Below, in pieces: positions 1 through 64,000 of a stretch of DNA of 64,000 nucleotides. The DNA lies in the NCBI RefSeq assembly GCF_001717955.1, contig NZ_CP014168.1, positions 2,513,501-2,577,500 on the forward strand, in the 5' to 3' direction. Positions within the stretch are counted from its first letter, which is position 1. Every line of letters begins with the position of its first letter. The notes under the pieces are model-generated. The model saw nothing but the letters and a program-made list of their open reading frames with translations. It ran no database searches and had not been told where the DNA came from. The DNA comes from Sphingomonas panacis. Lineage in GTDB: Bacteria; Pseudomonadota; Alphaproteobacteria; Sphingomonadales; Sphingomonadaceae. A program made the position numbers and the translations under genes.

Positions 1-747
1 GGTCGCAATCGTCCCGAAGGCGAGCAGACCGAGGGCGATCGGGATGAGGCCACTGACGTGGCGGCATCCGAGCCGGACGCGGTCGAAACCGAGGCGGCTC
101 CAGCCGACGTCGTCGCTCCCGATGCAGGCGACGGCGAGGGCGGCGAGGGCCGTCGTCGCCGCGGCCGGCGCGGTCGCCGTGGCGGTCGTCGCGGTGAGGG
201 CGAGGCCGCCGCATCGGCGACTCCGTCCGAGGGTGAAGCGCCTGCCGGCACGTTGCTGGAAGGCGTAGAGGAAGGCTCGATCGAGGCCGTAGCGCTTGCC
301 GACTATGCGGCGGACGCAGTGGCGGATGCTCCGGTCGAGGCACCTGCCGAGCCCGAAGCCGTCGAGGAGGCGCCCAAGAAGAAGGGCCGTCGCCGCAAGG
401 CCGTTGCCGAGGCGCCGGTAGAGGCCGCGCCCGAGCCGGCGGTGGAAGCGCCCGTCGCCGAGGCCGAAAAGCCGAAGCGCAAGCGCCGCACCAAGGCCGA
501 GATGGCTGCCGCCGAAACCGTCGTCGTCGAAGCTCCGGTGGTGGAAGAAGAAGCCAAGCCCAAGAAGCGTCGTGCGCCGCGTCGCAAGGCCGATGACGCC
601 GTAGCCGAGGCGGCTCCCGCCGCAGCGGAGCCGGAGGCCGAAGCCGCCGCAACCCCGCAAGGTGCTACGCCTGGCGAGATCGATCCCGATCCGGGCGAGG
701 CCGGATCGCCGCGGCGCGGCTGGTGGCAGCGCACCTTCGGGGCCTGA
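1..747 (+). CDS. rne: Ribonuclease E/G, C-terminal tail (5' end outside window)
   Basis: The frame is open from the first base, so this is the 3' part of a longer gene. What is visible is a low-complexity tail: an Arg/Gly block around residues 50-65 followed by alternating Ala/Glu/Pro and Lys/Arg stretches, ending in GWWQRTFGA. That composition, and the downstream M48 protease plus DsbA pair, match the non-catalytic degradosome/RNA-binding tail of sphingomonad RNase E, a membrane-associated endonuclease for mRNA decay and rRNA processing. The catalytic S1/DNase I-like half is not in the window, so the assignment rests on tail composition and neighbours. Confidence 0.75.
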   Translation, partial: GRNRPEGEQTEGDRDEATDVAASEPDAVETEAAPADVVAPDAGDGEGGEGRRRRGRRGRRGGRRGEGEAAASATPSEGEAPAGTLLEGVEEGSIEAVALADYAADAVADAPVEAPAEPEAVEEAPKKKGRRRKAVAEAPVEAAPEPAVEAPVAEAEKPKRKRRTKAEMAAAETVVVEAPVVEEEAKPKKRRAPRRKADDAVAEAAPAAAEPEAEAAATPQGATPGEIDPDPGEAGSPRRGWWQRTFGA

Positions 748-753
748 CCGATC

Positions 754-787
754 CCGGCGGGGCTTGCCTGATGGCAGGTCCCGCCGG
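754..787 (+). terminator. Stem-loop after rne
   Basis: A 15-bp GC-rich stem with a few wobble or mismatched positions and a TGAT loop lies 6 bases after the rne stop. There is no T-tract, so it may act as a 3'-end stabilising hairpin or a weak terminator rather than a classical intrinsic terminator. Confidence 0.45.
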
Positions 788-840
788 AACCGCTTCACCG
801 TGGGTTCACGCCATGCCGAGCAGGAGCGCCGAGCCGACAT

Positions 841-2205
841 ATGCTTCGAGTGAAACGCCTCTTCGCCGGCTTTGCCGCCGCGCTCCTGCTGTGGACACAG
901 CCCGCCGCCGCGCAATCGATCCTGCGCGATGCCGAGACCGAAGCGCTGTTCAACGATATGTCTCGGCCGTTGATCCTCGCCGCCGGTCTGTCGCCGAACA
1001 CTGTCAAGGTGATCCTCATCAACGATGACTCGATCAATGCCTTCGTCATCGGCGGGCAGACCGTCTACATCCATTCGGGCCTGATCGCCGCCGCAGACAA
1101 CGCCAATCAGGTGCAGGGTGTGATCGCGCACGAACTCGGCCATATCGCGGACGGGCATGTCGTGCTGGCCGATGCCGGCTATCGTCCCGCGCTCGGCATT
1201 TCGATCCTAAGCCTCGTGCTCGGTATCGCGGCGATGGCGGCAGGCGCGGGCGACGCTGGCGCGGGTATTCTCGCTGCGGGCCAGACCGCCGCCGGCTACA
1301 AGGCCGCAGCGTTCAGCCGCGTCCAGGAATCGACCGCCGATGCCACCGGCGCCAAGTTTCTCCGCCAGGCCGGGATCAGCGGCAAGGGCATGCTCACCTT
1401 CTTCAAGAAGCTGCAAAGCCAGGAATATGCGGTGGGCCTGCAGAACATCGACCCGTTCGCGCAAAGCCACCCGCTGAGCGGCGACCGCATCGCCACGCTG
1501 ACCGCCGACGTGAGTGCTTCGCCCGCGTATAACACTCCGCTCGACCCCGGTCTGGAAGAGCGCTTCAAGCGGGTGAAGGCAAAGCTGACCGGATATGTCT
1601 CCGATCCGAAGACCACGCTCAACATCTATCCGGCGAGCGACACCTCCGAATACGGGTATTATGCCCGCGCGTATGCGTGGCACAAGGCCGGCTATCCTGA
1701 CAAAGCGGATGCCGAGACCAAGGCGCTACTCGCGATCAAGCCGCACGACCCGTATTTCCTCGAAGTGCGCGGGCAGATCCTGCTCGAGGCGGGCAAGCCG
1801 CGCGACGCGCTGGCACCCTTGCGCGAGGCGACCGAACTGACCCGCACCGAACCGTTGATCGCGACGACACTCGGCCACGCGTTGATCGCGACCGAGGACA
1901 AGAGCAATTATCCCGAGGCGGTGAAGGTGCTGCGCTCCGCAGTCGCGCGCGATGACGACAATCCGTTCGCATGGTATCAGCTTGGCACCGCTTATGAGCT
2001 GTCGGGCGACGCGCCGCGCGCGATGCTTGCCACGGCCGAGCAGGCGAGCCTGACCGGTGACGTACCTCGTGCAGCCTATAGCGCGAGAGCCGCTATGGCC
2101 GGGCTGCCGCCGAACAGCATCGACTGGATTCGCGCGCAGGATATCGCGATGACATCGATGAACGAAATCCAAGACAATCCTGGAAAGTACAAGAAACGCC
2201 GATGA
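841..2205 (+). CDS. Exported M48-family zinc metalloprotease with TPR-like C-terminus
   Basis: 454 aa. An N-terminal signal peptide (residues 1-25, ending AAAQ) precedes an M48 domain with the zinc motif HELGH at 97-101 and the likely third ligand Glu163 in QESTAD. A hydrophobic stretch lies at about 118-150, and the last 170 residues look like helical TPR repeats (LEVRGQILLEAGKPRDAL, then WYQLGTAYELSGDAPRA). This is the BepA/YfgC-like architecture of periplasmic proteases that police outer-membrane protein assembly. An AGGAG lies 14 bases before the ATG. The 3' end overlaps the next gene by ATGA, so the two are probably translationally coupled. Confidence 0.88.
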   Translation: MLRVKRLFAGFAAALLLWTQPAAAQSILRDAETEALFNDMSRPLILAAGLSPNTVKVILINDDSINAFVIGGQTVYIHSGLIAAADNANQVQGVIAHELGHIADGHVVLADAGYRPALGISILSLVLGIAAMAAGAGDAGAGILAAGQTAAGYKAAAFSRVQESTADATGAKFLRQAGISGKGMLTFFKKLQSQEYAVGLQNIDPFAQSHPLSGDRIATLTADVSASPAYNTPLDPGLEERFKRVKAKLTGYVSDPKTTLNIYPASDTSEYGYYARAYAWHKAGYPDKADAETKALLAIKPHDPYFLEVRGQILLEAGKPRDALAPLREATELTRTEPLIATTLGHALIATEDKSNYPEAVKVLRSAVARDDDNPFAWYQLGTAYELSGDAPRAMLATAEQASLTGDVPRAAYSARAAMAGLPPNSIDWIRAQDIAMTSMNEIQDNPGKYKKRR

Positions 2206-2921
2206 GCCGATTCACGATACCGCTGGCCGCGCTGCTCGGCGCCGTGCTCGGCGCGGGTGCGATGTTATGGGGCAGCGGCCATTTCGCGCCGGCTGGCGAT
2301 CAGGCACGGATCGAGCAAGTCGTTCACGATTACCTGCTCGCACATCCCGAAGTTCTGCCAGATGCGATGGATGCGCTGCGCGACAAGCAGCATGCGAAGA
2401 CGATCGCCGACAATCATGCGGCGATCCTGGAGCCGTTCGGCAGCGCCTGGGCGGGGAGCGCGCATCCCGACCTGACCATCGTGGAATATTACGACTATAA
2501 TTGCGGCTATTGCCGCGCCAGCCTGCCCGCGATCGCGCAATTGCTGGCGAGCGACCCCAAGTTGCGGATCGTGTTCCGCGAGTTCCCGGTCCTAGCGGAT
2601 TCAAGCGCGAGCGCTGCGCGGATGAGCCTCGCCGCCGCCGAGCAGGGCAAGTTCAAACCGTTCCACGACTCGCTCTATGCGGGTGGTCCCGTCACCGATC
2701 AGTCGATCGCCGCCGCGGCAAAGATCGCGGGCGTGGACACCGTCAAAGCCGCGGCGTTCGCACCCAAGGCCGACGCCGAAATCGCGGCGAACATGGGAAT
2801 CGCCCGGCAATTGGGGCTGACCGGTACGCCGAGCTGGGTGATCGGGAACCACGTCGTTTCCTCCGCGCTGCCGCTGGAGGATTTACAGAACCTGGTTGCA
2901 AAGGCACGGGCGAAGGGCTGA
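2202..2921 (+). CDS. DsbA-family thiol:disulfide oxidoreductase
   Basis: 239 aa with an N-terminal membrane or signal segment (residues 6-24), a short helical pre-domain, and a thioredoxin-fold domain. The redox motif is C101-G-Y-C104 and the cis-Pro motif is TP at 209-210. It is probably a periplasmic disulfide oxidase or isomerase of the Com1/ScsC-like group. It starts inside the stop of the M48 protease (ATGA overlap), which suggests the two act together in envelope protein quality control. Confidence 0.88.
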
Positions 2922-2942
2922 GGGCATCCGTTCTTTCGCCTG

Positions 2943-3098
2943 TCAGCAGAACGCCGGCACGGCCTCGTAATCGATCTCGCGGTCGTCTGTACGCATACGT
3001 TCGTCGATCATCTGCTGCCAGAACGCGGCTTCCTGCTGCGCCCGTTCAGCGCATTCGCGTGAGCGACGCGCGAGGTCGATCATGTCTTCCAAGTTCAT
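2943..3098 (-). CDS. Small hypothetical protein (51 aa)
   Basis: 51 aa, beginning [20 protein letters not shown]. It is acidic and probably helical, with a single Cys at the C-terminus. The start was chosen because AGGGAGC lies 4 bases before this ATG; an upstream in-frame start at 3164 has no such site. It is convergent with the DsbA gene. No known domain was recognised. Confidence 0.55.
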
Positions 3099-3286
3099 CG
3101 TTGCTCCCTTTTTTGCCGAATATCGCACGCTTTTATCGCGGTCGAACGATGCGGTGCACAACAAGATGCAGCGAAAACATCGTTAACCTTTTAGGATGTG
3201 GCATTGCTGCGACGAGCCGCATCGCGTGGCTCGCCGTTGCAGTGCCGCAGCGTCGTCCCTATCTGCGCGGCCACAAGGGGAAGCAC

Positions 3287-4222
3287 ATGCAACCGATCCT
3301 GTCCGTCCGGGGCGTCTCGAAGACTTACGCCTCGGGCCACCGCGCGCTCCAACCCGTCGATCTGGATATCACGAAGGGAGAAATCTTTGCGCTGCTCGGC
3401 CCGAATGGGGCGGGCAAGACCACGCTCATCAGCATCATCTGCGGCATCGTCACGCCGTCCACGGGCACGATCACGGTGATGGGCCATGATGCGATCCGCG
3501 ATTTTCGCGCCGCGCGAAGTGTGATCGGTCTGGTGCCGCAGGAACTCTCGGTCGACATGTTCGAGACGGTGCTCGCGAGCGTGCGGTACAGCCGTCGCCT
3601 GTTCGGCAAGCCCGGGCATGACAGTTATATCGAGCAGGTGCTTCGCGACCTGTCGCTGTGGGACAAGCGCAACGCGAGGATTCGCGAGCTGTCGGGCGGG
3701 ATGAAGCGCCGTGTGCTGATCGCCAAGGCGCTCAGCCACGAGCCCGACATCCTGTTCCTCGACGAGCCGACTGCCGGCGTCGATGTCGCGCTTCGCCGCG
3801 ATATGTGGAAGCTGGTCCACCGGCTGCGCGAGAAGGGCACCACGATCATCCTGACGACGCACTACATCGAGGAGGCCGAGGAAATGGCCGATCGTGTCGG
3901 CGTGATCGACAAGGGCCGAATCATCCTGATCGAACAGAAGACCGAACTGATGAAGAAGCTCGGCAAGCGCCAGATGCTGATTTCGCTGCAGGAGCCGATG
4001 GCGACGATCCCGACGGACCTCGACGAATGGCATCTGGCGCTGGAGGATGAGGGGCATACGCTCCGCTACGTCTTCGATGCGCAGGCCGAGCATACCGGCA
4101 TTCCCTCGTTGCTGCGCAAGCTCGCCGAACTCGGCATCGGCTTCAAAGATCTGGAGACGAGCAAGTCTTCCCTCGAGGATATTTTCGTCGATCTGGTCGA
4201 ACACAAGGAGCAGGCGGCATGA
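3287..4222 (+). CDS. ABC transporter ATP-binding protein
   Basis: 311 aa. Walker [10 protein letters not shown] at 38-46, signature LSGGM at 135-139, Walker B ILFLDE at 155-160, and an H-loop in TTHYIEEAE. The C-terminal 90 residues follow the pattern of type-2 export ATPases (YadG/NodI/CcmA-like). The ATG is preceded by AAGGGGAAG; the frame is open far upstream but without recognisable protein. It pairs with the permease at 4332 to form a two-gene exporter. The substrate cannot be told from sequence. Confidence 0.92.
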
Positions 4223-4237
4223 ACGCCGAGCCACAGC

Positions 4238-4315
4238 GTTCTCGCGCGAAAGCGGGAGTCCAGAGCAGCGCAGGGCAGCATATGCGGCTCTGGAGCCCCG
4301 CTTTCGCGGCGGAAC
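4238..4315. repeat. Palindromic intergenic repeat, family A, copy 1
   Basis: Inverted repeat of about 28-base arms (core GCGAAAGCGGGAG and its complement CCCGCTTTCGC, with CCAGAGC/GCTCTGG next to the loop) between the ABC ATPase and its permease. Related copies are at 18371 and 61647. Confidence 0.8.
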
Positions 4316-4331
4316 TGAAGGAATGCATGCA

Positions 4332-5102
4332 ATGAGCGGCATCAACACCCACGGCGTCTGGGCGATCTACCGCTTTGAGATGGCGCGCTCGCTGCGCACG
4401 ATCTGGCAGAGCGTCGCAACCCCGGTCATCACCACATCCCTGTATTTCGTCGTGTTCGGCGGTGCGATCGGATCGCGGATCAGCACGGTGGGCGGTGTCG
4501 GCTACGGCAGCTTCATCGTGCCAGGCCTCATCATGCTGTCGCTGTTGACGCAGAGCATCTCCAACGCGTCGATCGGCATCTACTTCCCCAAATTCACCGG
4601 CACGGTGTTCGAACTTCTGTCAGCACCCGTCACCGCGATGGAGATGGTGGCGGGGTTCGTCGGCGCGGCGGCGACCAAGTCGATCGTGCTGGGGCTGCTG
4701 ATCCTCGCCACATCGGCGCTGTTCGTGCCGCTGCATGTCGAACATCCGCTGGCGATGATCGCGTTCCTGGTGTTGACGAGCGTGACGTTCAGCCTGTTCG
4801 GGTTCATCATCGGCATCTGGGCGAACGGGTTCGAGCAGCTTTCGGTGGTGCCGGCGCTGCTCGTCACGCCGCTGACCTTCCTCGGCGGCGCATTCTACTC
4901 GATCGACATGCTGCCGCAGCCGTGGCGCACGATCAGCCTGTTCAACCCGGTCGTGTACCTGATCAGCGGCTTCCGCTGGAGCTTCTTCGGCAAGGGTGAC
5001 GTGAGTATCGGCCTAAGTCTTGGCGTGACGGCGGCGTTCATGGTGGCGTGCCTGCTGGCGATCGCGGCGATCTTCCGGACCGGGTGGCGGCTTAAAAACT
5101 GA
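4332..5102 (+). CDS. ABC transporter permease (ABC-2 type)
   Basis: 256 aa with six predicted membrane segments, starting near residues 25-45 and ending before the terminal RLKN. The ABC-2 membrane fold is recognisable from [12 protein letters not shown] and from the [17 protein letters not shown] segment typical of YadH/NodJ-like permeases. ATG 4332 lies 10 bases after GAAGGA; an upstream ATG at 4323 has no spacing for it. It forms the membrane half of the exporter with the ATPase upstream, but a palindromic repeat separates the two genes. Confidence 0.9.
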
Positions 5103-5111
5103 TCCAAGGCC

Positions 5112-5193
5112 CGTCATCCCCGCGCAAGCTGGGATCTTTTCGGGGAGGGCGCCCGGCTGACACCACGAGATCCCAGCTTGCGCTGGGATGACG
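5112..5193. repeat. Palindromic intergenic repeat, family B
   Basis: Long inverted repeat with arms CGTCATCCC-CGCGCAAGCTGGGATC and its complement. It fills the gap between the convergent ABC permease and CocE-type hydrolase genes. This is the only copy in the window, and the arms could serve as a bidirectional terminator. Confidence 0.75.
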
Positions 5194-5213
5194 ATTGGCC
5201 TTTGGCGACGGTG

Positions 5214-7076
5214 TTACCGCATCACCGGCAGCGTGATTCGCGATCCCGCGCAAACCCGCTGCGTCGCCTTGACGAAGTCCGCCGGCTTGGCACGGGCGAT
5301 GTTGGGGACGAACGTCTGCGGGTTGCGGTCGATCACCGGGAACCAGCTCGACTGCACCTGCACCATGATGCGGTGCCCCTTCTGGAAGACATGGTCGTGG
5401 TCGCGTAGCGGCACGTCCCATGCGACAACGCGGTTGGGCACCAATGCGCGCGGCGCGGTATCGCTGGCGAGGAACTTGCCGCGCCGCACCTCCATCGCGA
5501 TCGGCCATTCATAGCCGTTGAGTTGCCGCGTGTAGGCACCCAGCGGTGCCGCCATGTCGAACTGCTCGTAGGTCTGCGGCAGCACGTCGATCAGTTTTAC
5601 CACGAAATCGCTGTCGGTGCCGCTCGTGCTCGCCAGCAAGGTCGCGGCGAGTTTGCCGGTTACGGTGAGGTCCGCGTCGAGCGGTGCGCTCACATAGCTC
5701 AGCACGTCGGGACGATGATCGACGAAGCGTTGGTCCTCACTCTCCCACCAGCGCCACTCGGGGCGCGGATAGGTCGGTGAAAGCGGGCGCGAGCGGAACG
5801 GCACCGGATTGGCGGGATCGGACACGTAATCGCGGCATGCCTCGCCCTTGGCCGGCGCAGCGAACGAGAGCGAGCCGTCAGCGTGGAAATACAGATCGGT
5901 CGGCGTGGCTCCGGTAGGAGGCCAGTGGCGATAGGTTTTCCACACGTTCGATCCCGATTGCAGCATCTTCGCCTCGAAGCTCGGGCGCTCGCCAGTGCCG
6001 TGCAGCCAGTAGCGGAAGAACGGCGTCTGGATCTGGTCGCGGAACTCGATGCCGGTGTCACGGCCGAGCGGGATGCGGCCGAGCATGTCCATCTTGCCCT
6101 GCCAGGTGCCGTGCGCCCATGGCCCGGCCACCATCTGCGCGAGGTGATCGGGATCGTTGGCCTGCTGCTTCTGGTAGATCTGCCAGCTTCCCCACGGATC
6201 TTCCTGATCCCAGAAGCCGGCCACGTTGAGCGTGGGCACGGTCGTCTTGCCGAGCGCGGTCGTCCAGTTCTGGCCGGTATAGAAACTGTCGTGGTTGGGA
6301 TGGTCGAGCAGCGCGTTCAGCATCGGCACGCTGCCCTTGAAGTAGCGCGTGTCGAGGTTCTCGACCGCACCCAGCGCGAGAAACCATTCGTAGGTATCGA
6401 CAGTGCCATAGTCGAACGGCTTGTTCTGCGTCTTGTCGACCTGAAGGCTGGAGACCCAGTCGGTCGTATAGCTCAGCCGCAGCGCGCCGTTCCGGTGGAG
6501 GTCGTCGTTCTGCCAATAGTCGATCCATGCCGCTTGCGGGCTGACTGCCTTCAGCGCGGGGTGCGGGTGGACCAGCGATACAGCTGCGGCGAAACCGGGA
6601 TAGGAGACGCCCCACATCCCGACCCGGCCATTGTTGCCGGGCACGGATTTCACCAGCCAGTCGATCGCGTCATAGGCGTCGGTGGCCTCATCGACGGCCT
6701 TGGGATCATTCGGGTGGACTGCGGTCGAGAGGGTGAAAACTCCGTCCGAGCCGAAGCGCCCCCGCATCGACTGGAAGACGAAGATGTAACCGTCCTTGAC
6801 CAGCGACTGCCAGCCGAGCGGCACGGCTTTCGGCGCGGCATCGGGCACGCCGTAGGGCGTCCGCTGGAACAGGATCGGAAGCGGCCCGGTGCTGTCGCGC
6901 GGGCGCAGGATCACGGTCTCCATCTTCGCGCCGTCGCGCATCGGCACCATCACCTTTTCGAAGGTGAAGGGCGACTGCTGCGCCGTCTCGGCGACCGGCG
7001 CCGCTTGCGGGCGCGCGGTGACGAGCGCGGGCAGGGCGGTGGCTGCGAGCAGCAGCAGGAGACTTGGGGCACGCAT
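5214..7076 (-). CDS. Exported CocE/NonD-family hydrolase (X-Pro dipeptidyl-peptidase-like)
   Basis: 620 aa. Signal peptide at about residues 1-21, then an alpha/beta-hydrolase domain with nucleophile Ser158 in GVSYPG, a likely catalytic Asp in GFWDQED (290 or 293), and His322 in GPWAHG. The C-terminal jelly-roll domain is typical of the S15/CocE family (residues about 400-615). Members hydrolyse esters, amides or glutaryl-acylated beta-lactams; the substrate here is unknown. The start is supported by GGGAGGAAG 5 bases upstream of the ATG. Confidence 0.88.
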   Translation of the reverse strand: MRAPSLLLLLAATALPALVTARPQAAPVAETAQQSPFTFEKVMVPMRDGAKMETVILRPRDSTGPLPILFQRTPYGVPDAAPKAVPLGWQSLVKDGYIFVFQSMRGRFGSDGVFTLSTAVHPNDPKAVDEATDAYDAIDWLVKSVPGNNGRVGMWGVSYPGFAAAVSLVHPHPALKAVSPQAAWIDYWQNDDLHRNGALRLSYTTDWVSSLQVDKTQNKPFDYGTVDTYEWFLALGAVENLDTRYFKGSVPMLNALLDHPNHDSFYTGQNWTTALGKTTVPTLNVAGFWDQEDPWGSWQIYQKQQANDPDHLAQMVAGPWAHGTWQGKMDMLGRIPLGRDTGIEFRDQIQTPFFRYWLHGTGERPSFEAKMLQSGSNVWKTYRHWPPTGATPTDLYFHADGSLSFAAPAKGEACRDYVSDPANPVPFRSRPLSPTYPRPEWRWWESEDQRFVDHRPDVLSYVSAPLDADLTVTGKLAATLLASTSGTDSDFVVKLIDVLPQTYEQFDMAAPLGAYTRQLNGYEWPIAMEVRRGKFLASDTAPRALVPNRVVAWDVPLRDHDHVFQKGHRIMVQVQSSWFPVIDRNPQTFVPNIARAKPADFVKATQRVCAGSRITLPVMR

Positions 7077-7135
7077 CTGAACTTCCTCCCGTTTGGCGGG
7101 AGTCTAGCCGTTATCGTACAGCCCTGCCAATGGCA

Positions 7136-8581
7136 TCAGAGCGGGATGCGCGCCATCAGGAAGTCGGGCATCGGGCCGTTCCAGCCATCGTCCGGGCCGT
7201 CGTCGGGTTCGCGGCGATCACGGCGCGGGGCACGGTCGTCGCGCGGTGGACGGGTGTCGCGGGGGGCGCGTTCCTCGCGGGCCGGGCGTTCGGCGCGTGG
7301 TTGGCGTTGCCCGCGGGGCGCGGGCGCCTCGCGGACCGGCTCGGCTTCGCGCGGAGCGGGTTCGGCGACGGGCTGGGCCTTGGGGGCGGCGGCCGCCGCC
7401 TTCGGCTCAACCTTCTTGCCGCGCGTGCGCTTGCGGGGGCCTTCGCCCTCGGCATGGGCTTCGTCGATCGCGCCTTCGAAACGCTCGATCTTAAGCCCGG
7501 TGAGCTTCTCTATATTCTCGATATTCTCGGCATCGTCGGCGGTGGCGAAGGTGAAGGCGACGCCGGTCGCGCCGGCGCGGCCGGTGCGGCCGATGCGGTG
7601 GACGTAATCGTCGGGATGCCACGGCGCGTCATAGTTGAAGACGTGGCTGACGCCCTTGATGTCGAGTCCGCGCGCGGCGACGTCGGACGCGACGAGCACA
7701 TTGACCTCGCCTTTCTTGAAGCGTTCGAGTTCGGCGATGCGCTGCGCCTGTTCCATGTCGCCGTGGATTTCGGAGGAACGGAAGCCTGCGCGCTGCAAAA
7801 GCTTGTTAAGGTCGCGCACAGTGGTCTTGCGGTTCGAGAAGATGATAGCGGTCTTCACATCCACCGCGTTTAGCAGCTCCTCGAGCTTTTCGCGCTTTTT
7901 CGAGGCGGTTACCGGCACCAGCCACTGCTTGATGTTGGTGTTCGCCGTTGCCGGGCGCGCCACTTCGATCGTCTTGGGGTTGCTCAGGAATTTATCGGCG
8001 AGCTTCTTGATGACCGGGGGCATCGTCGCCGAGAACAGCAACGTCTGGCGCTGCGGCGGCAGCTTGGTGCAGATTTCCTCGATGTCGGGAATGAACCCCA
8101 TGTCGAGCATCCGGTCGGCCTCGTCGATCACCAGCAGCGAACAGCCGGTGAGCAGGATCTTGCCGCGTCCGAACAGGTCCATCAGCCGGCCCGGCGTGGC
8201 GATCAGTACGTCGACGCCCTTTTCGAGCGCGGCCATCTGGTCGCCCATCGAGACGCCGCCAATCAGGAGTGCCATCGAGAGCTTGTGATTTTTGCCGTAT
8301 TTCTCGAAATTCTCGGCAACCTGCGCGGCGAGTTCGCGCGTCGGTTCGAGGATCAGCGAGCGCGGCATCCGCGCGCGGCTGCGGCCGTGCGCGAGGATGT
8401 CGATCATCGGCAGCACGAACGACGCGGTCTTGCCGGTGCCGGTCTGTGCGATGCCGATGATGTCACGCATCATCAGCACGCTCGGGATCGCACTCGCCTG
8501 GATCGGAGTCGGCTCGGTATAGCCGGACTCGGTCACGGCTGCGAGAAGTTCGTCGGAAAGGCCGAGATCGGCAAAGGTCAT
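7136..8581 (-). CDS. DEAD-box ATP-dependent RNA helicase (RhlE-like)
   Basis: 481 aa. Q-motif region at the N-terminus, AQTGTGKT at 45-52, PTRELA at 80-85, DEAD at 153-156, SAT at 184-186, and HRIGRTGRAG in the second RecA domain. The tail (about 375-470) is rich in Arg, Pro, Ala and Glu and should be a disordered RNA-binding extension, ending in MPDFLMARIPL. It is a cytosolic RNA remodelling enzyme for ribosome assembly or mRNA decay, possibly working with the RNase E encoded nearby. Confidence 0.93.
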   Translation of the reverse strand: MTFADLGLSDELLAAVTESGYTEPTPIQASAIPSVLMMRDIIGIAQTGTGKTASFVLPMIDILAHGRSRARMPRSLILEPTRELAAQVAENFEKYGKNHKLSMALLIGGVSMGDQMAALEKGVDVLIATPGRLMDLFGRGKILLTGCSLLVIDEADRMLDMGFIPDIEEICTKLPPQRQTLLFSATMPPVIKKLADKFLSNPKTIEVARPATANTNIKQWLVPVTASKKREKLEELLNAVDVKTAIIFSNRKTTVRDLNKLLQRAGFRSSEIHGDMEQAQRIAELERFKKGEVNVLVASDVAARGLDIKGVSHVFNYDAPWHPDDYVHRIGRTGRAGATGVAFTFATADDAENIENIEKLTGLKIERFEGAIDEAHAEGEGPRKRTRGKKVEPKAAAAAPKAQPVAEPAPREAEPVREAPAPRGQRQPRAERPAREERAPRDTRPPRDDRAPRRDRREPDDGPDDGWNGPMPDFLMARIPL

Positions 8582-8680
8582 GAAGGTTCCGGATATTAAC
8601 GCGCCGCGGGGCGATAGCGCCTGCAGGCCGGCCTAGCGCTTGCGGATTGGCGCGCAAATGTCAAGGAAAAGGGCGGGTTG

Positions 8681-9139
8681 TCACCTTTCGACGACGCGCC
8701 GGAAGGTTTCGATCGGACATACACCGCCCGATCGCGAACGAATCGCGTCCCGCCCGGCGCACAGCAGGCCATCGTCGGGCAGGCGCAGGTACAGATCGGG
8801 ATAAAAGTCGAGCGCCGGGCAATTGTCGTCGAAGCGCGCACGGATCCGCTCGCCCGTTTCCAGGAGCAGATCGATGCTGTCGCGCCCGGTGATGACCGCG
8901 CGATCGAGCGTGGTCAGCGGCACGCATTTCGGCCCGCGCTTTTCCTGCAGGCGCACCGGCCGCTCCGCCCGTTCGCGCGCTCGCGGATCGATCATACGTG
9001 GAATGCGAATGACGATTCGGGAATGGAAAGTGAGCTGCGCCATCTCGATCCGTTCGATCGGCGCGTCACGCGGCTGGTCGGCCGCCGCGACAGGGGCGAG
9101 CGCGAGCAACGCGAGCAGGGAAGTGACCGGATTCGGCAT
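8681..9139 (-). CDS. Small exported hypothetical protein
   Basis: 152 aa. The chosen start gives MPNPVTSLLALLALAPVAAA, a clean signal peptide; an upstream in-frame start at 9259 would add 40 basic residues without protein character. The mature part has Cys in PKCVPL, DDNCPALDFYPDLYL and GLLCAGR, and ends near CPIETFRRVVER, so intramolecular disulfides in the periplasm are plausible. No named domain was recognised. It is divergent from the FAD oxidoreductase across a gap of about 107 bases. Confidence 0.7.
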   Translation of the reverse strand: MPNPVTSLLALLALAPVAAADQPRDAPIERIEMAQLTFHSRIVIRIPRMIDPRARERAERPVRLQEKRGPKCVPLTTLDRAVITGRDSIDLLLETGERIRARFDDNCPALDFYPDLYLRLPDDGLLCAGRDAIRSRSGGVCPIETFRRVVER

Positions 9140-9246
9140 GGATTTCTTCAGCTTAGTGAAAACGCTTGAACGGATGATGAACTCGCACCGCCGCTCATGT
9201 CTCCGCGATTGCCGAGCGGAACGCGCACATGATAGGCACCTTTGCC

Positions 9247-10695
9247 ATGAATACAGCACAGTCCGCGCTCGTCGAGGCGGTTCGCGTCGCGCTTGGCGAC
9301 AAGGCCGTCGTCACCGACCGGCACGATATCGCGCCGTGGGAAAACGACTGGCGTGGTCGCTACCACGGCCATGCCCCTGCGATCCTCGCGCCCGACACCG
9401 TCGAGGGTGTCGCAACGATACTGAGGCTGGCACATGCGCGCGGCGTGCCGCTGGTGCCGCAGGGCGGCAATACTTCGATGGTCGGCGGGGCGACCCCGCC
9501 GGCGGATGGATCGGCGCTGATCCTGTCGCTGCGACGGATGAACCGCATCCGCGCGATGTCTGCGGCGGACAACCTCGTCGTCGCCGAAGCCGGGGTGATC
9601 CTCGCCGATCTGCACGCGGCGGCGGCGGAGCGGGGCCGGCGTTTCCCGTTGACGCTCGGGTCACGCGGCAGCGCGACGATCGGCGGGCTGACCTCCACCA
9701 ACGCAGGGGGCACGCAGGTGCTGCGCTTCGGCACGATGCGCGGGCTGGTCGCGGGCATCGAGGCGGTGCTGCCCGACGGCAGCATGCACGCCGGGCTGGC
9801 AGCGCTGAAAAAAGACAATCGCGGCTACGATCTCAACCAGTTGCTGATCGGCGCGGAGGGCACGCTCGGCATCATCACGGCGGTCACGCTGCGCCTGGTG
9901 CCCGCCGTGACAGATCGGGCGGTGGCGTGGGCCGCCGTCGCCGATCCCGCCGACGCGCTCGCGCTGTTGCGCCGGCTGGAAGCGGCGACTCATGCGATCG
10001 AGGGGTTTGAGATCATTCCCGGCGATTCGCTGCAGCTCGTGCTCGACCATATCCCGGGCACGCGTGCGCCGCTCGGCGGCGCGCATCGCTGGCATGTGCT
10101 GATCGAGGCGACGGCGAGCGACGCGCAGGAGGAAGCCCCCGCCGCGTTGCTCGAACGTCTGCTCGCCCCCGCCATCGCCGACGGGCAGGTCGCCGACGCG
10201 GTGATCGCGGCGAGCGAGGCGCAGGCGGACGCGTTCTGGCGAATCCGCGATTCGCTATCCGAAGCTGAGCGCGCCAGCGGCCCGGCGGTGCAGCACGACA
10301 TATCGGTGCCGGTGGCGGACATGCCGCGCTTCATGACCGAAGCGGCGACAGCGTGCGAAGCGCGCTTCGCAGGCGTCAGCGCCGCGGCGTTCGGGCATCT
10401 CGGCGACGGCAACGTGCATTTCCACGTCCGTGCGCCCGCCGGCGTAGATTCCGCGCTCTGGTATGCGGGGGACGCACCCGGCATCACCCGCTTCGTCAAC
10501 GATCTGGTCGTCGCCGCCGGCGGATCGATCTCGGCGGAACACGGTATCGGCCAGATGAAGCTGCACGAACTCGAACGGCTTTCCGCGCCGGCGCGGCTTG
10601 CCGCGCTCCGCGCGATCAAGGGCGCGCTCGATCCGCAGTGGATTATGAACCCCGGCAAGCTCGTCGCGCTTGCGCCGATCCCGCGCGCACCATAG
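9247..10695 (+). CDS. FAD-binding oxidoreductase, GlcD / D-2-hydroxyglutarate dehydrogenase type
   Basis: 482 aa from ATG 9247 (another ATG at 9229 gives 6 more residues). The N-terminal FAD_binding_4 domain has the PQGGNTSMVGGA dinucleotide segment and GLTSTNAGGT. The C-terminal FAD-oxidase domain carries HLGDGNVHFH and EHGIGQMKL, the metal and substrate residues of D-2-hydroxyacid dehydrogenases. It probably oxidises a D-2-hydroxyacid (D-2-hydroxyglutarate, D-lactate or glycolate) and passes electrons to quinone or ETF. Which substrate cannot be decided here. Confidence 0.88.
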   Translation: MNTAQSALVEAVRVALGDKAVVTDRHDIAPWENDWRGRYHGHAPAILAPDTVEGVATILRLAHARGVPLVPQGGNTSMVGGATPPADGSALILSLRRMNRIRAMSAADNLVVAEAGVILADLHAAAAERGRRFPLTLGSRGSATIGGLTSTNAGGTQVLRFGTMRGLVAGIEAVLPDGSMHAGLAALKKDNRGYDLNQLLIGAEGTLGIITAVTLRLVPAVTDRAVAWAAVADPADALALLRRLEAATHAIEGFEIIPGDSLQLVLDHIPGTRAPLGGAHRWHVLIEATASDAQEEAPAALLERLLAPAIADGQVADAVIAASEAQADAFWRIRDSLSEAERASGPAVQHDISVPVADMPRFMTEAATACEARFAGVSAAAFGHLGDGNVHFHVRAPAGVDSALWYAGDAPGITRFVNDLVVAAGGSISAEHGIGQMKLHELERLSAPARLAALRAIKGALDPQWIMNPGKLVALAPIPRAP

Positions 10696-10757
10696 AGGCC
10701 ACCGCCAATCGGCGCGCTCGATAGAGGCCCGCTTACACGACCCTTTGGAGATGAAAT

Positions 10758-11534
10758 ATGGCCAGCGCGCCGCAACAAGCCTCGCTTCCCTTGTTCTACA
10801 ACGCGCTCGAGCCGCTTTCGAGCGGGGCACATGCCGCGTTCAAGCTGCGCCAGATCGACAGCGCGCCGTTCCTCGTCAACCAGCATGCGATTCCCGTAAC
10901 GGTCGATGAGTTCATCCACGTCCAGCGGTCGATGCCGATCGTCTTCACCGCCGGCGACGAGCCGGTCCCGATCGCGCTGATGGGCCTGAACGAGGGCGTC
11001 AACGTCTTCATCGACGACGAGGGCAAGCTGAGCGACCCGTCGACCTACGTTCCGGCCTATGTCCGCCGCTATCCGTTCATGCTCGCCAGGCTGACCCCGG
11101 ATGCGCAGGAACTGTCGCTGTGCTTCGATTCGACCGCCGACGTGATCGGCGCGTTCGAGGAGGGTGAGCCGCTGTTCGAGGACGGCAAGCCGACCGCGAT
11201 CGTCCAGAACATCCTCCAGTTCAACGAGATGTTCGAAGAGGCGGGCGCCCGCACCGGCAATTTCATGCGCGAACTGCGCGAACTCGGCCTGCTGATGGAA
11301 GGCGAGATTTCGATCCAGCCCGAGGGCGCGCCGCAGCCGTTCGTCTATCGCGGCTTCCAGATGGTCAACGAGGAGAAGCTCAACGAGCTGCGCGGCGACC
11401 AGCTACGGAAAATCCAGAAGAACGGCATGTTGCCGCTGCTGTATGCGCACCTCTTCTCGCTGCAACTGATGCCGCAACTGTTCGACCGCCAGAACCGCGC
11501 CGGCAAGGTGCCGCTGCCCCCGCTCGCGAGCTGA
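10758..11534 (+). CDS. SapC family protein
   Basis: 258 aa. It resembles the SapC family (PF07277) over its whole length: FLVNQHAIPVTVDEFIHVQR, then a YVPAYVRRYPF motif, then a C-terminal MLPLLYAHLFSLQLMP segment. The family is common in Caulobacterales and Sphingomonadales near TonB-dependent receptors; its biochemical role is undefined. There is no signal peptide. GGAG precedes the ATG and a strong intrinsic terminator follows. A paralogue is encoded at 57003-57749. Confidence 0.88.
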   Translation: MASAPQQASLPLFYNALEPLSSGAHAAFKLRQIDSAPFLVNQHAIPVTVDEFIHVQRSMPIVFTAGDEPVPIALMGLNEGVNVFIDDEGKLSDPSTYVPAYVRRYPFMLARLTPDAQELSLCFDSTADVIGAFEEGEPLFEDGKPTAIVQNILQFNEMFEEAGARTGNFMRELRELGLLMEGEISIQPEGAPQPFVYRGFQMVNEEKLNELRGDQLRKIQKNGMLPLLYAHLFSLQLMPQLFDRQNRAGKVPLPPLAS

Positions 11535-11577
11535 GCGGGGCGGGCGCACCCCGCTCCGCTTTTCCGAGCCGGTTTAC

Positions 11578-11614
11578 AAATGGGCTTCCGCACGCGCGGG
11601 AGCCCATTTTGTTT
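11578..11614 (+). terminator. Intrinsic terminator of the SapC gene
   Basis: AAATGGGCTTCCGC and its complement form a stem with a short loop, followed by TTTTGTTT. Confidence 0.85.
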
Positions 11615-11742
11615 GGTGGGTGGTGGGCGCATCGCGCGGCACCGCATCATGATCGCGCAACCGCGGATGCGGCGTGAACATGTCACAAAAGCGTAAGATT
11701 TCCGCCGCTTGCGGTCATTCGTCGCAATGTGATTTTTTAGCC

Positions 11743-11771
11743 TTGAAGCCCCCATACCCCCTGCCTATATT
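11743..11771 (+). promoter_or_regulatory. Sigma-70 promoter of the small RNA
   Basis: -35 TTGAAG (11743-11748), 17-base spacer, -10 TATATT (11766-11771). A start about 7 bases downstream would fall at G11778, the first base of the RNA's first stem. Confidence 0.75.
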
Positions 11772-11777
11772 GCGGTT

Positions 11778-11881
11778 GCGTGGCTTCGTGTCCCCCCTTT
11801 CGCGAGGCCATGCGATACGCTTTCAGCGTATCTCCTCCCTGAACCTTGGCCACCGCGTGCTCCGCACGCGGTGGTTTTTTT
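11778..11881 (+). ncRNA. Candidate trans-acting small RNA (about 104 nt)
   Basis: No protein frame fits this interval, which is bracketed by a near-consensus promoter and an intrinsic terminator. The RNA would fold into: stem 1 (11778-11788 with 11803-11813, 11 bp with two G-U pairs) whose 14-nt loop carries six consecutive C; stem 2 (11814-11821 with 11825-11832, 8 perfect bp, loop TTC); an unpaired TCCTCCCT (11833-11840), complementary to Shine-Dalgarno sequences; and a terminator hairpin (11850-11874) followed by seven T. C-rich loops and anti-SD segments are the hallmark of alphaproteobacterial base-pairing sRNAs. The exact Rfam family was not determined. Confidence 0.72.
11850..11881 (+). 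terminator. Intrinsic terminator of the small RNA
   Basis: An 11-bp perfect stem CCACCGCGTGC / GCACGCGGTGG with a 3-base loop, followed by TTTTTTT. Confidence 0.9.
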
Positions 11882-11927
11882 GTGTCCTGGTGCGAAGCGT
11901 TCGGCAGGGTCGCGTGCGGGCAGGCGG

Positions 11928-12779
11928 CTATTCCGCCGCGATGGCGCTCGGTCTGGGCAGCGCTTCGTCGGCGACCGCGGCGATGATCCGGCGCAGCAGC
12001 GCGGCGGTCGCGATCAGTCCGTCGCCGGGCTGGTCGAGCGCGGTGTCGAGATACAATGCGCGATCGAACTCCAGTTGCACCGCGAAGATGTGCCGTGCCG
12101 GGTCGGCGTGTGTGTCGATGATGTGTCCGCCCGCATAGGGCACGTTGAGCGCGACCGGCACGCCGGCGGCCTGGGCCTCGGCCTCGATCCGCGCGACCAT
12201 GCGGGAGGGCGCGGCGCGGCCGAAGCGGTCGCCGATCACCAGCCGCGCCTGCCCGCCGCCAAGCGACGGCATCGAATGCACGTCGAGCAGCACCGCCACG
12301 CCGAAACGCGCCCGTGCGGCCTCCAGCAGCCCGCCCAGCGCGGCGTGATAGGGCCGGTAATCCTGAACGATCCGCGCGGTGACTTCCTGGCCATCGAGCT
12401 TGCGCCGCCAGATCTCGCCGGTGCTGGCGGTGCGGCGCGGGATCAGCCCGAGCCCGCCGCGCAGCTTCGCGGTCGCAACCGGCAGCGATTTGGCGGAGAC
12501 GCCCGTGTCGATCGCGGGATCGCGCTCCTGCTCGCTGCGGTTGAGGTCGATCCAGGCGCGCGCGCGGCGCTGGACGATCATCGTCTTGTCGTTGCGCGCC
12601 GCCAGTGCGAGCGCGTCGGCGTGGCGATCCTCGAGCCCGACGAGCGTTTCCGGCGGGACTCGCAGAGCGGCCCGCATCGCCAGCGGATAGTCCCGCCCCG
12701 CGTGTGGCACCGACAGCACGATCGGGCTGACCGGGGCGCCCGCGCCGTACAGATCGAAAGACGGAAGTGCCTGCGCCAT
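11928..12779 (-). CDS. N-formylglutamate amidohydrolase family protein
   Basis: 283 aa from ATG 12779. It shows the family's (PF05013) metal and substrate motifs: SVPHAGRDYP near the N-terminus, VGLEDRHAD, LLDVHSMP in the middle and GGHIIDTHAD towards the C-terminus. Family members hydrolyse N-formyl-L-glutamate to glutamate and formate at the end of histidine degradation, but no hut genes are nearby, so a different N-acyl substrate is possible. It is divergent from cpdR, a neighbourhood seen in other alphaproteobacteria. Confidence 0.85.
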   Translation of the reverse strand: MAQALPSFDLYGAGAPVSPIVLSVPHAGRDYPLAMRAALRVPPETLVGLEDRHADALALAARNDKTMIVQRRARAWIDLNRSEQERDPAIDTGVSAKSLPVATAKLRGGLGLIPRRTASTGEIWRRKLDGQEVTARIVQDYRPYHAALGGLLEAARARFGVAVLLDVHSMPSLGGGQARLVIGDRFGRAAPSRMVARIEAEAQAAGVPVALNVPYAGGHIIDTHADPARHIFAVQLEFDRALYLDTALDQPGDGLIATAALLRRIIAAVADEALPRPSAIAAE

Positions 12780-12888
12780 CAAGCGGAGCCTACGCGCGGC
12801 CACGGGCTACCGCAATCGCGGGATCGCGGCTGGAAAATGTTAAGGGCTTTGCGCATAGACGCCGATCCAAGGGCTTGGGCGAAACGCG

Positions 12889-13263
12889 ATGATACGGATC
12901 TTGTTGGCGGAGGACGATCGCGTGATGCGCGAGTACCTCACACGCGCGCTGGAGCGCTCGGGCTATGCGGTGAGTGCAGTCGATCGCGGCACGGCTGCGG
13001 TCCCGCTGCTGGAGACCGAACCTTTCGACCTGCTGCTGACCGACATCGTCATGCCCGAGATGGACGGCATCGAACTCGCACAGCGCGCCGGCGTGATCGC
13101 GCCCGATTTGCGCGTGATGTTCATCACCGGCTTCGCGGCGGTCACGCTCAAGGCCGGAAACGCAGTGCCGCAGGCGCGCGTGCTCTCCAAACCTTTCCAC
13201 CTGCGCGACCTCGTGCTGGAGGTGGACCGCATGTTCGAGATGGAGCGCGTGAGCGGCGGCTGA
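12889..13263 (+). CDS. cpdR: Single-domain response regulator CpdR
   Basis: 124 aa, one receiver domain and no output domain. Acidic pocket Glu8/Asp9/Asp10, phosphoacceptor Asp52 in LLLTDIVMPEMDG, Thr80, and Lys101 in LSKPFH. Length, the ILLAEDDRVMREYL start and the VMFITGFAAVTL segment fit CpdR, which in Caulobacter is phosphorylated through CckA-ChpT and, when unphosphorylated, primes ClpXP to degrade cell-cycle proteins. Adjacency to an N-formylglutamate amidohydrolase and tRNA-Val supports the name. The function is inferred from the family. Confidence 0.87.
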   Translation: MIRILLAEDDRVMREYLTRALERSGYAVSAVDRGTAAVPLLETEPFDLLLTDIVMPEMDGIELAQRAGVIAPDLRVMFITGFAAVTLKAGNAVPQARVLSKPFHLRDLVLEVDRMFEMERVSGG

Positions 13264-13344
13264 TTTTTCTGACAAACCGTGCTTGCGCGAGGGGCCAACC
13301 CTCGTTATTGGGCGCGGCTCGCAAGGCTTACGGGCCAAGCGCGT

Positions 13345-13419
13345 GGGCGTGTAGCTCAGTGGTAGAGCACTGTGTTGACATCGCAGGGGTCGCAAGTTCA
13401 ATCCTTGCCACGCCCACCA
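13345..13419 (+). tRNA. tRNA-Val (anticodon GAC)
   Basis: Complete cloverleaf: acceptor GGGCGTG / CACGCCC, D-arm GCTC-GAGC, anticodon stem CTGTG/CGCAG with loop TTGACAT (anticodon GAC), T-arm GCAAG-TTCAATC-CTTGC, discriminator A, and encoded CCA. Confidence 0.97.
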
Positions 13420-13421
13420 TT

Positions 13422-13458
13422 AAAGGGCCGCTGATCCGCCGGATCAGCGGCCCTTTTT
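13422..13458 (+). terminator. Intrinsic terminator after tRNA-Val
   Basis: A 16-bp GC-rich stem (AAAGGGCCGCTGATCC and complement) with a 3-base loop, ending in TTTTT. Confidence 0.88.
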
Positions 13459-13524
13459 GCTGTGGCCCGCTTGCCGCCGCCGCGCGCGCCGTTAAACATC
13501 CGTGCGGGCAGGGGAGACGCGGAC

Positions 13525-15120
13525 GTGGCGACGATGATAGCAGGAGCGGGCTCGCCCGAGCCGACGCGGCGCGACATTCAGCGCGTCATCGCCGCATCGT
13601 CGTTCGGCACCATGTTCGAATGGTATGATTTCTTCATCTACGGCACGCTCGCCAAATATATCGGTGAGGCATATTTCCCGACCGACAACGTCACGGTGCA
13701 GACGCTGCTGACGTGGGCGGGGTTCGCGGTCGGCTTCGGGTTCAGGCCGCTGGGCGCCATCCTGTTCGGGTTTCTGGGTGACCGGCTCGGGCGCAAATAC
13801 ACCTTCCTCGTCACGATCGCGTTGATGGGGCTGGCGACCGCCGGCGTCGGGCTGGTGCCGTCGAGCGCGTCGATCGGGCTGGTCGCGCCAGTGATCGTGA
13901 TCGGCCTGCGGATCTTGCAGGGGCTGGCGCTGGGCGGTGAATATGGCGGCGCGGCGATCTACGTCGCCGAGCATTCGCCGCCGGGGAAGAGCGGCTTTTA
14001 CACCAGTTTCATCCAGGCGAGCGTGGTCGGCGGTTTCCTGCTCAGCCTGATCGTGGTGCTGTCGGCCAAGGCGTTGATGCCGGCGGCAGTGTGGGCGGAC
14101 TGGGGCTGGCGGTTTCCGTTCGTGTTCTCGCTGGTGCTGCTGTCGATCTCGCTGTGGATGCGGCTCAAGCTGTCCGAAAGCCCGGTGTTCCGCGCGATGA
14201 AGGAAAGCGGCGAGACGGCGGTGAACCCGTTCGTCGAGAGCTTCACCTTTCCCGGTAACCTCAAGCGGATATTCGTTGCCCTGTTCGGCATTTCGGCCGG
14301 GCTGACGGTGATCTGGTACACCGCGATGTTCAGCGTGCTGGTGTTCCTCGGCACGATGCGAGTCGACGATACCGCCGCGCAGATCATCATCGGCGTGGGG
14401 GCTGCGAGCGGGCTGGGGTTCTTCGTGCTGTTCGGCTGGTTGTCCGACCGGATCGGGCGCAAGACGCCGATCGTGGTCGGCTATGCGGCGACGCTCCTGC
14501 TGCTGTTCCCGATCTACTGGATGATGGGCAGTGCCGCCAACCCCGCGCTGGCCGAGGCGTCGCGCCGCGCGCCGGTGGTCGTGTCGGGGCCGCACTGCGC
14601 CTATGATCCGTTCGCCAAGAAGCAGACCGATGCCTGCGGCAAGCTGCTCGATTATTTCTCGAAGAAGGGCGTGCCGTACCGCAAGGCGCATACCCCGGTG
14701 ACCTTGGTGCTGATCGGCGGCGAGGCGGTGCGCGATACCAGCCGCGCGGGGCTGGACGCGGCGCTGACGCAGGCCGGCTACCAGCTCGACAAGGTCGTGC
14801 CGTCGGTCCGCAACATCGCGGTGATGCTGGTCGCGATCGTGATGCTGGGCGCGCTGTCGGGGCTGACCTTCGGGCCGGTCGCGGCGCTGCTGTCGGAGAT
14901 GTTTCCGCCGCGCATCCGCTACAGCTCGATGTCGATTCCCTATCATATCGGGACCGGCTATTTCGGCGGGTTCCTGCCGTTCATCAGCCAGTACATCATC
15001 GCGCGCACCGGCAACCCGTATTCGGGGCTGTGGTATACGATGGCGGTGGTGGCGATGGCGTTGCTGGTGACGATCTGGGGATTGGGCGAGACGCGCGCCG
15101 GCACCGCGGAAGTCGAGTAA
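13525..15120 (+). CDS. MFS transporter, metabolite:H+ symporter (MHS) type
   Basis: 531 aa from GTG 13525, which follows GGGGAG at 8 bases; ATG 13534 is the alternative. The MHS pattern is clear: FGTMFEWYDFFIYG in TM1, GFLGDRLGRKYTFL after TM2, GGEYGGAAIYVAEH in TM4-5, and SMSIPYHIGTGYFGGFLPF in the C-terminal half. Between the eighth and ninth membrane spans is an extra soluble segment of about 95 residues containing two Cys. Substrates of MHS carriers include dicarboxylates, betaine and shikimate; the one here is unknown. Confidence 0.88.
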   Translation: MATMIAGAGSPEPTRRDIQRVIAASSFGTMFEWYDFFIYGTLAKYIGEAYFPTDNVTVQTLLTWAGFAVGFGFRPLGAILFGFLGDRLGRKYTFLVTIALMGLATAGVGLVPSSASIGLVAPVIVIGLRILQGLALGGEYGGAAIYVAEHSPPGKSGFYTSFIQASVVGGFLLSLIVVLSAKALMPAAVWADWGWRFPFVFSLVLLSISLWMRLKLSESPVFRAMKESGETAVNPFVESFTFPGNLKRIFVALFGISAGLTVIWYTAMFSVLVFLGTMRVDDTAAQIIIGVGAASGLGFFVLFGWLSDRIGRKTPIVVGYAATLLLLFPIYWMMGSAANPALAEASRRAPVVVSGPHCAYDPFAKKQTDACGKLLDYFSKKGVPYRKAHTPVTLVLIGGEAVRDTSRAGLDAALTQAGYQLDKVVPSVRNIAVMLVAIVMLGALSGLTFGPVAALLSEMFPPRIRYSSMSIPYHIGTGYFGGFLPFISQYIIARTGNPYSGLWYTMAVVAMALLVTIWGLGETRAGTAEVE

Positions 15121-15167
15121 GCGCGCGCGGATTGCCGCGCGGGGTGCGCCGCCCTAGATCGGCTGCG

Positions 15168-15926
15168 ATGGATGATCCGCAAACTTCGGTCCCCGCCGCA
15201 ACGCTGGTGATCTTCCGCGACCGGGACGGTGCCGTGCCGGACCTGCTGATGGTCGAGCGCGCGAAGGCGATGGCGTTCGCGGGCGGCGCGACGGTGTTCC
15301 CCGGCGGGCGGGTCGATCCGGGCGATCATGCGCTGGCGGCAGGGTTCGACGGCGATCCCGACGACATTGCCGCGCGGATTGCCGCGATCCGCGAGACGAT
15401 CGAGGAAGCCGGCGTGCCGGTCGGCCTTACGCCGATGCCCGATGCGGTGGCGCTGGCGGGCCTGCGGGCAGCGTTGCACGATGGTGTGGCGCTGGGTGCG
15501 GCGCTGCACGCGGGCGGCTTCACGATCGATCCCGCGGCGTTGGTGCCGTTTGCGCGGTGGGTGCCGGCGCACCGCGCGCGGCGGGTGTTCGACACGCGCT
15601 TCTACCTCGCCGCACTTCCTGCGGGTGCGCCGGAGCCGGTGGTCGATGCGACCGAGAACACCTGCGTCTTCTGGGCGAGCGCGCGCGGCGTGCTGGAGGA
15701 GGCTGCGGCGGGGCGGCAGCATGTGATCTTCCCGACCCGCCGCAATCTCGAACGGCTCGCGCAATATGCGGATTTCGCGCAGGCGCGCGCCGACGCCTTG
15801 GCCTATCCGATCCGAACCGTTTCACCGTGGACCGAGGATCGCGCCGGCGTGGCGCACCTCTGCATCCCGGATGATCTCGGTTATCCGGTGACGGCCGAGC
15901 CGGTTGCGAACGCAAAGCGCGGGTGA
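15168..15926 (+). CDS. Nudix hydrolase, NUDT19-like
   Basis: 252 aa. The Nudix box is split: GGRVDPGD at about residues 46-53 is separated by roughly 20 residues from the catalytic helix AAIRETIEEAGV. That insertion and the flanking VFPGG and FDTRFYLAALP segments are typical of the NUDT7/NUDT19-type group, whose members cleave CoA derivatives or other nucleoside diphosphate compounds. The stop overlaps the start of the next gene (TGATG), indicating co-translation. Confidence 0.82.
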   Translation: MDDPQTSVPAATLVIFRDRDGAVPDLLMVERAKAMAFAGGATVFPGGRVDPGDHALAAGFDGDPDDIAARIAAIRETIEEAGVPVGLTPMPDAVALAGLRAALHDGVALGAALHAGGFTIDPAALVPFARWVPAHRARRVFDTRFYLAALPAGAPEPVVDATENTCVFWASARGVLEEAAAGRQHVIFPTRRNLERLAQYADFAQARADALAYPIRTVSPWTEDRAGVAHLCIPDDLGYPVTAEPVANAKRG

Positions 15927-16651
15927 TGGCGGCGTTCCGAAGCGCCGCGCTGGCGGTGCTGATCGCGGCGCTGCTGCTGGTGCTGATCCTCGCCGCGATC
16001 GCCGGCTTGCGTAGCAACCCCGAGGATCTGCCGTGGACGCCGCTGCATCTGAGCCAGCCGGTCGGGCTGTTCACCGGCCGCAAGCTCGCCGGGCTGCACG
16101 ACAAAGGGCCGAAATGCGAGAAACTGCTCACCGAGGCCGGGGTGCGGTTCGAGACCGCGCCGCCGATCAAGGACGGCATCTGCGGCTATACCGACGGGCT
16201 GCGCCTCGCGGCGAGCGGTGCGCGGCGAATCGTGCTCGCGCCGGCTGATCCGGTGATGGCGTGCCCGGTCGCGGCCGGCTTGGCGATGTGGGAGTGGAAC
16301 ATCGTCCAGCCCGCCGCGCAGCGCTATCTCGGCGCGCCGGTGGTCGCGATCGAGCAACTCGGCACCTATAATTGCCGGTCAATCCGCGGCAGCGCCACGG
16401 CGCTGAGCGAACATGGCAGCGCCGACGCGATCGACGTTTCGGCGTTCCGGCTGGCGGATGGCACGCGCATCACGCTGAGCGACGATTGGAAGGGCGACGG
16501 CCCGCGCGCGACCTTCCTCCACACCGTCCGTAACGGCGCCTGCAAGTTGTTCTCGACCGTGCTGTCGCCCGAATATAACGCCGCGCACCGCAACCATCTG
16601 CATCTCGATCAGGCGGCACGCGGCGCAATGGGCTGGCGCGCGTGCCGGTGA
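15926..16651 (+). CDS. Extensin-like C-terminal domain protein
   Basis: 241 aa. One N-terminal membrane segment (about residues 6-28), then an extensin-like domain (PF06904) with CGYTDGLRL, YNCRSIRGS, LSEHGSADAIDVSAFRL and HRNHLHLD. Conserved Cys and the SEHGxxxAIDVxxF core resemble the D-Ala-D-Ala-peptidase/His-metal fold, so a role in the periplasm on cell-wall material is plausible. ATG 15926 overlaps the Nudix stop; a GTG three bases upstream is possible. Confidence 0.83.
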   Translation: MAAFRSAALAVLIAALLLVLILAAIAGLRSNPEDLPWTPLHLSQPVGLFTGRKLAGLHDKGPKCEKLLTEAGVRFETAPPIKDGICGYTDGLRLAASGARRIVLAPADPVMACPVAAGLAMWEWNIVQPAAQRYLGAPVVAIEQLGTYNCRSIRGSATALSEHGSADAIDVSAFRLADGTRITLSDDWKGDGPRATFLHTVRNGACKLFSTVLSPEYNAAHRNHLHLDQAARGAMGWRACR

Positions 16652-16662
16652 CGTGAGATCCA

Positions 16663-17163
16663 TCAGTCGATCAGCGCCCGAACATCCTTGAGCAGAACGA
16701 ACATGTGGAACGGGTCGGTCGGCGAGGGCAGGAAATCGTGGCGTTCGTAAAAGGCGCGCGCGTTGTCGTCCTTGGCATGTACCACGAAGGCGCGGATGCC
16801 GGCGATCTCCGCCGCCTGCAATGTCCGAAGCATGGCGTCTTTCAACAATCCGGCGCCAAGGCGCTGGCCCTGCCGGTCAATGCCGACGGCAAGCCGCGCC
16901 AGCAGCATGACCGGGACAGGATGGCGGGCGAGACCTTTTTTGAGGCGCTCGGCGGCGTCGTCAAAGGCGATGTGGCCCACCGCGAGCGTGTAGAATCCAA
17001 CCACATGCTCGTCGTCGAGTGCGACATAGGTCCGCGACGCGCCGGCCTGCTGGTTCTGCCACGCATAGCGCGTGAGATAGCGGTTCAGTGCTTCCTTCCC
17101 ACAGTCGAACCCTGCGATGGCGTGGCCGGGTCGCAGCGTCTCGATACGCAAGCCTTCACTCAC
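16663..17163 (-). CDS. GNAT-fold toxin of a type II toxin-antitoxin pair (TacT-like)
   Basis: 166 aa from GTG 17163, which overlaps the antitoxin stop as GTGA. GNAT core: YVALDDEHVVGFYTLAVGHI for beta-4, RLAVGIDRQGQRLGAGLLKDA for the acetyl-CoA binding loop, and AFYERHDFLPSP near the end. Length and layout match acetyltransferase toxins that N-acetylate aminoacyl-tRNAs and stop translation. The longer in-frame start at 17265 would overlap the antitoxin by about 100 bases and is disfavoured. Confidence 0.85.
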   Translation of the reverse strand: MSEGLRIETLRPGHAIAGFDCGKEALNRYLTRYAWQNQQAGASRTYVALDDEHVVGFYTLAVGHIAFDDAAERLKKGLARHPVPVMLLARLAVGIDRQGQRLGAGLLKDAMLRTLQAAEIAGIRAFVVHAKDDNARAFYERHDFLPSPTDPFHMFVLLKDVRALID

Positions 17164-17450
17164 TTGGGCAGACGTATGTCGAACGGACCCGGCTCGGACA
17201 GCAGTCTGGCCAGCCGTGGCAGCGGGCGCGTTGGTGCGTCCAGTGCCGTTTGAAAAGCGGCCCATTGCTCGGCATCGAGGCCGAAATGCTGCCGATCGGG
17301 CAGCGTCTCTTCCGCACGGGCAAGCGCGCTCTCCAGCACGAACTCACTAACCGACCGGCTGCTCGCGCGGGCCGCCGTCTGGAGGATATGCTTCGCCGCC
17401 GCGGTGACGCGGAGATCGACCTTTTCCGTGCGGGATGATGTCGTGACCAT
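17160..17450 (-). CDS. DUF1778-family antitoxin (TacA-like)
   Basis: 96 aa. The N-terminal half, TEKVDLRVTAAAKHILQTAA then SVSEFVLESAL, is a ribbon-helix-helix DNA-binding domain of the DUF1778 family. The C-terminal part (LPDRQHFGLDAEQWAAFQTA) is the toxin-wrapping tail. It precedes the GNAT toxin and overlaps it by 4 bases, as expected for a co-translated pair with autoregulation. Start ATG 17450 was chosen over 17483 because AAAGG lies upstream and the RHH begins directly after it. Confidence 0.87.
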   Translation of the reverse strand: MVTTSSRTEKVDLRVTAAAKHILQTAARASSRSVSEFVLESALARAEETLPDRQHFGLDAEQWAAFQTALDAPTRPLPRLARLLSEPGPFDIRLPK

Positions 17451-17553
17451 GAGCGAGCCAACCTTTCTTGGCCACTCTACCATAGTTGCCCGACATTGTC
17501 ATGACAAACCGAAGCCAATCAAGCTTGTGCGGGAGGACGCATTCGGCAGCGAT

Positions 17554-17580
17554 GCCCCCTCCCGCTTGCGGGAGGGGGGC
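17554..17580. repeat. Short GC hairpin
   Basis: Perfect inverted repeat CCCCCTCCCGC / GCGGGAGGGGG with a 2-base loop, between the toxin-antitoxin pair and the orphan gene. There is no T-tract. Confidence 0.6.
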
Positions 17581-17595
17581 GTCACCGCATGCCGT

Positions 17596-18147
17596 TCAGT
17601 TCCGCATCGCGTTGGCTTCAACCTTTTCGACCCATTTCGGATAGAAGGCCGGCTGCCGGTTCGACCAGCCCGAGGCGGTCGCCGCGGCCTCGCTGATCGA
17701 CTGGAGCAGTTTGCGGCGCAGATCGGGATGCAATTGCGGCAGCGCCGCCGCCGAGCAGAACGCGGCGGGCAGCCACGGCCGTACCTCGGCGCCGATCAAC
17801 CGCTCGTACAGGAAGCGATAGGCCGAGAAGGTGGTAAGCCGACCCTGACCGAGATCGAACGCCGTCACCGTCATCAACGGGGCGAGGAAGGGCTCGATCG
17901 CGTCGAGGCCGCTGTCGTCCGGGATCATCAGCCGGATGTCGGGGAGGCGGCTGTAGAGCCGAGCCTGCGCCCGGATGCTCGCCGCCTCGACGACATCGCG
18001 CGACCAGCGGCTCATCGCATCATCACGGTCCAGCCCGATATCAAGCGAGCGGCGCACATAGCGCTGCGTCGCCGACGAGAACCCCGCGAATTCCTTCATC
18101 TCCGCCAGCGTGACCGCACCATTAGCCGGCTTCATGCGCGCACCCAT
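17596..18147 (-). CDS. Hypothetical protein
   Basis: 183 aa, mainly helical by composition, with a single Cys and no signal peptide or membrane segment. It starts MGARMKPANGAVTLAEMKEF (a second Met at position 5), with GGGGTGG upstream of the first ATG. LQSISEAAATASGWSNRQPAFYPKWVEKV near the C-terminus suggests a folded domain, but no family was recognised. It sits between a toxin-antitoxin pair and a gene fragment, in what looks like an accessory patch. Confidence 0.6.
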   Translation of the reverse strand: MGARMKPANGAVTLAEMKEFAGFSSATQRYVRRSLDIGLDRDDAMSRWSRDVVEAASIRAQARLYSRLPDIRLMIPDDSGLDAIEPFLAPLMTVTAFDLGQGRLTTFSAYRFLYERLIGAEVRPWLPAAFCSAAALPQLHPDLRRKLLQSISEAAATASGWSNRQPAFYPKWVEKVEANAMRN

Positions 18148-18192
18148 AAATCCACCCCGCTCGACCGTTCAACCGGGAGACACTGCGCCGAG

Positions 18193-18318
18193 ATGGTTGA
18201 GGCCATGCTGAACGCGCCGTCGCCCGATATTCACATCGCATCATATAATGTGTTGCGATGCAACAAAGGTTGCGACGAATGGAGATCGAACCGTATTCTT
18301 ACGGTAGCGAAAGTGACA
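18193..18318 (+). pseudogene. 5' stump resembling an endonuclease/exonuclease/phosphatase-family gene
   Basis: From ATG 18193 the frame reads DIHIASYNVLRCNKGCDEW then RSNRILTVAKV. This matches the start of the EEP fold (consensus-like R/I-ASYN-I-x-K...PNRILDVIAEL). After about 40 codons the frame loses protein character and runs into a palindromic repeat, with no catalytic Glu/His/Asp motifs, so it appears to be a truncated remnant. Its codons (TCA TAT AAT) are unusually AT-rich for this region. The call is by eye and tentative; the rest of 18148-18509 has no gene. Confidence 0.4.
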
Positions 18319-18370
18319 CTTTCACTCTGCGCGCGGCGTGGAAGCTTTAGGACTGCGGGATTTACATGGG

Positions 18371-18447
18371 GTTCTCCCGCGAACGCGGGAGTCCAGAGCC
18401 AAGCAGCGCCGCGTGTGCGGTCCTGGGCCTCCGCATGCGCGGGGAAC
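18371..18447. repeat. Palindromic intergenic repeat, family A, copy 2
   Basis: Arms GTTCTCCCGCGAACGCGGGAG and the imperfect complement ending in GCGCGGGGAAC. The loop contains CCAGAGCCAAGCAGCGCCGC, nearly identical to the copy at 61647. Confidence 0.8.
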
Positions 18448-18509
18448 GCCCTGATGTCCTGGAGTGAAGTCTTCCCGCCCCCGCCAGCATGCGACAGGGG
18501 CGGGACGTA

Positions 18510-18785
18510 TCAGGCGGACTTTTCCTGCTGCAACTTGCGTTCCGCTTCCTCGTCATAGCCGGAGGACGCCGGAGGGGTATCGTTGCTCTTGGGCTGGCTG
18601 GTCGAGGGCGGATCGCTCGCGTCCATCGACTCGTCGAGGCCGCGATCGAGCTTGGCCTCGGCATTGGCCGGGTCGCGCTCTAGGCGCGCGGCGATCGACT
18701 CGTCCTGTCCCGCATCCTGACGCGGATCGTGGACGTGCGCACCCGTATCGGTGTCCTTAGCGACTGGCGTATCGTCCTCTGTCAT
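18510..18785 (-). CDS. Acidic, disordered hypothetical protein
   Basis: 91 aa, rich in Asp, Glu, Pro, Ser and Lys with no hydrophobic core (MTEDDTPVAKDTDTGAHVHD at the start, EEAERKLQQEKSA at the end). It is probably an intrinsically disordered cytosolic protein. TAGGAG lies 7 bases upstream of the ATG, a good ribosome-binding site that supports it being a real gene. No domain was recognised. Confidence 0.65.
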   Translation of the reverse strand: MTEDDTPVAKDTDTGAHVHDPRQDAGQDESIAARLERDPANAEAKLDRGLDESMDASDPPSTSQPKSNDTPPASSGYDEEAERKLQQEKSA

Positions 18786-18845
18786 TACCGTTCTCCTATC
18801 GGTTACGCGGGGAGAACGATCGAAACACAGGCCGCGTTCCAGCGG

Positions 18846-19628
18846 CTATTGGTCGATCCGCTCGACCACGATTTGCTGCTGGTTGAGCGTGGCGGCGCCA
18901 AACGTGGTCATGAAGGCGATGTCGGTGGCGTCGCGACCGACCGCGATCCGCACCAGATCGCGCGCGCTGCCCATGCCGGTCGCATCGACCAGCCGCCACG
19001 CACCTTCCAGCCACAGTTCGGCGACCGCGTGGAAATCGGGCGGTTCGACGCCGGGAGCATAAGCCGAGACGCAACGCGCCGGGATGCCGCCGGCACGGGC
19101 AAGCGCGACGAGCAGATGGGCATAGTCGCGGCAGACGCCCTGACGGTTGGCGAAGGTCATCAATGCTGTGGTCGCGCCGGTGCTGCTGCCCGAAGTGTAG
19201 GTGAGGTGATCGCCCACCCACTCGGTCAGCGCGGCCGCGAGCGCACCGCCGCGCAGGCCGGCGAAGGTCTGTTCGAGAAAGCCCTGGAACTGGTCCGATT
19301 CGCAATAGCGGCTCGGCATCAGATACGGCACCGTCTCGGGCGGCAGCAGCCGCGGTGCCGTATCGCCGAGCGACGCCAGCGCGACATCGTCACGGTCGAT
19401 GATCACGACCGCCTGATAGGTGGCATGGAAGCGATTTTCCGCGAGCGCCCAGCACCGGACACCGACATCGTCCGCGCCCGGCATCGCGCGCAGCGGCTCG
19501 TTGCTGGAAATCAGCAGATTGTCATATTCGAGCTGCTGGTCCGCCATCGCCGCGGCCTGCACCAGCAGCAGCATGTCGGTCGCGCCATCGATATCATAGT
19601 CCAGTTCGACGTCGATCTTGAGGCGCAT
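18846..19628 (-). CDS. Transglutaminase-like family protein
   Basis: 260 aa from ATG 19628 (AAAGGGA upstream). An N-terminal beta domain is followed by the papain-like transglutaminase core with Cys166 in QGVCRDYAHL, His200 in PDFHAVAE and Asp215 in LVDATGM, a complete catalytic triad. There is no signal peptide, so it is probably cytosolic. Bacterial members act as proteases or amidases as often as cross-linkers; the substrate is unknown. Confidence 0.86.
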   Translation of the reverse strand: MRLKIDVELDYDIDGATDMLLLVQAAAMADQQLEYDNLLISSNEPLRAMPGADDVGVRCWALAENRFHATYQAVVIIDRDDVALASLGDTAPRLLPPETVPYLMPSRYCESDQFQGFLEQTFAGLRGGALAAALTEWVGDHLTYTSGSSTGATTALMTFANRQGVCRDYAHLLVALARAGGIPARCVSAYAPGVEPPDFHAVAELWLEGAWRLVDATGMGSARDLVRIAVGRDATDIAFMTTFGAATLNQQQIVVERIDQ

Positions 19629-19650
19629 TTTTTTCCCTTTTGGCAAGCGA

Positions 19651-19680
19651 AAGGCCCGGCGGATCGCTCCGCCGGGCCTT
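19651..19680 (-). terminator. Intrinsic terminator of the Bax-inhibitor-like gene
   Basis: A 13-bp perfect stem AAGGCCCGGCGGA / TCCGCCGGGCCTT with a 4-base loop, ending in a short T-run on the minus strand. Confidence 0.75.
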
Positions 19681-19707
19681 CCCGATATCAGACGTTTGTG
19701 ACGCCGC

Positions 19708-20442
19708 TTAGTTGCGGTTGCCGAACAGACGCAGGATGAACAGGAACATGTTGATGAAATCGAGGTACAGGCTCAGCGCCGACATGATGATCGTATGCTG
19801 CTCCGCACCGGTTCCAGCGACCTGCGCATACAGGCTCTTGGTACGCTGCGTATCGTAGGCGGTGAGGCCAGCGAAGATCAGCACGCCGACGAAGCTGATG
19901 ACCAGATCGAGCGGACCCGAGTGGAAGAACAGGTTGAGCAGGCTCGCCACGATCAGGCCGACGAGGCCCATCATCAGGAACGTGCCCATCGCCGACAGGT
20001 TACGGTTGGTGGTGTAGCCATAGAGGCTGAGGCCACCGAACGCCGCCGATGCCGCGAAGAACGCCTGCGCGATCGCGATCGGCGAATAGACCAGGAAGAT
20101 CGTTGAGAGCGACAGACCCATCGCCACCGCGAAGCCCCAGAACATCGCCTGAAGCGCACCGGACGACATGCGACCGCCGCCGAAGCTCATGCCGAACACG
20201 AAGCCGAGCGGTGCGAAGCTGATGACCCATTTGAGCAGGCCGGGGCCGCCGAACACCTGAGCGGCCATGCCGCTGGCGACGAAGCCGAGCGCCACGATGC
20301 CGCTGAGCAGCACGCCCGAGAGCATGTAATTGTAAACCGACAACATATAGCGGCGCAGACCCGCGTCGAACGCGCCTGCGCGCGCCGCCGAGTCCGCCCC
20401 GAAGGGGGCTGCGCCGGGACGGGGATCAGACCAGTTGGCCAT
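19708..20442 (-). CDS. Bax inhibitor-1 / YccA family membrane protein
   Basis: 244 aa with seven predicted membrane spans. The conserved BI-1 signature is in GLTAYDTQRTKSLY, and the last span is followed by FILRLFGNRN. In bacteria the family (YccA, YbhL) modulates FtsH-dependent proteolysis or acts as a pH-sensitive calcium leak. ATG 20442 was chosen because AAGGAGATG lies 9 bases upstream, an excellent ribosome-binding site; the frame is open further upstream without membrane-protein character. Confidence 0.9.
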   Translation of the reverse strand: MANWSDPRPGAAPFGADSAARAGAFDAGLRRYMLSVYNYMLSGVLLSGIVALGFVASGMAAQVFGGPGLLKWVISFAPLGFVFGMSFGGGRMSSGALQAMFWGFAVAMGLSLSTIFLVYSPIAIAQAFFAASAAFGGLSLYGYTTNRNLSAMGTFLMMGLVGLIVASLLNLFFHSGPLDLVISFVGVLIFAGLTAYDTQRTKSLYAQVAGTGAEQHTIIMSALSLYLDFINMFLFILRLFGNRN

Positions 20443-20565
20443 TGTAACACATCTCCTTGGACCGGCCATGTGCCGGTTCTTCGCGAATATCGGCGTTTGC
20501 GAGGGGCTTTTCAAGCAATTCCGCCTTATCAAGATGTCGTTGTCTTCTGTTAATGATGTGTTGCC

Positions 20566-21105
20566 ATGCACCGACTTTTTGTTGCTCTCCGCCCGCCGCG
20601 TGCCATCCGCCTGCACCTTGCCGACGTGATGCACGGCATCGGTGACGCGCGCTGGCAGGATGACGACCAGTTGCACCTGACGGTCCGCTATATCGGCGAG
20701 GTCGACCGGCGCATGGCGGAGGATATCGCGGTGGAACTTGGCCATGTCCACGGGCACGCGATCACGGCGGCGGTGGCGGGTGTCGGCGCGTTCGACCGGC
20801 GCGGGCGGATCGACGCGTTATGGGCGGGGCTGACCCCACATGATGCACTGGCCGCGCTTCACCGCAAGGTCGATCACGCGCTGGTGCGGCTCGGCCTGCC
20901 GCCCGAGGGGCGCGCCTATCTGCCGCACATCACGCTCGCCCGGCTGCCGCGCACCGCCGATCCGCACGAAATCGAACGCTGGCGCGCGGCGCAGGCGGGG
21001 CTGGCGAGCGCGCCGTTCACGATGGAGCATCTGATCCTGTTCGAAAGCACCCTCGGCGCCGGGGGTGCGCGCTATGATACGATCGCGCGCTGGCCGCTGG
21101 GTTGA
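20566..21105 (+). CDS. thpR: RNA 2',3'-cyclic phosphodiesterase
   Basis: 179 aa of the 2H phosphoesterase superfamily. The two catalytic HxTx motifs are H37-L-T-V and H121-I-T-L, about 84 residues apart as in ThpR/LigT. The N-terminus MHRLFVALRPP is characteristic. ThpR opens 2',3'-cyclic phosphates on RNA ends. It is cytosolic and single-gene, divergent from the Bax-inhibitor gene. Confidence 0.92.
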   Translation: MHRLFVALRPPRAIRLHLADVMHGIGDARWQDDDQLHLTVRYIGEVDRRMAEDIAVELGHVHGHAITAAVAGVGAFDRRGRIDALWAGLTPHDALAALHRKVDHALVRLGLPPEGRAYLPHITLARLPRTADPHEIERWRAAQAGLASAPFTMEHLILFESTLGAGGARYDTIARWPLG

Positions 21106-21140
21106 GCTTCAGGTTTTATCCGCGTCGGCCGAACCCCACA

Positions 21141-21217
21141 CCGTTCGTCCCGAGCGAAGTCGAGGGACAAGCCCAAAGCGCTGCGCATGGTGTCTCGACT
21201 TCGCTCGACACGAACGG
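21141..21217. repeat. Palindromic intergenic repeat, family C, copy 1
   Basis: Arms CCGTTCGT-CCCGAGCGAAGTCGAG-GGACA and its near-complement TGT-CTCGACTTCGCTCG-ACACGAACGG, between convergent thpR and the M14 peptidase gene. Confidence 0.82.
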
Positions 21218-21238
21218 GTGAGGAACGGTCGGCTGCGC

Positions 21239-22357
21239 TCAAATCCCGTCGATCATGTCCGCCAGCACCTCGAGGCACGATCCCGCCAGCCGCTTGCACC
21301 GCTCCGGTGACCAGCCGAATTCGGCATCGGCATTGGCGTCATGGTCCTTGAAGGGCATTTCCAGCGTCATCGCCACCGCGCCGAAGCGATTGGCGAGCTG
21401 GTTGGTCGACATGGTGAGGTTGGCCTTGCCCGGCGCCGATTTGCCGTAACCCTGCTCCATCTGGAAATCGGGCGTGTGCGCGGTGAGACGGCGCTGGAAA
21501 TCGTAGAAGGCTTCGCCCTGCGCGTCGGTCCAGTTGGGGATGCCTTCGAACCCGGCGATGAAATTGGCGGGAATCGATTCGTCGCCGTGGACGTCCATCG
21601 CGAAGGCGACGCCGGTCGCATCCATCGCGTTGCGCACGCACAGCACCTCGGGGCTCTTTTCCAGCGTCGGCGCGTGCCATTCGCGGTTGAGGTTCACCCC
21701 CGCCGCATTGGTGCGCAGATGGCCGCGGAAACTGCCGTCGGGGTTCATGTTGGGGACGATGTGGAACGTCGCCTTTTCGCGCAGCGCCGCCATCACCGGG
21801 TTGGCGGTGTCGGTGAGGCGTTCGAGCGCGCCCTCGGCCCAATATTCCGCCATCGTCTCGCCGGGATGCTGGCGGGCGTAGAGCCACACCGGCTTGGGTC
21901 CGTCGCCAAGCGTGAGGCAATCGATCGCGCGCCCGTCGAGCGTCTGGCCGAGTTCGCGGTGGGTGACGCCGGGTTCGCGCGCCATCCGCGCGATCAGGGC
22001 ATCGTGCCGGTTCATCGTGTACGGCGCGAAATAGGCGAACCAGACGAGTTCGCTGCTTCCGTCCGAGCCGAATTCGAGCGCGCCGTCGGCATAGCGGGTC
22101 GGCGCGAGGCGCCATGTCTCGCGGTCGGTGCTCATCCGCACCTTGTAGCCTGGCCAGCCCGGCGGATAGGCCGATCCGCCGGCGTTGACGATCCGGTAGG
22201 TGAGCGCGCGACCGTGCGCGCCCGCCACCCGGAAATGGAACCATTGGTAGAAATCGCTATGCCGGTCGGTAACGATTTCCAGCGTGGCGATATCGCCCTC
22301 GATGCCGACCACGCGGATGTTGCCGCTGTCGAAGGCGGCGTTGATGCTGATGCTCAT
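21239..22357 (-). CDS. M14-family carboxypeptidase (cytosolic carboxypeptidase-like)
   Basis: 372 aa. An N-terminal beta-sandwich domain (FYQWFHFRVAGAHGRALTYRI region) precedes the M14 catalytic domain. Zinc ligands appear in ARQHPGETMAE (HxxE) and the later His in MDVHGDE; the general base is probably the Glu in VAMTLEMPF. VPNMNPDGSFRGHLR and NLNREW are typical of the CCP-like subgroup. There is no signal peptide. It overlaps the upstream lipoprotein gene by ATGA. Confidence 0.9.
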   Translation of the reverse strand: MSISINAAFDSGNIRVVGIEGDIATLEIVTDRHSDFYQWFHFRVAGAHGRALTYRIVNAGGSAYPPGWPGYKVRMSTDRETWRLAPTRYADGALEFGSDGSSELVWFAYFAPYTMNRHDALIARMAREPGVTHRELGQTLDGRAIDCLTLGDGPKPVWLYARQHPGETMAEYWAEGALERLTDTANPVMAALREKATFHIVPNMNPDGSFRGHLRTNAAGVNLNREWHAPTLEKSPEVLCVRNAMDATGVAFAMDVHGDESIPANFIAGFEGIPNWTDAQGEAFYDFQRRLTAHTPDFQMEQGYGKSAPGKANLTMSTNQLANRFGAVAMTLEMPFKDHDANADAEFGWSPERCKRLAGSCLEVLADMIDGI

Positions 22358-22977
22358 CGCACCGTGATAGTGCGCCCCGATTCACCGGGGAAGCCCCGGA
22401 ACAGCGCGTTCGCCAGTTTGTGCGCGGTGGCGTCGGTCTGCGCCGCCGCCGCCGTCTCGGGCGCGGCGGTGCGCGCGCGGCCTTCCCAGACCACGGTCGC
22501 GTCACTGCGGCGCTTGATCTGCACCGATAGCTCGGTGAGGATCACGTAGCGCTGCTTGGGCTTGCCGATCGGGAACGAAATGCCGCCGCCGAGGCCTATG
22601 CCACCGCCGCCGCCACGGCGTCCGCCACCAGTGAAGCCGCCACCGCCGAGACCGAGCGACACGCCGGAGCGCTGCGCCGGCCCGTCTTCCTCGGTGGTGC
22701 GCGTGAAGCCCACGACGGCGAGGAACTGACCCGCATCTCCAGCCGGCGGTACGCCGTAGCCATAGTTGAGCAACTCCGTCTGCACCGCGGCGGCATAGGT
22801 CTTGAACTCAAGGCTGGCCGGCGATCCGCCCGCCATCGGCTCCACCGCGAGCGTACCCGTCACCACCGGCGCGCCAAGGTGGAAGCGCGTGACCTGCACT
22901 GGGCCGCCGTTCGTCGTCGCGCATCCCGCCAGCGCCAGCGCGGGGAGGGCCATCGCCATTGCAATGAAGGCTTTCAT
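22354..22977 (-). CDS. DUF4136-type lipoprotein
   Basis: 207 aa. Signal peptide with lipobox L-A-G-C and lipidated Cys19. The mature protein resembles DUF4136 proteins (FKTYAAAVQTELLNYGYG; YVILTELSVQIKRRSDATVVWEGRA) but carries a Gly-rich insert at about residues 108-135. It is probably anchored in the outer or inner membrane facing the periplasm. It is co-transcribed with the M14 peptidase through a 4-base overlap, although the two products should be in different compartments. Confidence 0.82.
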   Translation of the reverse strand: MKAFIAMAMALPALALAGCATTNGGPVQVTRFHLGAPVVTGTLAVEPMAGGSPASLEFKTYAAAVQTELLNYGYGVPPAGDAGQFLAVVGFTRTTEEDGPAQRSGVSLGLGGGGFTGGGRRGGGGGIGLGGGISFPIGKPKQRYVILTELSVQIKRRSDATVVWEGRARTAAPETAAAAQTDATAHKLANALFRGFPGESGRTITVR

Positions 22978-23187
22978 GGTCGTGCTTTCCTTACCTTACG
23001 AGCGCGCTCGTTACCCTTGTGGAACGCTCGCGCGGGGTGATCGTATCCCGCTTGAGCTCCACGGATTTGTCAGCAATGTGTCGGCGGCACGAGATTTTTA
23101 CCAGCCGCGCCGCCTTGACTTGGAAGGGGCGCGACTATAGGCGAGCGCCTCTTTTCACGAACCCCTGAACCAAGAAGCGAATCGATC

Positions 23188-23313
23188 ATGAAGATCCGCA
23201 ATTCCCTGAAGTCGCTCAAGGACCGGCATCGCGATAACCGCGTGATCCGCCGTCGCGGCCGCACGTATATCATCAACAAGACCAACCGCCGCTTCAAGGC
23301 CCGCCAGGGCTGA
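23188..23313 (+). CDS. rpmJ: 50S ribosomal protein L36 (zinc-independent form)
   Basis: 41 aa, beginning [18 protein letters not shown] and ending RRFKARQG. It is the longer L36 form without the Cys/His zinc ligands (YkgO-like), which is standard in many alphaproteobacteria. It ends 2 bases before the HAD gene's GTG start, so the two are probably co-translated. Confidence 0.95.
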
Positions 23314-23315
23314 TT

Positions 23316-23930
23316 GTGGCGGGAACGCCGTCTGTCGTCATTTTCGACGTCGGCAATGTCCTGTTCGATTGGAACCCGAGGTTCCTCTACGAGCGCCTGA
23401 TCGACGACGATCGGGCGCTCGATGCGTTCCTGCGCGATGTCGCGACCAAGGAATGGCATTTCCAGCATGACGCTGGCCGCCCCTTCGCCGAGACATCGGT
23501 GGAGCTTGCCGCCGTGCATCCGCAGCATAGCGACCTGATCGCCGCCTGGGGGCCACGCTTTATCGAACAGCTCGGCGATATGCTGCCGGGGATGCGCGAG
23601 CTCGTCGAGCAGCTCGATGCGCGCGGCGTGCCGCTCTACGCGATCACCAATTTCTCGGGCGAGTTCTGGCCGCCCTTCCGAACCCGCGAGGCGGACATCT
23701 TCGACCGCTTCCGCGATATCGTCGTGTCGGGCGACGAGCTGCTGACCAAGCCCGATCCCGCGATCTACCACCTCGCGCTCGACCGGTTCGGCGTGACGGC
23801 GGCGGACGCCGTATTCATCGACGATCGTGCCGACAACGTCGCCGCAGCCAATGCGGTCGGTATTCACGGGCTGGTGTTCGAGGACGCGGCGACGCTACGC
23901 GCCGATCTGGCGCGGCTCGGGGTGCTGTAG
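23316..23930 (+). CDS. HAD-superfamily hydrolase
   Basis: 204 aa from a GTG start just after rpmJ. Motif I is FDVGNVLFDW (nucleophile Asp11; the second acidic residue is replaced by Asn, as in several HAD-IA proteins), motif II ITNFS, motif III Lys in LTKPDPAIY, and motif IV FIDDRADN. It is a cytosolic subfamily IA phosphatase or dehalogenase-like enzyme with a helical cap. The missing second Asp argues for an epoxide-hydrolase-N/YihX-like branch rather than an ordinary phosphatase. Confidence 0.88.
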   Translation: MAGTPSVVIFDVGNVLFDWNPRFLYERLIDDDRALDAFLRDVATKEWHFQHDAGRPFAETSVELAAVHPQHSDLIAAWGPRFIEQLGDMLPGMRELVEQLDARGVPLYAITNFSGEFWPPFRTREADIFDRFRDIVVSGDELLTKPDPAIYHLALDRFGVTAADAVFIDDRADNVAAANAVGIHGLVFEDAATLRADLARLGVL

Positions 23931-23962
23931 AGCGTAACCGCCGTTTGGTGCGTTGGGCCGAC

Positions 23963-24106
23963 ATGGCGCACAAGAAGCTCACCCTCCCAACCAAGACGTG
24001 CGCCGCGTGCGCGCGGCCGTTCGTGTGGCGCAAGAAGTGGCAGCGCGACTGGGAGAGCGTGAAGTTCTGCTCCGACCGTTGCCGCACGAAGGGCGCGAGC
24101 GGATAG
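23963..24106 (+). CDS. DUF2256 small zinc-binding protein
   Basis: 47 aa, MAHKKLTLPTKTCAACARPF onward. Four Cys (13, 16, 36, 40) form a CxxC...CxxxC zinc site with a basic WRKKWQRDW segment between them, diagnostic of DUF2256 (PF10013). Function unknown. Such proteins are often near photolyase or DNA-repair genes, but not here. Confidence 0.85.
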   Translation: MAHKKLTLPTKTCAACARPFVWRKKWQRDWESVKFCSDRCRTKGASG

Positions 24107-24113
24107 TGCGCGC

Positions 24114-24893
24114 TTATCCGGGCGACGCGGCGGAGCCGGCCAGCAACCCGCCGTCGATATGGATGTCCGTACCCGTCACATAGGTCGCTTCGTCGGATGC
24201 GAGCATGACCGCGACTGCGGCGACCTCATCGGGTGTCCCGAACCGCTTCAAGGGCGTGTCGGCGACGAGCGCCTGCATCCGCGCCTCGCGATCGGGACCG
24301 TTTCCCAGCATCGGTTCCCACATCGGCGTCAGGATCGCGGCGGGGTGGATCGCGTTGCACCGGATCGTCCAGCCCTGTTGCGCGCAGTACAAAGCGACCG
24401 TCTTGCTATGATTGCGGATCGCCGCCTTGGAGGACGCATAGGCCGCCGCCATCGGAATGCCGACCAGCCCGGAACGCGACGCGATGTTGATGATCGAACC
24501 CGCACCCTTCGCCTTCATCGCGCCGATCGCATAGCGGCAGCCGAGGAACGTCCCGTCGAGATTGACGCGGTGGACCGCGCGCCAGTCGGCGAGGCTGGCA
24601 TGCTCGGGGTCGTTCGCGGTCGCGCCCGATTCGAACCCGGTAACGCCGGCATTGTTGACCACGACATCAGCAATTGGAACGACGCTGGCGAGGCGAAGCC
24701 AGTCGGCTTCCTCGCGGACATCGAGCGGTTCGAACCGGCAGCCGATCTCGGCGGCGGTGGCCGCGCCGGTGGCTTCATCCACATCGGTGGCGATGACGAT
24801 CGCGCCTTCGTCGTGAAAGCGCGCCGCGATCGCGCGGCCGATGCCACGCGCGGCGCCGGTAACGACGCACGTCTTGTTCTTCAGTCTTTGCAT
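24114..24893 (-). CDS. Short-chain dehydrogenase/reductase
   Basis: 259 aa classical SDR: cofactor motif TGAARGIG at 12-19, Asp37 after beta-2 (favouring NAD(H)), NNAG at 80-83, catalytic Ser139, Tyr152 and Lys156 (YASSK), and C-terminal GTDIHIDGG. It is a cytosolic oxidoreductase of an alcohol, ketone or steroid-like substrate; the substrate is not inferable. Confidence 0.9.
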
Positions 24894-25075
24894 GATGATC
24901 TCGAAACAGAGTCCAGTCGGCGGATCGCTCCGCTGCGAAGGGCCGCGTCAGCGGTGGCGCTGGATCATTTCGAAAACACTCCTTGAGATGCGGCCTGTTT
25001 ATGCTCGTCGCGCTTCGCAGGCAAGCAGCGGCTGCGGTGCCACCATCGGGAACTCTTGCAAAGACGGCGTGGTTC

Positions 25076-25093
25076 GTGTACACGTGAGTACAC
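25076..25093 (+). promoter_or_regulatory. Operator-like palindrome before the Phd/PIN pair
   Basis: GTGTAC and GTACAC separated by 6 bases, ending immediately before the AAGGAG ribosome-binding site at 25094. A TTGCAA at 25056 could be the -35. Phd-type antitoxins normally bind such palindromes to repress their own operon. Confidence 0.6.
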
Positions 25094-25107
25094 AAGGAGT
25101 CTTCGTC

Positions 25108-25404
25108 ATGGAAATGTCGGTACGGGAAGCTCGGGCGAACTTCGCGTCAGCGCTCGACGCTGCGGCGAAGGGCGAGCAGGTCATCATCACCAAGAACGGC
25201 GAACCCGTCGCCGAACTCGGTCCGCCGCGCAAGAAGAAGGGCGGGTTCGATTTCGAACGGAACGAACGGGTCCGCAAGGAACTCGGCCTCGACAAATACG
25301 ACGGCCCGCCGCTCGACGATGCATGGCTCGAAGAGTTCAACGACGCCGCTTGGGGCCGGGAGCTGTTCGGGCTGGGTGACGATTGGCAACCCGGTCGCAA
25401 ATGA
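25108..25404 (+). CDS. Phd/YefM-family antitoxin
   Basis: 98 aa. The N-terminal MEMSVREARANFASALDAAA and GEQVIITKNGEPVAEL form the Phd DNA-binding fold, and the acidic C-terminal half (LDDAWLEEFNDAAW) is the likely toxin-binding region. ATG 25108 is preceded by AAGGAG at 8 bases. The stop overlaps the toxin start as ATGA. Confidence 0.88.
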   Translation: MEMSVREARANFASALDAAAKGEQVIITKNGEPVAELGPPRKKKGGFDFERNERVRKELGLDKYDGPPLDDAWLEEFNDAAWGRELFGLGDDWQPGRK

Positions 25405-25799
25405 GGGTGTTGCTGGACACCCACATCCTGTTGTGGATGGCGCGCTCTCCCCAAAAGCTAAGCCGGTTCGAGCGAGGCATTCTCGCCAGCGAGGATGTCT
25501 CGCTTCTGGTGTCGGTGATCTCGATCTGGGAAATTCGAATCAAGTGGCAGAAGTTCGATCGAAACGGCGTTCGCAAAGGCGAATTGTCGCCAGAAGATGC
25601 GCTGACGTACGTCGAGCGGAATGATCTGGCCCTTATACCCTTGTCCGGAGCGGATTTTACAACCCGGCTGGAACCGCCGCTGGTGCACAATGATCCGTTC
25701 GACGAAATGCTGCTCGTTCATGCGGCGCGGCGCGATGCGAAGTTGCTGACGCGCGACCGGCAACTGATCGGGCACCCGCTGGCGATCACCCCCGTCTAG
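25401..25799 (+). CDS. PIN-domain toxin (VapC-like)
   Basis: 132 aa from ATG 25401 inside the antitoxin stop. The PIN acidic residues are present: Asp6 in LLDTHILLW, Glu44 in SIWEI, an Asp in HNDPFDEML (98 or 101), and Asp119 in LLTRD. Paired with a Phd-type antitoxin it should be a metal-dependent RNase that cuts tRNA or rRNA. Its 3' end overlaps the convergent MarR gene by 3 bases. Confidence 0.88.
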   Translation: MRVLLDTHILLWMARSPQKLSRFERGILASEDVSLLVSVISIWEIRIKWQKFDRNGVRKGELSPEDALTYVERNDLALIPLSGADFTTRLEPPLVHNDPFDEMLLVHAARRDAKLLTRDRQLIGHPLAITPV

Positions 25800-26257
25800 C
25801 CGGCGTCCTCGGCCTCCACCGCCATTGCCAGCGCGTCGATCTCGCGCAGCATAGCGACGAAGCCTTCCACCCGAGCGGCATCGAACCCGCCGAAGACACG
25901 CTGTTCCAGTTCCAGCGCTTTCGGCGCGACCTGTTCGTACAGCGCCCGGCCCGACGCGGTCAGCCGCAGCAGGTGCGAGCGGCGGTCGCCCGCGTTGGGG
26001 ACGCGCTCGACGAGGCCGCGTTCGACCAGGGCGATCGCCGCGCGGCTGACCGTTACCTTGTCCATGCGCGTGTTCGCGCCGATCGCCTGTTGGGTGATGC
26101 CGTCGCCCTCGGCGATCACCGCGACCAGCCGCCACTCGGGGATCGTCAGTCCGAACAGCGCCTGATAGGCGCGCGCGATCCGGTCGCTCACCAGGTTCGA
26201 GGTGAACGATAGCCGGAACGGCAGGAAGTCGTCGAGCTTCAGCGCGGCGTCATGCAT
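25796..26257 (-). CDS. MarR-family transcriptional regulator
   Basis: 153 aa. Winged-helix core: GLTIPEWRLVAVIAEGDGIT, the recognition helix region DKVTVSRAAIALVERGLVER, and the wing NAGDRRSHLLRLT. It lies 31 bases after hmgA in the same orientation, so it is probably the repressor of homogentisate/tyrosine degradation (HmgR-like by position). The palindrome over the hppD start is a candidate target. Confidence 0.88.
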   Translation of the reverse strand: MHDAALKLDDFLPFRLSFTSNLVSDRIARAYQALFGLTIPEWRLVAVIAEGDGITQQAIGANTRMDKVTVSRAAIALVERGLVERVPNAGDRRSHLLRLTASGRALYEQVAPKALELEQRVFGGFDAARVEGFVAMLREIDALAMAVEAEDAG

Positions 26258-26288
26258 CGCGTGAGCCTAGGCGGGCATGCCGCCGGGT

Positions 26289-27572
26289 TCAACTGCCGGG
26301 CAGAGTCGCCTTGGGGAAGCCCGCCCACGCCGCGTCGTAATCGGGCAGGGCATGTTCGAGCGCGAAACGGGTCGGGCGATACGGCCAGCAGCTTTCGACC
26401 ATGAACGCCATCGTATCGGCGATCTTGCGCGGTTGCAGATCGGCCTCGCTCGCCGCGCGCCAGCTCGCCACGTCCGGGCCGTGACCGGCCATCAGATTGT
26501 GCAGCGACAATCCCCCGGGCGCGAAGCCGTCGGCCTTGGCGTCATAGGCGCCGGTGATGAGGCCCATCGCTTCCGACATCACATTGCGGTGAAACCACGG
26601 CGGGCGGAACGTGTCCTCCGCCACCATCCAGCGCGGCGGGAAGATCACGATATCGGCATTGGCGCGGCCCGGAACGTCCGACGGCGAGGTCAGCAGCGTG
26701 AAGATCGAAGGATCGGGATGATCGAAGCTGACGGTGCCGATCGTGTTGAACCGCGCGAGATCGTATCGCCACGGCGCGACATTGCCGTGCCACGCGACCA
26801 CGTCGAGCGGGCTATGGTCGAGCGTGGTTATCCACAGACTTCCCAACGCCTTTTGCACAAGCGTGAAGGGGGCGTCGATGTCCTCGAACCATGCGACCGG
26901 GGTCTCGAAATCGCGCGGATTGGCGAGGCCGTTGGCCCCGATCGGGCCGAGATCGGGCAAGCGGAACAGCGCGCCGTGGTTCTCGGCGATATAACCGCTG
27001 GCGGCACCATCCGGCAGCAACGCGCGGAAGCGAACCCCGCGCGGGACCAACGCGATCTCGCCGGGCGCGACATCGATCCGGCCGAGTTCGGTAAGCAGCG
27101 TGAGGCGACCCGCTTGGGGCAGGAACAGCAGCTCGCCATCGGCATTCACGAACGCGCGCTCGGTCATGTCGCGATTGGCGGCGTAGAGGTGGACCGCGAC
27201 GCCCTCCAGATCGGCTGGATCGCGGTTGGCGAGCATCGTGGTGATGCCGTCGATCAGGTCGGTCGGTTCGGTTGGCGCATCGATCGGCGACCAGCGCAGC
27301 CGGTTTGGTGGCAGCGGCGCATCGTCGGTGCCCGGTGCGAAGCGCGGTGCGCCCTGATAGCGCGTGTAGGGCGGGTGTTCGGCGGACGGGCGCAGCCGGT
27401 ACAGCCAGCTCCGCCGATTCTCGTGGCGCGGCGCAGTGAAGGCGGTGCCCGAGAGCTGTTCGGCATAGAGGCCGAAGGCGGGCCGTTGCGGCGAATTGCG
27501 GCCGATCGGCAGCGCGCCCGGCACGGCCTCGGTGGCGAAGTGGTTGCCGAAGCCGGTGAGATAGTCGGTCAC
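26289..27572 (-). CDS. hmgA: Homogentisate 1,2-dioxygenase
   Basis: 427 aa, full length for the family. Starts [22 protein letters not shown]; the conserved [14 protein letters not shown] is present. The non-haem iron ligands fall in [11 protein letters not shown] (His and Glu) and NLMAGHGPD (His). It cleaves homogentisate to maleylacetoacetate in tyrosine and phenylalanine breakdown, downstream of HppD. Cytosolic hexamer in the family. The following isomerase and hydrolase genes (maiA, fahA) are not in the window. Confidence 0.96.
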
Positions 27573-27597
27573 GTTGCGTTTCCTTGAGGCATCTCCA

Positions 27598-27670
27598 TTC
27601 GTCCCGAGCGAAGTCGAGGGACAGACCTCGGCGCTACGCCATGTGTCTCGACTTCGCTCGACACGAACGG
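27598..27670. repeat. Palindromic intergenic repeat, family C, copy 2
   Basis: Same arm sequence as the copy at 21141 (CCCGAGCGAAGTCGAGGGACA and complement), here between hppD and hmgA. Confidence 0.82.
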
Positions 27671-27693
27671 TCTTGGAAGCAAAAGGGCCGGAC

Positions 27694-28749
27694 TCAGCCC
27701 TCCACCGTCACCACGCCGCGGCGAATCTGGTCCAGTTCGATCGATTCGTACAGCGCCTGGAAGTTGCCGTTGCCGAACCCTTCATTGCCCTTGCGCTGGA
27801 TGATCTCGAAGAAGATTGGCCCGAACATATTCTCGGTGAAGATCTGGAGCAGAAGCCCCTCAGTCTCGACGTCGCCGTCGATCAGGATACGGTTGCGCTT
27901 CAAACGCTCGAGATCCTCGCCGTGGCCGGGGACGCGTTTGTCGACCAGTTCGTAATAGGTCTCGATCGTGTCCTGCAACCGCACGCCGCGCGCGCGCAGC
28001 GCCTCGACGGTGGCGAAGATGTCGTCGGTGGTCAGCGCGAGATGCTGGATGCCTTCGCCATTATATTCGCGGATGAATTCCTCGATCTGGCTCTTGTCGT
28101 CCTGGCTCTCGTTCAGGGGAATGCGGATCGCATGGTCGGGCGCGATCATCGCCTGGCTGAACAGACCCGTCGCCTGGCCCTTGATGTCGAAGAACTTCTG
28201 CTCCTCGAAGCCGAACAGGGTACGGTAGAATTCGCTCCACACCCGCATCTGCCCGCGCCGGACGTTGTGGGTGAGGTGATCGAGCAGGTCGAGCCCGACC
28301 GAATTGCGCGCCTCGGCCTCACGCCAGCCGGGGAACTCGGCCCAATCGGCATAGAGGTCGATGCCGTCCTGGATGAAATAGAGGTACGAACCGCCGATTC
28401 CCTGGATGACGGTATCGTCTTCCTCCGTAGGCTTGGCGCCGTTGGCGAGCGCCCATTCCATCGCCTTGGCCGGATCGGCGACGCGGAACGCCATCGCACT
28501 CGCCGAGGGGCCGTGTTCGCCCCGGAAGGCGGCGACGCGGCCAGCCTCGTCGCGGTTGATCATCAGGTTTATGCGGCCCTGCTTGTAGCGCGTGACGTTC
28601 TTGCTGGGATGGCGGTGCGTGGGAGTGAAGCCGAGCTGCTCGAGCAGCCGGCCCATGCCTTCGGGATCGGGCGAGGTGAACTCGACGAACTCGAAGCCGT
28701 TGAGGCCCAAGGGGTTCTGGCGCGGGGTTGATTCGGCATCTTGTATCAT
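27694..28749 (-). CDS. hppD: 4-hydroxyphenylpyruvate dioxygenase
   Basis: 351 aa, two vicinal-oxygen-chelate domains. Iron ligands His161 (DHLTHNV), His236 (GIQHLAL) and Glu315 (FFEIIQR) match the facial triad of bacterial HPPD. It converts 4-hydroxyphenylpyruvate to homogentisate and precedes hmgA. The ATG lies inside a 14-base palindrome, which suggests repressor control at the start codon. Confidence 0.96.
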
Positions 28750-28756
28750 GTGATAC
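28743..28756. promoter_or_regulatory. Palindromic operator overlapping the hppD start
   Basis: GTATCA and TGATAC separated by 2 bases. The hppD ATG (28747-28749) is inside the palindrome. This is the size and symmetry of MarR-family sites, and a MarR gene ends the same cluster. Confidence 0.55.
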
Positions 28757-28815
28757 TAGATACGCGTGCGGCAGAATGGTGTCAAATGTAACCATATCGC
28801 TTGGTCCGCTACAAT

Positions 28816-28903
28816 CGTCGCCCCGGCGCAGGCCGGGGCCGGTGGGTTGCTTGGCGAGCGGATTGCCCGACACGCGGCGGCCCCGGCCTGCGCCGGGGCG
28901 ACG
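28816..28903. repeat. Palindromic intergenic repeat, family D, copy 1
   Basis: 88 bases: CGTCGCCCCGGCGCAGGCC and its complement as arms, ending 1 base before the stop codon of the GT2 gene. A homologous 88-base copy lies at 40565. Confidence 0.85.
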
Positions 28904-28904
28904 G

Positions 28905-29972
28905 TCAGGCCGGGCGGCGCTGCCGCGCGACATTGCGCGCGCCGCCGACGATCCGCGACAGGATCAGGTCGTCCAACCCAGCATAGCCCAGCCCGAGATG
29001 GTCGGGCCGCACCGTCGCGGTCTCGATCAGGCCGAGCGCGCCGGTGCGCAGCCCGATCCGACCGACCCGCGCCCAGCGCCGCGCGGTTTCCCAGCGCAGC
29101 AGCCGGCGGCTGGCGGCGTCGGGGCGGCGCGTCTCGATGAAGTGCGTCTGCAGGCGCACCAGCGCGTCGCCGAGCCGCTGTAGCGTCTCACGATCGGGTA
29201 CGGGGATTTGGCCCATCACGTGCAGGACGATCAGCGACGCGACCGCCTCGGCCTCGTCGCCGAGATGATCGCGGTGCGCGTCGGCGAGGATCGACACCGA
29301 ACAGGCGCGCAGTTCCTCGACGCGGCGCTGCGAGAGGCCGCCGCCATGCCGACGATAGGTCACCAATTCCGCGTCGAGCCGCGCGATCGTGCCGAACCGG
29401 GCGATGCGGTGGTAGAGATCGTAATCCTCGGCGCAGATCAGCTCGGGGCGCATGAAGATGTCGAGCTTGCGCGCGGCGTCGGCGCGCATCATCACCGACG
29501 ACCAGACAAGCGGGTTTTCAATCTTGAGCAGCCATTCGATCACGCTCGGCGTGGTCGCGGCGGCGAGCGTCGCTGGCAGGATCGCCCCGTTTTCGAGGAT
29601 GTTGGCGGCGGTGCCGAGCAGTACGGTCTCGGGGTGCGAATCGAGATAGTTGACCTGCGCGGCGAACCGCTCCGGGTGGCAGAGATCGTCATGGTCGAGC
29701 GCGGCGATATAGCGACCGCGTGCGTGCGCGAACGCGGTGTTGCGTGCCAGCACGACGCCCTGGTTGATCGGCGATTCGATGACGCGGATGCGCGGATCGC
29801 CGATCGCCTTCAGCACCGCGAGGCTGTCGTCGGTCGAGCGATCATCGACCACGATCAGTTCGAAATCACCGAACGTCTGCGCCTGCAAGCTCGCGATCGT
29901 CTCGCGCACGAGCGCCGCGCCGTTGTAGATCGCCATCAGCACGCTGATCGTCGGGGCGGGGGCGGCTGTCAT
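28905..29972 (-). CDS. Glycosyltransferase family 2
   Basis: 355 aa. GT-A fold: SVLMAIYNGAALVRETIASL, nucleotide-binding DDRSTDDS, the DxD-like ALDHDD, and ICAEDYDLYHR for the acceptor/base region. The last 100 residues are helical and basic, probably membrane-peripheral. It is likely to add a sugar in exopolysaccharide or other surface glycan synthesis, consistent with the priming transferase and wecBC further upstream on the same strand. Confidence 0.9.
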   Translation of the reverse strand: MTAAPAPTISVLMAIYNGAALVRETIASLQAQTFGDFELIVVDDRSTDDSLAVLKAIGDPRIRVIESPINQGVVLARNTAFAHARGRYIAALDHDDLCHPERFAAQVNYLDSHPETVLLGTAANILENGAILPATLAAATTPSVIEWLLKIENPLVWSSVMMRADAARKLDIFMRPELICAEDYDLYHRIARFGTIARLDAELVTYRRHGGGLSQRRVEELRACSVSILADAHRDHLGDEAEAVASLIVLHVMGQIPVPDRETLQRLGDALVRLQTHFIETRRPDAASRRLLRWETARRWARVGRIGLRTGALGLIETATVRPDHLGLGYAGLDDLILSRIVGGARNVARQRRPA

Positions 29973-30007
29973 CGGGATCGGCGTACCGCCTTGGTGCTAA
30001 AATGCGG

Positions 30008-30550
30008 TTACGCGCTCGGCTGCCCGTCGTTTTGCGCGGCAAGGCCGAGCCGCGCCTCGATCCGGTCGAGCCGCTCGGCGATCGCCATGTCGATCTTCTC
30101 GTGCAGGCGCAGGATCTCCAGTTCGGTGCGCAGATTGACCTCATAGTCGAGGCTCGCTGCGAGCCGGTCCTTCTGCGACTGGCGGTTCTGGCTCATCATG
30201 ATGACCGGCGCCTGGATCGCCGCGACGGTCGACAGCATCAGATTGAGAAAGATGAACGGATAGGGATCGAACGCCAGACCCCAATGCGTCAAGATGTTGC
30301 TGTTGAGCAGCATCCAGCCGAGCAGGATGATCGCGAAGACGATGATGAACGACCACGAACCGCCGACCGCAGCGACCTTGTCGGCGAGGCGCTGGCCATA
30401 GGTCGAGCGTTCGTCGGCGACGTCGGCGGCGTCGCGTGCGATCGGCAGCTTCGACTCGATCTTGTCGAGGACGTTGCGCTCTTCGGGATCGAGCGCCTGA
30501 CGGTGCCGGCCGGGGAACATGCGGGCGAGCGGATTGTGTTGCGAGGCCAT
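30008..30550 (-). CDS. DUF1003 membrane protein
   Basis: 180 aa. A basic N-terminus, two membrane helices (WSFIIVFAIILLGWMLLN and the PFIFLNLMLSTVAAIQAPVI segment) and a C-terminal coiled region with QNRQSQKDRLAASLDYEVNL, the DUF1003 hallmark. Function unknown. It starts 8 bases after the FkbH-like gene, so it is probably in that operon. Confidence 0.85.
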   Translation of the reverse strand: MASQHNPLARMFPGRHRQALDPEERNVLDKIESKLPIARDAADVADERSTYGQRLADKVAAVGGSWSFIIVFAIILLGWMLLNSNILTHWGLAFDPYPFIFLNLMLSTVAAIQAPVIMMSQNRQSQKDRLAASLDYEVNLRTELEILRLHEKIDMAIAERLDRIEARLGLAAQNDGQPSA

Positions 30551-30558
30551 GTCGCTGC

Positions 30559-32454
30559 TTACTCCAGAATCATCGGCAGCGTCGGCGTCACGTAAGTTTC
30601 CAGATCGAGCGCCCATTCGGTGCCGCCGTCGGCACGGTCCGCGGTCTTGACGAAGCCGAGCTTGGCGAAATGGTCGCGCACCATCGCGTTCTTGGCGCTC
30701 GGGATATATTCGCCGACCAGCCGCGCCGCGCCGGCGGCGCGCGCCGCCGCCGCGACATGCGCGAGCACGGCTTCCTCGACGCGGCGGCCGAGCACGCGGC
30801 AGCTCATCAGCCATGTCTCGCAGCGCCATTCCTCCGCGCCGCGTGCGAAGATCAGCACCGAGATCATGCCGTTGTCGCCGAAGCGGTCGGCGAGGCGGAC
30901 TTGCATCGTGAAGCGCGTGGGATCGGCGGCGATCGCGGCGATGTCGGCTTCGGTGTAGCGGCGCGTCGTCAGGTTGAACTGGTTCGATTTGTTGGCGAGC
31001 TGCGCGATGCGGGCGCGGCCGGCGTCGTCGAACGGGGCGATCGTGCAAACCATCTCGAGCGAGGCGTGATAGTCGTGAAGGTTGCTCACAGACGTCATCG
31101 CGGCGGCGCGCTGGGCGTTGGCGCTGTACATGGCGGCGCGGCTGCGATCCTCGGCGCCGAAGGAGACGGCTTCGAAATAGCCGGCTTGCCCTAAAATCCG
31201 TGTGAAATCAGCAGGATCGCTGCCGATTTCGGGGACGGCGACCTCGGGCAGTTCCTGGCGGACCTGGGCGCGTTCGGCGGGGTTGTCGTCGAGGAAGACG
31301 AGCGCATCGGTGCCGATGTTGAGAGTCGCCGCGATCTGCCGCAGGTTGGATGCCTTGTCGGTCCAGTTGGCGAGGAACACGGCGATATGCTCTTCGCGCA
31401 GCAGCATTTCGCTATGCCCGCCATTGGGACCGATGAAGGGCAGGCGCGCGGCGGAATCCTCGTTCTTCGAACACACCGCCAGCACGACGCCGCGCGCGCG
31501 CAGATCGAGCGCGAACGCCTGTACGGCGAGATGCGCCTCGCCGGTGCCCGAACCTTGCCCCAGCAAAATGCCGTCGATCCCGTCGTCGCCGATGATGCCG
31601 CCCCACAGCGTGTTGTCGAGATCGAGCACGAGGCACTTGCGCGACAGACCGCGAAACGCGGCGAGCAGCCCGCCGAGCTTGTCGGCGTAGAGCGGAAGCG
31701 CCTCGACCGCGAAGGGGAGTTTGGCATCGTGCCACAAACGCGCGTCGTGCCACTGCCTGAGCCCGACGCTGGCGGCGAGGAAGGCGACGTCGAGGACGAG
31801 ATCACCGCTGCCGGCGACGCTGCGCAGCAGCCGGGCGTTGAACTCGGCGATCAGCCAGCGCACCGTGCCGGCGAGCTGGCCATCGAAGCTGCCGAACAGG
31901 CTCTCGACCGGGGGGGCGAGCGTCTGGACGATCACCGGCGCGCCGGCATGCGCGCGCGCGCCCGCGCGGAGGGCGGCGACATAGTCGAACGCGCGCGTGA
32001 CGGTCGCCTCGGCTTCGGCGGGGTCGAGGCAGGGGCGGGCGAGGCCGAGCGCCTGCGCGTCGAGCGCGAGCAGGATCGCGTCGGGCCGCGATTGCGCGAG
32101 GCTCGAACCGGGATCGAGCAACGCCTGCGCGGCCTGCCCGTAATCGGCGAGTTCGACGCTCAGTAGCAGCCCGTGGCGCAAGGCGGCGGCGGGAAGCGCA
32201 TAGGCGATCCCCTTGGCGGTGTGCGACGCGACGATACCGAGCTTGAGCGGCCTCAGCCCCGCGCCGGCGAGATCGCCGACCCGCGCCGAGACGACGCGGC
32301 TGGCCTGTTCGAGTTGGGTCGCATCGAGTGCCGTCTGGACGAGCGCCCGCAACGCGCCCGCGTCGATAGGGTCGGCGGTACGGATCGCCTTGAGCCGGGC
32401 ACGGAAATCGGCAGGCGCGGGCAGCAGCCAGGGGAGGGCGAACGGGTCGCTCAC
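30559..32454 (-). CDS. FkbH-like HAD-IIIC / GNAT protein
   Basis: 631 aa from GTG 32454 (GAGGA upstream). Three parts: an N-terminal SGNH-like region (about 70-260), a HAD-IIIC phosphatase domain with LDLDNTLWGG at 277-286 and FLDDNPAER, and a C-terminal GNAT-like domain (about 470-625; ITxLxNKxNQFNLTT-like segment present). FkbH-type enzymes make D-glyceryl-ACP from 1,3-bisphosphoglycerate. The acyl carrier protein gene directly upstream supports that chemistry. Confidence 0.88.
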   Translation of the reverse strand: MSDPFALPWLLPAPADFRARLKAIRTADPIDAGALRALVQTALDATQLEQASRVVSARVGDLAGAGLRPLKLGIVASHTAKGIAYALPAAALRHGLLLSVELADYGQAAQALLDPGSSLAQSRPDAILLALDAQALGLARPCLDPAEAEATVTRAFDYVAALRAGARAHAGAPVIVQTLAPPVESLFGSFDGQLAGTVRWLIAEFNARLLRSVAGSGDLVLDVAFLAASVGLRQWHDARLWHDAKLPFAVEALPLYADKLGGLLAAFRGLSRKCLVLDLDNTLWGGIIGDDGIDGILLGQGSGTGEAHLAVQAFALDLRARGVVLAVCSKNEDSAARLPFIGPNGGHSEMLLREEHIAVFLANWTDKASNLRQIAATLNIGTDALVFLDDNPAERAQVRQELPEVAVPEIGSDPADFTRILGQAGYFEAVSFGAEDRSRAAMYSANAQRAAAMTSVSNLHDYHASLEMVCTIAPFDDAGRARIAQLANKSNQFNLTTRRYTEADIAAIAADPTRFTMQVRLADRFGDNGMISVLIFARGAEEWRCETWLMSCRVLGRRVEEAVLAHVAAAARAAGAARLVGEYIPSAKNAMVRDHFAKLGFVKTADRADGGTEWALDLETYVTPTLPMILE

Positions 32455-32475
32455 GGCCGCGTCCTCAGCCGTGCA

Positions 32476-32718
32476 TCAGCCAATATGCGCGGCGATGCTG
32501 TCGACGAGATCGCCGACCTTCGAAAAGCCCTCGATCTCGGCGCTGGAGAAGCGGAAGCCGAAGCGCTTCTCGACCGCGACGATGAAGCGGATGTGGCTGA
32601 GGCTGTCCCATTCCTCGATCACCTCGGCGGAGAGGCCATCGGAATAGTCGAGTTCGTCGAGGTCGAAGACATCGCACATGATCTCGGTAACGATGCCGGT
32701 GATCTCTTCGCGGTCCAT
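32476..32718 (-). CDS. Acyl carrier protein
   Basis: 80 aa, acidic. Phosphopantetheine attachment Ser39 in EEWDSLSHIRFIVAVE. AAGGGAAGA precedes the ATG. It is not the housekeeping AcpP (DSLD-VE type) but a specialised ACP paired with the FkbH-like protein 21 bases downstream. It should carry a glyceryl or related acyl group for transfer to a glycan or small molecule. Confidence 0.9.
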   Translation of the reverse strand: MDREEITGIVTEIMCDVFDLDELDYSDGLSAEVIEEWDSLSHIRFIVAVEKRFGFRFSSAEIEGFSKVGDLVDSIAAHIG

Positions 32719-32797
32719 GGTGTCTTCCCTTGCGAATGTGGCGTCGATCTGGCGCAAATCGCCGTACAACGCAATTGCACAAAAATTGCCGTTCGGG

Positions 32798-33556
32798 TCA
32801 GCCGACGCTGAGGAACCAGCGCTGCATGCTCTCCAGCCCGATCGCGGTGAGCTTGCCGCCATAGGCCGCGCCGGTATCGATGCCGATCCGGTTTGGCTGG
32901 ACATCCACCTCGCCCGTCGGCGTGTGGCCGTGGATGATGAACTTGCCGAAGGCACCGCGATGATCGAGGAACGGCTGGCGAATCCAGCGCAGATCGGCGG
33001 GTTGCTGCGCGTCGAGCGGCACGCCGGGGCGCACCCCGGCATGGACGCAGAGATAGCCGCCGATCTCGATCCGGTCGCCAAGCCCGGCGAGGAAATCGAC
33101 ATGATCGGCGGGCACGCGCGCGCGCATGATGTCGATGAGTTCGGCGTCGCTGCCGGCGCCATAGATTTCATCGACGATGCCGTAACTGGCGAGCGTCGTA
33201 TCGCCGCCGATCCGCAGGAACATGCCCAGCGCCTCGACATCGCCGTCGAGCGCGAGGAGAAACACTTCCTCATGGTTGCCGGTGATGCAGGACACGCGAT
33301 CGTCCGAGGCGACGAGATCGCGCACCCGCTCGACCACCTCGCGCGAGGCGGGGCCGCGATCGATCAGGTCGCCGAGGAAGACCAGCCGCAGCGCGGCGGG
33401 CGCGCGGCGGGCGTGATCGGCGAAGACATCGTCGAGCAAGGCGTCGAGCAGGTCGGCGCGGCCATGCACATCGCCGATCGCATAGGCCCGAACGCCCGGC
33501 GGGATCATCGGCGGCGGTGGCGGCGGGACGCGTTTCTTGAAGGGTAAGCGGAACAT
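32798..33556 (-). CDS. Metallophosphoesterase, PPP serine/threonine phosphatase type
   Basis: 252 aa. GDVHGR at 28-33, GDLIDRG at 62-68, GNHE at 93-96, then CVHAG and HGHTPTG: a full dinuclear-metal PPP signature as in PrpA and lambda phosphatase. A run of six prolines sits at 11-16. Cytosolic. It is between the priming transferase and the ACP, so it could regulate glycan synthesis, but that is positional only. Confidence 0.9.
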   Translation of the reverse strand: MFRLPFKKRVPPPPPPMIPPGVRAYAIGDVHGRADLLDALLDDVFADHARRAPAALRLVFLGDLIDRGPASREVVERVRDLVASDDRVSCITGNHEEVFLLALDGDVEALGMFLRIGGDTTLASYGIVDEIYGAGSDAELIDIMRARVPADHVDFLAGLGDRIEIGGYLCVHAGVRPGVPLDAQQPADLRWIRQPFLDHRGAFGKFIIHGHTPTGEVDVQPNRIGIDTGAAYGGKLTAIGLESMQRWFLSVG

Positions 33557-33603
33557 CGTTTAGCCGATACTACGCGCTTCAGTCGCCGCGCGCCATCGCG
33601 GGA

Positions 33604-35022
33604 TCAGAAGGCGTTCCGGTGCAGCAGCACGCGGAAGGTCATCGCGATGATGAGCAGGTCGCGCCAGATCGACCAGGTATCGAGATATTCGAGATCGGCC
33701 TGGAGCCGGTTGCGCAGATCCGATTCGTAGACGGTCGCGCCGCGATAGCCGCGCACCTGCGCGAGCCCGGTCAGGCCCGGCTTGGCGGCATGGCGATGCC
33801 AGTAGCGCGTATCGACTTCCCAGAACAATTTGTCGGCGGCGCGCGAGCCGAGCGCGTGCGGGCGCGGGCCGACGATGCTCATGTCGCCCTTGAGCACGTT
33901 GATGAGCTGAGGCAGCTCGTCCATGCTGGTGCGGCGGATGAACTTGCCCACGCGCGTGACGCGATCATCGTCGCGCGAGGCGGAGCGCGCGCCCGCGAGA
34001 TCGGATTCGAGCACGCGCATGCTGCGGAACTTGAGCATCTTGAACATCTGGTTGCCGCGGCCGATGCGAGTCTGCTTGAAGAACACCGGGCCGGCGCTGT
34101 CGAGCTTCACCAGCACCGCGATGACCGCGAGGATCGGCAGCAGCGCGAGCAACGCGCCGAGCGCGAGGCTGAAATCGAACGCGCGCTTCATGAACCGATC
34201 GAACAGGCCGAGCGGACCGTTGGCGATGACGATGGTCGGTTCGCTGCCGTGGCTGCCCATGCCGAGCGGCGCCAGATCGCGCAGTTCGGGCGCGACGATC
34301 TCGCTCTGGATGTTCGCGCCTTTGAGCGCATGCGCCCACGCCGTGCGGCGCTCGGGGCTGCACGCGACGACGACGCGATCGGCGCTTTCGAGCGACTTGG
34401 CGAGCCGGTCGTACATCACCGGATCATGCTGTTCGGGATCGAAGAATGCCTCGGGCGAGATCACCACCGAGAATTTGCCCGGCGGCACGCGCTGATCGCC
34501 TTCGCAGATCAGGATCACGCTGAACGGGTTGCCGCCGATGATCGCGGCCATGTGCTTCACGAACAGGTAGCGCGCCGCGATCAACGACCCGAGCGAGAAG
34601 ATCGCGCCCAGCGTCACCAGCATGCGCGGGAACCCTTCGGACGCGCGCACGAAGAACGCGACGAAGATCACCGCACTGATCGCGATGACGAGCGCCTGGG
34701 CGCCCTTGGCGACAGCGCGGAACGGGTCCTGAAGGTTGGCCGAGGCATAGGCATGCGCGTTGAGCGCGATGACCAGATACATCGGCAGCAGCACCGCGAG
34801 CAGCACGAGCCAGTTCTTGTCGCTGCCGAACCGGGCGCGCAGCAGCGCCGCGGCCATGAACGATGCTATGATGCACAGCAGATCGAGCAACATCAGGCCG
34901 GTGAAAGCGCGGCTGCGCAGCGCGGAGGCGCGCGGGCGCCACGCGGGTGTGCTGACCGAGGTCATCGAATCACGAGACCCAGGCTCTTGCGCCCAGCCGG
35001 ATCGTCCGAGTTCCAGGTTCAT
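33604..35022 (-). CDS. Polyprenyl-phosphate sugar-1-phosphate transferase (exopolysaccharide priming)
   Basis: 472 aa. Four N-terminal membrane spans (about 42-165), a cytoplasmic Rossmann-like segment, a fifth span (FSLALGALLALLPILAVIAVL) and the C-terminal bacterial sugar transferase domain with KLDSAGPVFFKQTRIGRG, KMLKFRSM, RRTSMDELPQLINVLKGDMS and VGPRP. It transfers a hexose-1-phosphate to undecaprenyl phosphate to begin exopolysaccharide repeat synthesis. GGGAAG precedes the ATG. Confidence 0.93.
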   Translation of the reverse strand: MNLELGRSGWAQEPGSRDSMTSVSTPAWRPRASALRSRAFTGLMLLDLLCIIASFMAAALLRARFGSDKNWLVLLAVLLPMYLVIALNAHAYASANLQDPFRAVAKGAQALVIAISAVIFVAFFVRASEGFPRMLVTLGAIFSLGSLIAARYLFVKHMAAIIGGNPFSVILICEGDQRVPPGKFSVVISPEAFFDPEQHDPVMYDRLAKSLESADRVVVACSPERRTAWAHALKGANIQSEIVAPELRDLAPLGMGSHGSEPTIVIANGPLGLFDRFMKRAFDFSLALGALLALLPILAVIAVLVKLDSAGPVFFKQTRIGRGNQMFKMLKFRSMRVLESDLAGARSASRDDDRVTRVGKFIRRTSMDELPQLINVLKGDMSIVGPRPHALGSRAADKLFWEVDTRYWHRHAAKPGLTGLAQVRGYRGATVYESDLRNRLQADLEYLDTWSIWRDLLIIAMTFRVLLHRNAF

Positions 35023-35547
35023 GTTGGCTTCCCGCGCAGTGATTCAATCGTTGCGTGCCCATAAAAGTAAAGGAATTCACCCGTTCTATAAAGCGTATTT
35101 TTGCAGTGCAGCATAAAATCGCGCTGCGGCGAACCCAATCCTGCGCGTTCGTGCCGCAAGGAATGGCATAGTCCCTTGAAAGTAAAGCGATGAATTGGCG
35201 AACTGCGTACAGGATGCGTTAGGGATATCCGCGATCGGGAGCGTCCCGCATCCCATTCTGGATCGCGATGCGCCCGTCCGCGACGACGCCCGAACATCGA
35301 CCGCCGGCCGACGTGTGTCGCGTGATGCATGGTCGCCGATGCACTCGGCTGCGTTCCCCAACGCACTCTCCACCGCGCTCCCCTTTTCTCCGCAACGGCC
35401 AGTATCGGTCTCTGGTCGCATGCGATCGGAAACGAGCGCGCAATGGCACATTGCCGCACGCTTGCGCAATGACCATCATCCGCGGTGGCGGCGTTCGGTT
35501 TTCCGTCGCATTTCCGCCGGGTCGGCTCGCGGCACGCGAGCGTGCGG
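35023..35547. other. Non-coding interval upstream of the priming transferase
   Basis: About 525 bases without a convincing gene; several overlapping frames are open but none looks like protein. The part next to the transferase (about 35055-35190) is clearly AT-richer than the surroundings and carries a direct repeat AAAGTAAAG at 35064 and 35179. A hairpin with GCAATG/CATTGC arms lies near 35440. It probably contains the exopolysaccharide promoter. Confidence 0.5.
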
Positions 35548-36852
35548 TCAGCTGGCGAGGCGGAGCGGTTCCGGCTCGCCCCATGCCTTGGGCGCGGGCT
35601 GATCGGGCCAGATGCCGCGCGTGTCATAGACCTGCTTGCCGATGCGCTCATCGAGCGGGACCGATTTGAACATGTCGTGATCGACCAGCACGATCATGAT
35701 GCCGCATTGCTCGATCGCGGAGTCGATGTCGATCAGGCCAGCGCCCGTGCCCGCGAAGGCGGCGGGCAGGGCGTTGGTATAGGGTTCGACCACGGCGATG
35801 CGGCTGCCGAAGCGGCGTGCCAGTTCGGTCGCGACCTTGAGCGCGGGGCTTTCGCGGAAATCGTCGATGTTCGCCTTGAACGCGAGGCCCAGGCAGGCGA
35901 CGCGCACGCCCGGCCGCGCCTCGATCAGCGCGGCGGCGCGCGCCACGACATACTCGATCTTGGCGTCGTTTACCTCGCGCGCGGTGCGGATCAGCGGCGA
36001 GTTTGCGGGATCGGCATGGACGAGGAACCACGGATCGACCGCGATGCAATGCCCGCCGACACCGGGGCCGGGCGACAGGATGTTGACGCGCGGATGGCGG
36101 TTGGCGAGGCGGATCACCTCCCACACATCGACCTCCATCGTATCGGCGAGCCGGCTCAGTTCGTTGGCGAAGGCGATGTTCACATCGCGGAAGGCGTTTT
36201 CGGTGAGCTTGGTCATTTCCGCGGCGCGGCTCGTCGTCGTCACGCAGGCACCGCGCACGAAGCGGCGGTAGAAGGTCAGTGCCTTGCGCGCGCACCGTGG
36301 GGTGATGCCGCCGATCACGCGGTCGTTGTCGATCAGCTCGACGAGGATGCGGCCGGGCAGCACGCGCTCCGGGCAATAGGCGATGGCGATGTCGGAGCCT
36401 TCTCCGGTCTTGCCGGGCACCTTGAGATCGGGGCGGAGCTGCGCGAGCAGATCGCGCACCTTCTCGGTGGTGCCGACCGGCGAGGTCGATTCGAGGATGA
36501 CGACGTCGCCCACCTTGAGCACCGCCGCGATCGTGGTGGCGGCGCGCAGCACATAGCCGATGTTGGGGGCATGATCGTCCGCGAACGGCGTCGGCACGGC
36601 GATGACGAACACGTCGGCCGGCTCGATCTCGGTCGCGGCGCGCAGCGTGCCGCGCGCGACGACGCCCGAGACGAGGCCGTCGAGATCGACCTCCTCGATA
36701 TGCACCTTGCCCGAATTGACCGTCTCGACGACGTGCGCGCTGACATCGATGCCGAGCACCTTGGCGCCGGTGCGCGCGATCACCGCGGCGGTGGGTAGCC
36801 CGATATATCCCAGACCGACGACGACGACCTTGAGTTCAGCATTGGAAACCAT
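35548..36852 (-). CDS. wecC: UDP-N-acetyl-D-mannosamine dehydrogenase (UDP-glucose/GDP-mannose DH family)
   Basis: 434 aa from ATG 36852 (AAGGA 9 bases upstream). NAD-binding VVVGLGYIGLPT at the start, ESTSPVGTT, the catalytic segment PGPGVGGHCIAVDPWFL with its Cys, and the C-terminal CLGLAFKANIDDFRESP. Pairing with wecB, overlapping by 17 bases, points to oxidation of UDP-ManNAc to UDP-ManNAcA; a UDP-glucose specificity is less likely. Confidence 0.9.
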   Translation of the reverse strand: MVSNAELKVVVVGLGYIGLPTAAVIARTGAKVLGIDVSAHVVETVNSGKVHIEEVDLDGLVSGVVARGTLRAATEIEPADVFVIAVPTPFADDHAPNIGYVLRAATTIAAVLKVGDVVILESTSPVGTTEKVRDLLAQLRPDLKVPGKTGEGSDIAIAYCPERVLPGRILVELIDNDRVIGGITPRCARKALTFYRRFVRGACVTTTSRAAEMTKLTENAFRDVNIAFANELSRLADTMEVDVWEVIRLANRHPRVNILSPGPGVGGHCIAVDPWFLVHADPANSPLIRTAREVNDAKIEYVVARAAALIEARPGVRVACLGLAFKANIDDFRESPALKVATELARRFGSRIAVVEPYTNALPAAFAGTGAGLIDIDSAIEQCGIMIVLVDHDMFKSVPLDERIGKQVYDTRGIWPDQPAPKAWGEPEPLRLAS

Positions 36853-37975
36853 CAGCGACGATCCTTGCAATCCGCTCGGATGCATGACCGTCGCCGAACG
36901 GGTTGTGGGCGCGGGCCATGACCGAATAGGCCTGCTTGTCGTCGAGGAGAGTTGATATTTCGGAAACGATTCGGTCGGAATCGGTCCCGATCAGCTTCGC
37001 GGTGCCCGCGATCACGCCTTCGGGGCGCTCCGTCGTCTCGCGCATGACGAGAACGGGCTTGGCGAGCGCGGGCGCTTCCTCCTGCACGCCGCCCGAATCG
37101 GTCAGCGCGATCTCGCACATGCCCAAAGCGCGGATGAAGTGCGGGTAATCGAGCGGTTCGATTCGCGCGACATTGGCGCGGTCGCCCAGCAGCGCGTCCA
37201 TCACCGAGACGACGTTGGGGTTGGGGTGGACCGGGAACAGCACCGCCGTATCGGGCCGGTCGGCGATTCGGCCGATCGCGCGGGCGATGCTTTCCATGCC
37301 GCCGCCGAAATTCTCGCGGCGGTGCGTGGTGACGAGGATCAGCCGCTTGCCCGCGAACCGCGCGGCGATCTCGTCGAGACCGGCGGCGAGCGACGGATCG
37401 GCATCGAGCTTGGCGCGAGTCGCGTGGAGCGCGTCGATCACGGTGTTGCCGGTGACGTGGATCGTGGCGGGCGCGATGTTCTCGCGGCGCAGCGCATCGG
37501 CGGCGGTTTCGGTCGGCGCGAAATGCTGATCGGCGATCGGCGCGACGATGCGGCGGTTTACTTCCTCGGGCCAGGGCTGGTATATATGGCCCGAGCGTAG
37601 GCCCGCCTCGACATGGCTGACGGGCACTTTCCTGTAATAGCCGGCGAGCGCGCCGACCATGGCGGTTGCGGTATCGCCCTGTACGATGACACGGTCGGGC
37701 TTCTCGGCGTCCATCACGCCGCCCAGCCCGGTCAGGAGCCGCGCGGTGAGCCGGTCGAGCGACTGGCCCGGCTCCATCAGGTCGAGGTCGATGTCCGGGG
37801 TGAGACCGGCGATCTCGAGAACCTGATCGAGCAGGCCGCGATGCTGGGCGGTGACGCAGGTCCGCACGACGAGGCCGGGCATGTTTTTGAGCGCGGCAAC
37901 GACGGGGAACAGCTTGATCGCCTCGGGCCGTGTGCCGAAGATGACGAGGACGGTGCGCGGCGTGGAGGTCTGCAT
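36836..37975 (-). CDS. wecB: UDP-N-acetylglucosamine 2-epimerase (non-hydrolysing)
   Basis: 379 aa. IFGTRPEAIKLFPVV at the N-terminus, VQGDTATAMVGALAGYY, HVEAGLRSG, PWPEEVNRR, THRRENFGGG and LTDSGGVQEEAP, the full set of family motifs. It interconverts UDP-GlcNAc and UDP-ManNAc, feeding WecC. Cytosolic, first gene of the pair; the region upstream (37976-38109) is divergent and should hold the promoter. Confidence 0.95.
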   Translation of the reverse strand: MQTSTPRTVLVIFGTRPEAIKLFPVVAALKNMPGLVVRTCVTAQHRGLLDQVLEIAGLTPDIDLDLMEPGQSLDRLTARLLTGLGGVMDAEKPDRVIVQGDTATAMVGALAGYYRKVPVSHVEAGLRSGHIYQPWPEEVNRRIVAPIADQHFAPTETAADALRRENIAPATIHVTGNTVIDALHATRAKLDADPSLAAGLDEIAARFAGKRLILVTTHRRENFGGGMESIARAIGRIADRPDTAVLFPVHPNPNVVSVMDALLGDRANVARIEPLDYPHFIRALGMCEIALTDSGGVQEEAPALAKPVLVMRETTERPEGVIAGTAKLIGTDSDRIVSEISTLLDDKQAYSVMARAHNPFGDGHASERIARIVADGFQC

Positions 37976-38109
37976 GGCGAAGCCTTTGCCGATCGAGCGT
38001 TAAGGACGGGCTAACCGCTCCTTCGTGACGAAGAATTCATGACCAAGCCGCCGCGGTCGGGAGTATGCGACCGCCATCCGTTTTTGGAACTCCGCCGGAG
38101 CCTGACCGC

Positions 38110-38295
38110 ATGAATATCGTGCAGCGCATTTCCTGCATCTTCGGGAAACATCACCGCGACCGCCACTCTGTCTGGCATGATGGCACCTCGTTTCGAGGCG
38201 TCTGCAAGGGATGTCGCGTGCAGATGGTGCGCGATTTCCACGGCTGGCATGTGCTGGGGAAGGAAGATCAGACGGCGGCGAAGCCGGGGGTCTGA
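38110..38295 (+). CDS. Small hypothetical protein with Cys pair
   Basis: 61 aa from ATG 38110 (GGAG 9 bases upstream): MNIVQRISCIFGKHHRDRHS onward. CKGC in the middle, with His/Asp/Arg-rich flanks and DFHGWHVL, could bind a metal. No family was recognised. Its 3' end overlaps the convergent ThiF-like gene by 28 bases. Confidence 0.6.
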   Translation: MNIVQRISCIFGKHHRDRHSVWHDGTSFRGVCKGCRVQMVRDFHGWHVLGKEDQTAAKPGV

Positions 38296-39053
38296 TCCGT
38301 GCGGCCGCCACAGCTCCGGCAGCCGGGGTCTTTGGGCAGGGCGATGGTGCGGAAGCGGAAGGCGAGCGCATCGACCAGCAGTAATTTACCGGCGCTGTCG
38401 TCACCGAAGCCGGTGATCGCGCGCAGCACTTCCAGCGCGGCGAGGCTGCCCATCACCCCCGCCATCGCGCCGAGCACGCCGGCTTCGGCGCAGCTCGTGT
38501 CGGGCCGGTCGGGATCGTCGCCGACGAAGCAGCGGTAGCAGGGCTTGTCCGCTTCCCAGCCACGGAACACCGCGAGTTGCCCCTCGAACTGCGCGACCGC
38601 CGCCGAGACGAGCGGCACGCGTGCCGCCAGCGCAGCATCGGCCACCGCGAGTCGCGCGGCGAAACTGTCGGTGCCGTCGAGCACGACGTCGGCACCGGCG
38701 ATCAGACCGGCGGCATTGCCGGCGTCGAGCCGCACCGCGCGCCCGGTCACGCGCACCGCCGGGTTGAGCCGCGCCACCGCCGCCGCCGCCGCCGCCACCT
38801 TGGCCGCGCCGACATCGTCGCCGCCGAAGATCGTCTGGCGCTGGAGATTGGAGAGATCGACGCGGTCGTCATCGATCAGGATCAGCTCGCCGACGCCCGC
38901 CGCCGCGAGATACTGGATGGCGGGCGATCCGATGCCGCCGGCGCCGATCACCGCCACGCGTGCGGCGCGCAGTTTCCTCTGCCCCGCGCCGCCGACCTCG
39001 CGCAGAACGATGTGGCGGGCGTAGCGGTCTAGCTCAGCGTCGGTCAGCGTCAT
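38268..39053 (-). CDS. HesA/MoeB/ThiF-family E1-like adenylyltransferase
   Basis: 261 aa. ATP-binding GAGGIGSPAIQYLAAAG, DDDRVDLSNLQRQ, and TSCAEAGVLG with the conserved Cys. Zinc is held by CYRC and the C-terminal CRSC. It adenylates the C-terminal Gly of a sulfur-carrier protein (MoaD or ThiS) for molybdopterin or thiamine synthesis. There is no rhodanese domain. Overlaps the next gene by ATGA. Confidence 0.9.
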   Translation of the reverse strand: MTLTDAELDRYARHIVLREVGGAGQRKLRAARVAVIGAGGIGSPAIQYLAAAGVGELILIDDDRVDLSNLQRQTIFGGDDVGAAKVAAAAAAVARLNPAVRVTGRAVRLDAGNAAGLIAGADVVLDGTDSFAARLAVADAALAARVPLVSAAVAQFEGQLAVFRGWEADKPCYRCFVGDDPDRPDTSCAEAGVLGAMAGVMGSLAALEVLRAITGFGDDSAGKLLLVDALAFRFRTIALPKDPGCRSCGGRTDQTPGFAAV

Positions 39054-39436
39054 CCCTGCCAGTCATAGACCAGAGTGGCGCGATACCACATCGCCGTCGG
39101 GCCATCGCTGAGATTGGCGCGTGCGAAGCTGGTGACGAGCCCGGCGCTATATTGCTCGACCGTCGGGCAATCGATCGCGCGCGGTACCGCGCGGCGCAGG
39201 ATTCCGTCCTGATCGACCAGCGCGGCGACATCGACCTTGACGACATAATGGCCGTCGGATGGCCTCTGCATCGCGCAGCGGCCGGCGGCGACCTCTCCGG
39301 CGACGAACTTGACGAGCGGCGCGGTGATGGTCGGCGCATCGACATAGGGGATCGGCGCGAGCCTCGACCAGTCGGTCGGCAAGGGCGGGAGCGCGTCGGT
39401 GGTCGCCTGAAACAGCAAGAGGAAGGCGAGCATCAC
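39050..39436 (-). CDS. Exported small protein, TonB-C-like fold possible
   Basis: 128 aa with a short hydrophobic N-terminus ([15 protein letters not shown]). The mature part ([20 protein letters not shown], then [19 protein letters not shown]) resembles the beta-alpha-beta arrangement of TonB C-terminal domains but is shorter, so this is a guess. Two Cys could form a disulfide. It is tightly packed between dut and the E1-like gene, with 4-base overlaps on both sides. Confidence 0.6.
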
Positions 39437-39882
39437 CGCCCGGTCGATCCGAACCCGCCGCTGCCCCGAGTCGTTTCGTCGAGATCATCGACTTCGCCGA
39501 GCGTCGCGCGCTGGACGGGGGCGGGGACGAGTTGCGCGATCCGGTCGCCGCGCGCGATCTCGAATGGTTCGTCGCCGAGATTGGCGAGAATGACCTTCAC
39601 TTCGCCGCGATAATCGCTGTCGATCGTGCCCGGCGTGTTGAGGCAGGTGACGCCGTATTTGAGCGCGAGGCCAGAGCGTGGCCGGACCTGCACCTCGAAC
39701 CCATAGGGAATCGCGATCGCGAAGCCGGTCGCGACCGCCGCGCGCGCGCCGGGCGCGAGCGTCAGCGCCTCCGCGGCGACAACGTCCATGCCGGCGGCAC
39801 CCTCCGTCGCATAGGCGGGCAGGGGCAGGCCCTTGCCGTGATCGAGACGCTTGATGCTGATGGTGATGGGCGGTGGACTCAT
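39433..39882 (-). CDS. dut: dUTP diphosphatase
   Basis: 149 aa. The five trimeric dUTPase motifs are present: [41 protein letters not shown], and [11 protein letters not shown] at the C-terminus. It hydrolyses dUTP to dUMP and PPi. ATG 39882 was chosen; another ATG at 39891 would add three residues. Lies in the conserved near-origin set with coaB. Confidence 0.96.
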
Positions 39883-39928
39883 GGCGCGCATCTTAACGGT
39901 TGTGAGGGATTTGTCTAAGGCCGCGCGC

Positions 39929-40561
39929 TCATGCGCCCCCGGCGAGCGCCGCGAGGATTCGTTCGGAGAGCGCGTCGGCGACCGCCTGCTTGGACATGCG
40001 CGGCCAGCTTTCCACCCCCGATGCGGTGACGATGTGGACGGCATTGTCGGCGCCGCCCATCACGTCGCCCGACACGTCGTTGGCGACGATCCAGTCGACC
40101 GCCTTGCGCTCGCGCTTGGCCGTGGCGTGTTCGATGACGCGCTCGGTCTCGGCGGCGAAGCCGATCAGCAGGCGCGGGCGCTCGGGGCTTTGCGCGAGGC
40201 CGGCGAGGATGTCGGGGTTCTCGACGAGCTGGAGGATGGGCGTGCCGGCGCCCTTCTTGATCTTCTGCGCGGTGCTTTCGACACGCCAGTCGGCGACGGC
40301 GGCGACCAGCACGGCGGCGTCGGCGGGGAGCGCCGCCTTGACGGCGGCGGCCATGTCGCGCGCGGTTTCGACGTCGATGCGGTCGACGTTGGGCGGCGTT
40401 GGCAGTGTCACCGGGCCGGCGATGAGCGTGACTCGCGCGCCGCGCTCGGCAAGCGCGCCGGCGATCGCGAAGCCCTGTTTGCCCGACGAGCGGTTGGCGA
40501 TGTAGCGGACCGGATCGATCGGTTCGTGAGTTGGGCCGGCGGTGATGAGGATGTGGACCAT
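39929..40561 (-). CDS. coaB: Phosphopantothenate-cysteine ligase (CoaB half of CoaBC)
   Basis: 210 aa. Begins [20 protein letters not shown], followed by [14 protein letters not shown], the nucleotide-binding segment that starts the CoaB domain of bifunctional Coa[11 protein letters not shown] and KIKKG follow. It joins 4'-phosphopantothenate to Cys using CTP. In most bacteria it is fused to CoaC. Here it is a separate reading frame whose ATG lies 3 bases from palindromic repeat D2, so its ribosome-binding region is repeat sequence (GGGGCGA). Confidence 0.93.
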
Positions 40562-40564
40562 TAT

Positions 40565-40652
40565 CGTCGCCCCGGCGCAGGCCGGGGCCGCTGCGTAGCT
40601 TGGCGGGCCGATTGCCCCACACCCAGCGGCCCCGGCCTGCGCCGGGGCGACG
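40565..40652. repeat. Palindromic intergenic repeat, family D, copy 2
   Basis: 88 bases, same arms and similar loop (GCTTGGCG, GATTGCCC, CACA) as the copy at 28816. It occupies nearly the whole gap between coaC and coaB. Confidence 0.88.
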
Positions 40653-40664
40653 AGTTTCGCTTCG

Positions 40665-41195
40665 TCACGCGAGCGCGGCCTGTATCGCCGCCAGAATCGC
40701 GTCCGGTTCCGGCAACCGCCCGGCGCCGAATTCGCCGCAGGCCATCGGGCCTTCGTCGGGTTCCAGCACGGTCAGCCCGTCGCCGCGCAGCGTCGCGACG
40801 TTGCGGCGAGTCGCGGGGTGGCCCCACATCCGCACGTTCATCGCCGGTGCGACCAGCACCGGCTTGTCGGTGGCGAGCAGCACCGTCGTCGCGAGATCAT
40901 CGGCGATGCCGGCGACCATCTTCGCCATCAGATCGGCGGTGGCGGGGGCGACGACGATCAGGTCGGCCTCGCGGCTGAGCTGGATGTGGCCCATCTCGGC
41001 CTCGTCCTTGAGATCCCACAGCGAGGTGAACACCGGATTCTCGGACAACGCCGCCAGCGTCATCGGCGTGACGAAGTGCTGCGCGGCGGCGGTGGGTACG
41101 CAGCGCACCGCGATGCCCGCCTTGCGGCACAGCCGGATCAGTTCACACGCCTTGTAGGCGGCGATGCCGCCGCCGATGATGAGCAGGATCTTCAC
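40665..41195 (-). CDS. coaC: Phosphopantothenoylcysteine decarboxylase (CoaC half of CoaBC)
   Basis: 176 aa from GTG 41195, overlapping the upstream membrane-protein stop as GTGA. Flavoprotein fold: IGGGIAAYKACELIR, the FMN-linked SREADLIVVAPATADLMAKM, APAMNVRMW, and MACGEFGAGRLPEPD with the catalytic Cys. It decarboxylates 4'-phosphopantothenoylcysteine. The protein stops where a linker to CoaB would begin. Confidence 0.93.
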   Translation of the reverse strand: MKILLIIGGGIAAYKACELIRLCRKAGIAVRCVPTAAAQHFVTPMTLAALSENPVFTSLWDLKDEAEMGHIQLSREADLIVVAPATADLMAKMVAGIADDLATTVLLATDKPVLVAPAMNVRMWGHPATRRNVATLRGDGLTVLEPDEGPMACGEFGAGRLPEPDAILAAIQAALA

Positions 41196-42295
41196 CGCAC
41201 CACCCGGGTTACCGTGATCCGCCGGCGCGCTGCGGCGACACGCACCAGATCGCGCAGGCCATCGGGCACGAAGGCGAGGCCGACGAGGAGCGTGGGGGCG
41301 ATCATCAGCCCCCAATAGAAGGTGTCGACGCGCGCGAACAGCGCGATCAGCACCGCGTAAGCGACCAAGGTCACCGTCACGCGCAACCCGAGATCGTTCT
41401 CCCACGCCGCCCAGCCCGCCAGCGCGAGCGCGACCAATGGCGCCGCCACCACCAGCGGAAACAGCGTCAGCACGGTCGATACCGCGATCGCCCCGGCGAA
41501 GAAGCCGAAGCCGAGCATTCCGGCCCAGCCCGGCGAAGCCGGATCGGTGGCATGTACGACCTGCCCGACGGCATGCGCGTGCAGCGCGACCACCACCGCA
41601 AACACACCGAGCGTCGCGCCCCAGCCGATGGCTTCGCGCCGCTGGCCCTGCACCAGCGCGAGCGCCGCCATGATCGCGACGTACAACGCCGCCGTCTCGC
41701 GGATCAGCATCGCCATCATCCCGAACGCCACCGCCTCGACCCAGCGACCCGGTTTGCGCAGCGCGAGCGACAAGGCGATCAGCAGCCCGGCCCAGATTTC
41801 ATGGAACGCGGCGAGATCGCTCTGCACGAAGCCGAGCATCCCGCCGGCGAGCAGCATCAGCGCGGCCACCAGCGGCAGCCGCCGCGCGAAGGCATCGCGC
41901 AGCCGAAAGCCCCACGCCACGAACACGCCGAGCGCCAGCACGTCGAGCAACGCCACGATCGCATCATGCGGCAGTGCCGCCTCGATCACCGCCAGAGTCG
42001 GCAAGCGGAAGGTGACGAAGGGCTTGAGCGGAAAATCGCCAGCGCGAAGCGACCGTGCCGCGACGCTGTAATAATCGCCGCCGGCGCGAACCCCCTCGAC
42101 GATCGTCTGGTAGAGATTGAGATCGGTCTGCGCCGGATCGGCCGGCGCATCCACGGACGCTGGCACCGCCAGCGCGAACAGGCTCGCCGCGATCAGCAGC
42201 GCCAGCCCGGCGAGCACCAGCCGCGCCTGCGCCCGGCTCAGCCGCGCGAAGCGGCTGGGGGCGGCAAGCCAGAGCGGGGCGAGCGGGCGCGACAC
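41192..42295 (-). CDS. Multi-pass membrane protein of unknown function
   Basis: 367 aa from GTG 42295, about ten membrane spans. The first periplasmic loop (DLNLYQTIVEGVRAGGDYYS onward, with RLPTLAVIE) resembles GT-C glycosyltransferase or PMT-like architecture, but no catalytic motif could be fixed. It is 4 bases after ubiB and overlaps coaC, hence part of the near-origin operon. Confidence 0.75.
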   Translation of the reverse strand: MSRPLAPLWLAAPSRFARLSRAQARLVLAGLALLIAASLFALAVPASVDAPADPAQTDLNLYQTIVEGVRAGGDYYSVAARSLRAGDFPLKPFVTFRLPTLAVIEAALPHDAIVALLDVLALGVFVAWGFRLRDAFARRLPLVAALMLLAGGMLGFVQSDLAAFHEIWAGLLIALSLALRKPGRWVEAVAFGMMAMLIRETAALYVAIMAALALVQGQRREAIGWGATLGVFAVVVALHAHAVGQVVHATDPASPGWAGMLGFGFFAGAIAVSTVLTLFPLVVAAPLVALALAGWAAWENDLGLRVTVTLVAYAVLIALFARVDTFYWGLMIAPTLLVGLAFVPDGLRDLVRVAAARRRITVTRVVR

Positions 42296-42299
42296 CGTG

Positions 42300-43853
42300 T
42301 CAGTGCAGCGCCAGCCAGGCGGCGGCGAAGCTGGCGCTCGCGCTCACCACCGCGACCAGCACGTAGCGTAGCGCGACGTGCCGGCCCGAGCCGAGCACAG
42401 CGATCGGCTTCATCGGCGGTTCGGGCGGGGCGCCGCCGGGGGTGGGGAAGTGCCGTTCGATGTTGCGCACGAGTTCGGGGATCCGCGCGAGCGTGCGCAG
42501 ATCGGTGATGAGCCGGTCCGCGACCGCCGCCTCGGGGCCGAGTTCGGTGCGAATCCATTCGCGCACGAACGGCGCTGCGGTGTCCCACAGGTTGATATCG
42601 GGATCGAGGCTGGTCGCGACGCCCTCGACCATCACCATCGTCTTTTGCAACAGCAGCAGATGCGGCTGCGTGCGCATGTCGAAATCGCGGGTGATGTTGA
42701 ACAGGCTGTCGAGCATCATACCGATCGACATGTCCTTCACCGCGAGGCCGCGCATCGGCTCGCCGACCGCGCGCAAGGCCGTCGCGAACTCGGCGACATT
42801 ATGGTGCGCGGGTACGTAGCCCGCCTCGAAATGAATCTCGGCGACGCGTTTGTAGTTGCCGGTGATGAGCCCGTAGAGGATTTCGGCGAGCCAGACGCGC
42901 GCGCGCCGGTCGATCCGGCCCATGATGCCGAAGTCGATCGCCGCGATCCGCCCTTGCCCGTTGGCGCCCGGCAGCGCGAACAGATTGCCCTGGTGCATGT
43001 CGGCGTGGAAGAAGCCCTCCGCGATCGCCTGGCGCAAGAAGGCGTGGACGAGCGTGTTGGCGAGCTTGGGCAGATCATAGCCGGCCTCGACCAGCGCGGC
43101 GCGGTTCGACAGTTTGATGCCGTCGATCCATTCGAGCGTCAGCACCTTGCCGGTGGTGCGCTGCCAGTCGATCTTGGGAACGACGAAATCGGGTTCGGCC
43201 GTCATCGCATCGGCGAGTTCGGACGCCGAGGCGCCTTCGCGGCGGAAATCGAGTTCGCGCGCGGTCCAGCGTTTGAAGGTGGCGATGACGAGGCGCGGGC
43301 GCAGCCGGGCGAGTTCGCCGCCCATCGCTTCTATTTGTGCGGCGGCCCATTCATAGGTGTCGATCGCGCGGGCGAAATCGTCCTCGACGCCGGGGCGCAG
43401 CACTTTCACCGCGACGTGACGTCCGTCGGTGGTGACGGCGCGGTGGACTTGCGCGATCGAGGCGGCGCCGACCGGCACCGGATCGATCGAGGCGAACAAG
43501 GTGGCCGGATCGCGCTGGAACGCCTTCGCCATCGCGGCGTGGATCGTCTCATACGGGAGCGGCGGCAGCGCGTCCTGCAAGCGCAGCAGATCATGCGCGG
43601 CGGCGTCACCGACGATGTCGGGCCGGGTCGCGAGCGTCTGGCCGAGCTTGACCGCGGCCGGGCCGATCGCGTGGAAGGCATCGGCATAGCGCGGCGTCGC
43701 CGGCACGCGCGCGCCGAGCCGTGCGATCCGCACCAGCCGGCGTACCGGGGTGGGGGTATTGGGATCGCGCTCGATCCCCTGCAACGCGCCGTGCCGGGCG
43801 AGGATGCGGCCCCATTTGAGGAGCCGCCAGAGGTGGACGGTGGGGGCGGTCAC
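42300..43853 (-). CDS. ubiB: Ubiquinone biosynthesis protein UbiB (ABC1/ADCK kinase-like)
   Basis: 517 aa from GTG 43853. KxGQ motif in AVKLGQTLATRPDI, the Ala-rich loop in VPVGAASIAQVHRA, Lys in VAVKVLRPG, HADMHQGNLF and IDFGIMG, and a C-terminal membrane helix. It is an atypical kinase/ATPase needed for ubiquinone synthesis. The start was chosen because GGGAGGGG lies 9 bases upstream; that sequence is the arm of palindromic repeat F. Confidence 0.93.
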   Translation of the reverse strand: MTAPTVHLWRLLKWGRILARHGALQGIERDPNTPTPVRRLVRIARLGARVPATPRYADAFHAIGPAAVKLGQTLATRPDIVGDAAAHDLLRLQDALPPLPYETIHAAMAKAFQRDPATLFASIDPVPVGAASIAQVHRAVTTDGRHVAVKVLRPGVEDDFARAIDTYEWAAAQIEAMGGELARLRPRLVIATFKRWTARELDFRREGASASELADAMTAEPDFVVPKIDWQRTTGKVLTLEWIDGIKLSNRAALVEAGYDLPKLANTLVHAFLRQAIAEGFFHADMHQGNLFALPGANGQGRIAAIDFGIMGRIDRRARVWLAEILYGLITGNYKRVAEIHFEAGYVPAHHNVAEFATALRAVGEPMRGLAVKDMSIGMMLDSLFNITRDFDMRTQPHLLLLQKTMVMVEGVATSLDPDINLWDTAAPFVREWIRTELGPEAAVADRLITDLRTLARIPELVRNIERHFPTPGGAPPEPPMKPIAVLGSGRHVALRYVLVAVVSASASFAAAWLALH

Positions 43854-43861
43854 GACTTTGA

Positions 43862-43965
43862 TCCCCTCCCTGAAAGGGAGGGGCTGGGGGTGGGTTGGCT
43901 TGAGGCGGTCGTACCGTTTCCACGCGGGCCGACCCACCCCCGACCCCTCCCTTCGAGGGAGGGGA
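43862..43965. repeat. Palindromic intergenic repeat, family F
   Basis: Nested inverted repeats CCCCTCCCTGAAAGGGAGGGG at one end, CCCCTCCCTTCGAGGGAGGGG at the other, plus GGGGGTGGGTTGGC / GCCGACCCACCCCC inside, between ubiE and ubiB. Confidence 0.8.
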
Positions 43966-43983
43966 GACAGCGATGTACCACGC

Positions 43984-44715
43984 TCAAATCTTCCAGCCGC
44001 TGTGGATTGCAACCAGCCCGCCGAGCATCGGCTCGACGTTCGTGTTCACGAAGCCCGCGTCGCGGATCATCGCCTCGAAGGTCGGCATGTCGGGGAAGCG
44101 GCGGATCGATTCGATCAGATAGCGGTAGCTGTCGGCATCGCCCGCCAGCAGCTTGCCGAGTTGCGGCACCATCTTGTGCGAATAGGCGTCATACGCCTCG
44201 GCGAAACCCGGCCACACCGTCGTCGAGAATTCGAGGCAGAAGAAGCGACCGCCACGCCGCAGCACGCGGTGCGCCTCGCGCAGCGCCTTGGGGATATCGG
44301 TCACGTTGCGGATGCCGAACGCGATCGTATAGGCGTCGAAGAAGCGGTCGGGGAATTGCAGCGTCTCGGCGTTGGCTTCGGTCCAGACCAGGCCGTCTAT
44401 CCCACGCTTGGCGGCGCGTTCCATGCCGACCGCGAGCATCTCGGGATTGATGTCCGCGACCGTGACCGACGCGCCCGACGTTTCCAGCCGGAACGCGATG
44501 TCGCCGGTGCCGCCCGCCATGTCGAGGATCTGCTCGCCCTCGCGCGGCTTCACGCGGCGCACGAAGCGATCCTTCCAGAGCCGGTGCATGCCGCCCGACA
44601 TGGCATCGTTCATCAGATCATATTTCGCGGCGACGTTCGAGAAGACGCCGCCGACGCGGGCGGTCTTCTCGGCGGCGGGGATGTCTTCATAGCCAAAGGA
44701 TACGGTATCGGTCAT
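43984..44715 (-). CDS. ubiE: Ubiquinone/menaquinone C-methyltransferase UbiE
   Basis: 243 aa. SAM-binding ILDMAGGTGDIAFRL, UbiE signature YDLMNDAMSGGMHRLWKD, AFGIRNVTDIPKALREAHRVL and the C-terminal GGLVAIHSGWKI. It methylates the benzoquinol ring in ubiquinone synthesis. First gene of the ubiE-ubiB run and divergent from mutM. Confidence 0.96.
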   Translation of the reverse strand: MTDTVSFGYEDIPAAEKTARVGGVFSNVAAKYDLMNDAMSGGMHRLWKDRFVRRVKPREGEQILDMAGGTGDIAFRLETSGASVTVADINPEMLAVGMERAAKRGIDGLVWTEANAETLQFPDRFFDAYTIAFGIRNVTDIPKALREAHRVLRRGGRFFCLEFSTTVWPGFAEAYDAYSHKMVPQLGKLLAGDADSYRYLIESIRRFPDMPTFEAMIRDAGFVNTNVEPMLGGLVAIHSGWKI

Positions 44716-44770
44716 CGCGCCGCTCTAGCGGGCGCTTGTGGCGCGGGCAAACGCAACCTAGCTGATGGCG

Positions 44771-45583
44771 ATGCCAGAACTTCCCGAAGTCGAAACCACC
44801 GTGCGCGGGCTGACACCTGTGCTGGAGGGCGCGCGGCTGACGCTGGTCGAGATGCGTCGCCCCGATCTGCGCCGTCCGTTCCCCGAGGATCTGCGCCAGC
44901 GGCTGACCGGCGCGCGCGTGACGGGCCTTGGCCGGCGCGCCAAATACGGGCTGATCGACACCGATCGCGGCGACACGATGATCTTCCACCTCGGCATGTC
45001 GGGGCGATGGCGAGTCGATCCGGGCGAAGTGTTGGCGCACGATCATTTGATTCTCGAAACCGACGCGGGCCGGCGGCTCGCGCTCAACGACGCACGCCGG
45101 TTCGGCTCGGTCGATCTGGTGCTGACCGAGTCGCTCGGTGCGTATCCGCCTTTCACCACGATGGGGCCGGAGCCGCTCGGCGAGACTCTCACCGCGGCCT
45201 ATCTTGCGCGCATGCTCGAAGGGCGAATCGCGCCGATCAAGGCGATGCTGCTCGACCAGCGAATCGTCGCGGGACTCGGCAATATCTATGTGTGCGAGGC
45301 GCTGTTCCTCGCGGGCATCAGCCCCAAGCGCGCCGCCGGGCAGATTTCGCGCGCGAAGCTCGCCAAGCTGGTCGTGGCGATTCGCGACGTGTTGCTCGCC
45401 GCGATCGCGGCGGGCGGTTCGACGCTGCGCGACTATGCGCGGCCGGATGGAGAGCTTGGCTATTTTTCCAAGCAGTTCGCGGTCTATGGCCGCGAGGGCG
45501 AGCCATGTGGCTGTGGCGGCACGGTTTTACGCTATGCCGATGGTGGTCGATCGACCTTCTGGTGCCCGGAGTGTCAGCGGTAA
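44771..45583 (+). CDS. mutM: Formamidopyrimidine-DNA glycosylase
   Basis: 270 aa. The start is fixed at ATG 44771 rather than 44765 because the enzyme needs Pro directly after the initiator Met (MPELPEVET) as the catalytic amine. Glu3, Lys58 and the H2TH region (QRIVAGLGNIYVCEALFLAGI) are present. The zinc finger is C-x-C...C-x2-C (CGC, then CPEC). It removes 8-oxoguanine; DNA-repair enzyme, cytosolic. Confidence 0.96.
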   Translation: MPELPEVETTVRGLTPVLEGARLTLVEMRRPDLRRPFPEDLRQRLTGARVTGLGRRAKYGLIDTDRGDTMIFHLGMSGRWRVDPGEVLAHDHLILETDAGRRLALNDARRFGSVDLVLTESLGAYPPFTTMGPEPLGETLTAAYLARMLEGRIAPIKAMLLDQRIVAGLGNIYVCEALFLAGISPKRAAGQISRAKLAKLVVAIRDVLLAAIAAGGSTLRDYARPDGELGYFSKQFAVYGREGEPCGCGGTVLRYADGGRSTFWCPECQR

Positions 45584-45680
45584 ATGGTTGACCGGTTTAT
45601 CATGACTGGCTAAGGGGCCTGCCTTCCGGCGCGGGGAGTGATCCCTGCGCGTCATCCGAACTTCAGACTTAGAGGGCTTC

Positions 45681-45944
45681 ATGGCCAATACGCCACAGGC
45701 GAAAAAGCGAATCCGGCGCAACGCGAACCGCGCCCTTGTGAACGGCAATCGGGTCGGTCGCATCCGTACCTTCGTGAAGCGGGCGGAAGCTGCGCTCGCA
45801 TCGGGCGACAAGACCGCCGCGAGCGAAGCGATGGCACAGGTTCAGCCCGAGCTGGCGCGTGGCGTCTCCAAGGGCGTGATGCACAAGAACACCGCCTCGC
45901 GGAAATTCTCACGGTTGACCAAGCGCCTCGCCGCGCTCGCCTAA
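45681..45944 (+). CDS. rpsT: 30S ribosomal protein S20
   Basis: 87 aa, [20 protein letters not shown] onward, ending [10 protein letters not shown]; strongly basic, three-helix bundle. Lies between mutM and dnaA as in many alphaproteobacteria. Followed by an intrinsic terminator. Confidence 0.97.
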
Positions 45945-45972
45945 GCCGTTTTCCCCGTACCAGAATGCCGAT

Positions 45973-46003
45973 GCCCGCTTGGGGTTTCTCCAAGCGGGCT
46001 TTT
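45973..46003 (+). terminator. Intrinsic terminator of rpsT
   Basis: GCCCGCTTGG / CCAAGCGGGC stem with a 7-base loop and TTTT. Confidence 0.85.
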
Positions 46004-46399
46004 GCTGTGTCCGCGATAGATGCGGTGCGAAGGTTCGCGCCGTACCGATAGGCGTGAGCAAATCCCGGGCCAGACGGTAAGTGTCGGATTCCCCGCGATT
46101 CGCACCCCCCATCGACCCAGCCTCTTCCGAAAATAGACCGCTTTTCAGTCGGTTATAAGATTTTCGACGGGAAACCTAGGCCCGTACCGAGTCAACCGGA
46201 TTATTTCAGATATCTGACGGCTCCGGCTCTTGATCGACTCGCCGCGATCTTCATAATCGACCCTCGAAGCGCAGACGTTCGTCCGCGCTACCCAATTGAT
46301 TGAACGTCACCAACGGACGGGGCATTGCGATTCCCGGCTGGGGGAGGGTGTGTCTGAATTTGTGGCCGCGACGCGTTGCGGCCGCCGGAAAGGTGTTGC
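46004..46399 (+). promoter_or_regulatory. dnaA upstream region with candidate promoter and five GANTC sites
   Basis: About 395 bases without a gene. GANTC (the CcrM methylation site) occurs at 46087, 46097, 46189, 46236 and 46329. A plausible promoter is TTGATC (46230) - 16 bases - CATAAT (46252), with the GACTC at 46236 immediately after the -35. In Caulobacter, GANTC methylation promotes dnaA transcription. No convincing TTWTNCACA DnaA box was seen. Confidence 0.6.
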
Positions 46400-47821
46400 G
46401 TGAACGGGATCGGGGCCAGGGGAGCGTTGCGTGCGGACGACCGGGACGGACGCGGCGAGATCGCGAAAGCCTGGGCAGTGGTGCGCGCGCATCTGCGCGA
46501 ATCGGCGGGGGTGCGGCTGTTCGACCAGTGGCTCAAGCCGATTGAGCTGATCGAGGACGATACTGTTGAAGCGGTGCGGCTCGCGCTGCCGTCCGCATTC
46601 ATGAGCAACTGGGTCAGCAACCATTATGCCGACCGGCTGCTTCAGGAATTCCGCGCACAGGTGCCGAGCGTGCGGACCGTGTCGATCGAGACTCGGTCGG
46701 CGATGCCGCAGCCTGCGACGCTGCGCGCCGAAGCTTTGCCCGCCGAGGTTGCCGTGTTGCGCCCGGTGGCGGCCGCGCCGGCGCCCGCCGCCGTCGAGCG
46801 TCCGCCGCTCGATGCGCGCTTCACCTTCGACCGATTCGTCGTCGATGCCTCGAACCGGGTGGCGTTCAACGCCGCGCGCGCGCTCGCCGAGCCGGGGGTG
46901 CCGCGGTTCAGCCCGCTGTTCCTGCATAGCGGCACCGGACAGGGCAAGTCGCACCTGATGCACGCGATCGGCGCGGCGTATCTGGAGGCGGTGCCCGGCG
47001 CGCGCGTGATCCTGATGTCGGCCGAACGCTTCATGTTCGAGTTCGTCCAGGCGCTGCGCGCGCGCGACACGCACAGCTTCAAGGCGCGGCTGCGCTCGGC
47101 CGATGTGCTGCTGATCGACGACCTCCAGTTCATCGCCGGCAAGGATTCGACTCAGGAGGAATTCTTCCACACGATCAACGAGGTGATGGGCGCGGGCAAA
47201 CGGCTCGTCATCAGCGCCGATCGCTGCCCGCAGGATCTCGACGGAGTCGAGGCGCGGATCACCTCGCGGCTGTCATGTGGCCTCGTCGCCGATATCAAGG
47301 CGCCCGATCTCGCGCTGCGCCGCGCGGTGCTGGCCCGCAAGCTCGCCGATCTGCCGGGCGTGAGGGTGCCGCAGGAGGTGCTCGACCTGCTCGCCACTCG
47401 CATCACCGCGAGCATTCGCGATCTGGAAGGCGCGCTCAACCGCGTCATCGCCTATTCGCAACTGACCGGCGACGCGATCGACCTGGAGTTCGCGGTGGCG
47501 ACCTTGGGCCAAGTGTTGCGCGGCGCCGAGCGGCGCGTGACGATCGACGAGATCCAGAAGGTGGTTTCCGCGCATTTCGATCTCAAGCCGCTCGAACTGA
47601 TCTCGGCGCGCCGCGCGGTGGTGATCGCCCGCCCGCGCCAGATCGCGATGTACCTCGCCAAGCGGCTGACCACGCGCTCGCTGCCCGAGATCGGCCGCAA
47701 GTTCGGCGGCCGCGACCATTCGACGGTGATTCATGCGGTGCGCCGCATCGAGGAACTGCGCGACAAGGATCGCGATGTCGATACCGCCGTCAGGACGCTG
47801 CTGCACACGCTGGAGGGGTGA
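46400..47821 (+). CDS. dnaA: Chromosomal replication initiator protein DnaA
   Basis: 473 aa from GTG 46400 (GGAAAGG upstream). Domain I at about 18-90, short linker domain II, AAA+ domain III with Walker A HSGTGQGKSH (176-185, Ser in place of the usual Thr) and Walker B LLIDDLQFI, and domain IV with LPEIGRKFGGRDHSTVIHAV. It binds DnaA boxes and melts the origin. A position downstream of rpsT is normal for alphaproteobacteria. Confidence 0.97.
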   Translation: MNGIGARGALRADDRDGRGEIAKAWAVVRAHLRESAGVRLFDQWLKPIELIEDDTVEAVRLALPSAFMSNWVSNHYADRLLQEFRAQVPSVRTVSIETRSAMPQPATLRAEALPAEVAVLRPVAAAPAPAAVERPPLDARFTFDRFVVDASNRVAFNAARALAEPGVPRFSPLFLHSGTGQGKSHLMHAIGAAYLEAVPGARVILMSAERFMFEFVQALRARDTHSFKARLRSADVLLIDDLQFIAGKDSTQEEFFHTINEVMGAGKRLVISADRCPQDLDGVEARITSRLSCGLVADIKAPDLALRRAVLARKLADLPGVRVPQEVLDLLATRITASIRDLEGALNRVIAYSQLTGDAIDLEFAVATLGQVLRGAERRVTIDEIQKVVSAHFDLKPLELISARRAVVIARPRQIAMYLAKRLTTRSLPEIGRKFGGRDHSTVIHAVRRIEELRDKDRDVDTAVRTLLHTLEG

Positions 47822-47853
47822 GGGGGGCTTAGCCCCGTCTCTACACACCTCCG

Positions 47854-47936
47854 CCGTTCGTGCTTGTCGAAGCACGTGTCCCGCACACCGGCGACTGCGC
47901 CTTGGAGACGTCCTTCGACAAGCTCAGGACGAACGG
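47854..47936. repeat. Palindromic intergenic repeat, family C-like, copy 3
   Basis: CCGTTCGTGCTTGTCGAAGCACG at one end and TCCTTCGACAAGCTCAGGA-CGAACGG at the other, between convergent dnaA and rlmB. The outer ends match family C; the inner arm differs (CTTGTCGAAG). Confidence 0.72.
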
Positions 47937-47968
47937 TGAGGTGGGGCCAGCGAACCGTCCCCAGATAG

Positions 47969-48721
47969 CTACGGCATAACCCGCGTCGTCGCCGCGTAGA
48001 GCGCGATCGCGGCGGCGTTGGAGACGTTGAGGCTCTCCATGCGCGGCGAGATCGGCAGGCGGCCGAGTTCGTCGCAGTGCGCGGCGGTGTTCTGGCGCAT
48101 GCCTTCGCCCTCGGCGCCGAGCACCAGCGCCACGCGCTGCTGCCCCATCGCCTGTTCGAGCGTCTGCGGCGCCTCGCCGGTCAATCCGACGCGCCAGAAG
48201 CCGGCCTCGGCGACCTCTTCGAGCGCACGCGCGAGATTCACCACGCGCACCCACGGCACCATCTCCAGCGCGCCCGAGGCGGCGCGCGCGATCGTTCCCG
48301 ATTCGGGCGGCGCGTTGCGGTCCGGCGTGATGATGCCGAGCGCATCGAACGCCGCCGCCGAGCGCAGGATCGCGCCGACATTGTGCGGATCGGTGACCTG
48401 ATCGAGCACCAGCAGCGGCCGGCGATCGTCCGCACCCTGTTCGAGCAGATCGCCGAGCCAGATATCCTCAAGCGGATCGACTTCCGCCACCAGCCCCTGA
48501 TGCGGCGCGTCGGACGGCACCAGCCGGGCCAGATCGGTCACCTCGGCGTAGGTGATCGGGATCACCGGCGGGATGTCGAGGCTCGCCAGCGCCTCGCGCG
48601 TCGCCCACATCTTGCGCACGACGCGATCGGGGTTGGCGAGCGCTGCGATCACCGCATGGCGGCCCCAGAAGCGCGGCCGGCCGGCGGGTGCCTGCGACGG
48701 GCGATGTCCACGCCGCGCCAT
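47969..48721 (-). CDS. rlmB: 23S rRNA (guanosine-2'-O-)-methyltransferase RlmB-type
   Basis: 250 aa. A short N-terminal substrate-binding domain (FWGRHAVIAALANP), then the SpoU/SPOUT knot with TDPHNVGAILRSAAAF, LGAEGEGMRQ and SLNVSNAAAIALY. It methylates G2251 in the peptidyl-transferase P-loop; assignment to RlmB over other SpoU members is by similarity of the N-terminal domain. Confidence 0.9.
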   Translation of the reverse strand: MARRGHRPSQAPAGRPRFWGRHAVIAALANPDRVVRKMWATREALASLDIPPVIPITYAEVTDLARLVPSDAPHQGLVAEVDPLEDIWLGDLLEQGADDRRPLLVLDQVTDPHNVGAILRSAAAFDALGIITPDRNAPPESGTIARAASGALEMVPWVRVVNLARALEEVAEAGFWRVGLTGEAPQTLEQAMGQQRVALVLGAEGEGMRQNTAAHCDELGRLPISPRMESLNVSNAAAIALYAATTRVMP

Positions 48722-48960
48722 CAGTTCGGCGCTCCTGCGGCTTCAGGGGCGCTGGCAACGGGAGGGAGATCGGCACAGGTCATCATCAAGAATCGTCCGG
48801 ATAAGCGCGGGGATCAACGTCCCCGGCGAGGAATCTTCGCCGTTCGGTATGCGCCGCGCTGCCCGCATGCAAGTCTCGGCCGCAATTCGCCGCTGTTGGG
48901 CGTTGACAGGGGGCTTCGAGGTCGGCATTGGCACGCCTCGCTTTTTTGGCGGCCCAATCT

Positions 48961-49046
48961 GGACAGGTGGCCGAGTGGTTAAAGGCAGCAGACTGTAAAT
49001 CTGCCCGTGCAAGCGTACGCTGGTTCGAATCCAGCCCTGTCCACCA
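48961..49046 (+). tRNA. tRNA-Tyr (anticodon GTA)
   Basis: Acceptor GGACAGG / CCTGTCC, anticodon stem GCAGA/TCTGC with loop CTGTAAA (anticodon GTA), long class II variable arm, T-loop TTCGAAT, discriminator A and encoded CCA. Confidence 0.97.
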
Positions 49047-49424
49047 CCCCTTCATCCCGGGGTGTCTCCCAACGGCTCAGAAGCCGTTGTTTCCCGAGCG
49101 CCATGCAGCACGGCACGGTGCGCTCGAAGCTCATCACCATATGCCAGCGTGAAATCCTGGTTCAGCCGGGGGCAGCCACGCGCGCGCTGCTCGCGTGACG
49201 TCGGCAATCGCACGCTGGTCGGTATCCAGAGGTCGATGAGGTCGCGCGCATTCTGGTCCGGGCCGAGCGGCCGGGAAAAGGCCGTCCGCCTCAACATCAG
49301 CGCGATGAAGTTCTGTTGCACCGGATCGACCGGATCGCATCGAACCGTTCCGGGTTCCTTGCCGACGCCGCGCGCGCTGTGCGCCACGGCTGAGACGCGC
49401 GCGGACGCGCTCTCGGCCCCAACG
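49047..49424. other. Gene-poor stretch after tRNA-Tyr
   Basis: About 380 bases. A minus-strand frame (49052-49387, 111 codons) and a plus-strand frame cross it, but neither has a ribosome-binding site, a recognisable domain or protein-like composition. No repeat of the tRNA 3' end, integrase or IS was found. It may be the decayed remains of an insertion. Confidence 0.4.
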
Positions 49425-49453
49425 AAAAAAGGCGGCCCTTGCGAGCCGCCCTT
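49425..49453 (-). terminator. Intrinsic terminator of the outer-membrane protein gene
   Basis: GGCGGC / GCCGCC stem with an 8-base loop, followed on the minus strand by TTTTTT. Confidence 0.82.
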
Positions 49454-49480
49454 TCCCTACTTCCTGAAGAAGCGTGACGC

Positions 49481-50131
49481 TTACTTGAAGTGGAAGCCGA
49501 TGGTGCCCATCACGCGCTGGCGCGAGGTGTGGTCGTTATACTGCGAGAAAACGTACTGCGCGCCGACGAAGAGCGGCATCTTCATGACGTCCTTGCCGAG
49601 CGAATATTCGACGCCACCGCCGACCTGATAACCGTCGGTGCTGTAGCGATCGTACACGATGTTCTGGCCGTTCGGCGCGTCGATGCGCTTGCGCTGCTGG
49701 TTGTTGACGTAGCCGCCCTTGCCGTAAACGAGGAAGTTCGGGGTGACGAGGTAACCCGCACGCACCGCCGCGCCATATTCCTCAAACGACTTTTCGCAGA
49801 TCCGGCTGTTGCCGCCGCCGAGCGAGCAGTTCTCGTTCCAGTTGTTCGCGCGCCAGTAGGATGCTTCCGGGCCGACCACGATCTTGTCGCCGATCACGCC
49901 GTCGAAGCCGACGGTCGCGCCGTAGCCGAACTTGTCGTGGTGGCGGCCCTGCGACTGGAAGCGATCGCCGCCGGCATTGCCTTCGACGCGGAAGCCGCGG
50001 AACGTCGACGCGCCGTTCGGGCTGGTGTCCTGCGTGGAGGTGTCCGTCACGGTCGTGTCCTGGGCGGTTGCGGCCTGTGCGCCGAAGGTGGCGAGGCCGA
50101 GGGCGACGGCGGAGAGGAAAGCTTTACGCAT
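49481..50131 (-). CDS. Outer-membrane beta-barrel protein
   Basis: 216 aa from ATG 50131 (AAAGGAAC upstream). Signal peptide to about residue 24 (FGAQAATA), a Thr/Asp-rich linker, then alternating strands (GFRVEGNAGGDRF, FGYGATVGFDGVI, GAAVRAGYLVTPNFLVYGKGGY, YQVGGGVEYSLGK) ending in aromatic GTIGFHFK, the OmpX/OmpA-barrel C-terminal signature. Two Cys sit in one loop. Role: probably a small porin or adhesin-like surface protein. Confidence 0.88.
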   Translation of the reverse strand: MRKAFLSAVALGLATFGAQAATAQDTTVTDTSTQDTSPNGASTFRGFRVEGNAGGDRFQSQGRHHDKFGYGATVGFDGVIGDKIVVGPEASYWRANNWNENCSLGGGNSRICEKSFEEYGAAVRAGYLVTPNFLVYGKGGYVNNQQRKRIDAPNGQNIVYDRYSTDGYQVGGGVEYSLGKDVMKMPLFVGAQYVFSQYNDHTSRQRVMGTIGFHFK

Positions 50132-50253
50132 ACGTAGTTCCTTTGGTGTTTTTATATTCAGCGGGTGCGTAACCATCATCCGACGCGGACGATCCACCCC
50201 CATTGCGGAAAGTCGCAAGCTGTTGCTGCGGCGCAACAGATATGACGGAAGCG

Positions 50254-51378
50254 TTATGAAGCGCGGGTGAACAGGCAGGCAGGGCCGATGCGATCGAGCG
50301 TCGGGCAGCCGAGTTGCGCCATCGCCAGTTCGAGATCGGCGCGCAGGATGTGCGCGACATGCGCCACACCCGCCATGCCCGCCACGGCGAGGCCGTGCAG
50401 TTGCGGGCGGCCGACCAGCACCGCCGTCGCGCCGAGCGCGCGCGCCTTGACGATATCGGTGCCGGTCCGCACGCCGCCGTCGATCAGCAGCGGCGCCGCG
50501 CCGGCGACCGCCTCCGCCATCGCTGGCAGGACATCGATCGCCGAGGGCGCACCGTCGAGCGTGCGGCCGCCGTGGTTCGAGACGATGATCGCCTCGGCGC
50601 CGTGGGCGATGGCGATGTGCGCATCCTCGGCGGCGAGCAGGCCCTTGAGGATCACCGGCAACCGCGTGCTCGCGCGCAACCACGCGACATCGTCCCAGCT
50701 CGGCGCGTCGTCCGCGAGCCGGGTGCCGAACAGGATGCGGCCGCCCGGCGCGCTGGTCTGGCGGCGATCGGCGCCGCCGGGGAGGTTCGCGGCGGTGACG
50801 CCGGCCGGCAGCGCGAAGCCCGAGGTCTTGATCGACGCATCGACCGTCAGCACGATCGCCTCGTATCCGGCGGCTTCCGCGCGCGCGACCAGTTCGGCGG
50901 AGACCGCGCGGTCCTCCTGAAGATAGAGCTGGAACCACAAAGGCACCGGCGCGACGCCGAGCGTGCGCGCCGCATCGCGTGCGGCCTCGGCGATCGTCTC
51001 CAGCGGCACGCTCGACAGCGTGCTGACGACCATGCCGATCCCCATCGCCGCGCTCGCGCGCACGCATGCCAGTTCGCCCTCGGGGTGGGCGAGGCGGTGA
51101 TAGGCGACCGGCGCGAACAGGATCGGCGCCTGATGCTCGCGCCCGAACAATGTCAGCCGGGTATGGCCGCCGCGCAGATCGGCGAGCATGCGCGGCAGCA
51201 GGGATATCCGCTCGAACGCGGCGCGGTTGCGCGCCAGCGTCGCGGCGCTGCCGGACTGGACGTGCGCCCAGGACGCGGCGGGCATGTGGCGCTCGGCCAC
51301 GCGCTCATAGTCGGCGAGAGTCTGGAGGTCGGGCGGGATCGCCGTCAGCGGTGGCAGCGGGGTCACGTCTCGGACCAT
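50254..51378 (-). CDS. FMN-dependent alpha-hydroxy-acid oxidase/dehydrogenase
   Basis: 374 aa. TIM barrel with [30 protein letters not shown], the active-site [16 protein letters not shown] and [14 protein letters not shown]. It oxidises an L-2-hydroxyacid (lactate, glycolate or mandelate type). The start may instead be GTG 51366, which overlaps the PKHD gene stop as GTGA. Its place in an iron-linked cluster is unexplained; perhaps a hydroxyacid siderophore part is a substrate. Confidence 0.88.
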
Positions 51379-52043
51379 TGCCGCATCAGATTGTGGTAGA
51401 CCCCGGTCAGCGTGTCGATCGAACCATGCTCGGGATGGTCGCCGCTCAGTGACTGGATCGCGGTGTCGAGATCGAACAGCAGCCGGCGCTGCTCGTCGGC
51501 GCGGACCAGGCTCTGAGTCCAGAAGAACGCGGCGAAGCGGGTGCCGCGCGTTACCGGCGTGACATGGTGCAGGCTGGTGCCGGGATAGACGATCATGTCG
51601 CCGGCGGCGAGCTTCACGCGGCGATCGCCGAAGGTATCCTCGATGACCAGCTCGCCGCCGTCATACTCTTGCGGGTCGCTGAAGAAGAGTGTGCTGGAAA
51701 CGTCGCTGCGCACGCGCTCGGCGGAGCCGGGCAGCGGGAAGATCGCGTTGTCGACATGCGGGCCATAGTCGCCGCCGCCCTCGTAGCGGTTGAAGCGCGG
51801 CGGCAGCACGCGCAGCGGTAGCGTCGCGGCGATGAACAGCGGCGTCGCGCCGAGCCGATCGAGGATGCGCGCGCCGAGCTGGCGGGTGACGGCATGGTCG
51901 AGCGGCAGTTGCAGGTTGCGCTTCACCAGTGCGGCGCGGTGCCCGGCGGTGGCGCGGCCATCCTGCCAATCGGCGGTTTCGAGCAGCGCGCGCGCCTCGC
52001 GCACCTCGTCGGTGGAAAACAGCGCGGGAATGTGGAGCAGCAT
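51363..52043 (-). CDS. PKHD-type Fe(II)/2-oxoglutarate hydroxylase (PiuC/YbiX-like)
   Basis: 226 aa. Double-stranded beta-helix with iron ligands His96-x-Asp98 (HVDN) and His159/160 (SLHHVTPV), and Arg in [11 protein letters not shown] for 2-oxoglutarate. PiuC/YbiX genes regularly accompany TonB-dependent siderophore receptors, as here. Substrate unproven, presumed to be a siderophore or uptake component. Confidence 0.92.
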
Positions 52044-52112
52044 GATCGTGTCTTACGGCGCGGTGCGCAGAAGGGAAGGGCGGCGAACCGGGGCCCGCCG
52101 CCCGACACCGGA

Positions 52113-54503
52113 TCAGAGCTTGTAGCTGATCGTCAGCAACGCCGAGCGCGCGTCGCCGGGCGTCGCCCAGCCGTTGTTGGCGCGGATACGCGTGTAGTAC
52201 AGCTTGTCGCCGATGTTCTTGACATTGACCTGCGCCGACAGCGCCTTGGTGATGTCGTAGCTGATCGTCGCGTTGTGGACGATGTAGCCGTGCGAGTGGT
52301 ACACCAGCGCCGACGTGGTGGTCGGCGTGTTGAGCGCGAACGGTCCCTGATACGTCGCCCCATAGCCCAGCGTCAGCCCGAACGGCAGCGTGTAGGCGGT
52401 GTAGATGCTGCCCGAATCCTTGGGCGTCGCCAACAGTTCCGAGCCGCCGCCCGGATTGGGCGCCGCCACGGTGTTGGTGCAATTGCCCGATCCCGGCGCG
52501 GCGAGGCACTTGTCCGAAACCGATTGGAGCAGCTTGCTGTTGAGATGCGTGTAATTGGCGGTGATCGACCATGCCGGAGTGATGTGACCCGAAGCGCCGA
52601 GCGCGAGGCCGTTGACGCGCGAACGGCCGTCGGTCTGCTGGTCGGGCACGGTCGGATCGCCCGAGGGCACCCGGTAGCTGTCGCGTTCGTTGCGGAACAG
52701 CGCGGCGGTCAACAACAAGCCGCCATCGAACAGCTCGACCTTGCCGCCGATCTCGTAATTCTTGGCGCCTTCCGGGCGCGTGCTGCACGTTGACGACGGC
52801 ACGGTGGCGGTCGGCGTGAAGGTGCAGCTACCGTTGACGGTGCTCTGCGACGGCGTTTTCGAATTGCCATAGGCGACGTAGAGGCTCGCCGCCTCGATCG
52901 GCTTGTAGACGAGGCCGATACGGTACGAGAACAGGCTGTCGCGGTTGTAGAGCGTTGGCCCGGCGGTGGTCAGCGTGCCGAACGTCGATCCGACCGTGGT
53001 CGAATAGCTGTTGGTCTGCGACTTGGCGATGTTGCGTTCCCAGCGCACGCCGCCGTTGATCTCGAAATGGTCGGACAGTTTGGCGGCATCGAACAGATAG
53101 ACCGCGTAATTGTCGACCTGCGATTTGGGCCGCGAGGCGACGACGAAGTTGACCGGGCCGGTATAGACGTTGTTCGCGTCGGGATTGAAGATCGCATACG
53201 GCGTGATCGTCGCCGCGGCACCGTTGGCGGCGCGCTGCGAGTTGCCGGTCGCGGCATTGTAATTTTCGCGCGACAGCGAGAAGCCGACGTCGAGCGTGTG
53301 TTCGATGAACCCGGTGTTCGCCACCGCCTTCAGGTCGGTCTGCGTATAGGCGAGCTGGTTCTCGGTCGAGCGCGTGTTGCCGCGCGAGCCGCCGCTCGGG
53401 GTGAACAGCCCCGGCGCGCTGCAGACCGCGCCCAGCACGGTGCGGCCCGAGGGCAGGCAGAAATTGCCCTCTGGACCATCGGCGCGGGTGAACTGCGTCA
53501 CGTCCTGATACCGCGTCAGGTTGCGGATCGAGACCTTGTCGCTGAAGTCATGCTCGAAGATCTGCGTCGCCTGATCGAAATTGATGCGCTGCGTATCGAG
53601 GTTGCGGAAGCCGTAATAATCGGAGCGATCGACGCCGGGGATCGGCCCGCTGTAGGACGCCCCGGTCGTGCTGCCGACGATCGCGCCGCTGATATAGGGC
53701 ACGCCGAACTGGGGGATATTGGTATCCTCCTGGTGCATATATTCGAAAGTCAGCCGCGTGGACGTGCCCATTCCGAAGGTGATCGACGGTGCGACGCCCC
53801 AGCGCCTGTTCTTCTCGACGTCGCGACCGGGAATGTCATTGCGGTGGTACATCGCGTTGAGCCGCACAGCGATCGTGTCGGTCACATGCTGGCTGATATC
53901 GGCGGTGGCGCGGTAGTAATTGTCGGTGCCTACGCCGGCGGTGACGATCGACGTATCGTGATCGAGCGGGCGCTTGGTGACGAGGTTGATGTTACCGCCG
54001 ACCGAACCCGAGCCGTTGCTGACCGAATTGGCGCCGTTGGTGACTTCGATCTGCTCGACGTTGAACGTATCGGTGCGGCTGTACTGGGCACTGTCGCGGA
54101 CGTTGTCGATCGTGATGTCGTTGTTCGCCGAATAGCCGCGCAGCGTGATGCTGTCGCCGTATCCGCCACCGCCTTCGCCCGCGCCGAAGGTGATGCCGGG
54201 CACGGTGGAGAGCGCGTCTTTCAGCGACAGCAGGTTCTGCTGTTCGAGCACCTCCTTGGTGAGGATGGTGACGGTCTGCGGCGTGTCACGCAGCGGACGC
54301 GTCGCCTTTGGGCTGTCCTGCCTGCGACCGGGTGCCTGCGTGATCACCGTATCGGTTACGGTCACGCCGCCGAGCGCGGGCGCATCTTTCCGGCTGGTGT
54401 CGTCGGCGGTCTGCGCGAGCGCGGCTGGCGCGATCAGCGCGCCGACGCACGAAAGAGCGAGAAAAGCGTGCTGCCGTGCGGCGCGCGAGCTGGACTGTGT
54501 CAT
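52113..54503 (-). CDS. TonB-dependent siderophore receptor
   Basis: 796 aa from ATG 54503 (GGGGAAAC upstream). Signal peptide to about AALA-Q, plug domain with LLSLKDALSTVPGITFGAGE and NGANSVSNGSGSVGGNINLV, a 22-strand barrel, and a C-terminal strand ending LLTISYKL. The closest recognised type is Fiu/PiuA catecholate receptors. A Fur-box-like palindrome lies 38 bases upstream of the start. Confidence 0.93.
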   Translation of the reverse strand: MTQSSSRAARQHAFLALSCVGALIAPAALAQTADDTSRKDAPALGGVTVTDTVITQAPGRRQDSPKATRPLRDTPQTVTILTKEVLEQQNLLSLKDALSTVPGITFGAGEGGGGYGDSITLRGYSANNDITIDNVRDSAQYSRTDTFNVEQIEVTNGANSVSNGSGSVGGNINLVTKRPLDHDTSIVTAGVGTDNYYRATADISQHVTDTIAVRLNAMYHRNDIPGRDVEKNRRWGVAPSITFGMGTSTRLTFEYMHQEDTNIPQFGVPYISGAIVGSTTGASYSGPIPGVDRSDYYGFRNLDTQRINFDQATQIFEHDFSDKVSIRNLTRYQDVTQFTRADGPEGNFCLPSGRTVLGAVCSAPGLFTPSGGSRGNTRSTENQLAYTQTDLKAVANTGFIEHTLDVGFSLSRENYNAATGNSQRAANGAAATITPYAIFNPDANNVYTGPVNFVVASRPKSQVDNYAVYLFDAAKLSDHFEINGGVRWERNIAKSQTNSYSTTVGSTFGTLTTAGPTLYNRDSLFSYRIGLVYKPIEAASLYVAYGNSKTPSQSTVNGSCTFTPTATVPSSTCSTRPEGAKNYEIGGKVELFDGGLLLTAALFRNERDSYRVPSGDPTVPDQQTDGRSRVNGLALGASGHITPAWSITANYTHLNSKLLQSVSDKCLAAPGSGNCTNTVAAPNPGGGSELLATPKDSGSIYTAYTLPFGLTLGYGATYQGPFALNTPTTTSALVYHSHGYIVHNATISYDITKALSAQVNVKNIGDKLYYTRIRANNGWATPGDARSALLTISYKL

Positions 54504-54540
54504 TGTTTCCCCGAAACGGTTGTTGTGTGGGGGCCGGATA

Positions 54541-54557
54541 TTGCGAGTCATTCGCAA
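54541..54557. promoter_or_regulatory. Fur-box-like palindrome before the receptor
   Basis: TTGCGA-GTCAT-TCGCAA, close to the alphaproteobacterial Fur consensus TGCnAATnATTnGCA. A second overlapping site AATGC-GAG-GCATT lies at 54569-54581. Confidence 0.7.
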
Positions 54558-54619
54558 GGTCAATTCATAATGCGAGGCATTATCGCATTAAACTATTGCG
54601 TGTCTTCGATGATTTCTGG

Positions 54620-55348
54620 TCACGTCCGCAGCACGAACGGGATCGTCACCATGCCGCGCACCATCACAGCTTCGCCGCCACGCATCAGCGGCGACCAGCG
54701 CCAGCTTCGCACGGCGGAGAGCGCGGCGTGGTCGAGCCGTTCGAACCCGCTGCTGTGCGCGACCGAAATCTCCTCGACACGCCCGTTGGTGGCCAGCAGC
54801 ACCGCCAGCACGACCGTTCCTTGCTCGCGCAGGCGACGGGATTCGAGCGGGTAGCTCGGCGGCTTGGCGGAAAGCATCTTGGCCGAGAGATCACCGCCGG
54901 CGGCGGGCGCGGGCGCGGGCGGTGCCGGGGGCGCGGCGGGTGCTGGTTCGGCGCTGGCGGCGGCGGGTGCCGGGCGGGGCGGCGCGGTGGTTTCGCTCAC
55001 GAACACGGCAGGCGCTGGCGTGGGCGTCGTGACCTGCGGCACCGGCGCGACGATTTCGGACACACGCGGCGGGGTCTTGTGGACCGTCTTGGGTGCGGGG
55101 GCCAGAGGCGCGGGCGGTGGCTGGCGCGGCATCTCCAGCATGTCGAAGACGAGCCGCTGCCGATGGTGGCGGTGGTGGCGATGATGCCCCGCCATCGTCA
55201 TCAACACCACGAACAGACCCGCCATGATGAGCAAGGTCGCGGCGAGCGATATCGGGTCGAACCCCCGCGCACCGTCATATGCGGTGCGCTCGGTCGCGGT
55301 CGCGAAGGCAGGCCGCAGCGTCCGTGGCGGTATGAACGGCGCATTCAT
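54620..55348 (-). CDS. TonB energy-transducing protein
   Basis: 242 aa from ATG 55348. Membrane anchor at about 34-53, a cluster of seven His within residues 55-62, a Pro/Ala-rich spanner, and a C-terminal TonB domain (PSYPLESRRLREQGTVVLAV, GRVEEISVAHSSGFERLDHA, SWRWSPLMRGG). It couples the proton motive force to outer-membrane receptors. No exbB or exbD is nearby, so it must share one encoded elsewhere. Confidence 0.92.
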   Translation of the reverse strand: MNAPFIPPRTLRPAFATATERTAYDGARGFDPISLAATLLIMAGLFVVLMTMAGHHRHHRHHRQRLVFDMLEMPRQPPPAPLAPAPKTVHKTPPRVSEIVAPVPQVTTPTPAPAVFVSETTAPPRPAPAAASAEPAPAAPPAPPAPAPAAGGDLSAKMLSAKPPSYPLESRRLREQGTVVLAVLLATNGRVEEISVAHSSGFERLDHAALSAVRSWRWSPLMRGGEAVMVRGMVTIPFVLRT

Positions 55349-55369
55349 GCTCATGCTTCCCCAAGCAAT

Positions 55370-55382
55370 AATGAGAGTCATT
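55370..55382. promoter_or_regulatory. Fur-box-like palindrome between tonB and the M20 gene
   Basis: AATGA-GAG-TCATT, with the extension TCATTCGCAT shared with the site at 54541. It lies in the divergent gap and could control tonB and perhaps the peptidase. Confidence 0.6.
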
Positions 55383-55481
55383 CGCATAAGGAGAAAATCT
55401 ATGCGCGTCCAGTCGATGTGCTGCTTGTCGAAGCGCGGCGGCTCGGTCACTCTGCGCATCACACCAGGGGGAACGCCTGCC

Positions 55482-56903
55482 ATGAAGCCCATCCGTCGCG
55501 CCGCACCCGTCGCGCTCGCCGCTCTGCTCATCAGCGCCGCACCGCTCCACGCCGCGCCCGCCGATCCGCGCGGCGGCGAACCGGCGTTCCGCGCGCTCTA
55601 CAAGGAACTCGTCGAAACCGATTCGAGCTGGCCCGACGGCAGTTGCACGCTCGCCGCCGAGCGGATGGGCGCGCATCTCACGGCGGCGGGCTATCCGGCC
55701 GCCGACGTTCAGGTGATCGTCGATCCCGCGCACCCCAAGGAAGGCAATCTGTCCGCGATCCTGCGCGGCAGCGACGCCAAGCTGCCCGCGCTGCTGCTGC
55801 TCGCGCATATCGACGTGGTCGCCGCCAAGCGCAGCGACTGGACTCGCGATCCGTTCACGCTGATCGAGGAAAATGGCTATTTCTACGGGCGCGGCACTTC
55901 GGACGACAAGGCGATGGCGGCGTCGTTCACCGATGCGATGGTGCGTTTCCGGCAGGAGGGGTACAAACCCAGGCGCACGATCAAGCTCGCGCTGACCTGC
56001 GGCGAGGAGACCGAGAAGGCGCTCAACGGCGTCGAATGGCTGCTCAAGAACCGGCCCGAGACGGTGCAGGCGGGCTGGGCGCTCAACGAAGGCGGCGGCG
56101 GGTCGCTCGACGAGGCGGGCAAGCCGGTCAGCCAGGGCGTGCAGGCGGGCGAGAAAGTCTATCAGGACTTCACCTTCACCGCGACCGCGCCGGGCGGGCA
56201 CAGCTCGCGCCAGGCGCCGCACGTCAACGCGATCGGCTGGATGGCCGAGGCGCTGGCGCGGATCAACGCTTATGATTTCCCGGTCGATCTGACGCCTGCC
56301 GCCAAGGCCTATTTCGGCGCGTCGGCGCCGCTCTATCCCAGGACGCAAAGCGCGATGGCGGCGATCGGCGCGGGCAAGGCTACGCCTGCCGATTACGCCG
56401 CGGTGTCCGCCGCGAACGCAAGCTGGAACGCGACGCTGCGCACCACCTGCATCCCGACGATGATCTCGGGCGGACACGCCACCAACGCGCAGCCGCAATC
56501 GGTGAGCGCCAACGTCAATTGCCGGATCATTCCGGGCGAGAGCGTCGATGCGATCCTCGCCACGCTGACGACGGTATCGGCCAACCCGAAGGTGACGGTG
56601 GCGCTCGCCGATCCGCCCCAGCCGAAATCCTCCGCGCCGCCGCTGACGCCGCAGATCATGGCGCCGATCGAAGCGCTGACCAAGGAGATGTGGCCGGGCG
56701 TGCCGGTGATCCCGCGCCTGTCGACCGGCGCGACCGACGGCCGCTTCACCAATGCGGCCGGCATCCCGACCTATGGCGTCTCGGGGCTGTTCTCGGACCC
56801 GGACGGGCAGGGGGTGCATGGCCTCAACGAACGTATCCGGGTGAAGTCGCTGATGGACGGGCGCGCGTTCATGTACCGGCTGGTGAAGGCGTACACGGGC
56901 TGA
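55482..56903 (+). CDS. Exported M20 zinc peptidase
   Basis: 473 aa. Signal peptide ending PLHA-A, metal residues His109-x-Asp111 (AHIDVV), Asp141 (GRGTSDDKA) and Glu175/Glu176 (CGEETE), and a later TDGRF segment with the second-domain lid. It is an aminopeptidase, carboxypeptidase or dipeptidase acting in the periplasm. AGGGGGAA precedes the ATG. Confidence 0.9.
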   Translation: MKPIRRAAPVALAALLISAAPLHAAPADPRGGEPAFRALYKELVETDSSWPDGSCTLAAERMGAHLTAAGYPAADVQVIVDPAHPKEGNLSAILRGSDAKLPALLLLAHIDVVAAKRSDWTRDPFTLIEENGYFYGRGTSDDKAMAASFTDAMVRFRQEGYKPRRTIKLALTCGEETEKALNGVEWLLKNRPETVQAGWALNEGGGGSLDEAGKPVSQGVQAGEKVYQDFTFTATAPGGHSSRQAPHVNAIGWMAEALARINAYDFPVDLTPAAKAYFGASAPLYPRTQSAMAAIGAGKATPADYAAVSAANASWNATLRTTCIPTMISGGHATNAQPQSVSANVNCRIIPGESVDAILATLTTVSANPKVTVALADPPQPKSSAPPLTPQIMAPIEALTKEMWPGVPVIPRLSTGATDGRFTNAAGIPTYGVSGLFSDPDGQGVHGLNERIRVKSLMDGRAFMYRLVKAYTG

Positions 56904-56912
56904 ACGGCTAAT

Positions 56913-56996
56913 CCCGTTCGCCCTGAGCTTGTCGAAGGGCGTGCTAAACACCTCAACGTTTGCGGCACGTGCTTCGACAAGCTCAGCACGAACGGG
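56913..56996. repeat. Palindromic intergenic repeat, family C-like, copy 4
   Basis: CCCGTTCGCCCTGAGCTTGTCGAAGGGC-type arm and its near-complement CTTCGACAAGCTCAGCACGAACGGG, between convergent M20 and SapC genes. Closest to the copy at 47854. Confidence 0.78.
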
Positions 56997-57002
56997 GGAG
57001 TG

Positions 57003-57749
57003 TTATCCTGCCGCCCACAGCGGCAGCACGTCCCAATTCCCCGCCGACAGCAGGTGCGCGTAGATCGCCGCGAGCGCGCCGCCTTGGCGCAGCCGCGCGA
57101 ACGCGGGCGGATCGAGCGCGTCGAGCTTGGCGCGTGAAACCGAGTCATACTCCACCACCAGCATGCGCGCGCCGCCAGGGGGGCTGTGATACGCCTGGCG
57201 CGGCTCCAGCAGCCCGAGATCGTCGAGCATCGCGACGAAGGCGCGGGTGCGCGTTTCGGCGGCATCGACCGCGTTGCAGACGCCGATCGCCTCGCGCACC
57301 ACGTCGCTCGGGCGGCCGCGTTCGAACAGCGGCACCGCGCCCGGCGTGCCGAGCGGGACCAGCCGCTCCGATGCTTCGTCGATGCAGATGACGTTGCCAT
57401 CCTGCCCCTCGCGGCGCGCCAGCGTGAACGGGTGGCGGCGCAGATAGGCGGGCACATAGGCGCCGGGTGCGTAATGCCCGTCGGGCGCGACGAACAGGTT
57501 GCGATCGGCGGTCAGCCCGGTGACGATCACCGCTTCGCGCTCCGCCGCGAAGAAGAGGATCGGGTAATCGAGTGCGGCGCGATCGAACTCGTCGATCGTC
57601 ACCGCGATCAGCGGGGCAGCGCTGGCGAAGCGATAGGGTGCATCGGCGGGGAGCAGCGCGCAGTCGCCGTGGCGCGCGGCGTCGAGGATCGCGACTCGCT
57701 CGTACAACGGCAGATTGCCGTGCAAGGTGAACGCATCATCCGCCATCAA
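57003..57749 (-). CDS. SapC family protein (second copy)
   Basis: 248 aa, 3 bases upstream of nothing on its own strand but packed after the cytochrome b gene. Shared with the copy at 10758: IAVTIDEFDRAA, YVPAYLRRHPFTLARR, then LPLWAAG at the C-terminus. The two are paralogues of low identity. No signal peptide. Role unknown; the family often sits beside TonB receptors. Confidence 0.85.
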   Translation of the reverse strand: MMADDAFTLHGNLPLYERVAILDAARHGDCALLPADAPYRFASAAPLIAVTIDEFDRAALDYPILFFAAEREAVIVTGLTADRNLFVAPDGHYAPGAYVPAYLRRHPFTLARREGQDGNVICIDEASERLVPLGTPGAVPLFERGRPSDVVREAIGVCNAVDAAETRTRAFVAMLDDLGLLEPRQAYHSPPGGARMLVVEYDSVSRAKLDALDPPAFARLRQGGALAAIYAHLLSAGNWDVLPLWAAG

Positions 57750-57752
57750 ATG

Positions 57753-58427
57753 TTAGAAGCGGAAGCCCTTCGACACCGCATAAGCGAAGGCGATCGCGAT
57801 GAGCACGCCGATCGCCGCCTTCCACGGCGACGCGCCGAGTTTTGCCGCGACCGCCTCCGCACCGGCCCTGCGACGGCCGTGGATCATCGGCGCGATGAGG
57901 TTGTGGCGCAGCCCGATCAGGTAGAACAGCACAGCCAATACGTGCAGCGCGACGAGCGCGAGCAGCACGTTGAAGACGAGGTGATGCACATCCGCCGCCA
58001 CGCGGCCGGCATCGAAGCTGACGTAATCGGCGAGCGGCCCCGATTCCAGCCCGTCGACATCGACCGAGAACAGCCCCGCCGTCACCATCACCACCAGCGC
58101 CGACAGCATCAGAACGACGCTCCACCCGCCGACCGGATTATGCCCGTCCGCCGCCTGATAGGGGCGTTTGCCGAGCGTGCGCAGATAGGCGAACGCGGCG
58201 CGCGGCCCGCGCACGAACTGCGTGAAACGCGCGGTGCGGCTGCCGGCGAAGCCCCAGTAGATGCGGAACACCAGCAGCGCCAGGATGGTGTAGCCCGACA
58301 GCCGGTGCCAATCCATGTGGTGATTCTCGCCGCTCCACCACGAAAAGCCGAGCAGGGCGACGAGCAGCCAGTGGAACAGCCGGACCGGCAGATCCCACAC
58401 GCTCGCGGTAACGGTGTCCGTCGTCAT
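57753..58427 (-). CDS. Cytochrome b561-type membrane protein
   Basis: 224 aa, four to five membrane spans. Haem His candidates: RLFHWLLV, WSGENHHMDWHRLSG, DVHHLVFN and LVALHVLAVL, the pattern of the prokaryotic b561 / Ni-hydrogenase b-type family. It should pass electrons between quinol and the periplasmic cytochrome c' encoded next door. Confidence 0.9.
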   Translation of the reverse strand: MTTDTVTASVWDLPVRLFHWLLVALLGFSWWSGENHHMDWHRLSGYTILALLVFRIYWGFAGSRTARFTQFVRGPRAAFAYLRTLGKRPYQAADGHNPVGGWSVVLMLSALVVMVTAGLFSVDVDGLESGPLADYVSFDAGRVAADVHHLVFNVLLALVALHVLAVLFYLIGLRHNLIAPMIHGRRRAGAEAVAAKLGASPWKAAIGVLIAIAFAYAVSKGFRF

Positions 58428-58436
58428 GACGCAGGA

Positions 58437-58907
58437 TCAGGTATCGGCGCGGAACTGGCGATGGCAGGCGCCGCAGGTGCCGCCGACCGCTTTCATCTGA
58501 GCGCCGATCGCGGCGGCATCGCCGGTGCCGGCGACCGTCACCAGCTTGCCCGATTCGCCGACGAGCTTGGCCATGTCGGCGTCGAAGGTGGCGCGGTCGG
58601 TCCAGATACCGGGCAGCGCATCGGTCTTGACGCCGGCGGCGGGGCCGGTGCCGGCCGGGAACAGCTTGCCCTGGCCCTTGGCGGTCGTGGCGATGGTCTG
58701 CGCGGCGGCGAGCGTCTTCGCCTTGTCGAGCGCACCGCTCTTGAGCTGATCACCGATCGCCTTCATCGCGCCGCCCATCTTCTTGAAGCCGACGACGCGC
58801 GCGTTGACGATGTCCTGCGGCGCGGGGGCGGCGGCCATCACCGGCGACGACAGGATCACGGCGAGCGCCGCGACGCGGAGGGTCTTGAAAGCTGGTGTCA
58901 CGATCAT
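58437..58907 (-). CDS. Cytochrome c' (periplasmic)
   Basis: 156 aa. Signal peptide at 1-26, a four-helix bundle with DIVNARVVGFKKMGGAMKAI at the start and the haem motif C145-G-A-C148-H149 close to the C-terminus, the usual cytochrome c' position. It may bind NO or act as partner of the b561. Ends 9 bases before the b561 gene: same operon. Confidence 0.92.
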   Translation of the reverse strand: MIVTPAFKTLRVAALAVILSSPVMAAAPAPQDIVNARVVGFKKMGGAMKAIGDQLKSGALDKAKTLAAAQTIATTAKGQGKLFPAGTGPAAGVKTDALPGIWTDRATFDADMAKLVGESGKLVTVAGTGDAAAIGAQMKAVGGTCGACHRQFRADT

Positions 58908-58935
58908 GAACGGTCTCGCTCCGAATTAACGTGGA

Positions 58936-60303
58936 TCATGGCCGCGCGGCCAATTGCTGTCCTCCCCGATTTGCCGGGTTTGCGCCAGCCCCATCGGGAA
59001 AGGTTTCGGCGAAAATCGCCTTCACTTCGTTGAGGCCCTTGCCGGCGATCTCGGCAGCGGTGCCGTATTTGCTCTTGAGATCGGTGCGCGCATGATGCGC
59101 GGCGAGCGTGCGCAGCATCGCCGCGAGATCGGGGAAGGGTCGTCCGGCGACGAGGATGTGGAGCGCGGTAAATCCGGTCGCGTTGGCGACATCGACGTTG
59201 GGGGCGACCTGCAGCGCAAGCCGGAGCGCGGCGTCGCTGCCACCCTTTGCCGCCGCCAGCACGACATTGGTGCCGTCCGCCGCGACGAAATGCGGGTCGG
59301 CGCCGCCGGCGATCAGCGCCGCCATCGCCTCGGCATGGCCGGACTGCGCCGCCCACAGCAGCGGCGGCGTGGGCGGGACCGGCGGCGGCGCGACGCCGAA
59401 ATTGGCTTCCGTCACCCATTGTATCGTGGAAGGCCCGCTCAGCGCATTGGCGTCGGCGCCGCGCGCCAGCAGCAGCTTGACCAGCGTCGCGTCGCCACCT
59501 TCGGCGGCGGCGTCGAGCGGGGTCTTGCCCTCGCGGTCGCGCGCGGCGAGATCGAAGCCATAGGGCACGAGCAGCGCGGCGGCGGCGTAATTGTGCTGGT
59601 ACAGCGCGAGTTGCAGCGCGCTGGTGTTTTCCGGGCCGCGATAGTCCGCCTTCGCGCCGGCGGCGAGCAGTGCGGCTGTCGCCGCCGGCACGCCGCTTTT
59701 GATCGCGAAGAACAGCGGCGTGAAACCGCCCTTGGAGACGCGGTTGGCGTCCGCGCCAGCCTTGAGCAATGCCGCGACCGCGTCGACATGGCCTCCCGAG
59801 GCCGCCCACATCAGCGGCGTCTGGCCGCGCGCATCAGGCGTATCGGGCGCGGCACCCGCCGCGAGCATCCGCGCCACGGCCTCGGCTGGCCCGAAGCGCG
59901 CGCAGATCGCGAGCGGCGTCGTGCCGTCGGGGGCGGCGTCGCGGACATCGGCATGCGCGTCGAGCAGGTGCGAGACGATCGCGGCATTGCCGAGTTCGCA
60001 CGCGAGCGCGAGCGGCGTGACGCCGTCCGCGTCGGCGGTATTCGGCCTGGCATGCGCGGCGAGCAGCACCGCCACCAGCGCCGGGTCTTGCGTGTTGACC
60101 GCGAGCGCGAGCGGGGTCGCGCCATAGTCGAGCCGGGCATTCGGGTCGGCATGCGCGGCGAGCGCGGCTTGCGTCGCGGCGAGATCGTCGGCGGAGATCG
60201 CGCGGACCAGCGCGTCGTTATCCACGGGCTTGCGCGCCTGCGCGCTGCCGCTCCACAGCGCCACCGCCGCCAGCGCCAAAGCGATCCGCGCGCGATCAGG
60301 CAC
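58936..60303 (-). CDS. Exported ankyrin-repeat protein
   Basis: 455 aa from GTG 60303 (GGAG 9 bases upstream; ATG 60327 is an alternative). A signal peptide ending SGSAQA, then about ten ankyrin repeats (GATPLALAV, GVTPLALACELGNAAIVSHL, GQTPLMWAASGGHVDAVAAL, GFTPLFFAIKSG, GFTALHILVAG). A periplasmic scaffold. It overlaps the DUF1552 gene by 8 bases. Confidence 0.88.
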   Translation of the reverse strand: MPDRARIALALAAVALWSGSAQARKPVDNDALVRAISADDLAATQAALAAHADPNARLDYGATPLALAVNTQDPALVAVLLAAHARPNTADADGVTPLALACELGNAAIVSHLLDAHADVRDAAPDGTTPLAICARFGPAEAVARMLAAGAAPDTPDARGQTPLMWAASGGHVDAVAALLKAGADANRVSKGGFTPLFFAIKSGVPAATAALLAAGAKADYRGPENTSALQLALYQHNYAAAALLVPYGFDLAARDREGKTPLDAAAEGGDATLVKLLLARGADANALSGPSTIQWVTEANFGVAPPPVPPTPPLLWAAQSGHAEAMAALIAGGADPHFVAADGTNVVLAAAKGGSDAALRLALQVAPNVDVANATGFTALHILVAGRPFPDLAAMLRTLAAHHARTDLKSKYGTAAEIAGKGLNEVKAIFAETFPDGAGANPANRGGQQLAARP

Positions 60304-61630
60304 GCACCAGCTCCGCGAGCGGGGCATTGCTGTCGCCGAACGATTTGGTCGGCACGTCGAGCACGTTCAGCGCGGCGAGCAGCAGGTTCGACATGGTCGT
60401 GCCCTTGGGCACCGAGACACTGCGGTCACCCGGCACCAGCCCGCCCGCGACGATCACCGGCAGGTCCATGTGATCGTGCTGGTTCGAATCGCCGAACGCC
60501 GAACCGCGGATCACCATCGTGCGATCGAGCAAGGTGCCGTCGCCGTCCTTCACCGCCTTCATCCGGTCGAGATAATAGGCGAAATATTCCATGTGGTGCC
60601 GGTTGATCTTCGCGAGCTTCGCCATCTTCTCCGGGTTGTTGCCGTGGTGGCTGAGCATGTGGTGCGAATCCGGCACGCCGATTTCGGGATAGGTGCGGTT
60701 CGAAAGCTCGCGGCCGATCATGAAACTGCCGACGCGGGTGATGTCGGCCTGCATCGCCAGCACCTGCAAATCGATCATCATGCGGACATGCTCGTCGAAC
60801 GAATCGGGAATGCCCGCCGGGCGCTCCATGTCGGTCTGCTGCCCGCCGGAAACGGCGGCGCGCTGGATTCGCTTCTCGATATCGCGCGTCGCTTCGAGAT
60901 ATTCGTCGAGCTTGCGGCGATCCTCCACGCCGAGCCGGCCCGACAGCCGCTGCGTATCGTCGCGGACGAAATCGAGAATGCTGGTCTGGCGGCGCGCCTG
61001 CGCGAGCCGGCTTTGCGCGTCGAGCGCGTCGCCGTCGCCGAACAGCCGCTCGAACACGTCGCGCGGATTGGCGGTGACGGGGAGCGGCACGTTCGGGTTC
61101 ATCCACGAAATGCCGTTGGTGTAGGCGCAGCTATAGCCGATGTCGCAACTGCCGAGCAGGCTTGCGGGATCGATGCCGAGTTCGAGCGAGCTGAGCATCG
61201 TCGCGTCGCCGAGATGCTGCGCATAGACTTGATCGATCGACACCGCGCAGCGGATATCGGTGCCCTCGGTCTGCTTGACGTGCGTGCCGGTGAGGAAGGC
61301 GGGGCAGGAGCGGCCGTGCCCCGCGGCGATATCGCCCATCGCCGCCGCCTGCGGATGGCCGAGCCCGCTGAACACGCTGATCTGCGCGCGGTGCGGCGCG
61401 AGCGGCTCCAGCGTCGATGGCAGCGCAAAGCCCTTGCCCTGCGCGGTCGGGCGGAAGGCGTCCATCATCATGCCGTTGGGCGAGTAGAACACCTGCAACC
61501 GCTTCGGCCGCGACGCGAGATCGGCGGCGCGCGCGTCCGGCATCATCGCTTCGAGGAACGGCAGCGCCAGCATCGTGCCGGCGCCGCGCAACATCGTGCG
61601 GCGGCTGATCGCGGGGCGGGGGAGGATCAT
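60296..61630 (-). CDS. DUF1552 protein, exported
   Basis: 444 aa from ATG 61630. Twin-arginine-like signal PAISRRTMLRGAGTMLALPF. The rest matches DUF1552: RLQVFYSPNGMMMDAF, GHGRSCPAFLTGTHVK, SCAYTNGISW, and GDSNQHDHMDLPVIVAGG. The family is found next to DUF1592 proteins, here just upstream; biochemical role is not established. Confidence 0.88.
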   Translation of the reverse strand: MILPRPAISRRTMLRGAGTMLALPFLEAMMPDARAADLASRPKRLQVFYSPNGMMMDAFRPTAQGKGFALPSTLEPLAPHRAQISVFSGLGHPQAAAMGDIAAGHGRSCPAFLTGTHVKQTEGTDIRCAVSIDQVYAQHLGDATMLSSLELGIDPASLLGSCDIGYSCAYTNGISWMNPNVPLPVTANPRDVFERLFGDGDALDAQSRLAQARRQTSILDFVRDDTQRLSGRLGVEDRRKLDEYLEATRDIEKRIQRAAVSGGQQTDMERPAGIPDSFDEHVRMMIDLQVLAMQADITRVGSFMIGRELSNRTYPEIGVPDSHHMLSHHGNNPEKMAKLAKINRHHMEYFAYYLDRMKAVKDGDGTLLDRTMVIRGSAFGDSNQHDHMDLPVIVAGGLVPGDRSVSVPKGTTMSNLLLAALNVLDVPTKSFGDSNAPLAELVRA

Positions 61631-61646
61631 GGCGTTGGTCCTTGCA

Positions 61647-61724
61647 GTTCTCCCGCGAAAGCGGGAGCCCAGAGCCACGCAGCGCCGCGCTCGTGGCCCT
61701 GGACCCCCGCTTTCGCAGGGGAAC
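61647..61724. repeat. Palindromic intergenic repeat, family A, copy 3
   Basis: GTTCTCCCGCGAAAGCGGGAG and complement, with the CCACGCAGCGCCGCG loop shared with the copy at 18371. Confidence 0.82.
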
Positions 61725-61743
61725 GGGTGGGGTTTATGCGCTC

Positions 61744-61840
61744 CGTCACCCCGGACGTGTTCCGGGGTTCACCGTTCCGCAGGCGCGGCGGGCGGCACAA
61801 TGCGCGGCACCGTGGCCCCCGGAACACGTCCGGGGTGACG
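61744..61840. repeat. Palindromic intergenic repeat, family E
   Basis: CGTCACCCCGGACGTGTTCC-GGGG and its near-complement CCCC-GGAACACGTCCGGGGTGACG. It directly follows the family A copy, so two unrelated repeats are stacked in one gap. Confidence 0.8.
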
Positions 61841-61865
61841 TTGATGGTCGGGACGGCGGCGCGCG

Positions 61866-64000
61866 TCATTTCGCTGGCGTCTTCCTGAGCGTGAACGGCG
61901 CGCTGGTGGCGATGCCCTTGATGATCGTCTGGATGCGATAATCGTCGCCCGCCGCGCTCGCCGCGATCTTGCGCACGGTCGGCATGTCCTGCGCGATCAG
62001 CCCGCGCGCGAGCGCATAGGTGAGCAGGCGGCGCGTGAAGGCGCCGGCGAACTCGTCCTTGCGCGCGAGCAGGATCTTTTGAAGCCCGTCGAAACCGGCG
62101 AACTTGGTGCCGTCGGGCAGCACCGCCGCCGCGTCGATGATCTGCCCGGCGTCCTGCGTGCGCCAGCCGCCGACCGCGTCGAAATTCTCCAGCGCAAAGC
62201 CGATCGGGTCCATCTTGACGTGGCACGAGGCGCAGGCCGGGTTGGCGCGGTGCATCTCCAACTGCTCGCGCGCGGTCAGCTTGCGGCCGTCATGCGTTTC
62301 CTGAAGCGCCGGCACGTCGGGCGGCGGCGGGGGCGGCGCGGCGGCGAGGATGTTCTCCAGCACCCATTTGCCGCGCTTCACCACCGACGTGTGGTTGCCA
62401 TAGGAGGTGACGGTGAGGATGCTCGCCTGCCCGAGCAGGCCGCCGCGATGCCACGCCGGATCGAGCGCCACCTTGCGGAACGCGGTGCCGCTCACCCCGG
62501 CGATGCCGTAATGCGCGGCGAGCCGCTGGTTGAGGAAGGTGTAATCCGCCGCGATGAAATCGAGCAGGCTGCGGTTGTTGTGCAGCACGTACCCGAAGAA
62601 CATCTCGGTCTCTTGCGCCATTGCCGAGCGCAGCCGCGCGTCGAACGCCGGATAGACGCTGATGTCGGGCCGCTGCTGATCGAGGTTGCGCAGATACAGC
62701 CACTGGCCGGCGAAGTTCTTCGTCAACGCGTCGGCTCGGCGGTCGGCGAGCATCCGAGTCACCTGCGCCTCGATCGCGCCCGGCGTGGCGAGCTTGCCCT
62801 CTTCCGCCGCCTTCAACAGCGTGTCGTCGGGAATGCTGCTCCACAGGAAGAACGACAGCCGCGAGGCGAGGTCGAGATCGCTGACACGGTGGACGCTGCC
62901 CGGCGCGCTGCCGGCGGGATCGCTTTCGACGAGGAACAGGAATTGCGGCGCGACCAGCACGCCCTCCACCGCCGCCGCGATGCCGTGATCGAAGTCGGAC
63001 GCGGCGCGCTCGCTCGCATAAAGCTTCATCAGCGGGGCGACATCAGCCTCGCCGACCGGACGGCGATAGGCGCGATGCGCGAGCGCGGTGATGATTTTCC
63101 GCGCGCACGCCGTCTCCGCCGAGGCGGCGCGCGGGCGGCACAGGAAGATGCGCTTGCGGCTCGGCGTGTCGTCCTTAGTGCTGGCGTCATACGGCCCGGC
63201 GACGTCGATCTGGAGCACGTCGCGTGGGAAATTCTGCTGCGAATAGCGCGGCGACAGCCGGTACGACGGCACGCTGATCTGCTTCACCCGCACGCCATCG
63301 ACCAGAACGTCGAGCGGCAGCGGCTTCGGTGCATCGACCGGCAGCGGCACCTTGTCGAGATCGTTGCGCAACGTCTGCACGCTCTCGTCGGGCGCGAGCG
63401 TGCGGTGGAAGGTCATGCCGATCGTATGCGCGCCCGCCTTCAGGGGCACGCGCACGCTGACCTTGTCCTCCTTGAGCCGGTCGGTCTCGTTGTTGGTGTT
63501 GGCGTTGAGCCAGCCGCTCACCTCGTAGATGCCGGCGTGGCGCGCGTAATATTTGAACGCGCCACCGCCGCGCGAACCGAGCGGCAGCGCGTCGCTGGCG
63601 CGTTCGTTATAGGCGGGGCGGCCCGAGTTGAGCACCGATCCGTCCTTGGGCAATTCGTAGCTGGTGACGAACGCACGCGGCGAACTCATCCCCGTCGCCA
63701 TCCGCGCGACCTTGCCCGCGACGTTGACATAGCGGTCCATCAACGTCGGCGAGACCGTCAGCACATCGGCGATATTGTCGAAGCCATAGCCCGAATTGTC
63801 CTGCGGCAGATCGCGGCTGACATCGGTATCGAGCGCAAGCAGATCGCGCACGGCATTGGCATATTCGACTCGGTTGAGCCGGCGGATCGTCGCGCGGCCG
63901 GGGTCGGGATGCGCGGCGGCATAGGCGTCGAGCGAGCCCTTGAGCCACTGGATGAACGCCGCGCGCATCGCCGGATCGGGCTGCGGCTTGTTGCGCGGCG
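61866..64000 (-). CDS. DUF1592-family c-type cytochrome-like protein (5' end outside window)
   Basis: At least 711 codons; the frame stays open to the window edge. Domain order typical of the group: DUF1587-like (RRLNRVEYANAVRDLLALD), DUF1595-like (ITALAHRAYRRPVGEADVAP), DUF1592 core, DUF1588-like with the haem-binding CASCHVKMDPIGFALENF, and DUF1585-like C-terminus. Periplasmic, probably binding one haem in the visible part. Runs with DUF1552 and the ankyrin gene. Confidence 0.87.
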   Translation of the reverse strand, partial: PRNKPQPDPAMRAAFIQWLKGSLDAYAAAHPDPGRATIRRLNRVEYANAVRDLLALDTDVSRDLPQDNSGYGFDNIADVLTVSPTLMDRYVNVAGKVARMATGMSSPRAFVTSYELPKDGSVLNSGRPAYNERASDALPLGSRGGGAFKYYARHAGIYEVSGWLNANTNNETDRLKEDKVSVRVPLKAGAHTIGMTFHRTLAPDESVQTLRNDLDKVPLPVDAPKPLPLDVLVDGVRVKQISVPSYRLSPRYSQQNFPRDVLQIDVAGPYDASTKDDTPSRKRIFLCRPRAASAETACARKIITALAHRAYRRPVGEADVAPLMKLYASERAASDFDHGIAAAVEGVLVAPQFLFLVESDPAGSAPGSVHRVSDLDLASRLSFFLWSSIPDDTLLKAAEEGKLATPGAIEAQVTRMLADRRADALTKNFAGQWLYLRNLDQQRPDISVYPAFDARLRSAMAQETEMFFGYVLHNNRSLLDFIAADYTFLNQRLAAHYGIAGVSGTAFRKVALDPAWHRGGLLGQASILTVTSYGNHTSVVKRGKWVLENILAAAPPPPPPDVPALQETHDGRKLTAREQLEMHRANPACASCHVKMDPIGFALENFDAVGGWRTQDAGQIIDAAAVLPDGTKFAGFDGLQKILLARKDEFAGAFTRRLLTYALARGLIAQDMPTVRKIAASAAGDDYRIQTIIKGIATSAPFTLRKTPAK

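Follow-up and report, generated by a model that had tools for sequence, protein, structure and literature searches.

Between a SapC-domain gene and a gene of the N-formylglutamate amidohydrolase family (FGase), a 64,000-nucleotide stretch of Sphingomonas panacis DNA, hereafter the window, contains an interval in which an initial annotation placed a base-pairing small RNA with a C-rich loop and an anti-Shine-Dalgarno segment. The locus raises the question of what kind of RNA this would be, and whether one or both of its C-rich segments would select mRNAs. On our reading, the window RNA is probably an FGase-linked alpha-r8 (MmgR/SisA-type) trans-acting sRNA that would repress through its unpaired UCUCCUCCCU, with the loop as a proposed second seed. 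The annotated proposal is borne out at the level of sequence by a match to RF00519, by covarying stems, and by the conservation of the two segments, which exceeds that of any other part of the molecule.

Layout and family of the window RNA

A scan of both strands of 11535-11930 found TTGAAG-17-TATATT as the sole promoter-like site (shuffled sequences gave a mean of 0.2), the same site that had been annotated; judged by its sequence, it is a sigma-70-like promoter. The predicted RNA runs from 11778 to 11881 on the plus strand (104 nt), and the first stem begins at 11778, in agreement with the start that had been placed at that stem's first base. Three stable hairpins are predicted within it. 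The region 11775-11885 folds at -57.8 kcal/mol, whereas its shuffled versions average -30.77 (sd 3.04, z -8.89), approximately 27 kcal/mol higher, and 0 of 200 shuffles were as good. The 8-bp second hairpin is as first described. The annotated 5′ hairpin with its C-rich loop and the terminator with its seven T also stand, while both stems, each given as 11 bp, are longer (Table 1).

Table 1. Positions of the elements of the sRNA locus and of its neighbors in the window.
Feature	Position	Strand	Basis
SapC-domain gene, upstream neighbor of the sRNA interval	10758..11534	+	
Terminator-like hairpin, 14 bp, 3′ of the SapC-domain gene; ordinary	11578..11609	+	
ORF of 154 aa, overlapping the sRNA	11674..12138	+	no Pfam match
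Promoter: TTGAAG (11743-11748), 17 nt, TATATT (11766-11771)	11743..11771	+	promoter scan
5′ hairpin, 13 bp, exposed loop UCCCCCCUUU at 11791-11800	11778..11813	+	covariation, loop identity
Second hairpin, 8 bp; corresponds to the first RF00519 hairpin	11814..11832	+	covariation, RF00519 match at 11810-11888
Unpaired linker UCCUCCCUGAACCUUG with anti-Shine-Dalgarno seed; UCCUCCCU at 11833-11840	11833..11848	+	identity
Intrinsic terminator, stem 12-13 bp, then seven T (11875-11881)	11848..11881	+	scan and covariation
FGase gene, convergent to the sRNA	11928..12803	-	PF05013, 197.6 bits
Response regulator, CpdR, divergent from the FGase gene	12889..13263	+	NCBIfam, 193.2 bits (cut-off 180)

Whether the RNA belonged to a known Rfam family or was new had been left undecided. 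A cmscan search assigned it to RF00519 (suhB/MmgR, alpha-r8) over the whole model (1-77), with 42.3 bits against a gathering cut-off of 41. By standard search, the window RNA is thus a member of the known alpha-r8 family and not a new family, although the pass is narrow and independent support therefore matters. The model omits the 5′ hairpin. The 10-mer UCUCCUCCCU differs from the family's UUUCCUCCCU by one base, and the family's rho-independent terminator is present, as is its unpaired 10-mer after a weak hairpin, except that the preceding hairpin is here a firm 8 bp. Apart from RF00519, the 11 Rfam matches listed (E up to 10) all fell under their cut-offs; RF02344 (alpha-r14/NfeR1) reached 26 bits against a cut-off of 58.8. 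The AbcR model, RF02345, was silent everywhere it was run, with no match in the window's own genome, in 58 class genomes, or in 14 control genomes, and its silence on the window RNA therefore carries no weight. The neighbors here are the SapC-domain and FGase genes and not lsrB, beside which AbcR lies in S. meliloti according to the accessible part of one report (PMC7143759). For the Zymomonas RNAs, the accessible part of PMC7064620 gives no link to the window RNA.

The surroundings of the RNA are those of its family. The available text of PMC12559287 places an alpha-r8 copy next to an FGase gene in most species and gives it a terminator and the 10-mer UUUCCUCCCU; in the window the FGase gene ends, in convergent orientation, 46 nt from the sRNA terminator. 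A pattern scan for loop and core returned at least 120 named records. Among the 120 listed, an FGase gene lay downstream within 3 kb in 105, convergent in every case and at a median of 64 nt from the pattern end; of the other 15, 10 offered under 2 kb of sequence downstream and 5 offered 2.4-5.5 kb. RF00519 was present in 60/61 genomes of the genus sample, 110/118 of the order sample, and 52/96 of the class sample. The sRNA-FGase-cpdR order may be a wider conserved block.

The window's own genome holds four alpha-r8 copies. The other three (L001, L002, and L003) score 51.4-54.8 bits, above the window copy, and belong to another subtype with the core GCAUCCUCUCCUAAAACUUU; neither of the two FGase matches in the genome is closer than 30 kb to any of them. 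This second subtype, which scores better against RF00519 than the FGase-linked copy does, is itself strongly conserved in the genus (core GCCUUUCAGGCAUCCUCUCCUAAAACUUU; 32 sequences listed, L001-L003 and L005-L033). The CCUCU segment of L001 and of L002 is predicted to be base-paired as part of a long hairpin.

Covariation of the helices and conservation of the C-rich segments

Related loci were collected from 61 genus genomes, of which 57 had a close FGase match and were read on its 3′ side, and from five genomes of an order search, giving 62 loci including the window. Two genus genomes had no FGase match (G007, G019), two had only a distant one (G015, G040), and G055 had two identical places, of which a single one was retained. 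Loci were picked by the string TCCTCCCTG[AG]AC. The core occurs in 58 of the 62 FGase-linked loci; the four others (L052, L058, L062, and L077) were left out of the alignment, and a model built from the 58 sequences found no match in them. That model did match 21 of 23 FGase loci in other genera of the same taxonomic family. The promoter recurs as well: at all 58 loci the best-scoring -35 hexamer begins with TTG, the spacer is 16-18 nt, and 60-65 nt separate the end of the pair from the UCCUCCC core, a result biased towards consensus since the hexamer pair scoring best near consensus was taken at each locus.

All three helices covary among the 58 FGase-linked sequences, which were aligned with MAFFT and not fitted to the structure. 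Overall, 96.9% of cells are paired and 22 of 33 pairs show changes on both sides. The cells with such changes number 185, against 49.6 in shuffles, a control inflated by the relatedness of the rows, and at most 27 with the partners slid. For the 5′ helix alone, both-side changes occur in 9/13 pairs (reached by 8/500 shuffles) and in 73 cells (0/500), and 93.9% of cells are paired compared to at most 51.9% in slid versions. In both tests the structure came from one of the rows and is therefore favored over slid versions, above all on cells paired. The second hairpin has both-side changes in 6/8 pairs, with 98.7% of cells paired, and the terminator has them in 7/12 pairs. Loss of the stems while the primary sequence drifted would have spoken against the annotated RNA; the stems are instead kept by compensatory changes.

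The most conserved parts of the RNA are its two C-rich segments. Mean identity among the 58 sequences is 98.8% in the loop (10 columns) and 99.2% in the linker (16 columns, 15 of them invariant), compared to 80.8, 85.7, and 86.3% in the stems. The linker's invariance is partly a product of selection, because a string within it had served to choose the loci; the loop's figure is unaffected. The loop reads UCCCCCCUUU in 44 of the 58 sequences and is a near variant in the remaining 14.

Outside the genus, the C-rich loop is kept in genera of the same taxonomic family whose stems differ. In a test using one minimum-energy fold per locus, CCCC was found in the 5′ loop of 58/58 genus loci and of 14/18 loci from other genera of that taxonomic family, compared to 2/19 and 3/25 in the order sample outside it and 1/28 in the class sample; the core went unrecognized in 5/23 loci of the same taxonomic family and in 1/20, 5/30, and 1/29 of the others. 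Three further loci of that taxonomic family (L134, L140, and L148) have a loop with CCCUC, and in a fourth (L131) the loop, read by eye outside the scripted segment, contains CUCCCCUCAUG. Among the folds listed for alpha-r8 loci of other families, most also have a predicted hairpin at this position, often with a short loop that is not C-rich. From these counts and predicted folds, it seems that the 5′ hairpin is general and the C-rich loop is special to the window's taxonomic family and a few neighbors. In one family of the order sample, f8 (L091-L095, L097-L102, L104, L108, L111, and L119), the 5′ hairpin end differs and has a conserved UUCUUGGUGUAGGA around the loop, as though a different special loop had arisen there. 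A C-rich loop in alpha-r8 RNAs appeared nowhere among the titles and abstract openings surveyed, a survey outside which the main comparative treatment lies and beyond which such a loop may already be described.

Possible roles of the 5′ loop

By analogy with characterized relatives, the approximately 104-nt RNA would work with Hfq, and its unpaired UCUCCUCCCU would pair with ribosome-binding sites and so repress a set of mRNAs; we have good confidence that the linker would use this known mechanism. The window's own genome encodes Hfq, as two full Hfq domains in tandem within one 199-aa open frame (G000:C1:3383945-3384376 (-); L298 and L299). The double-domain Hfq may matter for sRNA handling in this genome. 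The idea that the exposed C-rich 5′ loop is a second seed pairing with G-rich leaders of the AAAGGGGG kind, which would make the RNA a two-seed repressor, is in our judgment about evenly balanced between true and false.

Candidate targets of the loop are a weak lead, resting on sequence matches uncorrected for the kinship of the genomes. AAAGGGGG lies 2-14 nt before an ATG at 12 sites of the window's own genome, compared to one for the reversed pattern, and 3-12 nt before an ATG at 183 sites in 21 genus genomes, compared to 54 (summed table rows); this enrichment proves nothing, because a reversed pattern is an unfair control for a Shine-Dalgarno-like motif. An ATG frame of 80 aa or more follows seven of the 12 sites. 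Five of these frames were scanned, giving a dicarboxylate symporter family protein (L350), IHF alpha (L352), a TonB receptor plug (L354), an amidohydrolase (L357), and one frame without a Pfam match (L358). Among the matches listed (at most 50 loci), an exact AAAGGGGG directly precedes the start codon of a frame for phosphoribosylglycinamide synthetase in 3 of the 21 genus genomes (L369, L390, and L391). It also precedes an amidase frame in two genomes (L392, L393), a pair of similar 369-aa frames in two (L395, an MlaE permease, and L396), and a 132-aa frame, again in two (L373, L399). In so far as the frames at the 12 sites of the window's own genome have been identified, none is the synthetase gene, and this candidate is thus not common to that genome.

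The conservation of the loop could be structural. An ordinary single-seed alpha-r8 sRNA, in which only UCUCCUCCCU pairs with mRNAs while the 5′ hairpin protects the 5′ end and retains its loop for the sake of structure or processing, is a serious alternative that we nevertheless consider rather doubtful. It agrees with the pairing through the 10-mer reported for SisA (PMC12559287, available text) and with the hairpin with a short, non-C-rich loop that is predicted at this position in most folds for alpha-r8 loci of other families, but a purely structural loop need not hold ten bases at 98.8% identity across 58 sequences while most stem pairs change. It is unlikely that the loop is a docking site for a protein or for another RNA, such as a sponge, and not a selector of mRNAs. 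In Caulobacter the G/A-rich RNA CrfA binds the C-rich 10-mer of SisA-D, according to the part of PMC12559287 available, and sponge control therefore exists in the alpha-r8 family. Pairing of the loop with sibling RNAs was considered and rejected: L001 is the single sibling with a 5′ strand able to pair well, but the 32 sibling-type sequences do not conserve its G-run. That the window RNA is part of a leader, 3′ UTR, or coding region is barely credible, since, despite the overlapping 154-aa ORF and an FGase gene end 46 nt away, the RNA has its own promoter and terminator, the FGase gene is on the opposite strand, the next plus-strand gene (CpdR-like, 12889) lies about 1 kb past the terminator, and the ORF, without a Pfam match, covers a region of single-base gaps and compensatory changes in the alignment of related loci, in keeping with the annotated view that no protein gene explains the interval.

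We return to the loop as a proposed second seed. Target predictions for alpha-r8 RNAs rest on the 10-mer, and if the loop is a seed, part of many sphingomonad regulons has been overlooked, the RF00519 model omits a functional portion of the RNA, and the locus would offer an example, open to tracing, of how a hairpin with a structural role came to pair with targets, in parallel to AbcR. If the loop is only structural, this is an ordinary alpha-r8 RNA. In its additional and strongly conserved C-rich loop, the Sphingomonas version of alpha-r8 has what may be a second means of gripping targets. A near-invariant C-rich 5′ loop acting as a second seed would be new relative to the literature surveyed, and may already have been described elsewhere.

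Comparison with known sRNAs

The window RNA combines the core of RF00519 with an additional CCCC-rich 5′ loop. In Sinorhizobium meliloti, the alpha-r8 RNA MmgR is a 77-nt, Hfq-dependent RNA that limits PHB storage granules and for which the accessible part of the source gives no known direct target (PMC7143759). It has the core seed, the terminator, and the family match in common with the window RNA, which in contrast is predicted to be 104 nt long, has a C-rich loop on a longer 5′ hairpin that the Rfam model does not cover, and differs by one base in the 10-mer. In Caulobacter crescentus, SisA-D are four genomic alpha-r8 copies, one of them beside FGase, with an anti-SD seed (PMC12559287, in part), an arrangement repeated in the window's genome. 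SisA represses a reporter through its 10-mer, and one point mutation abolishes this effect; the portion of that report at hand describes pairing through the 10-mer only and does not mention a C-rich 5′ loop (PMC12559287). Among sphingomonads, SuhB of Sphingopyxis granuli TFA bears the same Rfam name as the window RNA and represses translation of thnR in an Hfq-dependent manner, as far as the accessible text goes (PMC6563040). At 61 nt (PMC6563040, same text), compared to 104 nt predicted here, it is too short to contain the 5′ hairpin, and by this comparison of lengths it may correspond to the other subtype, that of L001-L003.

The closest parallel for two seeds comes from another family. AbcR1 and AbcR2 of S. 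meliloti (alpha-r15) carry CUCCUCCC in the loop of the 5′ hairpin and UUCCCCUC between hairpins, two anti-SD motifs each of which acts on its own, according to the part of PMC8844928 available. Here the places of the motifs are exchanged: CUCCUCCC is in the linker of the window RNA, and although the window's own loop is UCCCCCCUUU and not UUCCCCUC, the latter occurs exactly in the 5′ loop of two loci of the same taxonomic family (L135 and L136). The RNA adjoins FGase and not lsrB. It is conceivable, and we would lean only slightly against it, that in the FGase-linked alpha-r8 RNAs of sphingomonads a plain 5′ hairpin became a second anti-Shine-Dalgarno seed, re-creating the two-seed design of AbcR independently with the motifs swapped, and yielding a two-regulon silencer beside single-seed siblings. 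The window RNA resembles AbcR in design, not in membership.
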